Shown: piece by piece, positions 1-42,052 of the stretch
Layout of the letters: each line of letters opens with the position of its first letter
Numbering within the stretch: the stretch's first letter is position 1
Source: a virus
Length of the DNA: 42,052 nt
Strand: one strand, 5' to 3'
Virus record (IMG/VR): IMGVR_UViG_3300047629_000038
Location: 1 to 42,052 of that record
Notes under the pieces: generated by a model
What the model was told of the DNA's origin: nothing
Databases searched by the model: none
Seen by the model: the letters and a program-made list of their open reading frames with translations, nothing else
Made by a program: the position numbers and the translations under genes

Positions 1-513
1 GCCACGCTCACCGACAACACCCACCTCACTCTCGCCGCCGAAAACGAGCTGCTTCAGAAAGGCTGGTCTGGCGCGTCGAGCGGCAGCGAGGGATACCTAC
101 TGACGGACGTAGACCTTTTCCTCGACCAGTGCAGCCGCATAACAGTAAACGGCGGCAAGGGCGGCGGCGCCGTCCTCTGCCGTGGCGCGGCGCAGTGCAT
201 CCTGAACCTCAACTGCGAGGCCGTGTACCTGGACTCCGCGAGCACCCTCAACAGGGGACGCATCGTCACCAACCGCGAGTCCGGTGAAGAAGAAACGAAC
301 CGCATCATCGATCTCGGCGTCAACAATCTCTTCGAGGACTTCAACTACCAGCTGGGCGTCGCGATCTTGGAGCGTCCGCTGCCGAGCTACACGACGGTGC
401 AGAGGAACGCGCTGCCGACGCAGAGGCCGGGGACGCAGATCTACGTGAGCGACGGGGGTGCCGGGAAAGTCTTCCAGGGCTGGAACGGCACCGAATGGGT
501 AGCACTGGGGTAA
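1..513 (+). CDS. Tail fibre/spike protein, C-terminal part (cut by window edge)
   Basis: The frame is open from the first base, so the gene starts before the window; 170 codons are visible and end in TAA at 511-513. The first half reads like short beta-strand turns (repeated TLTDNTHLTL / RITVNGGKGG patterns) of the kind seen in right-handed beta-helix spike or fibre proteins. The end (YVSDGGAGKVFQGWNG) resembles the C-terminal cap common in phage tail appendage proteins. The gp25-like and J-like baseplate genes follow directly. Host-receptor binding is the likely role, but this is inferred from fold style and position. The exact family is not recognised. Confidence 0.6.
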   Translation, partial: ATLTDNTHLTLAAENELLQKGWSGASSGSEGYLLTDVDLFLDQCSRITVNGGKGGGAVLCRGAAQCILNLNCEAVYLDSASTLNRGRIVTNRESGEEETNRIIDLGVNNLFEDFNYQLGVAILERPLPSYTTVQRNALPTQRPGTQIYVSDGGAGKVFQGWNGTEWVALG

Positions 514-546
514 ACCCAAACCTTGTAGGTCAGGAAGGTGCGCGTT

Positions 547-858
547 ATGAAGGTCGCAACGCCTCATTTTGCATACCCTTTCGCCTTCAACGCTAAGGGA
601 GAAGCCATCGTCGTAGAGCAAGACGGCGAAGCCGACTGGAGGGCGCGTGCGGCGAACGTCGCCGTGTGCCCCGTCGGATTCCGTGAGGACCTACCCGAAT
701 ACGGCGTACCGCCTCTGCTGTTCGCCACCATCCCCATTGACGTGGCCGGTATCAGGGAGGCGATCTCGCGCTGGGCCGAACTGGACGCGAGCGTCGAAGA
801 ACACGCCGAAGGGCTAGACCAGACCGTGCGCGCCGTGATCGCCGAAGTGAGCGGGTGA
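547..858 (+). CDS. Baseplate wedge protein, gp25/gpW-like
   Basis: A 103-residue protein. ATG 547 is preferred over an in-frame GTG at 538 because AGGAAGG (532-538) sits 8 bases before it. The segment VAVCPVGFREDLPEYGVP resembles the core of GPW/gp25 baseplate proteins, where a strand is followed by a conserved Arg and a D(Y/F)G-like turn. A helical C-terminus follows. The length matches the family (about 100-130 residues). It sits immediately before the J-like gene, the usual W-J-I order of P2-like baseplates. Its role would be a structural wedge subunit of the baseplate. The call rests on order plus a weak motif. Confidence 0.6.
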   Translation: MKVATPHFAYPFAFNAKGEAIVVEQDGEADWRARAANVAVCPVGFREDLPEYGVPPLLFATIPIDVAGIREAISRWAELDASVEEHAEGLDQTVRAVIAEVSG

Positions 859-859
859 C

Positions 860-2317
860 ATGCCTTTCGTCGAAGTCGAAATAACGCAGAACGAACAGAT
901 GATCCGCGAAGAAGGCGTCGCGAAGCTCAGGGAACTCCTCGAAGCGCGCGGGATCGCCGGCTGGCAGCCGAACGAAGCGGACCTCACCGTGATCGTCCTC
1001 TCGACCGTCGCCTCGATGGTCCCGAGCGTCGCCCAGATCGCGGCCGTCGTACCAGCCGCCATCTTCCGCAAGTATGGCACCGAACTGGTCAAAACGCCCT
1101 ACAACGAAGGCGCGGCTGCGACCGTCACAACTAAATGGAAGCTCCTCGAAGAAGGCGGCAAATACGCGCCGCACACGATCGAAGCGGGGACGCAACTGAC
1201 GATCGGCACCCTCGCGTTCTACGTTCAGGCGAACGTCTCGGTGAAAGAAGGCGAATCCGAAGCGACCGCGGTCCTCGTGGCCTCAGAACGAGGAACGGAA
1301 TACAACGGACTCACCGGCACCGTCGAACTGGTCGACGCCATCTCCTGGGTGAAAGAAGTCCTGATCGTCGGCGAAACGACGGGCGGCGCGAACCAGGAAT
1401 CCGACGAAGAATACCAGAGCCGGCTCGCGGCCGCCCTCAAGCTGCAAGCCCCCCGCCCGATCACGGCTGCGAACTTCGCCGAAATGGCGCTCCAGGTGCC
1501 TTCCAACGCCGTGCCGGCGGGGATCGACGTGGGGCGCACCACCGCCATCGACGGCTTCAACCCCGAAGCTCACAAATTCAAAGGCGAAATCGAAAACGGC
1601 AAAACCACGGTCAAAGCCGTGACGAGCTTCACCGGGGTGTCCTCCGAATCGAAATCGCTCCCCCAGATCCATCCCGGCACCGAAGTGTCCGGGACCGGCA
1701 TCCTCGCTGGCACGACCGTGGTCAGCGTGAACGAAGGTGCGAAAACGCTCATCCTCAGCCTCGCCGCGACGAAAACGGAAACGACCGAATTCACGACGAA
1801 AGGCAGCTACGAAAACCAGCGCACCGTGACCGTGTTCGTCACTGAAGACGCAGGGAAAGCCCTTAGCGCAGAAGCGATGGAGGCGATCCAGGACTACCTC
1901 GAAGAATTCAGGGAGCTCAACTTCGTGGTCTTCGTCGAACCGGCCTCCTACAACGAAGTCCGCGTGACGACACAGATCCACGTCCTGCCGGGGTACACCG
2001 AAGCGTCGGTCGTGGCGAACGTCAAAACGGCGCTCGAAAAGTACCTCAGCCCCGAAACCTTCGGCAATCCGACCGGGCAGACGACCGGCGCCAACTCGTG
2101 GCTCAACGCGACACAGGGCTACAACATCGTGCGCTACAATACGCTCCTGGGCGTGATCGAGGCCGTCCCGGGGGTGCAGTACGTATTCGCCGGCAGCACG
2201 GGGCTGGCGGTCGGGCTGGAAGAAGCCCCCGGCGTGAAAATCGCCGACCTCACGCTGCGGGGCCCGGCTCCCCTGCCGGAAACCAAACCTGCCAACATCG
2301 TCGTCACGAGCGCCTAG
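860..2317 (+). CDS. Baseplate J-like protein
   Basis: A 485-residue protein starting one base after the preceding TGA, so translation is probably coupled. The N-terminal half has the baseplate J/gp47 style: a helical start, then a beta domain around residues 95-180 ending in the typical GGANQESDEEYQSRL motif, where the loop with D/E-x-x-Y/L-R is a J-family hallmark. Residues about 235-310 look like an inserted beta-sandwich (VSGTGILAGTTVVSV), a module frequent in virion proteins. The C-terminal half returns to the J fold (VTVFVTEDAG, VQYVFAG). It would form the baseplate wedge with its neighbours. Glu and Lys codons are mostly GAA/AAA here, unlike the early genes. Confidence 0.8.
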   Translation: MPFVEVEITQNEQMIREEGVAKLRELLEARGIAGWQPNEADLTVIVLSTVASMVPSVAQIAAVVPAAIFRKYGTELVKTPYNEGAAATVTTKWKLLEEGGKYAPHTIEAGTQLTIGTLAFYVQANVSVKEGESEATAVLVASERGTEYNGLTGTVELVDAISWVKEVLIVGETTGGANQESDEEYQSRLAAALKLQAPRPITAANFAEMALQVPSNAVPAGIDVGRTTAIDGFNPEAHKFKGEIENGKTTVKAVTSFTGVSSESKSLPQIHPGTEVSGTGILAGTTVVSVNEGAKTLILSLAATKTETTEFTTKGSYENQRTVTVFVTEDAGKALSAEAMEAIQDYLEEFRELNFVVFVEPASYNEVRVTTQIHVLPGYTEASVVANVKTALEKYLSPETFGNPTGQTTGANSWLNATQGYNIVRYNTLLGVIEAVPGVQYVFAGSTGLAVGLEEAPGVKIADLTLRGPAPLPETKPANIVVTSA

Positions 2318-2321
2318 GGAG

Positions 2322-3503
2322 ATGCCCAAGCTCGTCCAGTCGGTGGTAGCCCGAGGGAGCGGCACGTTGACTTTCGCGAAAAGCGTCGGCGTGGGCAGCT
2401 TCCTGATTCTCGTCGCGTCCAACGATCACTCTCCCAACAACATCACCGCCGTCACGGGTGGAGGCGCGAAGTGGCGGAGGGCAATCTCGGCAGAAGGAGG
2501 ACCAGGGAACGGCAGCAACGACATCTGGTACGGCGAACGGAGCACTGGAGGCACCGCCATCGAAGTCACGGTCTCCGCAGTCGCCACCGAGGAGATATAC
2601 GTCTCCGAGTGGACGGGGGTAGGAATACTCAGGGGTGCCGCGAAGAACGAAAACCAGATCGGCCCGAGAGCCACGACACCGCTGCTGCCAGCCGAAGAAG
2701 ACGACCTCGTGCTGGTCGTCATGTCGTCCGGCTTCGGCTCCGAAGAAACCTACGCAAACGGCTTCACGCAGCTATCGGCCGAATTCACGTCGCTCGCAAA
2801 AAAATACTCCGATGCCGCCATCCTCCTCGACGCGGAGCCCGGGCTCACGGGCACCACGATCGGCAACTCCAGCTCAGGCGCGTACGGAACGGCCATCGCG
2901 GTCTTCGCCCCCGGCATCTTCGGCCCTCGACTGATCGCCCGCCTCGAACCCTGGATGACGCCCGACCTGGAAAGGCTCGCCCTCGCCCTAGGGCGAATGT
3001 TCGACCCGATCCTGGAACTAGCCGAAGAAAGCGGCGCGGACGGCGAACCCAGTTATGTGCCCGCTTGGGGCATCCTGCTCGAAGCGGAACGCGCGACCCT
3101 CCGAGAGCTCCCGTACCTCGGCCAGTACGTCGGGGTAGAAGTCCCGAAAGGCGCGACGGAAGCCGAAGCGCGCACGCTGGTGAAAGCCGAGTCCGGTCTC
3201 GCCCGCGGAACGCTCAGGTCGCTCGAAGAAGCGATCAAGGGTGTGCTCGGCAGAGCGCCGTTTCGGATCGAGGAGCGGACTAACCCGAAAACGAGCGAAG
3301 AAGAAGCTTACTGGTTGACGATCGTGGTTCAGAAAGGTAAAGCGAGCAACGCGCTTTACGAAGCGGTGAACGGAGTCATACCGGCCGGAATCCTCTACGA
3401 AATCTTGCAAGTCGAAAATGCTTGGATCGAGGGCGAAAAAACCTGGGAAGAAGTGAAAGCCGGCCTGAAATGGAGCACACCACCCAAAGAATCGGAATAT
3501 TGA
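2322..3503 (+). CDS. Tail protein, probable gpI-like baseplate protein fused to an N-terminal beta domain
   Basis: A 393-residue protein following the J-like gene after 4 bases. Residues about 1-195 form a beta-rich domain with the pattern of carbohydrate-binding or adhesin sandwiches (NSSSGAYGTAIAVF at the end). Residues about 200-393 are mixed helix/strand (LEPWMTPDLERLALALGRMFDPI...). They contain a run that brings the protein to a P2 gpI-like position and size. By gene order W-J-I it should connect the baseplate to fibres. The fusion of a surface-like sandwich to a gpI-like part is inference from composition. GAA/AAA codon preference matches the J-like gene. Confidence 0.5.
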   Translation: MPKLVQSVVARGSGTLTFAKSVGVGSFLILVASNDHSPNNITAVTGGGAKWRRAISAEGGPGNGSNDIWYGERSTGGTAIEVTVSAVATEEIYVSEWTGVGILRGAAKNENQIGPRATTPLLPAEEDDLVLVVMSSGFGSEETYANGFTQLSAEFTSLAKKYSDAAILLDAEPGLTGTTIGNSSSGAYGTAIAVFAPGIFGPRLIARLEPWMTPDLERLALALGRMFDPILELAEESGADGEPSYVPAWGILLEAERATLRELPYLGQYVGVEVPKGATEAEARTLVKAESGLARGTLRSLEEAIKGVLGRAPFRIEERTNPKTSEEEAYWLTIVVQKGKASNALYEAVNGVIPAGILYEILQVENAWIEGEKTWEEVKAGLKWSTPPKESEY

Positions 3504-3517
3504 CAAAATCAGATCTA

Positions 3518-3838
3518 CTAGCGACGGTTAGCGTTGTACCAGAGGTTGTAGTGGTGTTGGCATAGACCGCGCCCAGCGTGCGGCTTGTTGCATCCGGCCT
3601 CTGAACAGCCTCGCGGTGGTTTCCGTTTCTTGCGGTTGCGGGACTGTTCTAGTCGTGTAGCCCATCGGCAGTTGCTCGGTTCGTAGTTGCCGTCGGGATC
3701 GACGCGCTCCAGTGAGTATCCATGTGGGGGCTCACCCATGTCGGGTATCGCGGTGAGTCCACGGCAATCACGGTCCAAAGCCCATAGCGCACCCCGAGCA
3801 TAGAAGGAGAATATCACAATCATGCCCGAACACGTCAC
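3518..3838 (-). CDS. HNH endonuclease-like protein, probably N-terminally shortened
   Basis: Opposite to the tail genes. The core [20 protein letters not shown] followed by WAT and a basic tail is the classic phage HNH signature, in which R/D and N residues form the His-metal site. A second zinc-type motif ([16 protein letters not shown] then HH) lies at the C-terminus. Family members are usually about 150-170 residues with a W-x-x-F-x-x-F segment before DMGEPP. Here that segment is degenerate ([15 protein letters not shown]), so the N-terminus looks eroded or frameshifted. The GTG at 3838 overlaps the next tail gene, and the ATG at 3823 is another option. It is a free-standing homing-type gene between two tail genes. 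Confidence 0.55.
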
Positions 3839-4505
3839 TTCAGCACCGTGGGAAATACCTTACCCCGGGTCCGTGGGTGAAGTCAAACTCGGCGCGACGA
3901 ACATGCAGGAAATCGCCGAACGTGTCACGGTGATATTCAAAGAACGGTTGACGACGCTCTCCGTGCATGGCGCGTCGTTCACGGCGAAAAGCGGGGAACT
4001 CGTTGAGGCTTCGGCAGCGATCACGGTCACTCTACCCGCAGCTGCGGCGAACGCGGTCGTGGGCGTTTTGGCGAACGGGCACGAAGTTACGATAGGCGCG
4101 GGCGGGGCGCTGATCTATGGTGACTTCGTAGAAGGCAAAACGCCGATCAAGCTGGTCGGTTTCCAGCATGTCGTGCTCGTCTCGGATGGGGTGAACTGGT
4201 TCATCGTCGCCGGCGAACCCAAGCGGGAAAACGTCTACGGGGCACCGACCGAAAGAGCAACCGGAGCTGAATTCGAACCGAGTGGCACACGTCCGGTGTT
4301 CGTTTCGATGTGGGCATTTAGGACCGCCGCCGAAAGCTACTCGATCGAAGTCTTGGTAGGTGGCGTAGAAGTAGCGAAAATATCCGCCGATGCGGAGGCG
4401 AACCAAGTCCGGGGAACAAGTTTCATTTGCCCGCCTGGGATCAAGTGGCAAGCTAAAGCGACATCAGGATCACCCAAGGTGTTCACGTCTTATTATGTCC
4501 TCTAA
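3822..4505 (+). CDS. Tail fibre/appendage protein
   Basis: A 227-residue protein. ATG 3822 follows AAGGAG at about 3804-3809. Residues about 45-130 carry a repetitive beta pattern ([19 protein letters not shown] then [15 protein letters not shown] and [17 protein letters not shown]) known from phage tail fibre tips and particle-associated proteins with a trimeric or sandwich fold. The C-terminal 80 residues look like a second beta-sandwich. No enzyme motif is seen. It probably ends the tail operon: the next gene is on the opposite strand. Function as a fibre or decorating appendage is inferred from pattern and position. Confidence 0.55.
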
Positions 4506-4582
4506 ATGAGGCTTCGATGGTGTGTGAATCTCTCGTCCGCGGATTCGGCTCATAGCCCGTAAGCTCAGAGTAAGGGGATAGT

Positions 4583-5110
4583 TTAGCCGGAGCCTTTTGT
4601 ACAGGTTGAAGGTGTACAATTATTAGCTGCCCCAGTTAGCGCAGTCTCAAGGAACGTCACCTTATTGGGGTAGCGGCCCATGTGAGTGCAGCTTGCATAT
4701 TCGGCCGAGTACCCAACGCCTTCATAGTAAAGCGTTTCGCCACTTTCACCGAAGCGACAGGAATAGCGGCCCACGTAAAAGTGAGCACTCATCGCCGTGA
4801 ACTGTGGAGTATTGCCCGCACCATTTGCGGCACGCTGGGCGATAATGAGTGCGAACTCGCAAAAAGCGGCGCGGCGTGAACCCCAGCTATCAGGATCTTG
4901 GCGGAAGATGGCCGTCATGGAACTGGGGCTGATCGTAAGCGTGAGGTGCGCATAGCGGACTTCTTCGTCGGCACTCCATGCGCTCCCACAGCGGATGGTC
5001 TGTCCTTCGGCGATCTGTGGGGTAGTGAACAGGATGGTATTAGCAGTGAGCACAACGAGGAGCATCGGCCAGTAAGTGGCGCGCATGAGGTTTGCTAGCT
5101 TGGTGGGCAT
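4583..5110 (-). CDS. Secreted cysteine-containing protein of unknown function (candidate moron)
   Basis: A 175-residue protein. ATG 5110 is chosen because GGGAGGTCCCG directly precedes it on this strand. Residues 1-35 form a Sec-type signal peptide: basic start, hydrophobic stretch WPMLLVVLTANTILF, then QIAEG. The mature part has several Cys residues (IRCGSAW, FCEFA, YSCRF, SCTHMG, NCTPSTCTK), suggesting disulfides and an extracellular site. Many Tyr/Ser/Gly residues suggest a beta-rich domain. It is alone on its strand between the tail and lysis modules and has its own GC-rich leader hairpin, the usual setting of a lysogenic-conversion gene. No family is recognised. Confidence 0.55.
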   Translation of the reverse strand: MPTKLANLMRATYWPMLLVVLTANTILFTTPQIAEGQTIRCGSAWSADEEVRYAHLTLTISPSSMTAIFRQDPDSWGSRRAAFCEFALIIAQRAANGAGNTPQFTAMSAHFYVGRYSCRFGESGETLYYEGVGYSAEYASCTHMGRYPNKVTFLETALTGAANNCTPSTCTKGSG

Positions 5111-5134
5111 CGGGACCTCCCGGGGTCTCGGTCG

Positions 5135-5164
5135 GCCCCCCGGCGCTCCCAACGCGCGGGGGGC
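5135..5164 (-). promoter_or_regulatory. GC-rich leader hairpin before the secreted-protein gene
   Basis: GCCCCCC (5135-5141) pairs with GGGGGGC (5158-5164), with inner GCGC pairs. Read on the minus strand it lies 24 bases before the ATG at 5110. Very similar stems precede the genes at 19115 and 22601. There is no T-run, so it is a leader structure or attenuator rather than a simple terminator. From here to 5324 I see no convincing gene; a weak 55-codon GTG frame starts near 5176. Confidence 0.5.
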
Positions 5165-5324
5165 TATTGCGTTGTGCCGAACAAGCGTATCAAGATCGTC
5201 TCGGCGGGGGTGCGGCCGGCTTGGAGTTCGGGCATCGTGCTGGTGATGTCTGCTTCTACACGAGGCGATCGGGTGTCGCGCGGGGCCGGGTCGCCAACAA
5301 CATATCTACACCGGGGCGGTCGAG

Positions 5325-5651
5325 ATGCCAGCTACCATTGAGAGCCGTGTAAACGACCTGGCGATAGCCCAGGCGGCTGCGGAGCAGCGTGTGGCTGAGC
5401 TAGTCCGCCAAGTCGGCTTACTGTCTCCCCTCACGACGCAGATCGTGGAGGTCAAGGGCTTCGTCAAGGAGGTCCAGAACGAAGTAGGCCGCGTCGGGGA
5501 GCGTGTCGAAAAGATCGACCAGGGTATCCTCAATCGCGCGAAAGAAGAGCGAGAGGACAGGCGTTCGGTCAAGATCGCGCTCTACGGTCTGACTGGGAGC
5601 ATCCTCGCTAGTGTCGTCGGTGCGCTTGTCGCGATCCTGGGGCACCTATGA
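5325..5651 (+). CDS. Coiled-coil protein with C-terminal membrane segment (XhlA/holin-like)
   Basis: A 108-residue protein. Residues about 5-80 are heptad-like and charged (coiled coil). Residues about 86-106 (IALYGLTGSILASVVGALVAI) form a single membrane helix at the very C-terminus. This arrangement is that of haemolysin XhlA-like and other accessory lysis proteins. It opens a run of small membrane proteins leading to the muramidase gene, and the next gene overlaps its stop by ATGA. Its role in lysis is inferred from layout; tail-anchored regulatory functions are possible. Confidence 0.5.
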   Translation: MPATIESRVNDLAIAQAAAEQRVAELVRQVGLLSPLTTQIVEVKGFVKEVQNEVGRVGERVEKIDQGILNRAKEEREDRRSVKIALYGLTGSILASVVGALVAILGHL

Positions 5652-5953
5652 GACGGGTCAGGTCGCGTCTCGCGCTCCTCGTCATCATGTTCCTCGTCAC
5701 CGTCGATTCGGTGGGGCTCCCTATCTCGATCGTTGCGATCAACCATGTCGTCCGCAACACTGCGAGGATCGAACATAACGCTGTGACCACGGGTGCGTTG
5801 TGCCGTGGGGAGAACACGGTGGATGCGATCCTCGTGACGGAGATCCTTGGGAATATCCAGGTGGTCCTGAAGAGTACGCCACCCGCGGAGCGGCCGGCCG
5901 CTAAGACGCGGATGCTGGACAGCGCATACGCTTTGAGGCCGAAGAAGTGCTGA
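5648..5953 (+). CDS. Small membrane protein of the lysis region
   Basis: A 101-residue protein overlapping the previous gene by ATGA. Residues about 7-30 are hydrophobic (LALLVIMFLVTVDSVGLPISIVAI), acting as a membrane anchor or uncleaved signal. A short soluble part with ALCRGEN follows. This form (N-terminal membrane helix plus Cys-containing tail) is common among small proteins next to actinophage endolysins. It may be a holin or antiholin partner. No named family is recognised. Confidence 0.45.
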   Translation: MRRVRSRLALLVIMFLVTVDSVGLPISIVAINHVVRNTARIEHNAVTTGALCRGENTVDAILVTEILGNIQVVLKSTPPAERPAAKTRMLDSAYALRPKKC

Positions 5954-5965
5954 GACGGGAGATAC

Positions 5966-6283
5966 GTGATTCGACTGCGACAGCACCTCGCCATCGTCCA
6001 GGCCGCGGAACGGGACCGCACGAACACGCTCGTCGCGATGGCTGCTTCTCTCGCGATCTTCGTCTACTTCGAGCTCGGCCGTAGGCAGCGTCTCGGGGAA
6101 GCCCGCGAAGAGACCCGTCGCGCGTGGGTTGACGGTCAGCTCAGCGAACTACGAGACGGTGAGCTCGGGCACCGTGAGAGAGCGGCAGGAGTTCGCAACA
6201 TTGGGCGGCTTCTCGTCGGTGCAGCGACTGTGGCTGTCGCTCTCGTGGCCCTCGTCGGGCTGTTGGCGAGTCACACGATCTAA
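5966..6283 (+). CDS. Two-helix membrane protein
   Basis: A 105-residue protein with start GTG 5966 after GGGAGA. Hydrophobic stretches at about residues 21-37 (TLVAMAASLAIFVYFEL) and 80-102 (LLVGAATVAVALVALVGLLAS) flank a charged helix of about 40 residues, suggesting a hairpin membrane protein. It sits in the small-membrane-protein cluster of the lysis region. Holin or holin-like is possible. Its stop overlaps the convergent gene ending at 6280. Confidence 0.45.
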   Translation: MIRLRQHLAIVQAAERDRTNTLVAMAASLAIFVYFELGRRQRLGEAREETRRAWVDGQLSELRDGELGHRERAAGVRNIGRLLVGAATVAVALVALVGLLASHTI

Positions 6284-6564
6284 ACGGGCGCGAGCAGGCA
6301 ATCCTCAAGCTCGGCGCGGACTTCTTCGGAGAGGCGCAGGTCGCCGCGGCATCCGCTGGCGCGCTCGCGCAACTCGGGCGGGATCGAGAGGTCGTGCTTC
6401 GCTGCCGCGGCGACCAGTAGCTCGATCTGCGCATATAGCGCGGCCTTGCGTACTTCGAGGGCATGCGCACGCGTGAGGTCTTCCGCGGTGCAGGCCATCG
6501 TGGGGCGGTGGACCCCCGGTTCTACCTCGACTAGAACACCATAGTTGTAGACGCCGGAAAGCAT
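6280..6564 (-). CDS. Hypothetical protein on the opposite strand in the lysis region
   Basis: A 94-residue acidic, helical protein (TRAHALEVRKAALYAQIELLV and LSEEVRAELEDCLL). It ends in a 4-base convergent overlap with the preceding gene and starts 29 bases from the divergent gene at 6594. No Shine-Dalgarno is seen. Instead TACAAT lies on this strand about 7 bases before the ATG, a possible -10 box giving a nearly leaderless mRNA. No family is recognised; a shadow reading cannot be excluded. Confidence 0.4.
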   Translation of the reverse strand: MLSGVYNYGVLVEVEPGVHRPTMACTAEDLTRAHALEVRKAALYAQIELLVAAAAKHDLSIPPELRERASGCRGDLRLSEEVRAELEDCLLAPV

Positions 6565-6593
6565 GGCTCATATTGTAGAGGAGGGGGAAGACG

Positions 6594-6776
6594 GTGTTTA
6601 CTTCCTGGAACTGGACCGAAGTAGGCGAGAGCACGGTCGTCTCTATCGCGTTCGTTCTCGCGCCTCTCTTGTGGCGTGTAGAGAAACACCGTCGCCAATC
6701 CGTGCGGCAGCACGCTGAGCAGATGGCTGCGCACGCGAAGGTCCACCGGCAGCTCGGGATCGAGGAGGACTCGTGA
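6594..6776 (+). CDS. Small membrane-anchored protein
   Basis: A 60-residue protein with start GTG 6594 and a strong GAGGAGGGGG ribosome site just upstream. Residues about 12-28 (STVVSIAFVLAPLLWRV) form one membrane helix. The rest is a basic, His/Gln-rich amphipathic helix (RRQSVRQHAEQMAAHAKVHR). It overlaps the next gene by GTGA. It could be a pinholin-type or accessory lysis protein; the function is not shown by sequence. Confidence 0.5.
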   Translation: MFTSWNWTEVGESTVVSIAFVLAPLLWRVEKHRRQSVRQHAEQMAAHAKVHRQLGIEEDS

Positions 6777-7126
6777 CCCACCTGGCGCTGTTCTACTTCC
6801 CGACGTTCTGGCACTTTCTGAGCGGCAACGGCTACCAGTTCTGGAGTGGTGTCGCGGGAAGTTTCGTCATGTCGTGCGGCATCCTGACCTTCGTCGTCAA
6901 GCATAACTGCCATATTCACAGGTGCCTACGTTTGAGCTGGCACCCGGACGCCGAAGGTCATCCTGTTTGCAAGAAGCACCATGAGGACCATCCATCGCGC
7001 GGCTGGTTCCGAAGCGATAGGAGTCACCCTCGGCACGCTAGCTGCCGTTCCAAACCAGTGGGCGTGGAATCTATACGCCCGATGACCCAGCTACCTGTAG
7101 AGGAGGGCCACGATGCCACGACCTAA
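6773..7126 (+). CDS. Small membrane protein with His/Cys-rich tail
   Basis: A 117-residue protein. A membrane helix around residues 22-43 is followed by HNCHIHRCLRLSWHP and VCKKHHEDHP. This HNCH-x-x-RC...C-x-x-HH pattern is one I associate with a recurring small membrane protein of actinophage lysis regions; the His and Cys could bind metal. The last 40 residues look unlike that family and may be an extension. It is coupled by overlap to the genes on both sides. A structural or lysis-timing role is a guess. Confidence 0.5.
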   Translation: MTHLALFYFPTFWHFLSGNGYQFWSGVAGSFVMSCGILTFVVKHNCHIHRCLRLSWHPDAEGHPVCKKHHEDHPSRGWFRSDRSHPRHASCRSKPVGVESIRPMTQLPVEEGHDATT

Positions 7127-7196
7127 CAACGGGAAGACCCGCATCCTTAGCGCCAGCGAAAACAGGGTTCCGGAGCAGCTTGGGGATAACCGATGA
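7113..7196 (+). CDS. 27-residue ORF coupled to the muramidase gene
   Basis: ATG 7113 with an excellent GAGGAGGG site at 7100-7106. It encodes a basic 27-residue peptide and ends in a TGA that overlaps the ATG of the muramidase gene (ATGA at 7193-7196). The muramidase ATG has no ribosome site of its own, so this short ORF probably serves to start translation of that gene by coupling. It may have no function as a peptide. Confidence 0.5.
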   Translation: MPRPNNGKTRILSASENRVPEQLGDNR

Positions 7197-8128
7197 GCCC
7201 GCGTAGGCTGCTGGTACTCCTTCCGCTGCTGCTCTTTCTATGCGTGGTCGCGGGCTGCGGCCGGACGCCTCCTCCCTCTCCACGTCCTGGCGCGCCCGCG
7301 GCCACGACGAGTTTCTCGGTTTCTAAGAAACAAGGAAACGCCGAAGGGTGCATGGGGCCATGCCACCCGACGTTGAAGCTTGGCGTCACACCCAACGCCG
7401 GGGCACTTCGGCAGCGCATCCCCGACGTGAGCGAATACCAGCCCTGCGTGACGGGCCGTGTCCCGACGGTGATCCGCTTGTACGAAGCGGGCACCGACCG
7501 CCAGGACGCCCAGGCAGCGTGCAACGCGCGTCGGCTCCGGGCTGGGCATCTGTGGTTCGCGGGCTACAGCTTCCTGCGGCCCGGGAGTTGCACCCAGGAG
7601 GCTGACCGCACGGTGGCGATCGTCCGGGGGATCGGCGGCCTGAATGGCCCCGTGGTCGCCGATGCTGAGGTTCCGCTACCCGCGGGGTTCGTCAGATGCT
7701 TCCTGGGCCGGGTGCACCATGATGCCCCGTCGAGCCCGACGGGGACGTACACGAGCTGCGGCACCGTCTCGGAAGTCGTGCTGCCCCTGTGGGTCGCGAA
7801 CTATGGGGTGCAGTGGCCTTGCACACCGTTCGGAGACCCGTTTGAGGCGTGGCAGTTCTCGGCCGGCTCGTATTGCGGCGAGCGGTTCGTGACGGATTGC
7901 TCGCTGGACTTCGGGATCACGCGCCTGCGTCCCGCTCACCGCAAGCCTCCGCCAAAGCCGCGGCCACCCGCGGAGAAGCGCCGTCTTATCCGCTACTGGA
8001 CGGTCGAGCGCGCCGCGGTCTTGCACCGCTACCGCCTCTACTGCCGGGGTAGCAGCACGGGGCCGAAGTGCACCGCGTGGCGCCGGCTTGAGCACATCTT
8101 GTACCTCGATATACGGAGGGAGTCGTGA
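7193..8128 (+). CDS. GH25-type muramidase (endolysin) with lipoprotein signal
   Basis: A 311-residue protein. Residues 1-22 are a lipoprotein signal (RR, long hydrophobic stretch, lipobox VAGC with Cys22), followed by a Pro-rich linker. The GH25 lysozyme fold is seen from PDVSEYQ (Asp78) through VADAEV (Asp157/Glu159, the family's D-x-E acid pair), LWVANYG and EAWQFSAG...DFGI near residue 240. GH25 enzymes cut the MurNAc-GlcNAc bond of peptidoglycan. The C-terminal 65 residues are basic (PPPKPRPPAEKRR) and may bind wall polymer. An exported, lipid-anchored endolysin is unusual: it would reach the wall without a holin pore. Eight or more Cys suggest disulfides outside the cytoplasm. Confidence 0.75.
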   Translation: MSPRRLLVLLPLLLFLCVVAGCGRTPPPSPRPGAPAATTSFSVSKKQGNAEGCMGPCHPTLKLGVTPNAGALRQRIPDVSEYQPCVTGRVPTVIRLYEAGTDRQDAQAACNARRLRAGHLWFAGYSFLRPGSCTQEADRTVAIVRGIGGLNGPVVADAEVPLPAGFVRCFLGRVHHDAPSSPTGTYTSCGTVSEVVLPLWVANYGVQWPCTPFGDPFEAWQFSAGSYCGERFVTDCSLDFGITRLRPAHRKPPPKPRPPAEKRRLIRYWTVERAAVLHRYRLYCRGSSTGPKCTAWRRLEHILYLDIRRES

Positions 8129-8574
8129 TGGGCGAGTCGTGGCCGCAGGTCGGGCGCGAGCGCCGCGGCGGGGAGCCACCAACCGAGCTACAGCGAGCGG
8201 CGGTCGAATATGTGCGCAGCATGGAGGTTGGCCCTGTGGGTGATGGCTCCACGCATGCTGAAATCGAACAGGCCGTCCCTGGCATCACGCTTGACGAACT
8301 CAACGACTGCCTCAAGGCGGGCTGGTTGCGCCTGTCGTGGTGGGGTGTAATCGGCGGCGAGCCGAGCGGCGAGGCTGATTGCTGGTCGGGCGGCGACAAG
8401 CTGCCGCCAACGCCGGCTCAGGCAGAGCGGGAAGCCTATCGGCGCAACCATGCGCACGAGTGGCATGAGGCGGAAACGAAGGAACGCTTCGACCCCCCTT
8501 GGGAAGCATGCGAGTGTGGGGTGTGGCGGCCAGGCCCCCACGCTCCAGTCGCCGGTATCGAGGTTACGCCGTGA
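8128..8574 (+). CDS. Hypothetical protein after the muramidase
   Basis: A 148-residue soluble protein. ATG 8128 (or GTG 8125) overlaps the muramidase stop. Residues about 35-70 are helical with a helix-turn-helix-like spacing (STHAEIEQAVPGITLDELND, then LKAGWLRLSWW). The C-terminus contains PWEACECGVWRPGPH, a possible metal site. The family is not recognised. It is probably co-transcribed with the lysis genes. Confidence 0.5.
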   Translation: MGESWPQVGRERRGGEPPTELQRAAVEYVRSMEVGPVGDGSTHAEIEQAVPGITLDELNDCLKAGWLRLSWWGVIGGEPSGEADCWSGGDKLPPTPAQAEREAYRRNHAHEWHEAETKERFDPPWEACECGVWRPGPHAPVAGIEVTP

Positions 8575-8792
8575 TGCGGGGCACGCGGCTGCCCGACGCG
8601 ATGTTGGGCATTGCGGTACTCGCGGTGGTGGCGGCGCTGGTGCTACTGGGTTTCTGGCTGGCGCACCGGGTCGAGGAACGCGAGGCGTGCGGTGGAATCG
8701 GCATGAGTTTGTGCCAGGCGATCCGTGAAAGCGACTCGCGGGAATGCCGTGCCGGCGAAGGCTGCGGCCAGCCGTTGGAAGGAGAACCGTGA
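8574..8792 (+). CDS. Small membrane protein with Cys-rich tail
   Basis: A 72-residue protein; ATG 8574 overlaps the stop before it. Residues about 8-30 form a membrane helix (DAMLGIAVLAVVAALVLLGF), followed by a short tail with four Cys (EACGG, SLCQ, RECR, EGCG). The N-terminus RGTRLPD recurs as KGTRLPD at the start of the next gene, suggesting a local duplication of a gene start. The function is unknown; it could be a lysis-accessory membrane protein. Confidence 0.5.
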   Translation: MRGTRLPDAMLGIAVLAVVAALVLLGFWLAHRVEEREACGGIGMSLCQAIRESDSRECRAGEGCGQPLEGEP

Positions 8793-9007
8793 AGGGCACG
8801 CGACTACCCGACGGAGAGCCTCCGACGAAAGGAGACCTCGTGAAGTGTCCGCATTGTGGTGGCGCGGTGAAACTCGCGCCTGACGTAGAAGCCGAAGAGG
8901 TAAGCGCGGTGCTGCCGTTTCCCGTCATTCGTGATGAGCGGGGTCAGCTTGTGTTGCCGCCGCGTGAATACAAGACCGTCCGCCGCCCGGAAACCCTCGC
9001 GGCCTAA
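8789..9007 (+). CDS. Small zinc-ribbon-like protein
   Basis: A 72-residue protein from GTG 8789 (AAGGAG upstream, GTGA overlap). A second well-placed start, GTG 8840, also has AAGGAG and gives 55 residues beginning KCPHCGG. Only one C-x-x-C pair is present, so a full zinc ribbon would need a partner chain or other ligands. The remainder is acidic then basic (EYKTVRRPETLAA). No named family. Confidence 0.5.
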   Translation: MKGTRLPDGEPPTKGDLVKCPHCGGAVKLAPDVEAEEVSAVLPFPVIRDERGQLVLPPREYKTVRRPETLAA

Positions 9008-9022
9008 CCAAAGGAGAAGGAA

Positions 9023-9229
9023 ATGCCACTCTCATCGTTGCGGGCCGCTATTGCCGCGCTCGTTGTCGGCATTGGTAACACCGTCGTCGCCCTGGGCATC
9101 ATCGGTGTCGAACGGGCCACGACATTGGAGTCCACGATCGTCGGCGCGGTCGCGGCCGTGTTCGTGCTTGCTAACTCCATCATCCACCACGGGATCTCAG
9201 TGGGCACCAAGAGGGACGTGAGCCGATGA
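9023..9229 (+). CDS. Putative holin, two membrane helices
   Basis: A 68-residue protein with an AAAGGAGAAGGAA ribosome site before ATG 9023. Two hydrophobic helices (about residues 7-27 and 37-58: LRAAIAALVVGIGNTVVALG and IVGAVAAVFVLANSIIHHG) are joined by a short turn, with a charged C-terminus (GTKRDVSR). Size, topology and position between wall-active genes are those of class II holins. It would make pores in the inner membrane at lysis. Its stop overlaps the peptidase gene (ATGA). Confidence 0.6.
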   Translation: MPLSSLRAAIAALVVGIGNTVVALGIIGVERATTLESTIVGAVAAVFVLANSIIHHGISVGTKRDVSR

Positions 9230-10008
9230 GTGACCTTCTACTGCCCTCTTCCGCCAAGCACCGCTATGGGTGGCGCGCGTCGCTCCCCGGCCGCGGCGCG
9301 CTGCATCTCCTGCCGCACGCGGACACGACGGGCCTGCCGGTCCTACCGGAGGTGGACCCTCGAAGCAAGATGCCGCCGGTGTTCGACCAGGGCCAGTTGG
9401 GGTCGTGTACGGCGAACGCGACCGCGGCGTGCTTCCAGTACGACGCGATCCAGAACGGCCACGACTGCGGGCTGCTGTCCCGTCGTTGGGTGTATCACTT
9501 CGAGAAAGCGATCGAGGGCACTCTCGGCCAGGGCGATACGGGCGCCTATGGGCATGACGCGTTCAAAGTTGCCCAGCATGGCATCCCCAATGAGAGCCTG
9601 TGGCCGTATAGCGAAGACGTCGCCGCGGTCGAAGAGAAACCGCCCGATGTAGAGCCTCGTGCGTACAGGCTGGAGAAGCCCGTTCACGCTCTCCGCTACA
9701 GCGAAGAGGAACATAAGCAGGCCCTATCTAATGGCCAGACTATCGCGTTCGGCTTCACCGTCTACCGGGGCTTCGAGGAAACCTGGCAGCAGTCGGGTGT
9801 GATGCCCAGGCCTGACCCCGGCGAAGAAGCGCTCGGGGGGCATGAGGTACTGGAGTGCGGGTACCTGGAGGCGTACCCCGGCTACTTCCTTGTGCGCAAT
9901 TCGTGGGGGTCGTCTTGGGGGCTTGCTGGGTATTTCCTGATGCCCGCAGACATCCTGCTCAACGCGAGCTACGCGTCTGATTTCCGCACGATCGTGAGGC
10001 CAGCATGA
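9226..10008 (+). CDS. Papain-family (C1) cysteine peptidase
   Basis: A 260-residue protein. The papain active site is complete: oxyanion Gln in DQGQLGSC, catalytic Cys61, His206 in GGHEVLECGY, and Asn225 in FLVRNSWGSSWGLAGYF. A prodomain is absent or very short (about 40 residues), as in bacterial and phage C1 enzymes. No signal peptide is seen, so release would need the holin encoded just before it. It may cleave peptidoglycan cross-bridges, host proteins or virion proteins; the sequence does not decide. It overlaps the following PLD-like gene by ATGA, so the two probably act or are made together. Confidence 0.8.
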   Translation: MSDLLLPSSAKHRYGWRASLPGRGALHLLPHADTTGLPVLPEVDPRSKMPPVFDQGQLGSCTANATAACFQYDAIQNGHDCGLLSRRWVYHFEKAIEGTLGQGDTGAYGHDAFKVAQHGIPNESLWPYSEDVAAVEEKPPDVEPRAYRLEKPVHALRYSEEEHKQALSNGQTIAFGFTVYRGFEETWQQSGVMPRPDPGEEALGGHEVLECGYLEAYPGYFLVRNSWGSSWGLAGYFLMPADILLNASYASDFRTIVRPA

Positions 10009-10625
10009 GCGCGTCCACCCTCCAGACGTTTAGCCTCGACGACCTCGCGCAGTACACGAGCGAGGGCACGTTCTCGGCGAGCGACAGCCCGGACTCGCGG
10101 CTGTTCCTCGTCGGCCGCGATAACTGCCATGGGATACTCATGCACCTCTATACCCGGGTGTCGCTATCGATCGAGTCAACCATGTTCGGTTTCGACGACG
10201 ATGATCTGAACGAAGTGATCTGGTCGAAGGTGGAGGACCCGAATGTTGTGACGGAGTTCGTGCTTGACAAGTCGCAGTCCGGGGGGATACATGAGAAGAA
10301 GATCATTGCCTCGGACGTTGCAGCGGACCCCGTGAAGTTCGCGGCGGACTTCGTCATCACTACATCGGAAACCTCACAGATCGTTCATACTAAGGGTGGC
10401 ATCCTCGATGGCCTTGTCGGCTACGAGGGGAGTATGAACTGGAGTGCGTCGGGCGAGGGGACGGGGATTGGCCTGCATGGCGCGGCGAACGCCACGGGCT
10501 TCAAGGCGCAGGAGAACACGCTGATGGTCTTCGTCAACCCAATCCAGATCGCTAAGTTGGCCGCACGGATCAAGTATGCTGCGCTCGTCGGCCGTCAGCG
10601 GCAGGAAGCTAAGGTCGCCGCATAG
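10005..10625 (+). CDS. Phospholipase D/Nuc-like protein with one HKD motif
   Basis: A 206-residue protein. One HKD motif is present, HTKGGILD (His128, Lys130, Asp135), followed by GSMNWS (142-147), the G-S-x-N-x-S signature of the PLD superfamily. One motif per chain and a length near 200 residues match Nuc-type endonucleases, which work as dimers, and differ from two-motif lipases. The N-terminal half is less conserved. Substrate could be DNA, RNA or phospholipid. Placement in the lysis operon behind a C1 peptidase and holin favours membrane or host-DNA attack, but this is inference. Confidence 0.7.
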   Translation: MSASTLQTFSLDDLAQYTSEGTFSASDSPDSRLFLVGRDNCHGILMHLYTRVSLSIESTMFGFDDDDLNEVIWSKVEDPNVVTEFVLDKSQSGGIHEKKIIASDVAADPVKFAADFVITTSETSQIVHTKGGILDGLVGYEGSMNWSASGEGTGIGLHGAANATGFKAQENTLMVFVNPIQIAKLAARIKYAALVGRQRQEAKVAA

Positions 10626-10627
10626 CA

Positions 10628-10915
10628 GTGGGCGACCTCGATGGGCGTCGTCTCGCGTACGCCCGCGACCACTGCAAGCTGAGCCCGCTGGGGCAGTCGA
10701 TCGGCGAAGCGTTCCTCCAGGCGTATCTCCACGGGCCACTCCACCCCGAAGAGACCTATCTGCGAGCGTTCGAGCGGCTGCTCTACGCCCCCGAGGATTC
10801 CGAGGAGGCACGGGCCGCTCGTCGGGAGATGCGCGGGGCGTTCTTTGAGAGTGGTCGTCGTCGGCCGCGGCTGGATATCGAAGACGCGCTGAAGCACCGC
10901 GATCTGATGGTCTGA
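10628..10915 (+). CDS. Hypothetical protein, end of lysis operon
   Basis: A 95-residue helical, Arg/Glu-rich protein starting at GTG 10628, two bases after the PLD-like stop. Nothing points to a known family. It closes the rightward lysis run; a bidirectional hairpin follows at once. It could be an inhibitor or chaperone for the preceding enzymes, but no motif supports this. Confidence 0.45.
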   Translation: MGDLDGRRLAYARDHCKLSPLGQSIGEAFLQAYLHGPLHPEETYLRAFERLLYAPEDSEEARAARREMRGAFFESGRRRPRLDIEDALKHRDLMV

Positions 10916-10919
10916 GCCT

Positions 10920-10939
10920 CGCCTTCGGGCGGGAAGGCG
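10920..10939. terminator. Hairpin terminator between convergent genes
   Basis: CGCCTTC (10920-10926) pairs with GAAGGCG (10933-10939) around a 6-base loop, between the stop of the rightward gene at 10915 and the end of the leftward gene at 10942. No long T-run is present, as is usual in high-GC genomes. Confidence 0.5.
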
Positions 10940-10941
10940 CC

Positions 10942-11124
10942 TCAGCGCTTGCGGAGTGGCCAGATGCGTCGGAGTGCCCATCGGAGCCGCGGGAAACGTG
11001 GCGCTGGGTAGTCCGGGTGGAGCAGCCACGGGGGCACGTAGAGGTGAGCGAGCCAGTCGATCTCGAAGCGCCGCTTAGCCTCAGCGGCGAACTCCTCCTT
11101 AGGGAACAAGCCCCCATCCTGCAT
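10942..11124 (-). CDS. Small basic protein, opposite strand
   Basis: A 60-residue protein. On its strand TTTGAGGCCAC precedes the ATG at 11124, giving a usable ribosome site. It is Pro- and aromatic-rich with a strongly basic end (RLRWALRRIWPLRKR), possibly an amphipathic membrane-binding helix. No family is recognised. It is flanked by a terminator hairpin on its 3' side. Confidence 0.4.
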   Translation of the reverse strand: MQDGGLFPKEEFAAEAKRRFEIDWLAHLYVPPWLLHPDYPAPRFPRLRWALRRIWPLRKR

Positions 11125-11239
11125 GTGGCCTCAAAGAACGACATGCCGCTCGCCCGGTGCGCGGCCTCTGCCATGGGCACGCCCGGAACAGTGGTGAGCC
11201 TTGACCGTCCAGTCGGCATGACCGGAGTTTACCCGCCAT

Positions 11240-11743
11240 GTGGCGGAAGGCGTCGCAGTCCCGGACGCGGCCTGGGTACGTCTGCGACGTGCCGAACCTG
11301 AACGGAGGTCAGATGCAGTCCAACTACTCGCTTCCCTCATCGCCGCGCTCGCCTTCGGGCCGGCTCATAGTCTCCCTGGAGTCAAACTGCCCGTTCACGA
11401 TCATCCGCTGCGCATCGGGCATCGAAATCCTCGCAGCAGAACACACGGGAGGCCGCTGCGCGAGGCCATAGCGAGCTGGTACGGCCCTGGGGACTCTGGT
11501 GGCGATCTCGCGTGCGGCGGAGGCCCGCTGACGGGCAGCACGATGGGGGTCGCCAACCGGACGCTTCCCTGCGGTACCCCGGTCCGCGTCTGCCTCACGC
11601 CACGTGGCCGGTGTGTGAACGTGACCGTTGTCGATCGAGGCCCGTACGTCGCGGGCCGCGAATACGACCTCACCGAAGCGACCGCGCGAGCGATCTGGTT
11701 CCTCGCCGTGGGTGTGGGTCCGATCTGGGTGGGCGTGGGTTGA
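11240..11743 (+). CDS. RlpA-like double-psi beta-barrel protein, start in a different frame
   Basis: Residues about 75-167 form an RlpA-like barrel: ASWYGPGDSGG, TLPCGTPVRVCL, CVNVTVVDRGPYVAGREYDL, as in lytic transglycosylase-type wall proteins. Just before it the frame reads LLASLIAALAFGPAHS, a signal-peptide core. The best start, ATG 11313 with AACGGAGGT upstream, is in another frame; joining it to the signal peptide needs a -1 step near CTTCCC (about 11332-11337). The listed GTG at 11240 is only the longest open reading. So this is a programmed slip, a mutated gene or a sequence error. RlpA proteins act on denuded glycan in the wall. Confidence 0.6.
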   Translation: MAEGVAVPDAAWVRLRRAEPERRSDAVQLLASLIAALAFGPAHSLPGVKLPVHDHPLRIGHRNPRSRTHGRPLREAIASWYGPGDSGGDLACGGGPLTGSTMGVANRTLPCGTPVRVCLTPRGRCVNVTVVDRGPYVAGREYDLTEATARAIWFLAVGVGPIWVGVG

Positions 11744-12308
11744 GCGCGTCCCAGGTAGACTGCCACGGCTACTCCTTCCGAGTTGCCAGGGGCGCGGGGT
11801 CCACGCAGAAGTACAAGGTGCCCCGCGCCTCCCGCTATCCGGGGCGCCGTATAGACTCAACCCACACCCGCTCCTGGTCATGCTCCCTGCTCGTTGCTCC
11901 CAACGACGGGCAGGGAGCCACAGATTCCTCTTCGCCGACCGTTCGCGCTCTGGCGGGACCCTTGAAGGCCCTCAGCCGTTTTTGGCTGGGGGCCTTCTCT
12001 GCGTCTGGGTCTGCATGGGCTCGAAGCATGAGACGCAGATGAGCCGCCGCTCGCCCTCCCGCGCCTGGACGCCAGCCGGTATCGTCCAGCTTTCAAACTG
12101 AGACACTACCCGGGTTGCGGCCCACCGTGAACCCCAGCTCGGCCATGCCCTGGCGCAGCTCAGCTAGGAGGCTTTGGCGAAACCTGGATCACCGCTCATA
12201 GAGCGGGATCGTAGAGCACCCGGCGGGCGAGTACCCCAGGATCAGCCGATCCGTACCCCACGCCGGTCAGGGAGCCGTCGATTCGGGCGCGAATGGAGCG
12301 CGATCGGG
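11744..12308. other. Non-coding stretch with hairpins
   Basis: No convincing gene here. A TTG frame at 11740 coupled to the RlpA stop runs about 100 codons with no recognisable content. Structures seen: a 9-bp stem GGCGCGGGG/CCCCGCGCC at about 11791-11829, the terminator at 11964-11997, and a small stem CCGCTC-ATA-GAGCGG near 12191-12205. Confidence 0.4.
11964..11997. terminator. Strong hairpin terminator after the RlpA-like gene
   Basis: GAAGGCC CTCAGCC pairs with GGCTGGG GGCCTTC around a T-rich loop, about 14 pairs. It is the strongest stem downstream of the lysis/wall region and is likely its main terminator, possibly in both directions. Confidence 0.6.
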
Positions 12309-12348
12309 GCCTCTAACGGCGGTTTTTCCGTCCGGCCCGACCTGTAGT

Positions 12349-12370
12349 TTTTGGCTTAGATAAGCCAAAA
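12349..12370. repeat. Perfect inverted repeat before the IS transposase
   Basis: TTTTGGCTTA (12349-12358) and TAAGCCAAAA (12361-12370) are separated by GA. It could be an operator-type dyad or part of a terminator protecting the IS from read-through transcription. Confidence 0.5.
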
Positions 12371-12402
12371 GGACCCCCGCGCGGGTGGCACCGCCGGGGG
12401 CC
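12371..12402 (+). promoter_or_regulatory. GC-rich leader hairpin before the IS transposase
   Basis: GGACCCCCG pairs with CGGGGGCC. It is followed by TGGATCAGGAGTCGAAGCC just before TCC and the ATG at 12426. AGGAG lies 11 bases from the ATG and can pair with CTCC next to it. The leader at 16213-16270 has nearly the same layout. Confidence 0.45.
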
Positions 12403-12425
12403 TTGGATCAGGAGTCGAAGCCTCC

Positions 12426-13552
12426 ATGACCTCGCCAAACGTACCACGGCGATCCGTCGCCGCTGACCTCGCAGCGATCCTCAACTCCCCGGAGGTCGCA
12501 CGTCTCATCGATGACCTTCAGGAAACCCGCTTGACGGGCCGACCGGGCTACCCGATCCGCAGCATGGTGGCGATGATGCTCACCAAGAGCCTCTACGCGC
12601 TGCCGACGTGGACGCGCACTGTGGCGCTCGTACGGGAGCACCCCGCGCTTGCGGCGGGATCGCCCCGGACGGCGACGTTCCTTCCCATTGGGCGTGCTAC
12701 CGCTTCACGGCGAAGCTACGGGAGCACGTGACCGCGCTGGAGGAGTGCATCGCGTCCGTCATCCGGGCGCTCAAGAAGGCCAACCCGCTGCTCGGCTGGG
12801 ATGTGGCGATCGACGCCTCCGACATGCCCGCGTACGCGAACGGCCAGCGCTACAAGTACAAGGGTGGCCCGGAACGCGAGAAGTACAGCGACCCGGACGC
12901 CTCGTGGGGCCACCGCTCCGCCGTCTCGACGCGGAAGGGCGGCGGGTTCTACGGGTACCGCCTCCACATGGCGGTCTGTGCGAACACAGACCTCCCGCTC
13001 GCGTGGAAGGTGGAGACCGGGCGCATGAACGAAACCCCCACGGTCGCGCCGCTGCTCGACAAGCTGCACGCGCTCGGAATCGACCCGGAGACCTGCATGA
13101 TGGACGCCGGGTACGACAACGTAACCGTCTACGACGCTTGCGCCGAGCGAGAGATCGCCCCGGTGATCCCGCTCCGTGAAACCCCCGCCGTCAAGCGCGG
13201 CGACCACAAGCCGCCGTGCTGCAAGCACGGCGAGTGGCGGTTCGCCGGGGCCGACCACAAGCGCAAAGCGACCAAGTGGCGCTGCCCCGCCGGGGAGTGC
13301 AAGCCCGCATCCGTGTGGATCAAGTCTGACCGCCTCCATCCGTTGATCCCGCGCGAGACGCCGCGCTGGAAGGCTCTCTACCGGGGCCGTGCGTCCGTGG
13401 AGCGCGCCTTCGGCCGCGCCAAGAACGAATGGGCACTCGCGCCGCTCCGCGTGCGCAGGATCGAGCGGGTGCGGCTTCACGCCGACCTCACGATCCTGGC
13501 GCAGCTTGCTTGCGCGTTGCATCGGGCGCAGACGGTCGCGCAGGCGGCTTGA
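12426..13552 (+). pseudogene. IS transposase (DDE), interrupted by a frame change
   Basis: The N-terminal part reads from ATG 12426 (PGYPIRSMVAMMLTKSLYA... LVREHPALAA). The rest is in the -1 frame (DGDVPSHWACYRFTAKLREH to the end). The two joined give one continuous transposase of about 375 residues; the switch lies near 12650-12660 in GCGGCGGGATCG. Catalytic residues are visible: Asp in AIDASD, Asp in MDAGYDN, Glu in ASVERAFGRAKN. A Cys cluster (CCKHG, RCPAGEC) forms a zinc-type insertion. No classic A6G slip site is present, so a mutation or sequence error is as likely as programmed frameshifting. Confidence 0.75.
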
Positions 13553-13705
13553 TCGGCCTTTAGGGGCGACTGTTACGATGCCCGTCCGCTCCGGGCGGGA
13601 CATTCCAGTCTGCATCAAGTCGCTGCCGATATCGAACGAGATTCTGGCAGCCCCAGGGAGGGTAGCAACCAAGTAGAGCGAAACCCACGGCGAAAGGGGC
13701 CGATT

Positions 13706-13993
13706 GTGGGGAGCACGAGGAGAAACGGGAAGGCTGTAGCCGCTGCTAACGCCAAGGCGTCAGCCAAGGTGATCGCACGGCCACGCAAAGAAAAACAATC
13801 GCGCCCACAGAAGCAGCCCGAGACGTTGGGCCGGTGGACGCTGATCGCGTCAAGCGAGGCGACTGCCGCGCGTCTGGCGGCAGAGCCGAACACCACGGTC
13901 GTCCTCTCTGAGCAGGAGTCCGAGTGGCGGCGCTCCATAGAACGGAGCGCCCAGGATGACCCTCGCGCCTACCTGGAAAGCCTTTCGGACTGA
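13706..13993 (+). CDS. Hypothetical basic protein
   Basis: A 95-residue protein with start GTG 13706 after GGCGAAAGGGG. The first 45 residues are Lys/Arg/Ala-rich and probably disordered or nucleic-acid binding. The rest is acidic helical (VVLSEQESEWRRSIERSAQD). It overlaps the convergent GNAT gene by 25 bases. It lies just right of the IS, so its original promoter may have been displaced. The family is not recognised. Confidence 0.45.
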   Translation: MGSTRRNGKAVAAANAKASAKVIARPRKEKQSRPQKQPETLGRWTLIASSEATAARLAAEPNTTVVLSEQESEWRRSIERSAQDDPRAYLESLSD

Positions 13994-14427
13994 CGGCCCG
14001 TCGCGGACGCAAGGTATAGCTCTGGGTCGAGGCCCGGTGGACGGAATCGGATGATGTCGTGTTTCGCTATGGGCGTTCGCGTGGCGTAGCCGTGCTGGCG
14101 GAAAAGACGGTGGCTTTTCTTGTTGAACGGGGCGATGTAGACCCACGCGGCTGGCATCTGGTCGTTTGGGGCCTCGGCTCTGATCTGTCGCAACGCTCCC
14201 ATCATCAGCGTGTTGCTTAGCCAGGTGCCATCCCCGAGTTTCCCGCCACGGTAGTCCTGGGTGAGCCCGATCGTATGGATATAGATATCGTTGGGGAGCA
14301 CCATGTCTGCGGACGGGAGGGGTCTCGGGTACCACGCACAAACGCCGGCCGTGTGGCCCTCGTGTCTCATTGCGACCACGGTCAGCCCAGGTGCGACGAA
14401 CTTCCGAAGACAGAGGTCAGCGACCAT
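13969..14427 (-). CDS. GNAT-type N-acetyltransferase
   Basis: A 152-residue protein. The GNAT fold is suggested by a beta strand IYIHTIGLTQDYRGGKLGDG (strand 4 plus acetyl-CoA loop with R-G-G-K-L-G), the helix TWLSNTLMMGALRQI, and VYIAPFNKKSHRLFRQHGY, the typical N-x-x-S/A-x-x-L/F-Y end of the domain. It would transfer acetyl from acetyl-CoA to an amine on a small molecule or protein. It is the last gene of the leftward XRE operon. GNAT proteins in such places can alter host proteins or act as toxins; nothing here decides. Confidence 0.65.
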   Translation of the reverse strand: MVADLCLRKFVAPGLTVVAMRHEGHTAGVCAWYPRPLPSADMVLPNDIYIHTIGLTQDYRGGKLGDGTWLSNTLMMGALRQIRAEAPNDQMPAAWVYIAPFNKKSHRLFRQHGYATRTPIAKHDIIRFRPPGLDPELYLASATGRQSERLSR

Positions 14428-14545
14428 ACCCGTGACCTGCTTGTCGTATCTGTGCTGACCGCATGAACGCGAGGGCGTCGTGCAGATGGTCGGCCAGCGC
14501 CCAGAGCCGATTCACCTCGCGCTCCTCGACTGGTAGCTCACCCAT
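14417..14545 (-). CDS. 42-residue protein in the leftward operon
   Basis: Start ATG 14545 overlaps the stop of the preceding gene, and its stop lies inside the start of the GNAT gene. The sequence (ELPVEEREVNRLWALADHLH, then DALAFMRSAQ) is a plausible amphipathic helix pair. Tight coupling on both sides supports it as a real gene. No family is known. Confidence 0.5.
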   Translation of the reverse strand: MGELPVEEREVNRLWALADHLHDALAFMRSAQIRQAGHGYGR

Positions 14546-14738
14546 GGGGGGCCCTTTCGACTATCACATCGTCGCTGTAGTCGAGACCCAGCTCCTCGGC
14601 GCTCAGACGCTTAGCCTTCACGCGATAGGTTGAGTAGCTGCCTTCGGTCACATTGAGCACCTCGTACGTCACGTGACGGTGCTTGAAGACGTCGCCCGGC
14701 AGCAGGTCCTGCGGCTTGACGGTCAGTTTCTCGCTCAT
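14538..14738 (-). CDS. Small beta-rich hypothetical protein
   Basis: A 66-residue protein (KPQDLLPGDVFKHRHVTYEV and similar) with the pattern of a small beta barrel: LLPGDVF...VTYEVLNV...STYRVKAKRL. P-G-D openings followed by alternating strands resemble SH3-like or intein/processing-type small barrels. It is the fourth gene of the leftward operon. Function unknown. Confidence 0.5.
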   Translation of the reverse strand: MSEKLTVKPQDLLPGDVFKHRHVTYEVLNVTEGSYSTYRVKAKRLSAEELGLDYSDDVIVERAPHG

Positions 14739-14775
14739 CGCGGTCTGTCCAGGAAGTAGGGGAGAGGCACCGTCA

Positions 14776-14991
14776 TCACCATTTGCCTTCCGTCTGGCGT
14801 CGGGCGATCAGCCACGCGATCCGCACCGCGTTGTGCAGGTCCTCTTCGGCGACGCCCAATGGGTCGCTGCGCTCAAGCAGGCTCATGGCGTCGTAGAGTT
14901 TCTTCTCAGCCTCCTTGACGCGGCGCTGGCGGACCTCTTCGCGCTCGCGCTGGGCGTTCTGCATCGTCAGGATCTCGATAGCCTCGCTCAT
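14776..14991 (-). CDS. Small coiled-coil protein
   Basis: A 71-residue protein; ATG 14991 overlaps the XRE stop (ATGA). The middle is a charged helix (QREREEVRQRRVKEAEKKLY), then DAMSLLERSDP and another helix. It could be an oligomerising partner of the repressor. No family is recognised. Confidence 0.5.
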   Translation of the reverse strand: MSEAIEILTMQNAQREREEVRQRRVKEAEKKLYDAMSLLERSDPLGVAEEDLHNAVRIAWLIARRQTEGKW

Positions 14992-15203
14992 CGCTGGTTG
15001 CCTCCGAACGCGAGCCACCCCGGCGAACACCCAAGACCCTGAGCCAACGCTTCGACAGTCTTCACGCTGGGGTTCACGCGATCGCGCTCCACTCGTTCAA
15101 CATACGCCTTCGTCAAGTCGGCAAGCTGGGCGGTCTCGGCGAAGCTGAGGCCCTTCGCTTCGCGCATCGTACGCAGCCGGGAGCCGAGGGTGGGGGCGGT
15201 CAT
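14988..15203 (-). CDS. XRE-family (Cro/CI-type HTH) regulator
   Basis: A 71-residue single-domain repressor: SRLRTMREAKGLSFAETAQL, then ADLTKAYVERVERDRVNPSV, a complete five-helix HTH_3 domain with recognition helix around TKAYVERVER. No C-terminal cleavage domain, so it is a small Cro-like or CI-like protein. It is the second gene of a leftward six-gene operon and probably binds the palindrome at the operon promoter (15425-15442), controlling its own synthesis and the lysogeny decision. ATGA overlaps on both sides show tight co-translation. Confidence 0.75.
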   Translation of the reverse strand: MTAPTLGSRLRTMREAKGLSFAETAQLADLTKAYVERVERDRVNPSVKTVEALAQGLGCSPGWLAFGGNQR

Positions 15204-15421
15204 CTGAGCATCCCATGCGCCTGCGCTTCGGCGATCTGCTCCCGCGCGAACGCGCCGATCACACCGTGCGGCAGTTCGGGGTCGCCGGCATTCATCGCCT
15301 CGTGGACCTCGCGGATCATGCTGGCGGTCACGTCGGGGTAGCCGAACTCGCAGAGGTTCCGGGCGATGGCTGCCCACACGCTCTCGGGGCTTGTCGCTAC
15401 AGAGGGCCGCTTGTCATTCAT
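15200..15421 (-). CDS. First gene of the leftward operon, hypothetical
   Basis: A 73-residue helical protein (DVTASMIREVHEAMNAGDPE, then HGVIGAFAREQIAEAQAHG). ATG 15421 is only about 10 bases after the -10 box, so the mRNA should begin within a few bases of the start codon. That makes it a leaderless or almost leaderless gene. No family is recognised. Being the first gene after the operator, it could be an anti-repressor or partner of the XRE protein. Confidence 0.55.
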   Translation of the reverse strand: MNDKRPSVATSPESVWAAIARNLCEFGYPDVTASMIREVHEAMNAGDPELPHGVIGAFAREQIAEAQAHGMLR

Positions 15422-15424
15422 ATG

Positions 15425-15459
15425 CCATGCAGTATAGCATGGTACTCCACGCCCGTCAA
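15425..15459 (-). promoter_or_regulatory. Leftward operon promoter with operator palindrome
   Basis: On the minus strand TTGACG (15454-15459) and TATACT (15431-15436) are separated by exactly 17 bases. CCATGC (15425-15430) and GCATGG (15437-15442) form a perfect palindrome whose 6-base centre is the -10 box itself. A repressor bound there would block RNA polymerase directly. The XRE gene of the operon is the obvious candidate. Confidence 0.7.
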
Positions 15460-15465
15460 CCCGAG

Positions 15466-15488
15466 CCCCGGCCATCGTGCCGGGGTTT
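15466..15488 (+). terminator. Hairpin with T-run between divergent units
   Basis: CCCCGGC (15466-15472) pairs with GCCGGGG (15479-15485), followed by TTTCGTC. Read rightward it is a short intrinsic terminator just upstream of the leftward promoter, probably insulating the HNH-side transcription unit. Confidence 0.5.
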
Positions 15489-15631
15489 CGTCGTTCTGGG
15501 GGCGCCGGAGTGGGAGGTAGACTCCCAGAGTCCATGCGGGCGTGCGGCGAGCGGAGACCGGCCATCTGCGACGGATGTGGGCCTACCCCGGCCGGAACCA
15601 TCAGGTAGGCGCCGCGCACCGCAGCTACGCC

Positions 15632-16072
15632 ATGAACTATTGCATCGAGTGCCGCCAGAACTTCGCGGGCGCCGTCCGCAACCGCTTCCTCCAACCCTCC
15701 TGCCCGACCTGCGGCTCCAGCGCCATCCTTCCCGCCAAGCCCGAGCCGTTCGTCGTCTACGACCCACCAGATCCCACCCCTTTACCTCCGCCTCACTGCC
15801 GCGACCGGCTGCGACCCCGAGGTCTGCGTCGCAACTCCGACCTCGTGCCGCTTATAGCTGCGCGCGACGGCTGGGAATGTCATATCTGCGGCGAGCCCAT
15901 TGATCCCGCCGTGAACCCCAACAGCCGGGTGGGAGCGACCATTGATCACCTGATGCCCCTCAGTGAGGGCGGAAGTCGTTGGCGGCGCTCCAATATGAGG
16001 CTTGCGCACCGTGGCTGCAACAACGCGCGGGGCAGCCAACCGGCGAGGATGCTGCGGGCTTCCATTCCTTGA
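15632..16072 (+). CDS. HNH endonuclease with N-terminal zinc ribbon
   Basis: A 146-residue protein from ATG 15632; longer in-frame starts exist upstream to 15542 but lack similarity. An N-terminal zinc ribbon (YCIECRQNF and CPTCGSS, residues 3-31) precedes an HNH domain: CHICGEPID, ATIDHLMPLSEGG with the DH catalytic pair, NMRLAHRGCNNARG with the last zinc-type Cys. HNH proteins nick or cut DNA; beside terminases they aid packaging, elsewhere they may be homing enzymes. It runs away from the lysogeny operon. A stem GCCTAC/GTAGGC lies in its leader near 15582-15609. Confidence 0.75.
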   Translation: MNYCIECRQNFAGAVRNRFLQPSCPTCGSSAILPAKPEPFVVYDPPDPTPLPPPHCRDRLRPRGLRRNSDLVPLIAARDGWECHICGEPIDPAVNPNSRVGATIDHLMPLSEGGSRWRRSNMRLAHRGCNNARGSQPARMLRASIP

Positions 16073-16097
16073 CATCACCGGGAAATGCGGGCATACT
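16069..16097 (+). promoter_or_regulatory. Promoter for the winged-helix/XRE pair
   Basis: TTGACA (16069-16074), 17 bases, CATACT (16092-16097). The -35 overlaps the HNH stop codon. The transcript would start near 16104, beginning with a 6-bp stem GTTGGC/GCCAAC (16102-16120), then the shared element at 16141, then the leader hairpin at 16213. Confidence 0.65.
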
Positions 16098-16140
16098 TAC
16101 TGTTGGCAGGGAGAGCCAACCGGGAGAGAGAGCCAGGATG

Positions 16141-16169
16141 GGCAAGTATGTCTTCAGAGCACGTACATT
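16141..16169 (+). repeat. Shared leader element, copy 1
   Basis: A 29-base sequence starting GGCAAGTATGTCTTCAGAGC and continuing ACGTACATT. It is identical to 22471-22499 and 23 of 26 bases match an inverted copy at 18897-18922. Ten to twenty bases further on, both direct copies also share TTCGCGG(G)CTAGGTT. It lies in the untranslated leader of a winged-helix gene. Confidence 0.8.
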
Positions 16170-16212
16170 TCGGGCCGTTCGCGGGCTAGGTTCTCAGCAT
16201 CCATCACCAAGC

Positions 16213-16246
16213 GGCTCCGGCACGGGTGGTGTCCCGTACCGGAGCC
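16213..16246 (+). promoter_or_regulatory. GC-rich leader hairpin before winged-helix gene 1
   Basis: GGCTCCGG (16213-16220) pairs with CCGGAGCC (16239-16246); inside, ACGGG pairs with CCCGT. Then AGGAG (16254-16258) lies 12 bases before the ATG, with CCTCC between them able to mask it. The layout equals that before the IS transposase at 12426. Confidence 0.5.
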
Positions 16247-16270
16247 TGGACACAGGAGACGATGCCTCCC

Positions 16271-16531
16271 ATGCCTGACGAGAACCCTACCCCTACCGTC
16301 GCGGAGCGGTTCGACGCGATGGAACGCGACGTGCTGTACCTGCTCACCGGAGACGACCTGCCGATCTGGAGCGTTGAGGACCTCGGCCGGGACCTCGAAG
16401 CCCCAGCCGGTGCCGTGGACGCTGTACGGGGGCTCCACAACGCCGGGCTGATCCACAAGACCAGCGACGGGTTTGTGTTCGCGACCCGCGCGGCGTTCCG
16501 TCTCGTTGAGATGGTCGGCCAGGTCGTCTGA
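16271..16531 (+). CDS. Winged-helix DNA-binding protein 1
   Basis: An 86-residue protein. ATG 16271 is preferred to ATG 16262, which is too close to AGGAG. The sequence RDVLYLLTGDD, then WSVEDLGRDLEAPAGAVDAV, then LHNAGLIHKTSDGFVFATRA shows helix-helix-recognition helix-wing order of a MarR/ArsR-style winged helix. It resembles the gene at 22601 in layout, size and leader. It overlaps the XRE gene by one base (TGATG). Similar proteins paired with an XRE gene are, from memory, common in Thermoleophilia chromosomes. Probable transcription regulator. Confidence 0.65.
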   Translation: MPDENPTPTVAERFDAMERDVLYLLTGDDLPIWSVEDLGRDLEAPAGAVDAVRGLHNAGLIHKTSDGFVFATRAAFRLVEMVGQVV

Positions 16532-16761
16532 TGGGCGAGTCCGAGTCCACGTCGGAGCTGGTCGCGTTCGGCCGGCGGCTTCGTGCCGTACGCAAGGAGC
16601 GCGGCGTCTCTCAACGCGATCTCGCCATCCGAACTGACATGTACGAAACGGAGGTAGGTCGCTATGAGCGCGGCGGGCGCGAGCCCAGGCTGACGACGAT
16701 CCTCCGTCTCGCTCGCGGCCTGGACGTGCTGCCCGGCGAGCTGTTGGACCCGCTCGTCTGA
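16531..16761 (+). CDS. XRE-family HTH regulator (second one)
   Basis: A 76-residue protein: FGRRLRAVRKERGVSQRDLA, IRTDMYETEVGRYERGGREP, RLTTILRLARGLDVLPGELL. A full HTH_3 domain, with recognition helix around ETEVGRYERG. Translated by overlap with the winged-helix gene. As a rightward counterpart of the leftward XRE repressor it may form the other half of a genetic switch, or it may be an independent regulator captured with its winged-helix partner. A strong terminator follows. Confidence 0.75.
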   Translation: MGESESTSELVAFGRRLRAVRKERGVSQRDLAIRTDMYETEVGRYERGGREPRLTTILRLARGLDVLPGELLDPLV

Positions 16762-16772
16762 ACGCCCGCAGG

Positions 16773-16803
16773 GGCGCCACGCCGCAGGGCCGGGCGTGGC
16801 GCC
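16773..16803. terminator. Strong bidirectional terminator
   Basis: GGCGCCACGCC (16773-16783) pairs perfectly with GGCGTGGCGCC (16793-16803), followed by TTACC. It separates the rightward XRE gene from the convergent transposase ending at 16816. Confidence 0.75.
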
Positions 16804-16815
16804 TTACCATGCCGT

Positions 16816-17751
16816 TCAGGCTGGCTTCTCGACGCGATCCAGCATCGCCCAAAACATAGGCTGTTCGGAGAACCGCCGGTTGTAGCGAAAGGCGTACTCG
16901 TCCAGGTAGTTCTGTAAGTATTCGACGCTGATCGAGTGGTAGACGCCCCGGACGCCGTTCTTGAACAAGCCGAAGAACCCCTCGACGGTCTGCGTGTGGG
17001 TGTCCCCTTCGACGTAGACTTTGGCCGAGTGCTTGATCCGACGGTGCCCCCTGTAGCTCTTGCCGACGGTCTTGTAGGCGTCCCACTGGTCCGTGAACAG
17101 CATCGAGGACGGTAGGACGTGAGCCTGTACCGCAGCGGAGAGCGCGGGTGCGCCACGATCCGCGATCACGGCAGGACGCACCCTGCCGCCGCGCTCGACC
17201 GCCGCGAAGATCGTCGGCCGGTAGGTCTTCCGTAGATGCCCCCGTTTGGTCCGTTTCTCGTGCGCGCGGGGTTTGCCGCCGTAGGCCGACTCGTCCGCCT
17301 CCACGTCCCCGGAGAGCGGGCCTTGCGCCTCGTCGGAGAGAAGCGTCCTGATCTGCTTGAACATCCGATGCGCTGTCTTGTACGTCACGCCGATCTCGCG
17401 TTCGAGCTGCTTGGCGCTGATCCCGCACCGCGTCGAGGACATTAGATATATCGCGAAGAACCAGAGCTGCAAGCTGACCGTCGTCTTGTGCATGATGGTC
17501 CCGCTCGTCGGGTAGACGTGGTGTCCGCAGTACTGGCAGGAGTACGCCGAGCGGCCCGTGATCCGGTGGAACTTCGACGCCTTCCCGCACTTCGGGCACT
17601 CCGTCCCATCCCCAAAAAACTTCGCCTTCAAGTACTCCAAGCACGCATCGTTGTCCGGGAATAGCTCCAGAAAACGGTTGTACGTCATCGTGCTTTCGCT
17701 CGATGGCGCGGGGGCTACGGAGTCTCGTGATCTTGCGGCCATCCTCCGCAT
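16816..17751 (-). CDS. IS1595-family transposase
   Basis: About 311 residues from ATG 17751; TTG 17778, ATG 17742 and ATG 17688 are alternative starts. An N-terminal zinc ribbon (CPKCG...YSCQYCG) is followed by an HTH-like segment, and the IS1595 DDE core: VEADESAYGG, FTDQWDAYK, and EGFFGLFKNGVRGVYH near the end. These are all diagnostic. The reading frame is intact, so it may be active. I could not find clear terminal inverted repeats, so the IS ends are undefined. Its promoter overlaps the stop of the small gene upstream. Confidence 0.85.
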   Translation of the reverse strand: MRRMAARSRDSVAPAPSSESTMTYNRFLELFPDNDACLEYLKAKFFGDGTECPKCGKASKFHRITGRSAYSCQYCGHHVYPTSGTIMHKTTVSLQLWFFAIYLMSSTRCGISAKQLEREIGVTYKTAHRMFKQIRTLLSDEAQGPLSGDVEADESAYGGKPRAHEKRTKRGHLRKTYRPTIFAAVERGGRVRPAVIADRGAPALSAAVQAHVLPSSMLFTDQWDAYKTVGKSYRGHRRIKHSAKVYVEGDTHTQTVEGFFGLFKNGVRGVYHSISVEYLQNYLDEYAFRYNRRFSEQPMFWAMLDRVEKPA

Positions 17752-17778
17752 GATACCAAACACAAGTACGTGTGTCAA
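17750..17778 (-). promoter_or_regulatory. Promoter for the IS1595 transposase
   Basis: On the minus strand TTGACA (17773-17778), 17 bases, TATCAT (17750-17755). The -35 box overlaps the stop codon of the gene 17775-17939. Transcription from it would begin just before ATG 17742, so that or ATG 17688 would be the start in such an mRNA. Confidence 0.6.
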
Positions 17779-17939
17779 GTATCTTTAGGGTGCTCTAGCT
17801 TCTCTTTTGCTTGGTTCGTTGCTGCCCGTTCGAGGTCGCGCAGGAAGTCAGCCTCGGTGTGCTTGGGGTCCTGTAGCTCGGTCACATCCGACTCCGGGGG
17901 AGTCGGCTCGGTCTTCTCCGGGCGCTTACGTGCAGGCAT
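17775..17939 (-). CDS. 54-residue helical protein
   Basis: ATG 17939 with GAGGGGGTGCCCGT upstream. A Lys/Pro/Glu-rich first half precedes an amphipathic helix (ADFLRDLERAATNQAKEKLE). Small proteins ending in a FLRDLxRAxTNxAKExL-type helix are, from memory, frequent in Thermoleophilia genomes. Its stop is inside the transposase promoter and touches the possible TTG start, so the transposon inserted exactly at its end or the two are co-expressed. Function unknown. Confidence 0.5.
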   Translation of the reverse strand: MPARKRPEKTEPTPPESDVTELQDPKHTEADFLRDLERAATNQAKEKLEHPKDT

Positions 17940-17970
17940 ACGGGCACCCCCTCGCTGGTCGATACAAAAT

Positions 17971-18006
17971 GGTAGACACTCGGACGGTAGGGTGGTAGGC
18001 TGGTAG
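17971..18006. repeat. Iterated GGTAG motif
   Basis: GGTAG occurs at 17971, 17986, 17994 and 18002; the last three are spaced 8 bases apart. They lie between the tRNA-like sequence and the small leftward gene, where that gene's promoter should be. They could be a regulator-binding cluster. Confidence 0.45.
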
Positions 18007-18017
18007 AACGCGAAGTG

Positions 18018-18086
18018 TGGACCGGGAGGGGATCGGACCCTCGTTCGGAGGGCTAAGTCTCCAAACGTGCACCAGCTACCCGGCCC
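18018..18086 (-). other. tRNA-like fold with abnormal anticodon arm
   Basis: On the minus strand GGGCCGG pairs with CCGGTCC (7-bp acceptor with one G-U) and is followed by an unpaired A. A T-arm GAGGG/CCCTC has the loop TCCGATC (one change from TTC-R-A-N-Y). The middle is not normal: GTTTGGAG and CTCCGAAC form an 8-bp stem around the 8-base loop ACTTAGCC, the D-arm is only about 2 bp, and there is no variable loop. It may be a decayed tRNA, an attachment-site remnant, or a tRNA mimic. I do not assign an amino acid. Confidence 0.4.
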
Positions 18087-18116
18087 ATGTATCGCGTGTT
18101 TTTGAGATGCAACGGG

Positions 18117-18170
18117 CCCGGAGCCGCGCCCCCTACTTTTCCGGGATGGAGGCGCGGCTCCGGGGGTTTT
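18117..18170 (+). terminator. Long hairpin with T-run
   Basis: CCCGGAGCCGCGCC (18117-18130) pairs without mismatch with GGCGCGGCTCCGGG (18151-18164), followed by GGTTTT. This is the best intrinsic terminator of the window, working rightward; read leftward it lies between the gene ending at 18231 and the tRNA-like fold. Confidence 0.7.
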
Positions 18171-18230
18171 ATGTCGTCCCCAGCCCCAGCTAGGACATGC
18201 AGGGATCGACGGTGGTATCTATCTTCATGA

Positions 18231-18809
18231 TCAAGGTTGCTCACTGCCTCCAGCAAGTAGATGGACCGGGGCGGCGGCGGCAACCTCTCGGCGCGGTGTC
18301 CGCTTCTTCGCCGGGCTCACCGGCCCATGCCCCTTGGCGAAGTTCTCGCCCGGCACCGTCGGCTTCCAACGGCCGATGGCACCGGCGCTCTGCATGTATC
18401 CCTTTGTCTTCGCGTTGCCGAAGGCTGCCTTCCATTTCGCGGGCTTGCGCAGAGCGAGAGCATCGTAAATGCGCTCGGCGGTGGCGAAGTCCATGCCATC
18501 CATGCCAGCCTCGATGCCAGCCTGAGCGATCACGGTTACGCGCTCGATGTCGGATGTCGCCCCCACGCGCGCAAGGCGATCCCCAAGCACCTTCGGATCG
18601 AGCGGATCGTCAGAGTTCCCAGTCAGGGGCGCGAGGGCCTTTCCTCCTCCGTTGTTGCCCCCGGGTGGTGGCGGGAGTTGGTTGACCCCGAGCGTCTCAA
18701 CGAAGCCCGGCATATCGGTCAGCAGGGTCGTGAACCGATCGAAGGATGGCTCGTCCCCCTCGAAGCTAAGTTCGAGCCCGCTCGGCAGCTTGATCATGAC
18801 CTTCATCAT
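18231..18809 (-). CDS. Hypothetical protein, leftward
   Basis: A 192-residue protein. The N-terminal 35 residues (MIKLPSGLELSFEGDEPSFD, then RFTTLL) look like a small strand-strand-helix unit. A Pro/Gly/Asn-rich linker (PPPPGGNNGGG) then leads to a C-terminal domain of about 90 residues (ERVTVIAQAGIEAGMDGMDF and RKPAKWKAAFGNAKTKGYM). The C-terminal part looks like a DNA- or protein-binding helical module with conserved Trp/Lys. It is the first gene left of the divergent region that holds the inverted element copy. No family is recognised; a regulatory role is possible. Confidence 0.5.
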   Translation of the reverse strand: MMKVMIKLPSGLELSFEGDEPSFDRFTTLLTDMPGFVETLGVNQLPPPPGGNNGGGKALAPLTGNSDDPLDPKVLGDRLARVGATSDIERVTVIAQAGIEAGMDGMDFATAERIYDALALRKPAKWKAAFGNAKTKGYMQSAGAIGRWKPTVPGENFAKGHGPVSPAKKRTPRREVAAAAPVHLLAGGSEQP

Positions 18810-18896
18810 CGCGGCAGCAGTCTAGCACCCTCGGTCCTAGAAAAGTGCGCGACGGCTTTCTTGGGGACTTGGAGAGCTTTAGACGAACATCAGTTC

Positions 18897-18922
18897 GTAC
18901 GTGCTCTGACTACACACTTGCC
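18897..18922 (-). repeat. Shared leader element, copy 3 (inverted)
   Basis: Read on the minus strand it starts GGCAAGTGTGTAGTCAGAGC and ends ACGTAC; 23 of 26 bases equal copies 1 and 2. It points toward the leftward gene starting at 18809. Unlike the direct copies it is not followed by the CTAGGTT extension. Confidence 0.7.
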
Positions 18923-19005
18923 CGAGGATGCACACGGTTGTCGGTATCCCTATTGCCCGGGGTGCGTAGTTTCCCCGGATTCTGCTACGGTGCCCGGCCG
19001 CAAGG

Positions 19006-19037
19006 CGCCCCCGCGCTGCTGCAAACAGCCGGGGGCG
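19006..19037 (+). promoter_or_regulatory. GC-rich leader hairpin before the integrase
   Basis: CGCCCCCG (19006-19013) pairs with CGGGGGCG (19030-19037), inner GCTG/CAGC. It is close in sequence to the hairpin at 22544-22574 (both contain CCCCCGCGCTG ... CAGCCGGGGG). It lies 77 bases before the integrase ATG. Confidence 0.5.
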
Positions 19038-19114
19038 TGACGACGCGACGGTTGGGGTCGCGGCGCGCCCGGGACGATACCAGCGCGTCGCAGCACCCAA
19101 GGAAGGGGTAGGCG

Positions 19115-20104
19115 ATGCGGTGGGAACAGGCCATCGAGGAGTACCTGCGGGACCAGCGGCAGGCCGGGAGGATCAACAGCGAGGAATCGGCGCGGTCCTA
19201 TAGGCGAGCGCTCATGCTCCACGCGCAGGACACCCCGGCGGGGCCGTTGGCCTCGACGCGGGAGGATATGAAGCGCACCCTCGCCCGGTGGTCGTACCCG
19301 AACACCCGGGCGTTACAGCACTCAATCCTGACGAGCTTCTACGACTGGACCTTGACGGAGGGCCTGCGGCAGGACAACCCGGCGCGCCAGGTCGCCAGGG
19401 CGAAGACACGCAAGCCGACGGTCGCGCGGCTGACTCGCTGGGAGGTCTTGGCGATGATCGCTGCTTGCGAGACGACTCGGGAGCGGCGGCTGATGCTGCT
19501 CGGAGCCTGTGCTGGCGCCCGGGCGGTGGAGCTAAAAGGGTTCCAAGGGCGGCACTTCGACCGCCCCGGATTCGTCTGGTTCTCGCCGGACATCGCGAAG
19601 GGCAAACGAGAACGGTGGGTGCCGGTGCTGCCCGAACTGGAGCCCGTCATCGCAGACATCCGCGCCACGGTCGGCGTCAACGACGTCGTGATCCGGGCGT
19701 GCGACAACAGTGGACGCAACCAGCGCCCCCCGACCTACAAGATCAGCCACAATGCGCTCGGCGCTCTCGTCGCCAGGATCGCCCACCGCGCCGGGATCGC
19801 CCGGCACGTCACGCCGCACCTACTTCGCCACGCCTTCGGGGACCATATCGCTCGGCACGCTGGCCTCAGAGCCGCACAGGCGATGATGGGCCACGCGAGC
19901 GTCAACACCACGGCGAGCGTGTACGTGGACCGCCCGGGCCTGGAGGAGCTGGCCGCGAGCGTGCAGGGCCTCCGGTTCGGAGAGGAGCCCATCGAGCGGC
20001 GCCGGGAGCGGTTCGAGAGGCAGACGCGAGCGGCTCAAAAAAATTATGCTGGAGCCCTTGACATGGGCGGGGAGGGTACGGTACGATGGCTCATCGCACG
20101 GTAA
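19115..20104 (+). CDS. int: Tyrosine recombinase (phage integrase)
   Basis: A 329-residue protein with AAGGAAGGGG before ATG 19115. An N-terminal SAM-like core-binding domain spans residues 1-90; the catalytic domain from about 105 has Arg136 (GARAVEL), Lys164 (AKGKRERW), HLLRH with His235 and Arg238, His260 (MMGHASVNTT) and nucleophile Tyr270 (ASVYV). All catalytic residues are present, so it should be active. About 55 residues follow the Tyr, longer than usual. No arm-binding domain is obvious, making it a simple XerC/D-like integrase. It would recombine attP with a host site; the site is not identified here. Confidence 0.85.
   Translation: MRWEQAIEEYLRDQRQAGRINSEESARSYRRALMLHAQDTPAGPLASTREDMKRTLARWSYPNTRALQHSILTSFYDWTLTEGLRQDNPARQVARAKTRKPTVARLTRWEVLAMIAACETTRERRLMLLGACAGARAVELKGFQGRHFDRPGFVWFSPDIAKGKRERWVPVLPELEPVIADIRATVGVNDVVIRACDNSGRNQRPPTYKISHNALGALVARIAHRAGIARHVTPHLLRHAFGDHIARHAGLRAAQAMMGHASVNTTASVYVDRPGLEELAASVQGLRFGEEPIERRRERFERQTRAAQKNYAGALDMGGEGTVRWLIAR
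20058..20087 (+). promoter_or_regulatory. Promoter inside the integrase 3' end
   Basis: TTGACA (20058-20063), 18 bases, TACGAT (20082-20087). It would start transcripts near 20094, just before the integrase stop, driving the gene at 20178 and those after it. Confidence 0.6.
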
Positions 20105-20110
20105 CAACGG

Positions 20111-20140
20111 CTGTCGGGCGGTAAGATCCATTACCGACAG
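20111..20140 (+). promoter_or_regulatory. Leader hairpin after the 20058 promoter
   Basis: CTGTC (20111-20115) pairs with GACAG (20136-20140); GGTAA pairs with TTACC inside. It forms right after the predicted transcript start, 38 bases before the TTG at 20178. Confidence 0.45.
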
Positions 20141-20177
20141 ATAGAACGCCACTAACAACTGGAAGAAGGGTAGTCCA

Positions 20178-20636
20178 TTGCCCCAAGACACCGCGATTGG
20201 CCCGAACCCGTCGGGACTCTGCATGTGCGGCTGCGGCACAAGAACTCCCCTTGCGGCCAATACGCGGGATGGCAACGTCCAAGGGCTTCCCACGCGCTTC
20301 CTTGTCGGCCATCGCGCCTCGATGCGCGATATACGCGACCGCATACGCCGGTTGCCCCACCCCAACCCCACGGGTCTTTGCTTGTGTGGGTGCGGGCACC
20401 CCTCTACCTCTGTCGAGACGGCGCCCCTGACCTACCGGCCGAAGCTGGAGCAGGAGCGCGCAGCGGAGCAGCTTGAACATGCGATACAGGCCCACGAATG
20501 GCTCGCGGTGCTGATGCAGGAATCCGACGCGATTCCGTTTAGCGTGTCGCCCTCGCGCTTCCCCAAGGCGAAGCGCCCATTACGCCGTACCGCTCCGGTG
20601 GTCGTCACCCAACTCACGGACCTGGAGGCCGCGTAA
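20178..20636 (+). CDS. Protein with two CGCG-type Cys motifs
   Basis: A 152-residue protein; start TTG 20178 after GAAGAAGGG. Two similar units, [17 protein letters not shown] (residues 10-26, followed by [12 protein letters not shown]) and [16 protein letters not shown], carry the C-x-C-G-C-G pattern seen in many actinophage proteins, where the unit C-terminally ends in R-F-x-x-G-H. A zinc-binding role is probable. Here the second unit is cut short and followed by a helical, then Pro/Arg-rich end. Its stop overlaps the next start (TAATG). Function unknown; DNA-binding is possible. Confidence 0.55.
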
Positions 20637-21403
20637 TGACTCCCCTTGTACAAGACCGTCTCGCGCAGCTGGACAAGCTGATGCTCGACCGGTCAAACCA
20701 CACGAGTTTCGAGGACGGCCACTGCGCGACGGAGCTGGTGTCGTGGCTCGCCGATGAACCGTTCAGCGACCATCCGGCTTGCCTGTCCCCAGTCCTCGGC
20801 GCGTTCCTACGCAACTGGAATGACAGCTTGGACGACGAGAGACGCCAGAAACTCAAGCCGTTCCTGCCGCGCACCATCGGGACTGCTGGGGACGGACATG
20901 ATGAGGAGCGCGCGTGGCTCGTTACGGACTGGCTCGTTCGCGTCTGCGCCCCCACGTGGCTCGAACTCGCTGGGGTCGAGGAGTCGCCAGCAGCGCTTCG
21001 TGCGCTTCCTCCGTTGATGGATGGGGATGCCGCGCGTTCCGCGCAGGCCACGATCGAAAAGGCGAGGAAAGAGGGGGCAGCCGCCAGGGCAGCCGCTGGG
21101 GCAGCCGCTGGGGCAGCCGCCTGGGCAGCCGCTGGGGCAGCTGCCAGGGCAGCCGCCTGGGAAGCTGCCAGGGCAGCCGCCTGGGCAGCCGCTGGGGCAG
21201 CCGCTGGGGAAGCCGCTGGGGAAGCCGCCAGGGAAGCCGCTGGGGCAGCCGCTGGGGAAGCCGCTGGGGAAGCCGCTGGGGAAGCCGCCAGGGAAGCCGC
21301 CTGGGCAGCCGTTGAGCCGACGAAGGTGGAGTTGCAGGCATCGGCCTTGGTGCTACTGGGGAGCATGATCAGCCTCGGCGAATCGGAGCGGGAAGTGTCA
21401 TGA
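20636..21403 (+). CDS. Helical protein with a long Ala-rich repeat
   Basis: A 255-residue protein. Residues 1-140 are a helical domain (VTDWLVRVCAPTWLELAGVE is a recognisable phrase of a phage/actinobacterial family of unknown function). Residues about 145-225 are built of AAxAA units in which the variable residue is G, R, W or E, encoded by near-identical 12-base repeats. They should form a long amphipathic helix. The last 25 residues are ordinary again. Related proteins vary in repeat number, suggesting slippage. No enzymatic motif. It lies between the Cys-motif gene and the recombination protein. Confidence 0.55.
   Translation: MTPLVQDRLAQLDKLMLDRSNHTSFEDGHCATELVSWLADEPFSDHPACLSPVLGAFLRNWNDSLDDERRQKLKPFLPRTIGTAGDGHDEERAWLVTDWLVRVCAPTWLELAGVEESPAALRALPPLMDGDAARSAQATIEKARKEGAAARAAAGAAAGAAAWAAAGAAARAAAWEAARAAAWAAAGAAAGEAAGEAAREAAGAAAGEAAGEAAGEAAREAAWAAVEPTKVELQASALVLLGSMISLGESEREVS
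21078..21308 (+). repeat. Imperfect 12-base tandem repeat (GCAGCCGCTGGG-type)
   Basis: About 19 units of 12 bases such as GCAGCCGCTGGG, GAAGCCGCTGGG, GCAGCCGCCTGG and GAAGCCGCCAGG, all in frame and coding Ala-rich tetrapeptides. Units are intermixed, as expected after repeated unequal exchange. Confidence 0.8.
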
Positions 21404-22461
21404 GCGCCGCCGAGCAGATACCAGAGGCCGAGATCGTAGAGGAGGAGGAGCCACGCGAGGCTGTCTCCACTGCTCTAGCCGTGCGCCCCGGTTCGACTGA
21501 CCTGATCCGCGCTGCCTCCCCAGCGGAGCAGATCGAGAAGGCTGTCGAAATGGCGACGGCGCTTGACAAGATCATCAAAGACCGGGGTATGCGCACCAAG
21601 ATGGGCCGGCGGAAGGTCGTGAAGCCCGACGGCAGTGAGGTATGGGAGGACAGTTACCACACGAATGTGGAGGCGTGGCAGACCCTCGCCACGTTCCTCC
21701 GGGTGGCGATCGTCCCTGACGATCCCGAGCCAATACGCGATGACGAGGGGAATGTCAAGTTCGTCTCCTACGAGGTCGCCCGCGAGGTCTACCCCAAAGG
21801 CACGAAGGGGGCGCAGATTCGCAGCGGGAACGCGGTCCCCGAGCATGTCGAGCACGCGATGGTAGAAGGCGCCGAGGGGTTCACCTGCCGGTGCCTCGTC
21901 TACAAGGATGGTGTCGTTGTGGGCGCGGGGTCCTCGCGTTGCACACGTCTGGAGGAAGCGTGGCGCTCAAAGCCCGACTATGCGCTCGAAGGGATGGCGC
22001 AGACCAGGGCGATCGGCCGAAGCATGGCAACCCCCGGACGCTGGATCGTGACCCTAGCGGGATACAACGGTACGCCCGCGGAGGAGATGCCTCCCCAATT
22101 CGAGCAGGAGCCTATCGAGGCAGGCCCGAAGCACGGGCCAGCCGCGGTAGACCAGCAGCTCGCCAATACGCGCCTCGCTCTGGGCTATCTACTCAGCTGT
22201 GAGCCTGACCAGAACCCGGTCGGTGCGATGCTGAACGAGATTGAACGTCGCGCCGGAGGGTATCTGCCGCACCTGCCGCTCGCCACGATCTCACTCGCGG
22301 CGCAGGCAGTGAAAGACCGCCGCGAGCGGCAGAAGGCGAAGGCGACCACGAAGGCATTGCCCGACCGCGCTCTTGATGCTGCCGCCGAGGAGTTCACACG
22401 AGACCCCGACATGGAGCGCGCCGAAGCCATTCTCGCAGCGGAGCACGGAGCGCAGGCATGA
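21400..22461 (+). CDS. Phage recombination-type protein (possible ssDNA-annealing function)
   Basis: A 353-residue protein overlapping the previous gene (ATGA). The central part follows a pattern I associate with an actinophage family found in recombination loci: HTNVEAWQTLATFLRVAIVP, then RCLVYKDGVVVGAGSSRCTR, then YALEGMAQTRAIGRSMATPG and IVTLAGYNGTPAEEMP. The M-A-Q-T-R-A...G-R/K-A and ATPAEEMP-like phrases are shared with RecT/Erf-style neighbours. The C-terminal 110 residues are helical and variable. An annealing role is inferred from this resemblance and from integrase nearby; no exonuclease partner is visible. Confidence 0.5.
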   Translation: MSAAEQIPEAEIVEEEEPREAVSTALAVRPGSTDLIRAASPAEQIEKAVEMATALDKIIKDRGMRTKMGRRKVVKPDGSEVWEDSYHTNVEAWQTLATFLRVAIVPDDPEPIRDDEGNVKFVSYEVAREVYPKGTKGAQIRSGNAVPEHVEHAMVEGAEGFTCRCLVYKDGVVVGAGSSRCTRLEEAWRSKPDYALEGMAQTRAIGRSMATPGRWIVTLAGYNGTPAEEMPPQFEQEPIEAGPKHGPAAVDQQLANTRLALGYLLSCEPDQNPVGAMLNEIERRAGGYLPHLPLATISLAAQAVKDRRERQKAKATTKALPDRALDAAAEEFTRDPDMERAEAILAAEHGAQA

Positions 22462-22470
22462 AGATTGAAC

Positions 22471-22499
22471 GGCAAGTATGTCTTCAGAGCACGTACATT
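22471..22499 (+). repeat. Shared leader element, copy 2
   Basis: Identical over 29 bases to 16141-16169 and followed by TTCGCGGCTAGGTT (22509-22522), also shared. It starts nine bases after the stop of the recombination-type gene and leads into the second winged-helix gene. Confidence 0.8.
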
Positions 22500-22543
22500 C
22501 TGCGGCTTTTCGCGGCTAGGTTTGGAGGGTCCTCTAACCGATT

Positions 22544-22574
22544 GCCCCCCGCGCTGGTTGGACAGCCGGGGGGC
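22544..22574 (+). promoter_or_regulatory. GC-rich leader hairpin before winged-helix gene 2
   Basis: GCCCCCC (22544-22550) pairs with GGGGGGC (22568-22574) with inner GCTG/CAGC. It ends 26 bases before the ATG at 22601. Nearly the same hairpin precedes the integrase and, on the other strand, the secreted-protein gene. Confidence 0.55.
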
Positions 22575-22600
22575 GCGGCACCGAAAGGCGGTACCTTCCG

Positions 22601-22864
22601 ATGCAGTCCGAATCCAAGCAGTTTCCCGACGGCGAGCCCGCGACGGAGCGCATCATCGTGTTGCAGTTCCTCCGCAAGGACCGCTCCGAATGGTGGTCCC
22701 GGACGGAAGTGCTGCGCAAACTGCGCGACATCGACCCGGACGCGGTGCGGGGGTCCTTGGCGCACCTGGAGCGCCTTGGGCTGCTCGACCGCGCTGGCGC
22801 GCGCTTCAAGGCGTCCGACGGGCTGCGGTACATCGATGTCGTCCTCGACCTCATCTGTCTGTGA
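22601..22864 (+). CDS. Winged-helix DNA-binding protein 2
   Basis: An 87-residue protein: ERIIVLQFLRKDRSEWWSRT, EVLRKLRDIDPDAVRGSLAH, LERLGLLDRAGARFKASDGL. Same helix order, size and W-S-x-x-(D/E)-(L/V) phrase as the protein at 16271, so the two are probably distant paralogues sharing the upstream element. It would bind DNA, perhaps at that element. It opens the long early operon (22.6-31.7 kb). Confidence 0.6.
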   Translation: MQSESKQFPDGEPATERIIVLQFLRKDRSEWWSRTEVLRKLRDIDPDAVRGSLAHLERLGLLDRAGARFKASDGLRYIDVVLDLICL

Positions 22865-22894
22865 TGGTGGGCGTAACTTTCGGGCAGCGCCTAC

Positions 22895-23065
22895 TTGCCG
22901 ATTGAACTGGACCTGACTAAGAACGAGCGTGCCGCGATGTTGAAAGCGAGTGTCCGTAAATGCGGTCGCGGCCATGCGTCCTACCACACGCTGACCGAGC
23001 AGGCCGTGGAACGCAAGTTGCATGAGGCGATCCGGCGAGCGGAGGAGAAGAAGGCCCATGCCTGA
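22895..23065 (+). CDS. 56-residue basic helical protein
   Basis: Start TTG 22895 (ATG 22937 is an alternative). Residues DLTKNERAAMLKASVRKCGR and TEQAVERKLHEAIRRAEEKK give two charged helices. Its end overlaps the next gene by 8 bases. No family recognised. Confidence 0.45.
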   Translation: MPIELDLTKNERAAMLKASVRKCGRGHASYHTLTEQAVERKLHEAIRRAEEKKAHA

Positions 23066-23660
23066 GTCCTCTACCGAGCTGACGGTCCTCGACCGCGTGA
23101 CAGGCGAGCTCGTAGACGTGCGCGGGGAGACCATGGAGCGCCTAGCCCGGTACATCACCGACCTCTTCGAGTTGCGCTCCCAACTCTCCGAGCAGGAGGA
23201 AGTTGTGCAGCGCGAGTTGCTCAACCGGCTCGATAAAGGAGCGTCGTGGACGGTGCGTGTAGGGGACTTCGAGCTGAAGGCGGCGAGCCCCACGGCGGCC
23301 ACCGAGGCGTATGACCCGATGGGGTTGGACGCCGCGCTCGACCATCTGGTACTGAGTGATGAGATCAGCGAGGCTGCCGCCGACGGCGCGCTCATGCGCG
23401 GCGTCGTGATCGAGGTCGTGGTTCCTCGGTCAGCGAGCCCTGAGGAGATCGTGGACAAGCTCAGCAATGCGACGAGCATCGAGATTGCGGATGTGCCCGT
23501 CCGGGTGCTCCGGTGCGCCCCGGTACGCAAGCCGAGCGTCGCTGGTATCAATCGGCTCCGCAAGCTCCTGGGTGTAGGCGAGGCTCTTGACTACGCGAAG
23601 GTGAGACACGAACCGCCGCACCGGCGGGTGAAGGTCAGCTACGTGGGGGCGCGCCCGTGA
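23058..23660 (+). CDS. Hypothetical early protein, helical N-terminus
   Basis: A 200-residue protein from ATG 23058. Residues about 18-60 form a long helix (MERLARYITDLFELRSQLSE, EQEEVVQRELLNRL) followed by a small beta unit (SWTVRVGDFELKAASPT). The second half is mixed (EIADVPVRVLRCAPVRKPS), ending in a basic stretch. The helix-plus-small-domain arrangement recalls Gp157-type recombination accessory proteins, but the match is weak. Position in an early operon supports a replication/recombination role. Confidence 0.45.
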   Translation: MPESSTELTVLDRVTGELVDVRGETMERLARYITDLFELRSQLSEQEEVVQRELLNRLDKGASWTVRVGDFELKAASPTAATEAYDPMGLDAALDHLVLSDEISEAAADGALMRGVVIEVVVPRSASPEEIVDKLSNATSIEIADVPVRVLRCAPVRKPSVAGINRLRKLLGVGEALDYAKVRHEPPHRRVKVSYVGARP

Positions 23661-24001
23661 GTGCCACCCTCACCGCACCTGGCGCCATCCATGACCGCTT
23701 GTGCGAAATCGAGAATGAGATGGCCCTCAAACAGAACGAGTACGAGGCTGCGGCACTCGCTCACTACCGTCAGCGGCGCGAGAAGGAAAAGTCATGGGCA
23801 GAAGAGTTCATGTCGTGCGCGTTCGAGGGTGACCGTAAGCGGACCGTTTCGGAACGGGAGGCGATGGCGGACCGCCAGACCGCGCTGATCGGCGTGGAGG
23901 AGGAGGCGCAGTGGGAGGCGTTGCGTGCGGTGATGCGCACGTTGGAAGCACGCGCCACGATTGGTCAGAGCCTGCTCCGTGCGCAGACGAGGGGCGCCTG
24001 A
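23657..24001 (+). CDS. Coiled-coil early protein
   Basis: A 114-residue protein with GTG start in a GTGA overlap. Almost wholly helical: EIENEMALKQNEYEAAALAH, YRQRREKEKSWAEEF, ADRQTALIGVEEEAQWEALR, LEARATIGQSLLRAQTRG. This phrase order is, from memory, a recurrent companion of recombination genes in actinophages. No enzymatic motif. Confidence 0.5.
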   Translation: MSATLTAPGAIHDRLCEIENEMALKQNEYEAAALAHYRQRREKEKSWAEEFMSCAFEGDRKRTVSEREAMADRQTALIGVEEEAQWEALRAVMRTLEARATIGQSLLRAQTRGA

Positions 24002-24282
24002 TGGGCGACGAGCGCAATCTACCCGATAAGTTCCAGTCAGGTCGTGCTTACAGGGAGGCATTGACTGATGCGATACGACGTGCTGAGGCTGCCCAGCGCG
24101 CAGTAGTTCCTCTCTGTCCCGGCCCCGAAGGCTGCCATGCCCGCTACGACCGGGGGGATCTCGACCTGCTGCCCTTCTTGGAGCCGGCATGGCGCGACTC
24201 GCAGGAATGGGCGGCGGGGGCCGTGGGGCTTGCGTCTGCGTTGCGGTCAATCACTGGGAATCGGATGGAGGCCATGGCGTAA
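24001..24282 (+). CDS. Hypothetical early protein
   Basis: A 93-residue protein; its ATG overlaps the previous stop by one base (TGATG). It contains CPGPEGCHARYDRGD, a possible metal site with only two Cys, and a helical end (QEWAAGAVGLASALRSITG). No family recognised. Confidence 0.45.
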   Translation: MGDERNLPDKFQSGRAYREALTDAIRRAEAAQRAVVPLCPGPEGCHARYDRGDLDLLPFLEPAWRDSQEWAAGAVGLASALRSITGNRMEAMA

Positions 24283-24533
24283 TGCTTACCAAGGGAGAGA
24301 CACGCGTCGGGCGCGAGCATAAGCCGTACGATTTCGGCCGACGTCAGCGGCTACCTTTGACCGATCGTCAGCAGCTCGTTCTCGATCTCATCCCTCCAGG
24401 CAAACCCCAGCGCACGGCAGCCATCGCAGGCGCGTTGGGCATTTCAAGGGATGCTGTCGGGGCTGCTACTTCCTCGCTCGCCCTGCGTGGCCTGATCCAG
24501 CGCTATGGCGTTGGGAGTTGGGTGCGACTGTGA
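24282..24533 (+). CDS. Small winged-helix/HTH protein
   Basis: An 83-residue protein; ATG in TAATG. RQQLVLDLIPPGKPQRTAAI, AGALGISRDAVGAATSSLAL, RGLIQRYGVGSWVRL gives a typical winged HTH with recognition helix around SRDAVGAATSSL. Probably binds DNA and regulates early genes. Confidence 0.55.
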   Translation: MLTKGETRVGREHKPYDFGRRQRLPLTDRQQLVLDLIPPGKPQRTAAIAGALGISRDAVGAATSSLALRGLIQRYGVGSWVRL

Positions 24534-24967
24534 GCCAACGCCACAAGGTGCTCTCGCTCCTCCGCCACGCCGGGGACTCGGGTGTCACGAACGCGGTCTT
24601 CCTCGACTGGCGTATCCCGCGGTTCTCGGCGAGGATCAGGGAGCTCCGTGAGGGGGGATTTGTGATCGAGACCGAGGCCGAGCACAGCTCCCGGGTGCGG
24701 TACACGCTCATGTCGGAGCCCGATGTCGAGCGAGCTGGCAGCAGCCCAGGCTTACCAGCTGGCACCCGGGGTGCCCCCGTTGCCGGCTTGCTGGGCACCG
24801 GGGTTGAGGGCGATGGCGGGGAGGGTTCCCCGGATGCTGGTGACGCATCGTCTGGGCGTCACCCATCCTCAGTGGGGGCCGGGCACCCCGTCGTCGCCCT
24901 CAGCTCCGAGCGGCTGTTCGACATGGAGCCTGAGCGTGTAGGCCACTACGACCGCGAGGCCGCATGA
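24530..24967 (+). CDS. Helix-turn-helix protein with disordered tail
   Basis: A 145-residue protein from GTG 24530 (GTGA overlap). Residues 1-62 form a HTH of the type found in many phages (VLSLLRHAGDSGVTNAVFLD, WRIPRFSARIRELREGGFVI, then a wing). The remaining 80 residues are Gly/Ser/Pro-rich and low in structure. DNA-binding regulator or replication accessory. Confidence 0.55.
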   Translation: MSQRHKVLSLLRHAGDSGVTNAVFLDWRIPRFSARIRELREGGFVIETEAEHSSRVRYTLMSEPDVERAGSSPGLPAGTRGAPVAGLLGTGVEGDGGEGSPDAGDASSGRHPSSVGAGHPVVALSSERLFDMEPERVGHYDREAA

Positions 24968-25182
24968 AACGTTTGTTCTACCTGTGGCTTCGCTGGCGGG
25001 GCTACAAGATCAACGAAATCATCCATGTGCAGCATGTAGATGATCTCTTCTCGAATCCACCGCGCGTCTATCGGCGGTCTAGCGAGCTGGTGATGCGAAG
25101 AGGTCTGTCGGTGCACACCCTAAGATTCCGGCACCTTGACGCCGAGCAGTTGGAAGCGGCCCTAATCGAGGAGGGCGTGTGA
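24964..25182 (+). CDS. Hypothetical small basic protein
   Basis: A 72-residue protein with ATGA overlap. The aromatic-basic N-terminus (RLFYLWLRWRGYKINEIIHV) could touch membrane or nucleic acid; the C-terminus is LDAEQLEAALIEEGV. No family recognised. Confidence 0.45.
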   Translation: MKRLFYLWLRWRGYKINEIIHVQHVDDLFSNPPRVYRRSSELVMRRGLSVHTLRFRHLDAEQLEAALIEEGV

Positions 25183-25385
25183 CTCCTCCGCTCAAGCAGC
25201 ACGCCGTAGAAGCCGAGCGCAACTGCGACTCGTGTGGTGAGGTACAGGATCAGGTCTGTCTCGCGAGCAACGCTCCTTGTGGGCATCATTGCAACCACTC
25301 ATGGTCGCATGATCGCTGTTGTTGGTGTGGTCAGGAGTGGGGCGACGAGCTTGCTCCGCAGCGCAGGCGACGGGAGAAGTCATGA
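25179..25385 (+). CDS. Cys-rich, probably zinc-binding protein
   Basis: A 68-residue protein with GTGA overlap. It has CDSC, VCLASNAPCGHHCNHSW and CCWCGQEW, eight Cys plus several His, enough for two zinc sites. Such small knuckles are common in phage early operons and usually act by protein or nucleic-acid contact. Confidence 0.5.
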   Translation: MTPPLKQHAVEAERNCDSCGEVQDQVCLASNAPCGHHCNHSWSHDRCCWCGQEWGDELAPQRRRREKS

Positions 25386-25615
25386 GCGCGCACAAGGCAC
25401 CCGCGAGCGCGATCCCTCCTCCGATTCCTCAGACCTTGAGTCTCCGGTTCTGCGCGGTCTGTGGCCGCCATGACCGCTTCAAAAACCTATCGCTTCGCCA
25501 CTATCCCCTTGCCCCTACTGCGAACGAGCTAGGCGGGCGCCTGTGTAGGGGGGAAATCGTGGTCGCGGTTTATCGCTTCGATCGCGTCCAAAGACCGAAG
25601 CGGGAAGAGCCATGA
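25382..25615 (+). CDS. Small protein with one C-x-x-C unit
   Basis: A 77-residue protein with ATGA overlap. LRFCAVCGRHDRFKNLSLRH followed by LCRGEIVVAVYRF suggests a compact zinc-supported fold (Cys, Cys, His, Cys). No family recognised. Confidence 0.45.
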   Translation: MSAHKAPASAIPPPIPQTLSLRFCAVCGRHDRFKNLSLRHYPLAPTANELGGRLCRGEIVVAVYRFDRVQRPKREEP

Positions 25616-25839
25616 GCGACCAGCCGATAGCGGCCAACGTGATTGAGGCTGCGAAGGGTGCATTCTCCCGCGCCGTTATCGGTGCCCCGGCCGATTCCTT
25701 GTCGTGTGGGATCGAGGCCGCGATTCGTGCCGCTGACGAAGCCCGCGGGCTGACTGTAGAGGCGAGGCATGGGCACCTGGAGTTGCGGACCCACGAGCGT
25801 CTTGTCGGTCCTTGGGTGCTCGTGGGTGGGGGGGCGTGA
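25612..25839 (+). CDS. Hypothetical small early protein
   Basis: A 75-residue protein with ATGA overlap: a helical first half (VIEAAKGAFSRAVIGAPADS) and a short strand end (LELRTHERLVGPWVLVGGGA). It directly precedes the replication initiator, with no gap. Confidence 0.4.
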   Translation: MSDQPIAANVIEAAKGAFSRAVIGAPADSLSCGIEAAIRAADEARGLTVEARHGHLELRTHERLVGPWVLVGGGA

Positions 25840-26160
25840 ATGCCGTGGGTCAAGCTCGACGACAGCATCGACCAGCACCGCAAGATACGCCGGGCGGGCA
25901 ACGAGGCCGCGGGAGTCTGGATGCGTTCACTGTGCTACTCCGCGGGCGCCCTTACAGACGGCCATGTGGACCCCGAGTGGTTGGTGGAGCGTACGGGGAG
26001 CAAGGCGTCGAAGGTGTCGGAGTTGCTCGTTGTCAGCGGCCTGTGGGAGCCCAACGACGATGGGTGGGGGATTCACGACTACCTGGACTTCAATCCTTCC
26101 CGCGCGTCGGTTCTTGCGAAGCGCGAATCGGACGCGGCGCGGAAGGCGAAGAAAGTCTGA
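25840..26160 (+). CDS. Replication initiator-like winged-helix protein, probably truncated
   Basis: A 106-residue protein starting right after the previous stop. MPWVKLDDSIDQHRKIRRAG, LTDGHVDPEWLVERTG and WGIHDYLDFNPSRASVLAKR form the N-terminal domain of phage replisome-organiser proteins (phage replication initiators with D-Y-L-x-x-N-P-S at the domain end). Family members usually continue for another 50-100 mostly disordered, Arg/Pro-rich residues. Here TGA stops it at 26158, while adjacent frames go on with such a tail, so a frameshift near GAAGAAAG (26150-26157) may have shortened it. It would recruit helicase at the origin. Confidence 0.6.
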   Translation: MPWVKLDDSIDQHRKIRRAGNEAAGVWMRSLCYSAGALTDGHVDPEWLVERTGSKASKVSELLVVSGLWEPNDDGWGIHDYLDFNPSRASVLAKRESDAARKAKKV

Positions 26161-26403
26161 TGAGATTCCATACGGAATCCACGAGGATATCCGGCGGGAC
26201 TCCCGTTGGATTCCACGCCTCGCGCGTACGCGCGCATCGCGGGGGTCCCGTACCCCTACCCCTACTAGGGACCAACCCTCTAGTGATCTCTGGTCGAGGT
26301 TGGCAATGCGATAGGCACGGAGAGGCCCTAAGCATCTGTGGTCGCATGGGTGCGCAGCCCTGGTGCTCCACCGCGACCAGGAGATCGAGAGGGGGTGTTT
26401 CTG
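26161..26403 (+). other. Possible out-of-frame tail of the initiator
   Basis: 243 bases without a start of their own. In one frame they read as an Arg/Thr/Pro-rich tail (RASRGSRTPTPTRDQPSSDL), in another as PVPLPLLGTNPLV, both reminiscent of the usual end of such initiators. Alternatively this is a simple spacer or an origin-type region; I see no clear iterons. Confidence 0.35.
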
Positions 26404-26823
26404 ATGGCAACGACTCTCGACGGTAAGACACGGAGGCTCGCCGGTGAAGCGCGGCAGGCACGGATTGGTGCCGAACATGCCGAGGCTGCGCTGTTGGCGC
26501 ACAAAGCTGAGGCGCGCCAGGCGAAGTTCCTCGATGCGCACAACGAGAACCCGAGTCCGGGTCTTCTCGCGGCATGGGAGCCCGTCCGGCGGCGGATACA
26601 GGACCTGATCGCCGAAGAAGGGGGCGAGTGGAATACATGGCTGGCGATCGTTCACCCGCACCGTGTTCGTGATGGCGAGTGGTGGCTTGCGTGCCCTCCG
26701 AACGTGCGTGGCTGGGTCGCCGAGCGCTACGGTCGCCGGTGGGGATGGGCGTGCCAGGCGCCTGTTCGTTTCGTGGGCTGCACCCATAAGGCGGCGTTGC
26801 CGCAGATCGAGAGGCAGGCATGA
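26404..26823 (+). CDS. Replication-associated protein with DnaA-N-like domain
   Basis: A 139-residue protein with GAGAGGGGGT before ATG 26404. Residues about 1-50 form a charged helix. From residue 57 on, AAWEPVRRRIQDLIAEEGGE, WNTWLAIVHPHRV, GEWWLACPPNVRGWVAERYG matches the pattern W-x-x-V/A...L...W-L...L-x-L-x-x-P...W-V of the DnaA N-terminal interaction domain, also found in phage initiation proteins. It probably works with the initiator upstream in loading helicase. Confidence 0.5.
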   Translation: MATTLDGKTRRLAGEARQARIGAEHAEAALLAHKAEARQAKFLDAHNENPSPGLLAAWEPVRRRIQDLIAEEGGEWNTWLAIVHPHRVRDGEWWLACPPNVRGWVAERYGRRWGWACQAPVRFVGCTHKAALPQIERQA

Positions 26824-27698
26824 GCGACGAGCGCGAGACGGGTCGGGCCGCTACGCATACGGACTCGCAGGAGGACGCGATTCTCGCTGCGTGGCAGGCC
26901 ACGGACGCCCTGTTGCGGCGATATCCTTGGATGGCATTCCGTGCTGGCTATCGCGCAGGGAGGATCCGCGCTGTAGCTGCCGAGGCCGAGCGAGACGCGC
27001 TGAGAGAGGCATTGAGGAATCCAGGTGGGGAACTGCTCCAGGCCATGTGGGCCGATGGCCCTGACCTGCGCGGTATCGACGGCAGGTTCCCGGTGACATG
27101 GGCAGACAGGGCGCGAGAGATTCTGCGTAGGTTTGCGGAGCACATCGATCCTGTGTTCGCGGCCTCCGTCTCCAAGGAGAAGGTGAGCAGTGAGTTGAGC
27201 ATCGCCGCGCAAACAGCGATGGAAGACGCACTGGATGCCGCGGTAGCAAGCGACGGGAACACGATGCCCTGTGATTTCCGTCATGGCTGGCTCGCTTGCC
27301 GTGAGTGGGCTGAGAAACGTCACGTGGAGCGCATGGGACCCGTGGTGTTGGCGACGAGCGAACAGGAGCGTCGGGCTATCGCGGCCGAGGAGCGCGAGCG
27401 GGAGACGCGCCAGGCCCTCGACAAGGTGTGTGCTCTGGTCGCCGTACCTGACTGTGCCTCCTGCCACGCGGAGGGCATCGACTGGGAAGGCGACGAATGG
27501 GCGCCGTGCGAGTGTGTCCTGACCTTGGAGCGCGAGCGGGCACTCCGCGAGGCGCTGGGCGAGCTGGTGCGTCTCCACGACCTCAAGGTAAAGGATCAGG
27601 CTGCGTATGCGCGGGAAGGCGGTGTCGCGAAAGAGCTTGCATGGCAAGCTGGCCGTGTAGCCCTGGCCTGCACCGCACTACAGGAGATGCCGCGGTGA
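26820..27698 (+). CDS. Hypothetical early protein, Arg/Glu-rich with Cys cluster
   Basis: A 292-residue protein with ATGA overlap. Helices rich in Arg/Glu/Ala alternate with CDFRHGWLACREWAEK (residues about 150-165) and CASCHAEGIDWEGDEWAPCE (about 214-235), the latter a probable zinc site. Similar modules (FRHGWLACREWAE, and a Cys pair before long helices) occur in large accessory proteins of phage early operons. No enzyme motif is visible. Confidence 0.5.
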   Translation: MSDERETGRAATHTDSQEDAILAAWQATDALLRRYPWMAFRAGYRAGRIRAVAAEAERDALREALRNPGGELLQAMWADGPDLRGIDGRFPVTWADRAREILRRFAEHIDPVFAASVSKEKVSSELSIAAQTAMEDALDAAVASDGNTMPCDFRHGWLACREWAEKRHVERMGPVVLATSEQERRAIAAEERERETRQALDKVCALVAVPDCASCHAEGIDWEGDEWAPCECVLTLERERALREALGELVRLHDLKVKDQAAYAREGGVAKELAWQAGRVALACTALQEMPR

Positions 27699-28018
27699 GC
27701 GCGCAGAGCATAGAAGCGCTCGCGCGAGCGAACCGGACTCGTCTCGGGATAGCGGCGGTAAGAGCCGCGGTCAGGGCGCATGAACTCTCGATCGAGGCTG
27801 CGCTGCTCGACCCGCGTGCCCGGTCGATGGGCGTGGCGCGGCTCCTCATCGCACAATATGGGTGGGGGGATGACCGGGTAGCTAGAGCGCTGACGAGCGC
27901 CTCCAGTCATCTGTGGGAGTCGCCACCCCGGTTGCCGTTTGTCCACCGGGCTGTGGGCTCGTTGACGGAGCGTGAGCGTGCGGCGATCGTCCAGGCGTGC
28001 AAGGAGACCGGACGGTGA
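27695..28018 (+). CDS. Integration host factor-like protein (actinobacterial mIHF type)
   Basis: A 107-residue protein from GTG 27695. LARANRTRLGIAAVRAAVRA, HELSIEAALLDPRARSMGVA, RLLIAQYGWGDDRVARALTS follows the mIHF/S13-like pattern: a basic helix with A-N-R-x-R, a short segment ending in L-L/D-P, then V-x-x-L-L...x-G-x-x-R-A-R/A-x-x-L. mIHF-type proteins bend DNA and assist integration and excision; a phage copy beside its own integrase system makes sense. The C-terminal 40 residues are extra. The match is by pattern only. Confidence 0.5.
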   Translation: MSAQSIEALARANRTRLGIAAVRAAVRAHELSIEAALLDPRARSMGVARLLIAQYGWGDDRVARALTSASSHLWESPPRLPFVHRAVGSLTERERAAIVQACKETGR

Positions 28019-28098
28019 GCAAGGTCATCGAGGGACCGGATGGGTACTGATCTGATGGTGGTCGCTGTGAGGTACTGGCAAGGACGCGGGTGGGCGCC

Positions 28099-28263
28099 AT
28101 GAAAAGAGTTGCGTATGACGCTTGGGATGCCTGCTGGCGTATCCAAGAGAAGCTGTCATCAAATACGTGCTGGGAATCGCTGTTGTGGCTGCGGTTCGTG
28201 TCTCGTGCCGCAGCCGAGGAATATCTGGAGCGACTGCTGGTAGCCGACGAGGAGAGACGGTGA
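28099..28263 (+). CDS. 54-residue helical protein
   Basis: ATG 28099 overlaps the stop of a 20-codon ORF (28040-28102, with GAGGGA upstream) that may serve as a coupling leader. The protein (YDAWDACWRIQEKLSSNTCW, then LRFVSRAAAEEYLERLL) is aromatic and helical. Its end overlaps the next gene by GTGA. No family recognised. Confidence 0.45.
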   Translation: MKRVAYDAWDACWRIQEKLSSNTCWESLLWLRFVSRAAAEEYLERLLVADEERR

Positions 28264-28592
28264 GCCGACTCTGCGCATGTGGCTGCAAGTGCTCCCTGGA
28301 GGGGAAGCGCAGGAACGCCCGCTACGCATCCGCAGCGTGTAGGACGCTGGATTGGAAGAATCGGCATGGCATCGTCGGCATACGCTACGTAAAAGCGTCA
28401 CAGAACGAATGGGACGGGGGTTTGCAGAGCGCTTTCGGCTCCGTGCGGCGGCAAATGAAGCTCCTGCTTATCCTCACCGCTCCGTCTCTTGGCCCCGAGA
28501 AGATCGACGCCCTCGTTGACTACCATGCCGCCGCCACGTTGCCTGAGCGACAGCGGGCGAGACTCCAAACACGACAGAAGAAAGCAGCATGA
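28260..28592 (+). CDS. Cys-rich N-terminal protein (zinc knuckle)
   Basis: A 110-residue protein from GTG 28260. RLCACGCKCSLEGKRRNARY then ASAACRTLDWKNRHG is the actinophage C-x-C-G-C...L-x-G-K-R/K-x-x-A-R/K-Y/F-x-S-x-x-C-R pattern, a small zinc unit. The remainder is helical (VRRQMKLLLILTAPSLGPEK). Probably nucleic-acid or protein binding. Confidence 0.55.
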   Translation: MSRLCACGCKCSLEGKRRNARYASAACRTLDWKNRHGIVGIRYVKASQNEWDGGLQSAFGSVRRQMKLLLILTAPSLGPEKIDALVDYHAAATLPERQRARLQTRQKKAA

Positions 28593-28804
28593 GCGGTATC
28601 GGCGATCTGCTGCGCGCCGATCCCGCGCCCTTGTTGGACGAGTTGCGGGAGCTACGCCAACGCGAGGCGACCATCCGCGCGGAGATTAGCCTGACGGAAG
28701 CGGCGCTTGAGATGCACGAGAAACAGGGCCACGTTCGTCGCTTAAAGAAAGCGCGGCGTGGGAAGGGCTATCCGAAAAAACCACCGATGTGGGAGATCGT
28801 ATGA
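28589..28804 (+). CDS. Small coiled-coil protein
   Basis: A 71-residue protein with ATGA overlap: one acidic-basic helix (LLDELRELRQREATIRAEIS, LTEAALEMHEKQGHV) and a very basic end (RRLKKARRGKGYPKK). Could bind nucleic acid. No family recognised. Confidence 0.45.
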   Translation: MSGIGDLLRADPAPLLDELRELRQREATIRAEISLTEAALEMHEKQGHVRRLKKARRGKGYPKKPPMWEIV

Positions 28805-28971
28805 GCCGCGGGTTCTCTATATGGCTGGCACTTCTTGGGGGTGGCTTTGTAGGCTTTACGGGGGTCTGTGTGGAATTGAAGCCGGGAGGGTGGGGAATAG
28901 CCGCTGCTTGCGGCCTCTTCTTCTGCTGGCTCATTCTCATTGGCTGTGTTGCGGAGAAGATGGGCCAATGA
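28801..28971 (+). CDS. Small two-helix membrane protein
   Basis: A 56-residue protein with ATGA overlap. Two membrane helices (FSIWLALLGGGFVGFTGVCV and WGIAAACGLFFCWLILIGCV) make up nearly all of it. It is the only membrane protein of the early operon; superinfection exclusion or membrane anchoring are possible but not shown. Confidence 0.5.
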   Translation: MSRGFSIWLALLGGGFVGFTGVCVELKPGGWGIAAACGLFFCWLILIGCVAEKMGQ

Positions 28972-29237
28972 TCGAGCCTTTGGAGCCGTCGTTGACGGTG
29001 TACGACCGGGAGGTGCTAGCCCAGGTGCCGAGGGGCGGCGACTGGGAAGCAAGGCTGCGCGAGGGTGGACCTGAGAGGAGCTTGTGGCAGGTCGCGGAAG
29101 CTCTCGACACGATCGAACTGGTTGGGCTCGCGCAGGTCCTTCTCGGCCTTGAGCGGTTTGGGTATGTGACGAGTCTGCGTAGGTCACGTACGGTGTGGTG
29201 GCGCACCGAGCGTGGGGATGAGGCGGTGGGCTCGTGA
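28968..29237 (+). CDS. Winged-helix-like regulator
   Basis: An 89-residue protein with ATGA overlap. VYDREVLAQVP, then LWQVAEALDTIELVGLAQVL, LGLERFGYVTSLRRSRTVWW gives a winged HTH with an aromatic wing. It resembles the other small winged-helix proteins of this window in size. Probable DNA-binding regulator. Confidence 0.5.
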   Translation: MIEPLEPSLTVYDREVLAQVPRGGDWEARLREGGPERSLWQVAEALDTIELVGLAQVLLGLERFGYVTSLRRSRTVWWRTERGDEAVGS

Positions 29238-29401
29238 GCGACCGTATGTGCCCGAACGAGGCATGCGAGCACCACGGGACACGGCTGCTGGGGGCTGTGA
29301 CTGCGGGACGCCGCTGGTGCCGTACAGCATCCTGCCCATCGTCCATCGCATGGAAAGGTGAGATCTCTGCTGCTCCTTCGACACCGCCGAGAAGCCATTG
29401 A
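29234..29401 (+). CDS. 55-residue zinc-finger-like protein
   Basis: GTG start in a GTGA overlap. MCPNEACEHHGTRLLGAVTA, then RRWCRTASCPS has two C-x(4)-C / C-x(4)-C pairs and His, a compact zinc finger. The last 15 residues look disordered. Confidence 0.45.
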   Translation: MSDRMCPNEACEHHGTRLLGAVTAGRRWCRTASCPSSIAWKGEISAAPSTPPRSH

Positions 29402-29417
29402 CCATAAATCTGAGAGT

Positions 29418-30017
29418 ATGGCGCCGGTGATGCTCGTCCAGCAGATACGGAGCATCCTTGCCAACATGGAGCTGCTGGCGCACGGCTCGACGGCAAATTG
29501 GAGTCCCACAGGCCGCTCGCATGGTGGCAGCTACGGCAGACCCCCTGGTGATGAGCATCCTCCTCACGAGCACTGGGCGAAACGCTGGGAGAAGGCGGTC
29601 TACGACGACTTGGAGGAGGAATACCGCGAGGCGACCATGATTACGCGGCATCGCAAGCGTGTGATTGAGAAAGCCCAAGCGGACCTGGACAGCTACCGCA
29701 AGCGAGCAGAGGGCCGGGTTGTGGGCGAGAGTGAGGAGAGCCTAGAAGCGCGTGTCGTTCGGGAAGGCACCGGCTGGACCATCGAGGAGGTTGCACAACA
29801 CTGTCGATGCACGCCGACCTTTGTCCGCAGAGCGAGGCGCAAAGCGGGCATCGATGAGCAGCACGGGAAGGGTATAATCGTGGAGATGGTCACGCGCGAC
29901 GAACGTGCTGAGAAGGCGCGAGCCATGCGGGCCAGAGGCTTGCCACTGCGGGCGATAGCGATGCATCTCGGCTGCGATGTGGCGACCATCCACCGGGATC
30001 TGGCGAGGGCAGCGTGA
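29418..30017 (+). CDS. Double helix-turn-helix protein (sigma-like HTH)
   Basis: A 199-residue protein from ATG 29418. The N-terminal 45 residues contain a flexible His/Pro-rich part, then a long charged helix (AKRWEKAVYDDLEEEYREAT, MITRHRKRVIEKAQADLDSY). Two HTH units follow: GWTIEEVAQHCRCTPTFVRR and RAMRARGLPLRAIAMHLGCD, the second followed by VATIHRDL, as in resolvase/Hin-type or sigma region 4-like HTHs. Known relatives are early-region DNA-binding proteins of actinophages. Probably controls late gene onset or acts in replication; its position before the terminase region fits a late regulator. Confidence 0.55.
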   Translation: MAPVMLVQQIRSILANMELLAHGSTANWSPTGRSHGGSYGRPPGDEHPPHEHWAKRWEKAVYDDLEEEYREATMITRHRKRVIEKAQADLDSYRKRAEGRVVGESEESLEARVVREGTGWTIEEVAQHCRCTPTFVRRARRKAGIDEQHGKGIIVEMVTRDERAEKARAMRARGLPLRAIAMHLGCDVATIHRDLARAA

Positions 30018-30499
30018 GGAAGGACGTCAAGATCACGCATTCTGTCCAGCGGCCGTGTACACTGCAACACGTCGTTCGGCGTGGTGCGCCCAAAACGGCG
30101 ACTGGCTTCATCTATTTCCTCGCACCGACGCAGGACCAGGACCCCATCAAGATCGGGTTCACGAAGGAACTCCGACTCCGCCTCCTGACGTACATCGGGC
30201 ACTCGCCGGTTGACCTGGCGCTCCTCGGCTTGGCTGAGGGCACGGCAGATGTGGAGCGGCATCTGCACACACTCTTCAAGCTAGACCGGCTGCACGGCGA
30301 GTGGTTCCGGTCCTCAAGTGAGCTGCGCTCTATCGTGGAGGCATACCGCTACCACGATGGCGGCGAGATACCCGAGATCGAGGTATGCGCGTCGATGAGC
30401 AAGCTGTGGGGTCGCCAAAGCACTGAGGAAACGACAGTAGGGAGCCGCCGGAGAGCGGCGCGAGGGGATCGCAAAATCCTTCCGTGGATGGCGCGATGA
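30014..30499 (+). CDS. GIY-YIG-type nuclease (T5orf172/MUG113-like)
   Basis: A 161-residue protein. TGFIYFLAPTQDQDPIKIGF, then TKELRLRLLTYIGHSPVDLA, then VERHLHTLFKLDRLHGEWFR is the T5orf172/MUG113 variant of GIY-YIG nucleases: Y-F-L, K-I-G-F-T, R-x-x-x-L, E-x-x-L-H-x-x-F...G-E-W-F. Catalysis would use the Tyr/Arg/Glu set. It may be a homing-type or DNA-processing enzyme. The last 40 residues are basic and not part of the domain. GTG start overlaps the preceding stop. Confidence 0.7.
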   Translation: MRKDVKITHSVQRPCTLQHVVRRGAPKTATGFIYFLAPTQDQDPIKIGFTKELRLRLLTYIGHSPVDLALLGLAEGTADVERHLHTLFKLDRLHGEWFRSSSELRSIVEAYRYHDGGEIPEIEVCASMSKLWGRQSTEETTVGSRRRAARGDRKILPWMAR

Positions 30500-30615
30500 C
30501 CAAGCGGTGGGAGTTGTGCGCCCAAACCCAAGGAGCGCGAGGGACCTGGGTTGGTGGGGCCACGTTGGGGCCACGTTGGGTCTACTTGCGGGACCGGTTC
30601 TATGGTCGATGCTGA
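30496..30615 (+). CDS. 39-residue ORF
   Basis: ATG 30496 in an ATGA overlap. It encodes a Trp/Arg/Gly-rich peptide; its DNA contains GGGGCCACGTT twice in tandem (30558-30579). Coupled start supports translation, but composition is odd and it may be fortuitous. Confidence 0.3.
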   Translation: MTKRWELCAQTQGARGTWVGGATLGPRWVYLRDRFYGRC

Positions 30616-30636
30616 AGTGACCCAAGGAGCACACCC

Positions 30637-30819
30637 GTGAGCGATGAGCCTTCGCGCTATGCGGCTTTCTCTGACTGCGAGGTGCAAGCCCTAATCGACG
30701 GCCTTGATGCATGGGACGGCGAGACGGCGGCGATCTCGATGCACCGCCGCGAACCATACGTCGCCCTGATGGACGAGCTTGAGGCCGAGTTAAAGCGTCG
30801 CGGCCTGGATCGCAGGTAA
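30637..30819 (+). CDS. Small acidic helical protein
   Basis: A 60-residue protein, start GTG 30637 with AAGGAG upstream. SDCEVQALIDGLDAWDGETA then REPYVALMDELEAELKRRGL are two helices. No family recognised. Confidence 0.45.
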   Translation: MSDEPSRYAAFSDCEVQALIDGLDAWDGETAAISMHRREPYVALMDELEAELKRRGLDRR

Positions 30820-30834
30820 GCGTGATGGAGGGCC

Positions 30835-31008
30835 ATGTCAACGAGCTACCTGCCGCAGCCGATCGCAACTCGGGTTCTCCGCGACGGCCGATTGAACTGG
30901 TGCGCTTGGGCGATGGAGCCCGGCGGTGTCTGGGTTCTCGTCGGTAGACGCCTGACTCGCCGTGGCGCAAAACGAGAGCTTCGCTGGTTTCTACGAGGTC
31001 TGTGGTAG
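30835..31008 (+). CDS. 57-residue basic protein
   Basis: ATG 30835 with GGAGGG just upstream. Beta-like first half (LPQPIATRVLRDGRLNWCAW, GGVWVLVGRR) and basic helical end (RRGAKRELRWFLRGLW). The next gene starts at the base after its TAG. No family recognised. Confidence 0.45.
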   Translation: MSTSYLPQPIATRVLRDGRLNWCAWAMEPGGVWVLVGRRLTRRGAKRELRWFLRGLW

Positions 31009-31311
31009 ATGCCCTCGACTGTCGCCACTCCATGCCCGAACTCCACCGAGACCGGATGCCGCTGCTGGGAACACGATCTAGGGCTGAGCCGCTACTGCCC
31101 TTCCCAGCTAGCCGAGGCATACGAGGCGATCCTCGCGCCACTCCGCAAGAAGCCGACGGCTCTCTGCGTCCTGGACCTGGACGATAAGCCAGCTTGCAAT
31201 GGGTCGATGACATGCGATTGCGAGTCGTGCGCAAAGGACCGCGCTTCCCGAGTAGCGGTCGGTGCAGGCCCAGCGCAGTTCAAGCCGCGTCCAGCAAGGA
31301 GAGCAGCATGA
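31009..31311 (+). CDS. Cys-rich hypothetical protein
   Basis: A 100-residue protein directly following the previous stop. CPNSTETGCRCWEHDLGLSR, YCPSQLAEAYEA and ACNGSMTCDCESCAKDR give at least ten Cys in two groups, probably zinc sites. No enzyme motif. Confidence 0.5.
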   Translation: MPSTVATPCPNSTETGCRCWEHDLGLSRYCPSQLAEAYEAILAPLRKKPTALCVLDLDDKPACNGSMTCDCESCAKDRASRVAVGAGPAQFKPRPARRAA

Positions 31312-31523
31312 GACGAGCAGCCGACATGCCGTGGCCACCAACCGTTGGCGAGCCGTACATCGTTGATGACGCGCTCGGCTCCTTTACCGAGATCGTTATG
31401 CCAGGCGCTTACACGAACGCGCGCTCACTCGGCCAGGATCGAACGTTCGTCATCGCTGAAGACGAGTGGAGCGACGACTACACCATGCGCTGCATCAAGC
31501 AAGTCGAGGCGCTCTCGGCATGA
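31308..31523 (+). CDS. Hypothetical small protein
   Basis: A 71-residue acidic protein with ATGA overlap (EPYIVDDALGSFTEIVMPGA, DRTFVIAEDEWSDDYTMRCI). Likely a small beta-rich domain. No family recognised. Confidence 0.45.
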   Translation: MRRAADMPWPPTVGEPYIVDDALGSFTEIVMPGAYTNARSLGQDRTFVIAEDEWSDDYTMRCIKQVEALSA

Positions 31524-31699
31524 AGACCATCGCAGGGCACGTCCGGGTCTCCGCCCAGCACCTTGAGGAAATCAAGCTGGCGGCCGAGGACGAACGAGAG
31601 CTATACGAGGCACTGAGCAGACAGGTCGGCTGGTCCTGCTCCGATGGCACCTACTACCAGGCGGGGCGGGGGTCAAAAGTCTACGAGGCGCCTTCATGA
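31520..31699 (+). CDS. Hypothetical small protein, end of early operon
   Basis: A 59-residue protein with ATGA overlap: VRVSAQHLEEIKLAAEDERE then LYEALSRQVGW, a charged helix and short end. Last gene before the packaging genes. Confidence 0.4.
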   Translation: MKTIAGHVRVSAQHLEEIKLAAEDERELYEALSRQVGWSCSDGTYYQAGRGSKVYEAPS

Positions 31700-31745
31700 C
31701 CTGCCTCAGGTCAAAAATCCCCCCATTCTTGTTTTAAGCTGCTGG

Positions 31746-32012
31746 GTGGCTGTTCGGGCGAGCACATATGAGCGCGGGTATGGCCCGGAGCATCTTGCGG
31801 AAAGAGCGCGTGTTGGCCGGCTTGTGGAGTCCGGCGGGGCGTTTTGTGCGCAGTGCGGTGGTTGGATTGAGCCGGGGTCGCGGTGGTTTCTTGGGCATGA
31901 CCATCGGAATGGTGGGTATGCGGGGCCTGAGCATTCGGGGTGTGGGGTTGGGGAGCGGAATCGGCGTGTGTTGGGGAAGAGGCGTAGGAGCCGGTCGAGG
32001 GCATGGTGGTGA
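31746..32012 (+). CDS. HNH endonuclease adjacent to terminase
   Basis: An 88-residue protein; GTG 31746 is the most upstream reasonable start. The core FCAQCGGWIEPGSRWFLGHD then YAGPEHSGCGVGERNRR matches the compact HNH proteins found beside TerS/TerL in many phages: C-x-x-C, G-H-D active-site pair, G-P-E-H-x-x-C. Such proteins are needed for specific cleavage by the terminase complex in HK97-like phages. A very basic tail ends it. TerS starts 4 bases later. Confidence 0.65.
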   Translation: MAVRASTYERGYGPEHLAERARVGRLVESGGAFCAQCGGWIEPGSRWFLGHDHRNGGYAGPEHSGCGVGERNRRVLGKRRRSRSRAWW

Positions 32013-32015
32013 GCG

Positions 32016-32306
32016 ATGCCTGCGCGGAAGAAGCCCGAGCGGACGGTCGCGGCGGCGGTCGAGCGCGACCTAGCCGATATCGCTAAGCGCGATAAGGCGC
32101 TGGCTGAGTCTTCCCTGGCGATGAGCGCGCTGCGTCTCGCGCGGGAGATGGACAACTCGGGCAACTCGGCGACCTCGAAGAGTATGTGCGCCCGCGAGCT
32201 GCGGGATACGCTGGACCGTTTGCGAGAGCTGGCGCCACAGGAGGTTCCGAGTGACCGGCTCGACGATATTGCTCGCCAGAGAGCGAAGCGCCGCGCCGCC
32301 GGTTAG
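32016..32306 (+). CDS. terS: Terminase small subunit
   Basis: A 96-residue protein. The body LAREMDNSGNSATSKSMCAR followed by ELRDTLDRLRELAP is the pattern of the short actinophage small terminases (L-A-R-x-x-D-x-x-G-N-S-A-T-S-K-S-M-C-A-R). It lacks the usual N-terminal HTH, so DNA recognition may rely on the HNH partner or on multimerisation. It overlaps TerL by 56 bases. Confidence 0.75.
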   Translation: MPARKKPERTVAAAVERDLADIAKRDKALAESSLAMSALRLAREMDNSGNSATSKSMCARELRDTLDRLRELAPQEVPSDRLDDIARQRAKRRAAG

Positions 32307-33804
32307 GGGCTCCCAGCAGGCGAGGATCTGGCACGCTCCACCGTTCATGTCTTCGACGGGGGCCGAAGCGATCGATTTGGCGAGGATGGCGGGGCTGATT
32401 CTCGACGAATGGCAGTGCAAGCATTTGACTGCGGGGCTGGGCGAAACGGTGGGGGGCCGGTGGGCGGCGTTGGAGGTCGCGGAGGTCGCGCCGAGGCAGA
32501 ACGGGAAGAATGGGGAGCTTGAGGCGCGGCAGTTGACGGGCTTGTTTCTGCTTGAAGAAGACCTTCAGATCCACTCGGCGCACATGGCGGACACCAGCGT
32601 TGAGCAGTTCCTCCGGCTGGAAGCGTTGATCGATGGGACCCCGGAGTTCAGCCGGCGCGTGAAGAAAATGGATCGCGGGAAGGGCAGCGAAGCGATCCAG
32701 CTCCACCGGCATCCGAAGACCGGGCGGGCACCGCGGCTTAGGTTCCGTACGCGGACGGGTGGCGGCGCGAGGGGCTTCTCGGCGGACACGGTGTACCTGG
32801 ACGAGGCTTACGACTGCCCGCAGGCTTTTCATGGCGCGTTGATGCCGGTCGTGTCGGCGAAGTCGATCACGGGGAACCCGCAGCTCTGGTATTCGAGCAG
32901 CGCGGTTGACCAGGAAATCCACCCGGACGGCATCGTCTTGGCGCGGTTGCGTGAGCGGGCGTTGCGAGGCGATGATCCGTCGCTCGTGTACGCGGAGCAC
33001 TCGGTGGACGCGGACGGTCCCGGGGCTGTGACACCCGAGATGGCCGTGGATGTCGAGCGGTGGGCGGAAGCGAACCCGGCGCTCGGGGTCAGGATCAGCG
33101 TTGAGCATGTTGCGCTGGAGCAGCGCTCCATGTCAGCCCGGACGTTCGCAATCGAGCGGCTTGGCGCCGGGGATTGGCCCGATACGGACGAGTCAGCGAA
33201 ACGGCCGATCAGCCCCGATGCATGGGACGCCTGTGCGGACCCGGAGTCCATGCCGACGGGGCAGTTCGCCCTGGCGTTCGATGTTGACCCCTCGCGTACC
33301 CGATCATGCGTGGCGATAGCTGGGCATCGTTCGGATGGGAAGTTTCATGTTGAGGTGCTGGAGCACAAGCGGAACACGAACTGGATAGCCGACCTGATCG
33401 AGGCTGTGATCGCGAAGAACCCTCCGGCGTCCATCGTCGTGGATGTATCGGGGCAGGGCGCCGCGCTGCTCCCGGAGCTAGCGAAACGCGGGGTTGAGGT
33501 CACGCCCGTCTCAAAAGCAGAGCACGCGCAGGGCTGCGGCATCATTTTCGACGCCGTGAAAGACGGTGTACTGCGCCATCTCGGGACCGCGGAGTTGAAA
33601 GAGGCGATCAGGGGTGCGATCAAGCTGAAGCTGAGCGACCGTTGGGCGTGGTCGCGGCAGGACAGCACGGTCGATATCACACCGTTGGTAGCGGTCACGC
33701 TAGCGCTATGGGGTGCTCAGGCGTTGCCGCCGCAGGGCACCTCGGCTGTGATCGACTTGAACTTGGTGCTCGCCGAGATGCGCGAAGCCGGCGAGGAGAT
33801 TTAG
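32251..33804 (+). CDS. terL: Terminase large subunit
   Basis: A 517-residue protein; GTG 32251 has AGGAGGT at ideal distance inside terS. ATPase domain: Walker A-like APRQNGKN (80-87) and Walker B YLDEA (182-186). Nuclease domain: Asp344/Asp346 in LAFDVDPS, Asp398 in IVVDVSG and an Asp pair in DSTVDI near 483-487, the three-acid RNase H-like site. It packages DNA into the prohead by ATP hydrolysis and cuts the concatemer. Length and order are normal for the HK97-type group. A leftward gene cluster, not the portal, follows. Confidence 0.92.
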   Translation: MTGSTILLARERSAAPPVRGSQQARIWHAPPFMSSTGAEAIDLARMAGLILDEWQCKHLTAGLGETVGGRWAALEVAEVAPRQNGKNGELEARQLTGLFLLEEDLQIHSAHMADTSVEQFLRLEALIDGTPEFSRRVKKMDRGKGSEAIQLHRHPKTGRAPRLRFRTRTGGGARGFSADTVYLDEAYDCPQAFHGALMPVVSAKSITGNPQLWYSSSAVDQEIHPDGIVLARLRERALRGDDPSLVYAEHSVDADGPGAVTPEMAVDVERWAEANPALGVRISVEHVALEQRSMSARTFAIERLGAGDWPDTDESAKRPISPDAWDACADPESMPTGQFALAFDVDPSRTRSCVAIAGHRSDGKFHVEVLEHKRNTNWIADLIEAVIAKNPPASIVVDVSGQGAALLPELAKRGVEVTPVSKAEHAQGCGIIFDAVKDGVLRHLGTAELKEAIRGAIKLKLSDRWAWSRQDSTVDITPLVAVTLALWGAQALPPQGTSAVIDLNLVLAEMREAGEEI

Positions 33805-34055
33805 CGGCCCCGCCACGGGATCGCAGGGACGAGCGCAAAGACCTTGTGGCCTTCGGATATGGCCTCATCGATCAGGTGCTCAGCCATCCCGCTGGATGCT
33901 TGTTCGAGAAGTTGCTCCGCGACTTCGTAAGCGCCTTCTGTGTAGGCGCCAAGGGGCACAACTTCGAAGTGATGGAAGGCGTCATCGCTCGCCTTCTGGA
34001 TGGCCTCTGGTAGGTCGTCGCGCTCCCAGAGAACGAGCCCATAGGGTCGGTTCAT
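33801..34055 (-). CDS. 84-residue protein, third gene of the leftward RHH operon
   Basis: ATG 34055 with GGAG about 10 bases before it on this strand; its stop overlaps the end of terL by 4 bases. LVLWERDDLPEAIQKASDDA, FHHFEVVPLGAYTEGAYEVA, EQLLEQASSGMAEHLIDEAI, then a strand VFALVPAIP. It looks like a small alpha/beta protein. As the distal gene of an operon led by a ribbon-helix-helix protein it could be the effector (toxin, exclusion protein), but no motif shows this. Confidence 0.55.
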   Translation of the reverse strand: MNRPYGLVLWERDDLPEAIQKASDDAFHHFEVVPLGAYTEGAYEVAEQLLEQASSGMAEHLIDEAISEGHKVFALVPAIPWRGR

Positions 34056-34071
34056 GTCATCGGCTCCGTGC

Positions 34072-34257
34072 TCAGACTGGCCGCACCGATCGGGACACCA
34101 ATTGCGGCGAGGTCCGCCGTGGACGTGGCTCTCCTTCCGCTGTAGCCGAACGGTCTTCAATGTCGGGCGCTGCCGCTCGAGCGTCGCAGTATGTGGCGAA
34201 GTAGGACGACACTTCGTCGATCGTGAGGCGATAGGACTTGCGGCGGAGACGGGTCAT
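34072..34257 (-). CDS. 61-residue protein, second gene of the leftward RHH operon
   Basis: ATG 34257 with AAGAAGGAGAAGAC upstream, overlapping the RHH stop (ATGA). RLTIDEVSSYFATYCDARAA, then a Pro/Arg-rich end. The first half may be a helical pair. No family recognised. Confidence 0.5.
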   Translation of the reverse strand: MTRLRRKSYRLTIDEVSSYFATYCDARAAAPDIEDRSATAEGEPRPRRTSPQLVSRSVRPV

Positions 34258-34514
34258 GTCTTCTCCTTCTTCGGTGGCTTGCAGACCGGGCAAGAGCACG
34301 TTGGACGGTGGACACGCGGCGTCGTCTGAAGTCGCCCATCGTTTTGGATGACAGCTTGCACGCCGAGCGATACGGCAGTGTTGAGCCGCTCCTCGATCTG
34401 CTCGGTGCTCGCGGCGAGGACGCGCCGGATGAACACTTCGCGCGGGATGTCGCCGCGCTGCCGGTCGATGGTGGCGAGCAGGTCGTCATCGAGGCGCAGG
34501 CCGATCTGTTGCAT
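34254..34514 (-). CDS. Ribbon-helix-helix regulator with C-terminal Cys motif
   Basis: An 86-residue protein from ATG 34514 (a TTG at 34520 is also possible). QIGLRLDDDLLATIDRQRGD, then IPREVFIRRVLA is a clear RHH DNA-binding domain: strand, helix, helix. Such dimers bind short palindromes and often serve as antitoxins or autorepressors. The end CSCPVCKPPKKEKT is a possible zinc site or partner-binding tail. No ribosome site is present; the mRNA seems to begin at or within a few bases of the start codon. It leads a three-gene operon running against the late genes. Confidence 0.7.
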   Translation of the reverse strand: MQQIGLRLDDDLLATIDRQRGDIPREVFIRRVLAASTEQIEERLNTAVSLGVQAVIQNDGRLQTTPRVHRPTCSCPVCKPPKKEKT

Positions 34515-34530
34515 TTGCAAACAAATGATA
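34512..34530 (-). promoter_or_regulatory. Leaderless promoter with overlapping operator for the RHH operon
   Basis: On the minus strand TGCTATCAT contains an extended -10 (TG-n-TATCAT, TATCAT at 34525-34530). CATTTG (34512-34517) and CAAATG (34522-34527) form a palindrome that covers part of the -10, the predicted start of transcription (about 34517-34519) and the ATG. RHH binding there would stop its own operon. Confidence 0.6.
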
Positions 34531-34550
34531 GCACAATGAAAGGACCCCCG

Positions 34551-34829
34551 ATGGAGGCTTCCACTGCCGCACCCGCCGAGACCGAGACCCCAATCGAGTA
34601 CCCCGAAGGCAGCACCTCGCTACCCGAGCAGGCGCCCCCCGAGGCCGCGGAGCCCGAGGTCGAGCTGACACCATGCACCATGCTCCTGTCCACGGGGCAG
34701 CGCCGGGCGCTCGTGAGCCGCGACGAACTCATCCAGCAGATCGAAGCCGCCGACCCGTGGGTGATGGTCAAGGCGAGTGACGGGGTGCTTGTCCGGGTGC
34801 GCGCCGAGCACATCATCAGCTACGAGTAG
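34551..34829 (+). CDS. Small acidic late protein
   Basis: A 92-residue protein; ATG 34551 with AAAGGA upstream (ATG 34536 is in frame too). The first 45 residues are Glu/Pro/Ala-rich and disordered; the rest has strands and a helix (CTMLLSTGQRRALVSRDELI, VMVKASDGVLVRVRAEHIIS). Divergent from the RHH gene, in the head operon. Function unknown. Confidence 0.45.
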   Translation: MEASTAAPAETETPIEYPEGSTSLPEQAPPEAAEPEVELTPCTMLLSTGQRRALVSRDELIQQIEAADPWVMVKASDGVLVRVRAEHIISYE

Positions 34830-34831
34830 CA

Positions 34832-35071
34832 GTGGGCCTCCTGAAGCCGCCCGTCGAGCAGGAGCTGTCGTGGCTTGAGTCCGTGATGACCAAGCGCCTC
34901 GTCGTGCACCTCGTATCGGGCCAGTCGATGGAAGGGTCCCTGTCGGCGATCACGGCGGACGGGATCATTCTTCGCGCGGCGAAGCTTCTGCTCCCTGAGC
35001 AGAAATCGACGGGGATGGCCGGCGAGGTTTATATACCGCGCGAGCAGGTCGCTTTCGCGCAGTTGAGCTAA
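34832..35071 (+). CDS. Sm-like-fold head-region protein
   Basis: A 79-residue protein starting at GTG 34832. KRLVVHLVSGQSMEGSLSAI, TADGIILRAAKLL, GEVYIPREQVAFAQL reads like an Sm/LSm barrel (strand, G-x-x-x-x-G turn, I-L-R, I-P-R-x-x-V). Small proteins of this type stand just before the portal gene in many actinophages. Role unknown. Confidence 0.5.
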   Translation: MGLLKPPVEQELSWLESVMTKRLVVHLVSGQSMEGSLSAITADGIILRAAKLLLPEQKSTGMAGEVYIPREQVAFAQLS

Positions 35072-35085
35072 ACCCCGGAGGGGCC

Positions 35086-36414
35086 ATGCAGATCCTGACG
35101 GACGATGGTCACTTCGTACGCCACGAAACGGGGTTGGAGAAGCGCGGCGCCAACCCGTTCCTCGAATGGGGGACCACGGCCCCGCCATCGCCGGGTTCCA
35201 CTGGTGGCCATGTCGGCGGCTTGCACGTCACGCAGGAGAGCGCCAGTCAGATCGCGGCTGTCTACGGCTGCGTCTCCCTCCTCGCCGACTCCGTGGCCGC
35301 ATTGCCATTGCGGATTCTTGACCGGCCGACACCGATGGTCGCCACGGCACAAGAACTCAAGCCGTCGGTGCTTATCACCGAACCGTGGGTCGAGGGAGAA
35401 CTCACGGACTGGCTCGTGCAGTTCGTGTGGGGCCTCGCGCTCGGCGGAGAGTTTTGGGGGCAGATCGTTGAGCGCGACCGGGACCTGTACCCCACGCAGA
35501 TCATGCCGGTCCCGAACAGCGAAGCCTCCGCACGGAGGATCAGGACTGGCAAGGAAGCGGGCGTCATCGAATACAGGTTCGCCGGGCGCAGGGTCAACCC
35601 GGACGATGTGTTCCATGTCAAGTACCAGTCAATGCCGGGCATGGTCCAGGGGCTGAACCCGATCCGGTGCATGAAGTACCCCTTTGGCTTGGCGCATGTG
35701 CAGGACGTGTGGGCCGCCGAGGTATTCCGCAACATGGCGTCTCCGGGTGGCGTGATCGAAGTCCCGAACACTCTGTCGCCCGAGGCGACGAAGCAGATGG
35801 TCCGCGACTGGATGGCCGCACACCAAGGGCCTCACCTGTCGAACCTGCCGGCGGTGTTGACGGAGGGCGCGAAGTTCAACCCCACGATGTTGACTCCGGA
35901 AGACGCGCAGCTTCTTGAGTCGCGGGGGTTCACGGAGTCGCAGATATGCGGGCGTATCTTCCGGGTGCCTCCGCATATGGTCGGGATCGTTGACCGCTCA
36001 ACATCGTGGGGTCGGGGGATCGAGCAGCAGGAGCGCGGGTTCGTCGTTACCACCCTCCAGGGGTACCTGACGCGGATCGAACGCGCGATCACCCGCGTAC
36101 TACCTAAAGGCCAGTACGCGAACTTCGACCTCTCTCACCGTCTGCGGGGGACGATGCTCGAACGCGCCCAGGCCGCGAGCCTCCTGATGCTCTGCGGCGC
36201 GTGGTGCGCGGATGATTCCCGTGCTCTGTTCGACCAGCCCGCGCTACCGGAAGGCAAGGGCAAAGAAGTGTACGCGCCAATCAATACCGAGATGTATGAA
36301 AAGGCGAAGGCTGAAGCGGAAGAGTCGATCAAGGCCGCGAAAGAAGAAGCCAAACCCATGCCAGGCGATGATGGTTTCGAGGAAGAGGAACCGGGAGGTA
36401 AGAGGAATGGGTGA
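35086..36414 (+). CDS. Portal protein (HK97 gp3 family)
   Basis: A 442-residue protein with GGAGGGG before ATG 35086. SQIAAVYGCVSLLADSVAAL is the family's N-terminal signature; ALGGEFWGQIVERD and LNPIRCMKYPFGLAHVQDVW match the middle. RVPPHMVGIVDRSTSWGRGI, EQQERGFV is the strongly conserved late motif, followed by the helix TRIERAITRVLP. The portal ring is the channel for DNA entry at one capsid vertex. The C-terminal 50 residues are charged (EEAKPMPGDDGFEEEEPG). The protease gene overlaps by 8 bases. Confidence 0.9.
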   Translation: MQILTDDGHFVRHETGLEKRGANPFLEWGTTAPPSPGSTGGHVGGLHVTQESASQIAAVYGCVSLLADSVAALPLRILDRPTPMVATAQELKPSVLITEPWVEGELTDWLVQFVWGLALGGEFWGQIVERDRDLYPTQIMPVPNSEASARRIRTGKEAGVIEYRFAGRRVNPDDVFHVKYQSMPGMVQGLNPIRCMKYPFGLAHVQDVWAAEVFRNMASPGGVIEVPNTLSPEATKQMVRDWMAAHQGPHLSNLPAVLTEGAKFNPTMLTPEDAQLLESRGFTESQICGRIFRVPPHMVGIVDRSTSWGRGIEQQERGFVVTTLQGYLTRIERAITRVLPKGQYANFDLSHRLRGTMLERAQAASLLMLCGAWCADDSRALFDQPALPEGKGKEVYAPINTEMYEKAKAEAEESIKAAKEEAKPMPGDDGFEEEEPGGKRNG

Positions 36415-37732
36415 GCACTCGCTTACGCTTGAGCTAATTTCCAGCGAAGATGACCTCAAGAAGGCCATCCGTGCCATCCTCCGGGATGGCGAGGACGAGA
36501 CGCGCGTCCAGGTAGTCGAGGCCGCACGCTCACTGAAGCTCGCCGAGCTGATCCCCGATAACTGGAACGCGGATGGGTCGCTGAAGGAGGGCAGGGCGGC
36601 GTGGGATGCCCTGGAGCAGCGCGACACCGCTAACGATGTATTCATTGGCCTGGAGAGCGTCCTGATCGACCTGTTCGCCGAGCAGTACAGCCGATGGAGC
36701 GTGTGGGTACAGGATTGGTGCGGCGGCGGCGAGACGGGGTATACGGTGATCTACCAGCTCGCCGGGGACCTATTCTCTGCCCCATTTTTCTTCGATGATG
36801 AGAGCAAGATCACGATTGACACGGAGGCCGCGGTCAAGGTCCGGCCGATCACCTGCTACGTCGAACGCCAGAAAGACCCGGGCCTTGAGTCCCGCAAGCG
36901 GAAGGCCGAGGCGCTTATGCGCGCGCGGACGTTCGACCACCGGACATTCCCCGCGAGCGAGATGGAGCTCCGCGAGGCCGACGACGGCGTGCTCAACTTG
37001 ACGGGGTACGCGAGTGTCACCGAGACACCCTACGACGTCGGTTTCTACACGGAGCGCATCGTCAAGGGCGCGTTCAAGCGGTCGCTTGGCGAAGACCCCG
37101 ACGTACAGCTCCTCGTCAACCACGAAGGCTTGCCGTTGGCGCGCACCCGGTCGGGCACCATGAGCCTCGTCGAAGACTCCCGTGGCCTCAAAGTGGAGGC
37201 GCGCCTAGACGCCGAGGACCCTGACGTGCAGTCCCTCGCCCGGAAGATGAAGCGCGGCGATATCGACCAGATGAGCTTCGCGTTTATCGCCCGCGAGCAG
37301 GAATGGAACAGCGACTTCACCGAACGCGCGATCCTGGACGCCGGCATCCATCGTGGCGATGTGTCGGTGGTCAACCAGGGCGCGAACCCGGCTACGGTGG
37401 CAAGCGTCCGGTCCCGCGAGGCGCTACGCACCCTTCAGCGCGTCGGGATCGATGGGGTAGCAGCGGCGCTCCAGGAGCTACGCGCCGGGAAGGCGCTCAG
37501 CGCGAGCACGATGGAGGTCTTGACACAGGTCCTGGAGCTGGTCGCGGACGCCGACGAAGCCGTCGATCGCGCTCAGCCGCTGCTCGCCGACCTGATGGGT
37601 GTCCCGAACCCCGACGAGCCCGGAGACGACGATGGGGACGATGGGGACGAGGAGCGGTCGCAGGTGCTCATCGCGCCCTCCTACGCGGCGATAGCCCGCG
37701 CGAAGCGCGACCGGCTGATGAGGGCCGCATGA
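36407..37732 (+). CDS. Prohead protease (U35/HK97-type) with long N-terminal extension
   Basis: A 441-residue protein. The protease domain spans residues about 175-335: FDHRTFPASEMELRE, LNLTGYASVTETPYDVG, VQLLVNHEG (His239), DIDQMSFAF (Ser290), DVSVVNQGANP. This is the serine protease that matures HK97-type proheads. Residues 1-160 form an additional domain (SRWSVWVQDWCGGGETGYTV, then IYQLAGDLFSAPFFFDD) that looks like a small alpha/beta module with no protease residues. It may be a scaffold-like part removed later. The end is acidic (GDDDGDDGDEE). ATG 36407 is used because the portal stop overlaps it. Confidence 0.85.
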   Translation: MGEHSLTLELISSEDDLKKAIRAILRDGEDETRVQVVEAARSLKLAELIPDNWNADGSLKEGRAAWDALEQRDTANDVFIGLESVLIDLFAEQYSRWSVWVQDWCGGGETGYTVIYQLAGDLFSAPFFFDDESKITIDTEAAVKVRPITCYVERQKDPGLESRKRKAEALMRARTFDHRTFPASEMELREADDGVLNLTGYASVTETPYDVGFYTERIVKGAFKRSLGEDPDVQLLVNHEGLPLARTRSGTMSLVEDSRGLKVEARLDAEDPDVQSLARKMKRGDIDQMSFAFIAREQEWNSDFTERAILDAGIHRGDVSVVNQGANPATVASVRSREALRTLQRVGIDGVAAALQELRAGKALSASTMEVLTQVLELVADADEAVDRAQPLLADLMGVPNPDEPGDDDGDDGDEERSQVLIAPSYAAIARAKRDRLMRAA

Positions 37733-37914
37733 TGCGCGGCGCACCTCCCCTGCACCCCAGACGGTCCAGTAAACCGAAGCACTGCAAACGCTGCGGCGGC
37801 TTCCATGCGGGCCAGTGCGCGCTCACCAAGACCTTCTCAGGCGCCCTCACTCGCCCGGAGCTCGTCGAGGGCTCCGAGCGCAGGGAGCGACTGAAAAGGA
37901 TGGGTGTGCGATGA
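37729..37914 (+). CDS. Small zinc-knuckle protein
   Basis: A 61-residue protein (ATG 37729 or 37732), overlapping the protease stop. SKPKHCKRCGGFHAGQCALT has C-x-x-C...H...C, one zinc knuckle; the rest is charged. Small knuckles like this occur in head operons but their function is unknown. Confidence 0.5.
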   Translation: MMRGAPPLHPRRSSKPKHCKRCGGFHAGQCALTKTFSGALTRPELVEGSERRERLKRMGVR

Positions 37915-38075
37915 GCCTTCAGGAACAGGAGCATGGCGCACAGAGCACGCCCGAAGTCAAGACGATCGACCAGCTCCCCACGATCCAGAAACGGACAAGC
38001 CCGGTGTCGCCGCCGGTGAACGCTGAACAGGAGCGTTCGGCGCAGCGTACTGCAAGGGACCGGGAGGCCAAATGA
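37911..38075 (+). CDS. 54-residue hydrophilic protein
   Basis: ATGA overlaps on both sides. Gln/Glu/Pro-rich, without secondary structure signals except a short C-terminal helix (NAEQERSAQRTARDREAK). Could be a scaffold fragment or decoration aid. No family. Confidence 0.45.
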   Translation: MSLQEQEHGAQSTPEVKTIDQLPTIQKRTSPVSPPVNAEQERSAQRTARDREAK

Positions 38076-39271
38076 CCGAGACCGCCGAGGTGGGGCGCCT
38101 AACTGAGACCGACCCTCCGACCCCTGAGCAGCGTGCTATCGCCCAGGCAGCCGAGGAACGCGCCTGGGGAACCCTCCGCGAGTCTCCGGTGTACGGCATC
38201 GACGGGCAGCACAGCCACTTCGCCGACCTCGCGTTGTTGCGCCGCAAGGGCGACCAGCAGGCAGCTGGGCGCCTGGAGCAGCACGGCAAGCAGATGCGCC
38301 GGCTCCCCCGGGAGACCCGCGCGGCCCCCGAAGGCGTGCAGATGGAGTACCGGGTGCCCCCGGCGCGCGTGACCGGCCAGGGACTCGAATTCGCACCCCC
38401 GTTGTGGCTCAACGAGCTGTTCGCGACAGCCCCCCGTCCGAGCGCTGTGATCCAGGGCCTCGCACCCTCCTTCACGCTCCCGCCTGGCGTCTCCTCGGTC
38501 AACTTCCCCAGGATCACGCAGGGCACCAGGTCCCCAGTCCAGATCGACGGGTCCGCGATGGCCGACCAGGACATCCTCACCGCACAGTGCTCAAGCCCCG
38601 CGGTCCCGTTCGCCGGCATGTCAGACTGGTCATTGCAGTCCCTTGAGCAGTCCCCAGCGGGGGCGAGCCTGGATTGGGTGGTCTTCAAAGACCTGGAGGA
38701 GGACCTGGACTACCAGGTCGAGCTACAGATCCTCACTGGCACCGGAGTAAGCGCTGGCGACGAATGGTATGGGCTGCTGAACCTCGCCGGGACGAACAAG
38801 ATCGAATACACCGAAGCCGCTGAAGCCGCCAAGATGTTCCCGTTTATCGGCCGGGCGATGGCGCAGGTCGGCGTGAAACGTAAGCAGCCCCCCGAGTATT
38901 ACATGATGAGCACAAGCCGCCTCGCGTGGCTGTCGCTCACCGCCGATGTAGAACGGCCGCTGCTGTTCACTGACAATGTGGGGCAGCTCCGGCCAATCGT
39001 GAGCCTCGCGGGGGTCGCTGTCGAACTGAACGATGCGATCCCCAACACGCTGGGCGCCGGCGAAGAAGACACGATCCTTGCGTGCCGGCCGAGCGACTAT
39101 GTGATCCTGGCAACGGAGCCCGTGTCGAGCATCTTCCAAGACCTTCCGAGCGGCACTCTCGGTGTGAGGTTCCAGCTTCGGCGGTATGTCGCCGCGATCC
39201 TCGGCCGGTACCCCTCTGGGGTGTCGTACATGGCCGGTTCGGGCATGAAAGTAGCAACTGGCTTCAAGTAG
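38072..39271 (+). CDS. Major capsid protein-like, copy 1 (HK97 fold)
   Basis: A 399-residue protein with ATGA overlap. Residues 1-110 are a charged pro-region including HFADLALLRRKGDQQAAGRL, EQHGKQMR. Then the HK97 body: FAPPLWLNELFATAPRPSAV (N-arm start), VSSVNFPRITQGTRSPVQID, DWSLQSLEQSPAGASLDWVV (spine helix area), ILTGTGVSAGDEWYGLL (A-domain entry), and a typical end RFQLRRYVAAILGRYPSGVS. The prohead protease should remove the pro-region. A second, longer gene of the same family follows at 39497, so this could be the minor, vertex or alternative subunit. Confidence 0.75.
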   Translation: MTETAEVGRLTETDPPTPEQRAIAQAAEERAWGTLRESPVYGIDGQHSHFADLALLRRKGDQQAAGRLEQHGKQMRRLPRETRAAPEGVQMEYRVPPARVTGQGLEFAPPLWLNELFATAPRPSAVIQGLAPSFTLPPGVSSVNFPRITQGTRSPVQIDGSAMADQDILTAQCSSPAVPFAGMSDWSLQSLEQSPAGASLDWVVFKDLEEDLDYQVELQILTGTGVSAGDEWYGLLNLAGTNKIEYTEAAEAAKMFPFIGRAMAQVGVKRKQPPEYYMMSTSRLAWLSLTADVERPLLFTDNVGQLRPIVSLAGVAVELNDAIPNTLGAGEEDTILACRPSDYVILATEPVSSIFQDLPSGTLGVRFQLRRYVAAILGRYPSGVSYMAGSGMKVATGFK

Positions 39272-39281
39272 TAAGTAGCGC

Positions 39282-39352
39282 TGCGGCGTAGTGGAACGGG
39301 ACCATGCTGGCCTCATAAGCCGGAGAACCGAGTTCGACTCTCGGCGCCGCCA
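39282..39352 (+). tRNA. tRNA with CAU anticodon (Met-type, or Ile2)
   Basis: 71 bases. Acceptor 5' strand TGCGGCG (39282-39288) pairs 6 of 7 with CGCCGCC (39345-39351); the first pair T-C is a mismatch. D-arm GTGG/CCAT with GG in the loop; anticodon arm CTGGC-CTCATAA-GCCGG with CAT at 39314-39316; T-arm CCGAG-TTCGACT-CTCGG; discriminator A at 39352; no CCA encoded. An unpaired 1-72 position is an initiator feature, but the three G-C pairs of initiator anticodon stems are incomplete. CAU could also be an Ile tRNA after lysidine modification. It lies 10 bases after the first capsid gene. Confidence 0.85.
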
Positions 39353-39496
39353 TGTAGTAACGACCCGCGTTGGACCCCGCCTGCTGGCGTTGGACACCCA
39401 CACCCTTGTGCGTGCACCGCCCTGGCTGCGCCGGACACCGCCCGGGAGCAAACACCAAAGCGCCCCTTGGGGCGTACTCCCGAAAGGAACCAGAGC

Positions 39497-41206
39497 ATGT
39501 CTGCGACAGCGACAGAGCCAACGCTGCTGGAGAAGCTCCAGGAGCGCAAGGCGGAGCTAGGCAAAGAGTGGGACGACCTGATCGACGCGCGTGAGCAGGA
39601 GCGCACCGCGTTCGAGGCCCGTCAGGCCGAGACGGACACCGAGAAGCGACCCTCCGACACCGATGTGGACGCCTTCAACAGCGCGGAGAAAGCGTTCCAG
39701 GAGCACTCGGAGCAGCTCGGCGAGCAGATGGAGGCCCTCGTGGAGCGCATCAAGCTCCAGGAAGAGAAAGCAGAGCGCAAACGCGCCAGCGAGAAAGCTG
39801 CGGGCGAAAGCGTAGAGGTCGTGAGCGAACCCGCCGTCTACCGCGCCGACAACGCGCAGGAGGCGTGCTACCTGAAGGACCTTGCCGGGAAAGACCCGAC
39901 CCTCCGCGGTGCTATCAGCCGCGACTGGGGCGCTGCGGACGAGCGCCTGAAACGGCACGGCAAGGAAATGGAAGACCTCCTGCCGAAACTGGAGGTCGAG
40001 CGGCAGCGCCGCGCGGAAGCACAGATCGAGGATGAGGACCGCAAGTTCCGGCGCAGCATGGCAGCCGGGATGCAGCAGCACGGGTTCTCCCGCTCAGAAG
40101 TCAACCGACTCCTGTTGCGCGGTGGGATCGAGGAGAGCCCCTTCGAACGTGCCCACTACACCCCCGGGTCGGAGTCCCGCGCCGCACCATCACGGCAGCC
40201 TGGCGCCGGCGGCGAATTCGTGCCGCCAAAGTGGGAAATCGACAAGTTCCTGATCTACCTCCGTGCCGCACGGACGATCGCCCCGTTGTGCCGGAACCTG
40301 GAGGTCCCGGCGGGCACGAACACGGTGAAACTCCCGAAGATCGTGGTCCCGACCGAAGTCGCACCCCAGCTGCTCGACAACGCAGGGGTTGCTTCAAGGG
40401 ACATCACGACGGGGTATGTAGAAACGGCGTTCAAGACCCTCGCGGGCCAGGAGGACGTCGCGATCCAGTTGATCGAGCAGTCCCCCGACGAAATCTTCGC
40501 GGAGGTCGTCATGGAGGATCTGCTCGCGGACTACAACCTGAAGATCGACCAGAACATCAGCTACGCCGCGGGTACGGAAGTGAAGAACCTCGCGGGCGGC
40601 ACGATCAAGGGCCTCTACCCCGCGAGCAACTGGGAAGCGAACACGAACGAATCCACGGAAATGGAAAAGATCGCGGCGGTATACTTCGCGGCATTCGCGT
40701 CCAACTGGTCGCAAATCGCTCGCACCCGGTACAGCACCGAGGGTCTGCACCATGTCATCAACCCGGTCCGTGCTGGGTACCTCTCCGCACTGCTGGACGG
40801 CGCGGAAGGAAAGTCCGGGCGTCCCGTTCTCAACGCGAGTGACTTCCCGAACTTCAACGTCGAGGGGTTGCTCTCGGGCGAGACGCCCCCGGAGGGGTTG
40901 ATGTTCAGGACGCCGTTGGGGCCGAACGTGTATGCCACGAACAACATTCACCGTCACGACAACGGCAAAGGTGCCTACACCGAAGCAGGCAAAAACGACT
41001 ACCTGCTGACCGGCAAGTTCGACGACGTATGGCTGTTCGAGTCCGACCTCCGGATGCGTGTGCTGCCGGAGGTGTCCTCGGGCACATTGCAGATCCGCTA
41101 CCAGGTGTACGCCTACGTCGGGTCGCTGGTGCGGTACGGCCAGTCGCTGGCGTTGGCGTACGGGAAACCGTTCGAACCGCCGACGCTGTTCGGGTTCACG
41201 TTCTAA
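39497..41206 (+). CDS. Major capsid protein-like, copy 2 (HK97 fold with scaffold-like N-terminus)
   Basis: A 569-residue protein; ATG 39497 with AAAGGAACC upstream. Residues 1-120 are coiled coil (LEKLQERKAELGKEWDDLID and following), like the delta scaffold of HK97 capsid proteins. A pro-region shares the phrase ERLKRHGKEMEDL with copy 1 (RLEQHGKQMR). From residue about 240: GEFVPPKWEIDKFLIYLRAA, NTVKLPKIVVPTEVAPQLLD, FKTLAGQEDVAIQLIEQSPD, then the A-domain and an end TLQIRYQVYAYVGSLVRYG. This looks like the main capsid subunit. Its A-domain is larger than usual by an insertion around residues 380-500. Which copy forms the shell cannot be read from sequence. Confidence 0.8.
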   Translation: MSATATEPTLLEKLQERKAELGKEWDDLIDAREQERTAFEARQAETDTEKRPSDTDVDAFNSAEKAFQEHSEQLGEQMEALVERIKLQEEKAERKRASEKAAGESVEVVSEPAVYRADNAQEACYLKDLAGKDPTLRGAISRDWGAADERLKRHGKEMEDLLPKLEVERQRRAEAQIEDEDRKFRRSMAAGMQQHGFSRSEVNRLLLRGGIEESPFERAHYTPGSESRAAPSRQPGAGGEFVPPKWEIDKFLIYLRAARTIAPLCRNLEVPAGTNTVKLPKIVVPTEVAPQLLDNAGVASRDITTGYVETAFKTLAGQEDVAIQLIEQSPDEIFAEVVMEDLLADYNLKIDQNISYAAGTEVKNLAGGTIKGLYPASNWEANTNESTEMEKIAAVYFAAFASNWSQIARTRYSTEGLHHVINPVRAGYLSALLDGAEGKSGRPVLNASDFPNFNVEGLLSGETPPEGLMFRTPLGPNVYATNNIHRHDNGKGAYTEAGKNDYLLTGKFDDVWLFESDLRMRVLPEVSSGTLQIRYQVYAYVGSLVRYGQSLALAYGKPFEPPTLFGFTF

Positions 41207-41218
41207 CCGACCACTCCT

Positions 41219-41246
41219 GCCAGCCCGGCTTGCGGGTCGGGCTGGC
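41219..41246 (+). terminator. Hairpin between capsid gene 2 and the next head gene
   Basis: GCCAGCCCG (41219-41227) pairs with CGGGCTGGC (41238-41246). No T-run. It could tune expression by partial termination after the capsid gene, or protect the mRNA 3' end. Confidence 0.5.
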
Positions 41247-41264
41247 GCACAGAAAGGAAGAATC

Positions 41265-41936
41265 ATGGCTGCTGATCTAGTGGGTGGTCGCTACCCCGTG
41301 ACCTACCCGTTCGCGAAGGCCCTCGGGCTCGTCGGGACCACCGTCGAAAAACCCGCAGGGGGCAACATCACACAGGGCAACATCTGCGCACGCTCCAACG
41401 CCGAGTGGTTCGGTCTCGCGGGCTGGACAGATGGTGCCTTGGGAACCTCTGAAGTCGGGACGGTAGTTGCCGTTCCTGTGGAGCTTGGGGACGAGATCAA
41501 CAAGATTACCGTCTTCGTTGGCGCCACGAAAGGGAAAAAAGTCGAAGCGGGGTTCGCTGCGCTCTACCAGGCGCTGAACGCGAAAAACAAAGCGGAAGAA
41601 CAGCCGCTTCTCGCGCAGAGCAAATCAGCGAAACTCGGTGAAGAAGTCCTCGCCGAAAAACCCCTCACGTTCACCCTGGAAACCCCCGTGATCGTGACCT
41701 CCGAACGGGCACCCTATGGGTTCCTGTATGTCGTGGTCGTGCTGGAAGCGGAAACGATGCCGACGGCGGCTGCGGTCTCGACGCCGAAAGCGACGCAGGC
41801 CGCGGTCCCGTTGCTGTTCACGAACGCTCCCGTGGTGCTCTCGGGCACCGTGGGGTCGGGGTTCAAAACAAACGCGGAAGCGACTCTCGGCGCGGTCACG
41901 TCGAAGGCCGTAGCGCCGATCGTGAGCCTTTCGTGA
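41265..41936 (+). CDS. Head decoration-like protein
   Basis: A 223-residue protein; ATG 41265 with AGAAAGGAAG upstream. No signal peptide. Two beta-rich halves: EVGTVVAVPVELGDEINKIT...GFAALYQALN and ERAPYGFLYVVVVLEAETMP...KAVAPIVSLS. The first has strands separated by turns as in capsid decoration or head-associated sandwich proteins. Position right after the capsid gene supports that role. Glu/Lys codons are mainly GAA/AAA, unlike the capsid genes. No family is firmly recognised. Confidence 0.5.
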   Translation: MAADLVGGRYPVTYPFAKALGLVGTTVEKPAGGNITQGNICARSNAEWFGLAGWTDGALGTSEVGTVVAVPVELGDEINKITVFVGATKGKKVEAGFAALYQALNAKNKAEEQPLLAQSKSAKLGEEVLAEKPLTFTLETPVIVTSERAPYGFLYVVVVLEAETMPTAAAVSTPKATQAAVPLLFTNAPVVLSGTVGSGFKTNAEATLGAVTSKAVAPIVSLS

Positions 41937-42052
41937 GCGAGAAGCATGGCGCCCCCCTGGAGACGGGGGGGCGCAAGCCTATGGAGACCACGCAGACCCC
42001 GCAGCTGGAGCGCGTGGTCCCCGAGAAGCCCAAGCGGCCGACGGGGCAGCCC
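41933..42052 (+). CDS. Start of the next head gene (cut by window edge)
   Basis: GTG 41933 in a GTGA overlap opens a frame to the end of the window; ATG 41981 is an alternative start. The visible 40 residues are Pro/Glu/Lys-rich (TTQTPQLERVVPEKPKRPTG), a disordered N-terminus. Product unknown. Confidence 0.45.
   Translation, partial: MSEKHGAPLETGGRKPMETTQTPQLERVVPEKPKRPTGQP
41949..41974 (+). promoter_or_regulatory. GC-rich hairpin at the start of the last gene
   Basis: GCGCCCCCC (41949-41957) pairs with GGGGGGCGC (41966-41974). If ATG 41981 is the true start, it is a leader hairpin of the kind seen elsewhere in the window; if GTG 41933 is used it lies in the coding part. Confidence 0.4.

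Follow-up and report, generated by a model that had tools for sequence, protein, structure and literature searches.

Insertion sequences of the IS1595 family encode ISXO2-like transposases and are divided into the groups IS1016, ISPna2, ISH4, IS1595, ISSod11, ISNwi1, and ISNha5; an N-terminal zinc ribbon occurs in every group except IS1016. Target duplications in the family are usually 8 bp, a zinc ribbon is usual, and GG is found at the tips of the related Merlin elements (PMC8101967). ISApl4, which belongs to the family, has tips of GGGG and repeats of 8 bp, and pseudo-compound transposons of IS1595 type are also known (PMC12561309). Mobile insertion cassettes (MICs) consist of inverted ends and a target duplication around a gene that is not a transposase (PMC3913671).

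The window analysed here, a virus record of 42,052 bases, contains three copies of a short repeat, and these are very probably end sequences of two insertions of IS1595 type; the phage that carries them is related to G001, its nearest relative (Table 1). The larger insertion shares with the IS1595 family a DDE_Tnp_IS1595 domain, an N-terminal zinc ribbon, tips starting with GG, and an 8-bp duplication, but differs in its length of 2.8 kb, its winged-helix and XRE passengers, the gene for a 192-aa protein, a tRNA-like stretch, and its location in a phage genome. The smaller resembles MIC231 of Bacillus cereus and the qnrD mic element, with ends and a duplication around non-transposase cargo. 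In contrast to MIC231, which has IS231 ends, its ends are of IS1595 type; it is only 429 bp long, and its cargo is an 87-aa regulator with a structured leader. Inverted ends, 8-bp duplications, a transposase, empty sites, a restored open reading frame (ORF), and leader covariation are all present in the sequences compared. The transposition event itself is ordinary; the unusual part is the shared cassette of regulator and RNA.

Table 1. Coordinates of features assigned to the two probable insertions (IRL and IRR, left and right terminal inverted repeats).
Feature	Positions	Strand	Basis
IS1595-family transposon, 2,782 bp (large element)	16141–18922		Inverted ends, transposase, 8-bp flanks, missing in G001
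Left target-site duplication, CCAGGATG	16133–16140	+	7/8 to 18923–18930; aligns with G001 empty site
Right target-site duplication, CGAGGATG	18923–18930	+	7/8 to 16133–16140
Copy 1, IRL of large element	16141–16169	+	Last six bases TACATT, putative -35
Copy 3, IRR of large element	18897–18922	-	23/26 to copy 1
Putative -10, TAGGTT	16187–16192	+	17 bases after TACATT; promoter inferred by inspection
Structured leader RNA of large element	16197–16273	+	Covariance model 69.7 bits, covariation
Leader hairpin P1	16213–16246
Leader hairpin P2	16255–16258 with 16266–16269		GGAG (Shine-Dalgarno) paired with CTCC; ATG at 16271 ends leader
Passenger winged-helix-type regulator gene, 86 aa	16271–16531	+	Homologs in viruses, Solirubrobacterales
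Passenger XRE-type HTH regulator gene, 76 aa	16531–16761	+	PF13560, PF01381
GC hairpin, probable terminator	16769–16808	+	95% to IS1-like element of L010
IS1595-family transposase, 308 aa	16816–17742	-	PF12762 full length, PF12760 zinc ribbon
192-aa protein gene	18231–18809	-	Homolog in IS1595-type element L076, 46% identity
Transposase-less mobile cassette, 429 bp (small element)	22471–22899		Tips GGCAAGTA/TACTTGCC, perfect 8-bp duplication, restored ORF, missing in G001
Left target-site duplication, GATTGAAC	22463–22470	+	8/8 to 22900–22907
Right target-site duplication, GATTGAAC	22900–22907	+	8/8 to 22463–22470
Copy 2, IRL of small element	22471–22499	+	Last six bases TACATT, putative -35
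Putative -10, TAGGTT	22517–22522	+	Sequence; promoter inferred
Structured leader RNA of small element	22528–22603	+	Same covariance model, 53.5 bits
Passenger winged-helix-type regulator gene, 87 aa	22601–22864	+	Family profile 21.8 bits
IRR tip of small element	22891–22899	-	GGCAAGTAG read inward
Phage ORF split after fourth codon by small element	22458–23065	+	56 codons once flanks joined

Repeat copies, flanks, and empty sites

An earlier note on this DNA had described the two direct copies as identical over 29 bases and the inverted copy as a 23/26 match, with further shared bases and a GC hairpin after each direct copy, and comparison of the sequences bears out each of these observations. 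Similarity between the direct copies extends over an ungapped alignment of 52 bases (16141–16192 with 22471–22522, 83%) that ends in a shared CTAGGTT. Such a repeat match is expected zero times in dinucleotide shuffles. No fourth copy was found in the window when up to 3 mismatches were allowed, and searches of viral contigs with the exact 29-mer and a degenerate 23-mer gave no matches. The repeat tips are GGCAAGT/ACTTGCC, with 8-bp direct repeats outside them; from the tip onwards, copy 1 reads GGCAAGTATGTCTTCA and copy 3 reads GGCAAGTGTGTAGTCA.

The terminal inverted repeats of the large element begin with GG (GGCAAGTATG / GGCAAGTGTG), and a scan of its surroundings for inverted ends flanked by an 8-bp duplication returned the pair 16141/18922 as its sole result. 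Its transposase matches PF12762 across positions 1–153 of 153 (E 1.4e-35) and PF12760 at the N-terminus (E 1.6e-11). The single mismatch in its target duplication weighs against a transposon. A tRNA-like stretch also lies inside the element; the tRNA search used loosened thresholds and is uninformative below 90 per cent.

The right end of the small element, at 22899, closes with CTACTTGCC, and 4000 trials with permuted downstream sequence produced no such right end. Its likeness to the left end is limited to about nine terminal bases, again a point against a transposon; the left end shares 29 identical bases with the left end of the large element. The winged-helix gene is the sole gene within the small element, and a transposase is absent. 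When the flanks are joined, the 56-codon ORF is restored with an ATGA overlapping the stop of the upstream gene, although a search for homologs of this ORF found none. With inverted repeats, a target duplication, and no transposase, the small element agrees with the definition of a mobile insertion cassette; an IS1595-type transposase acting in trans probably moved it. We rejected its origin as a deletion derivative of the large element, as likeness between the two is confined to the outer 52 bases and the regulator proteins have no BLASTP similarity.

G001 is 61,323 bases long and apparently a closed genome, because it has a 127-base terminal repeat. It is collinear with the window, yet window position 16118 is joined there almost directly to 18959, and this junction aligns with the joined flanks of the large element. 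Both insertions are missing from G001 and no copy of the repeat occurs in it; at the second insertion site, another gene occupies the place. In G001 a promoter-like TTGACA-N17-CATACT (window 16069–16097) reads into the leader of the integrase. The large transposon, with its terminator-like hairpin, separates this sequence from the integrase leader in the window. That leader (18991–19050) scores only 10.9 bits with the covariance model described below, and we claim no leader RNA there.

The same evidence bears on two readings that involve the integrase. The earlier note had proposed that the direct copies, lying in the same orientation on both sides of an integrase gene, are recombination sites for the excision of 6.3 kb. 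Each of them, however, forms the left end of a separate insertion with a target duplication at its flanks, and G001 has the integrase, at 89 per cent identity to that of the window, but no copy of the repeat, which leaves this proposal with almost no probability: the copies do mark mobile DNA, but not excision sites of an integrase. It is also highly improbable that left end 16141 and right end 22899 bound a pseudo-compound transposon carrying the integrase. These two ends are correctly oriented as a pair, and IS1595-type examples of such transposons exist (PMC12561309), but wrong pairings of the four ends, this one included, have outside 8-mers that match at only 2/8, and in G001 the integrase region between them belongs to the ordinary backbone. 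The segment therefore has not moved here as a unit.

A third reading, in which the repeat is an operator of the phage with three sites in one regulon, bound at three promoters by the XRE protein (16531) or a winged-helix protein, is very unlikely. Two copies do lie just upstream of regulator genes, at equal distance from a TAGGTT box, and the repeat contains an imperfect dyad, found by inspection. However, all three copies end exactly at duplication-flanked transposon tips, homologous winged-helix genes elsewhere have no such repeat upstream, and about 90 bases separate copy 3 from its gene downstream. The element is likewise absent from the related records L010, L011, L012, and G001. What stands of the regulatory interpretation is that the copies probably include the promoter region of the winged-helix genes; a primary operator does not stand, and binding of the regulators to the transposon ends may be a secondary role.

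Two IS1595-type insertions in a G001-related phage also agree with what was found in bacterial genomes. Of the 232 genomes of the order of G002, a Solirubrobacterales MAG that holds a winged-helix homolog, 35 encode relatives of the transposase; a search for such relatives in viruses found zero. Several of the closest relatives sit in elements of 2.1–3.5 kb with similar tips (GGGAAGTAGGTA, GGCAAGTATCCC, and GGCAACTGTCAA/GGCAAGTATCAG) and 8/8 duplications, and the target duplication is 8/8 in most of the transposase relatives whose ends were found. At the right tip of the small element, GGCAAGTAGGC is similar to GGGAAGTAGGT from L074 (transposase 75–76% identical). Phage records contained no similar DNA and no winged-helix homolog, and the lack of a second copy of either element in other viruses weighs against the transposon reading.

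Passenger regulators and their leader RNA

Small winged-helix-type genes do follow both direct copies, but the 'similar' of the earlier note applies to them only with care: BLASTP gives no alignment between the two proteins, the family profile matches the 22601 protein (21.8 bits), and their relationship is distant only. A Pfam search with the 16271 protein gave no match. Its predicted structure has the order H-H-H-E-E-H at a mean pLDDT of only 52, too uncertain for a fold search.

Winged-helix homologs are present in 22/232 genomes of the order; two further viruses also have them. Leaving the small element aside, four elements whose two ends were found have the gene immediately within one end, directed inward: the large element of the window, L078, L010, and L079. 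L078 is IS1595-like, L010, a virus contig, has an IS1-like transposase (PF03400), and the tips of L079 resemble those of L010; in all three the duplications are 8/8, with tips matching at 15/16, 15/16, and 16/16, respectively. Because these four elements of differing type hold the gene, different transposon families carry the regulator cassette. L010 is like the large element in having winged-helix gene, XRE gene, and terminator just within one end together with the same leader RNA, and the 40-bp terminator is 95 per cent identical between them, although its transposase family and its tips (GGTAGTGTCTCAG) are different. Cargo that joins a regulator with its leader, which unrelated transposons also carry, seems not to have been described so far.

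The RNA element suggested by the earlier note exists in both leaders, but downstream of the repeat. Upstream of the genes, a -10-like TAG or TAC box is followed by a GC hairpin (P1), a GRCAC linker, and a second hairpin (P2), which pairs the Shine-Dalgarno sequence with the bases immediately before the ATG. Homologous leaders often have TTGAC-N17/18-TAG or TAC, and the two elements of the window have TACATT within the terminal repeat. With a sequence-only alignment of seventeen leaders, 11/15 pairs had changes on both sides, and shuffles were never as high. P2 takes the forms GGAG/CTCC, AAGG/CCTT, CAGGA/TCCTG, and AGGAA/TTCCT, and its strength exceeded that of shuffles except in 5/3000 trials. 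Among sixty-eight sequences 12/14 pairs covary, in an alignment that had been fitted to the covariance model.

This model finds the leader in 111 of the 232 Solirubrobacterales genomes and in 40/396 genomes sampled across the phylum. The best-scoring leaders are mostly before small winged-helix genes, and others are before XRE, integrase, transposase, Cas1, and SWIM genes. Rfam 15 gave no model at gathering score in the window and none at E <= 0.1 in ten loci. Since most leaders had no detectable transposon end around them, and control windows yielded some weak matches of like strength, the leader is not itself part of a transposon. A leader peptide of 13 codons, read from both direct copies as ATGTCTTCAGAGCAC...GGCTAG, was also considered and rejected; it has no normally spaced Shine-Dalgarno sequence, and the shared TAG corresponds to the -10-like box located 17–18 bases after TTGAC in homologous leaders. 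Translational attenuators and RNA thermometers likewise pair the Shine-Dalgarno sequence in a helix beside the start codon. The leader described here differs from them in lacking an Rfam match, in its conserved upstream GC hairpin and GRCAC linker, and in the winged-helix, XRE, transposase, integrase, Cas1, and SWIM genes that it precedes.

Proposed mechanism and implications

An IS1595-type transposase would recognise the 26–29-bp ends of both insertions. The left end would overlap the -35 box of a promoter, TACATT-N17-TAGGTT, that is directed inward and serves the passenger regulator, and this double use as a promoter region would account both for the identity of the two left ends there and for their position before winged-helix genes. 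In the large element IRL, leader RNA, winged-helix gene, XRE gene, and probable terminator face the transposase and a second small gene. P2 is predicted to hide the Shine-Dalgarno sequence and so limit translation, and the passenger regulators may tune expression of the element itself or of nearby genes.

For the wider group, we lean somewhat towards a combined reading: that in Solirubrobacterales and other Actinomycetota a new structured leader governs how genes of mobile elements (for small winged-helix regulators, transposases, integrases, and Cas1) are translated; that the leader together with a winged-helix gene, with or without the XRE gene, forms a cassette taken up by unrelated transposons; and that each family took it up beside one end, with a transposase-free mobile form as well.

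What had looked like the site of a regulon becomes two transposon insertions within one phage. The large one separates the integrase from a promoter-like sequence that in G001 is directed into it, and the small one breaks a phage ORF. The leader RNA, which covaries clearly and lacks an Rfam entry, is open to direct test. The presence of the same small-regulator-plus-leader cassette with unrelated transposons suggests that selection has favoured regulated behaviour, either of the element or of what surrounds it.

Further copies of the leader RNA

The leader RNA, a two-hairpin structure 5' of the regulator genes in both transposable elements of the window, has a weaker second copy there (28.8 bits). 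Two ORFs come after this copy: the first contains the transposase domain DUF772, and the second is a DDE_Tnp_1 transposase ORF. A similar leader lies 5' of a DDE_Tnp_1 ORF in the comparison locus L012. The leader RNA also precedes Cas1-like genes in L126 (of these four loci, the one checked with Pfam), L128, L131 and L132; in L134 the gene that follows it is an integrase.

Sequence features in and around the large transposon

By sequence, the transposase of the large IS1595-family transposon is fronted by a strong promoter-like element, TTGACA-N17-TATCAT, adjoined by two CAAGTA motifs; CAAGTA is also present in the transposon ends. The transposon contains a tRNA-like cloverleaf, comparable in position to a tRNA (anticodon TAG) found 3' of the transposase in L077, a related IS1595 element. 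Inspection picked out a LexA (SOS)-like box, CGAACATCAGTTCG, adjoining the right terminal inverted repeat (copy 3) and upstream of a leftward gene. Elsewhere, a long tandem repeat with a 12-base unit encodes an alanine-rich repeat.

Features discussed, with positions in the window unless marked
Feature	Position	Strand
Second leader and its two ORFs (region)	12356-13552	
Counterpart of putative G001 promoter	16069-16097	
Promoter-like element	17745-17775	-
tRNA-like cloverleaf	18017-18086	-
Leftward gene	18231-18809	
LexA-like box	18884-18897	
Stretch on the integrase side of the large transposon	18931-19115	
ORF containing tandem repeat	20636-21403	
Tandem repeat	21038-21361	
tRNA in L077 (L077 positions)	1206-1274	-

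The putative integrase promoter

In G001, the nearest relative of the window phage and free of both insertions, a promoter-like sequence reads into the integrase. The large transposon separates the two in the window, where integration may be impaired or rewired as a result.
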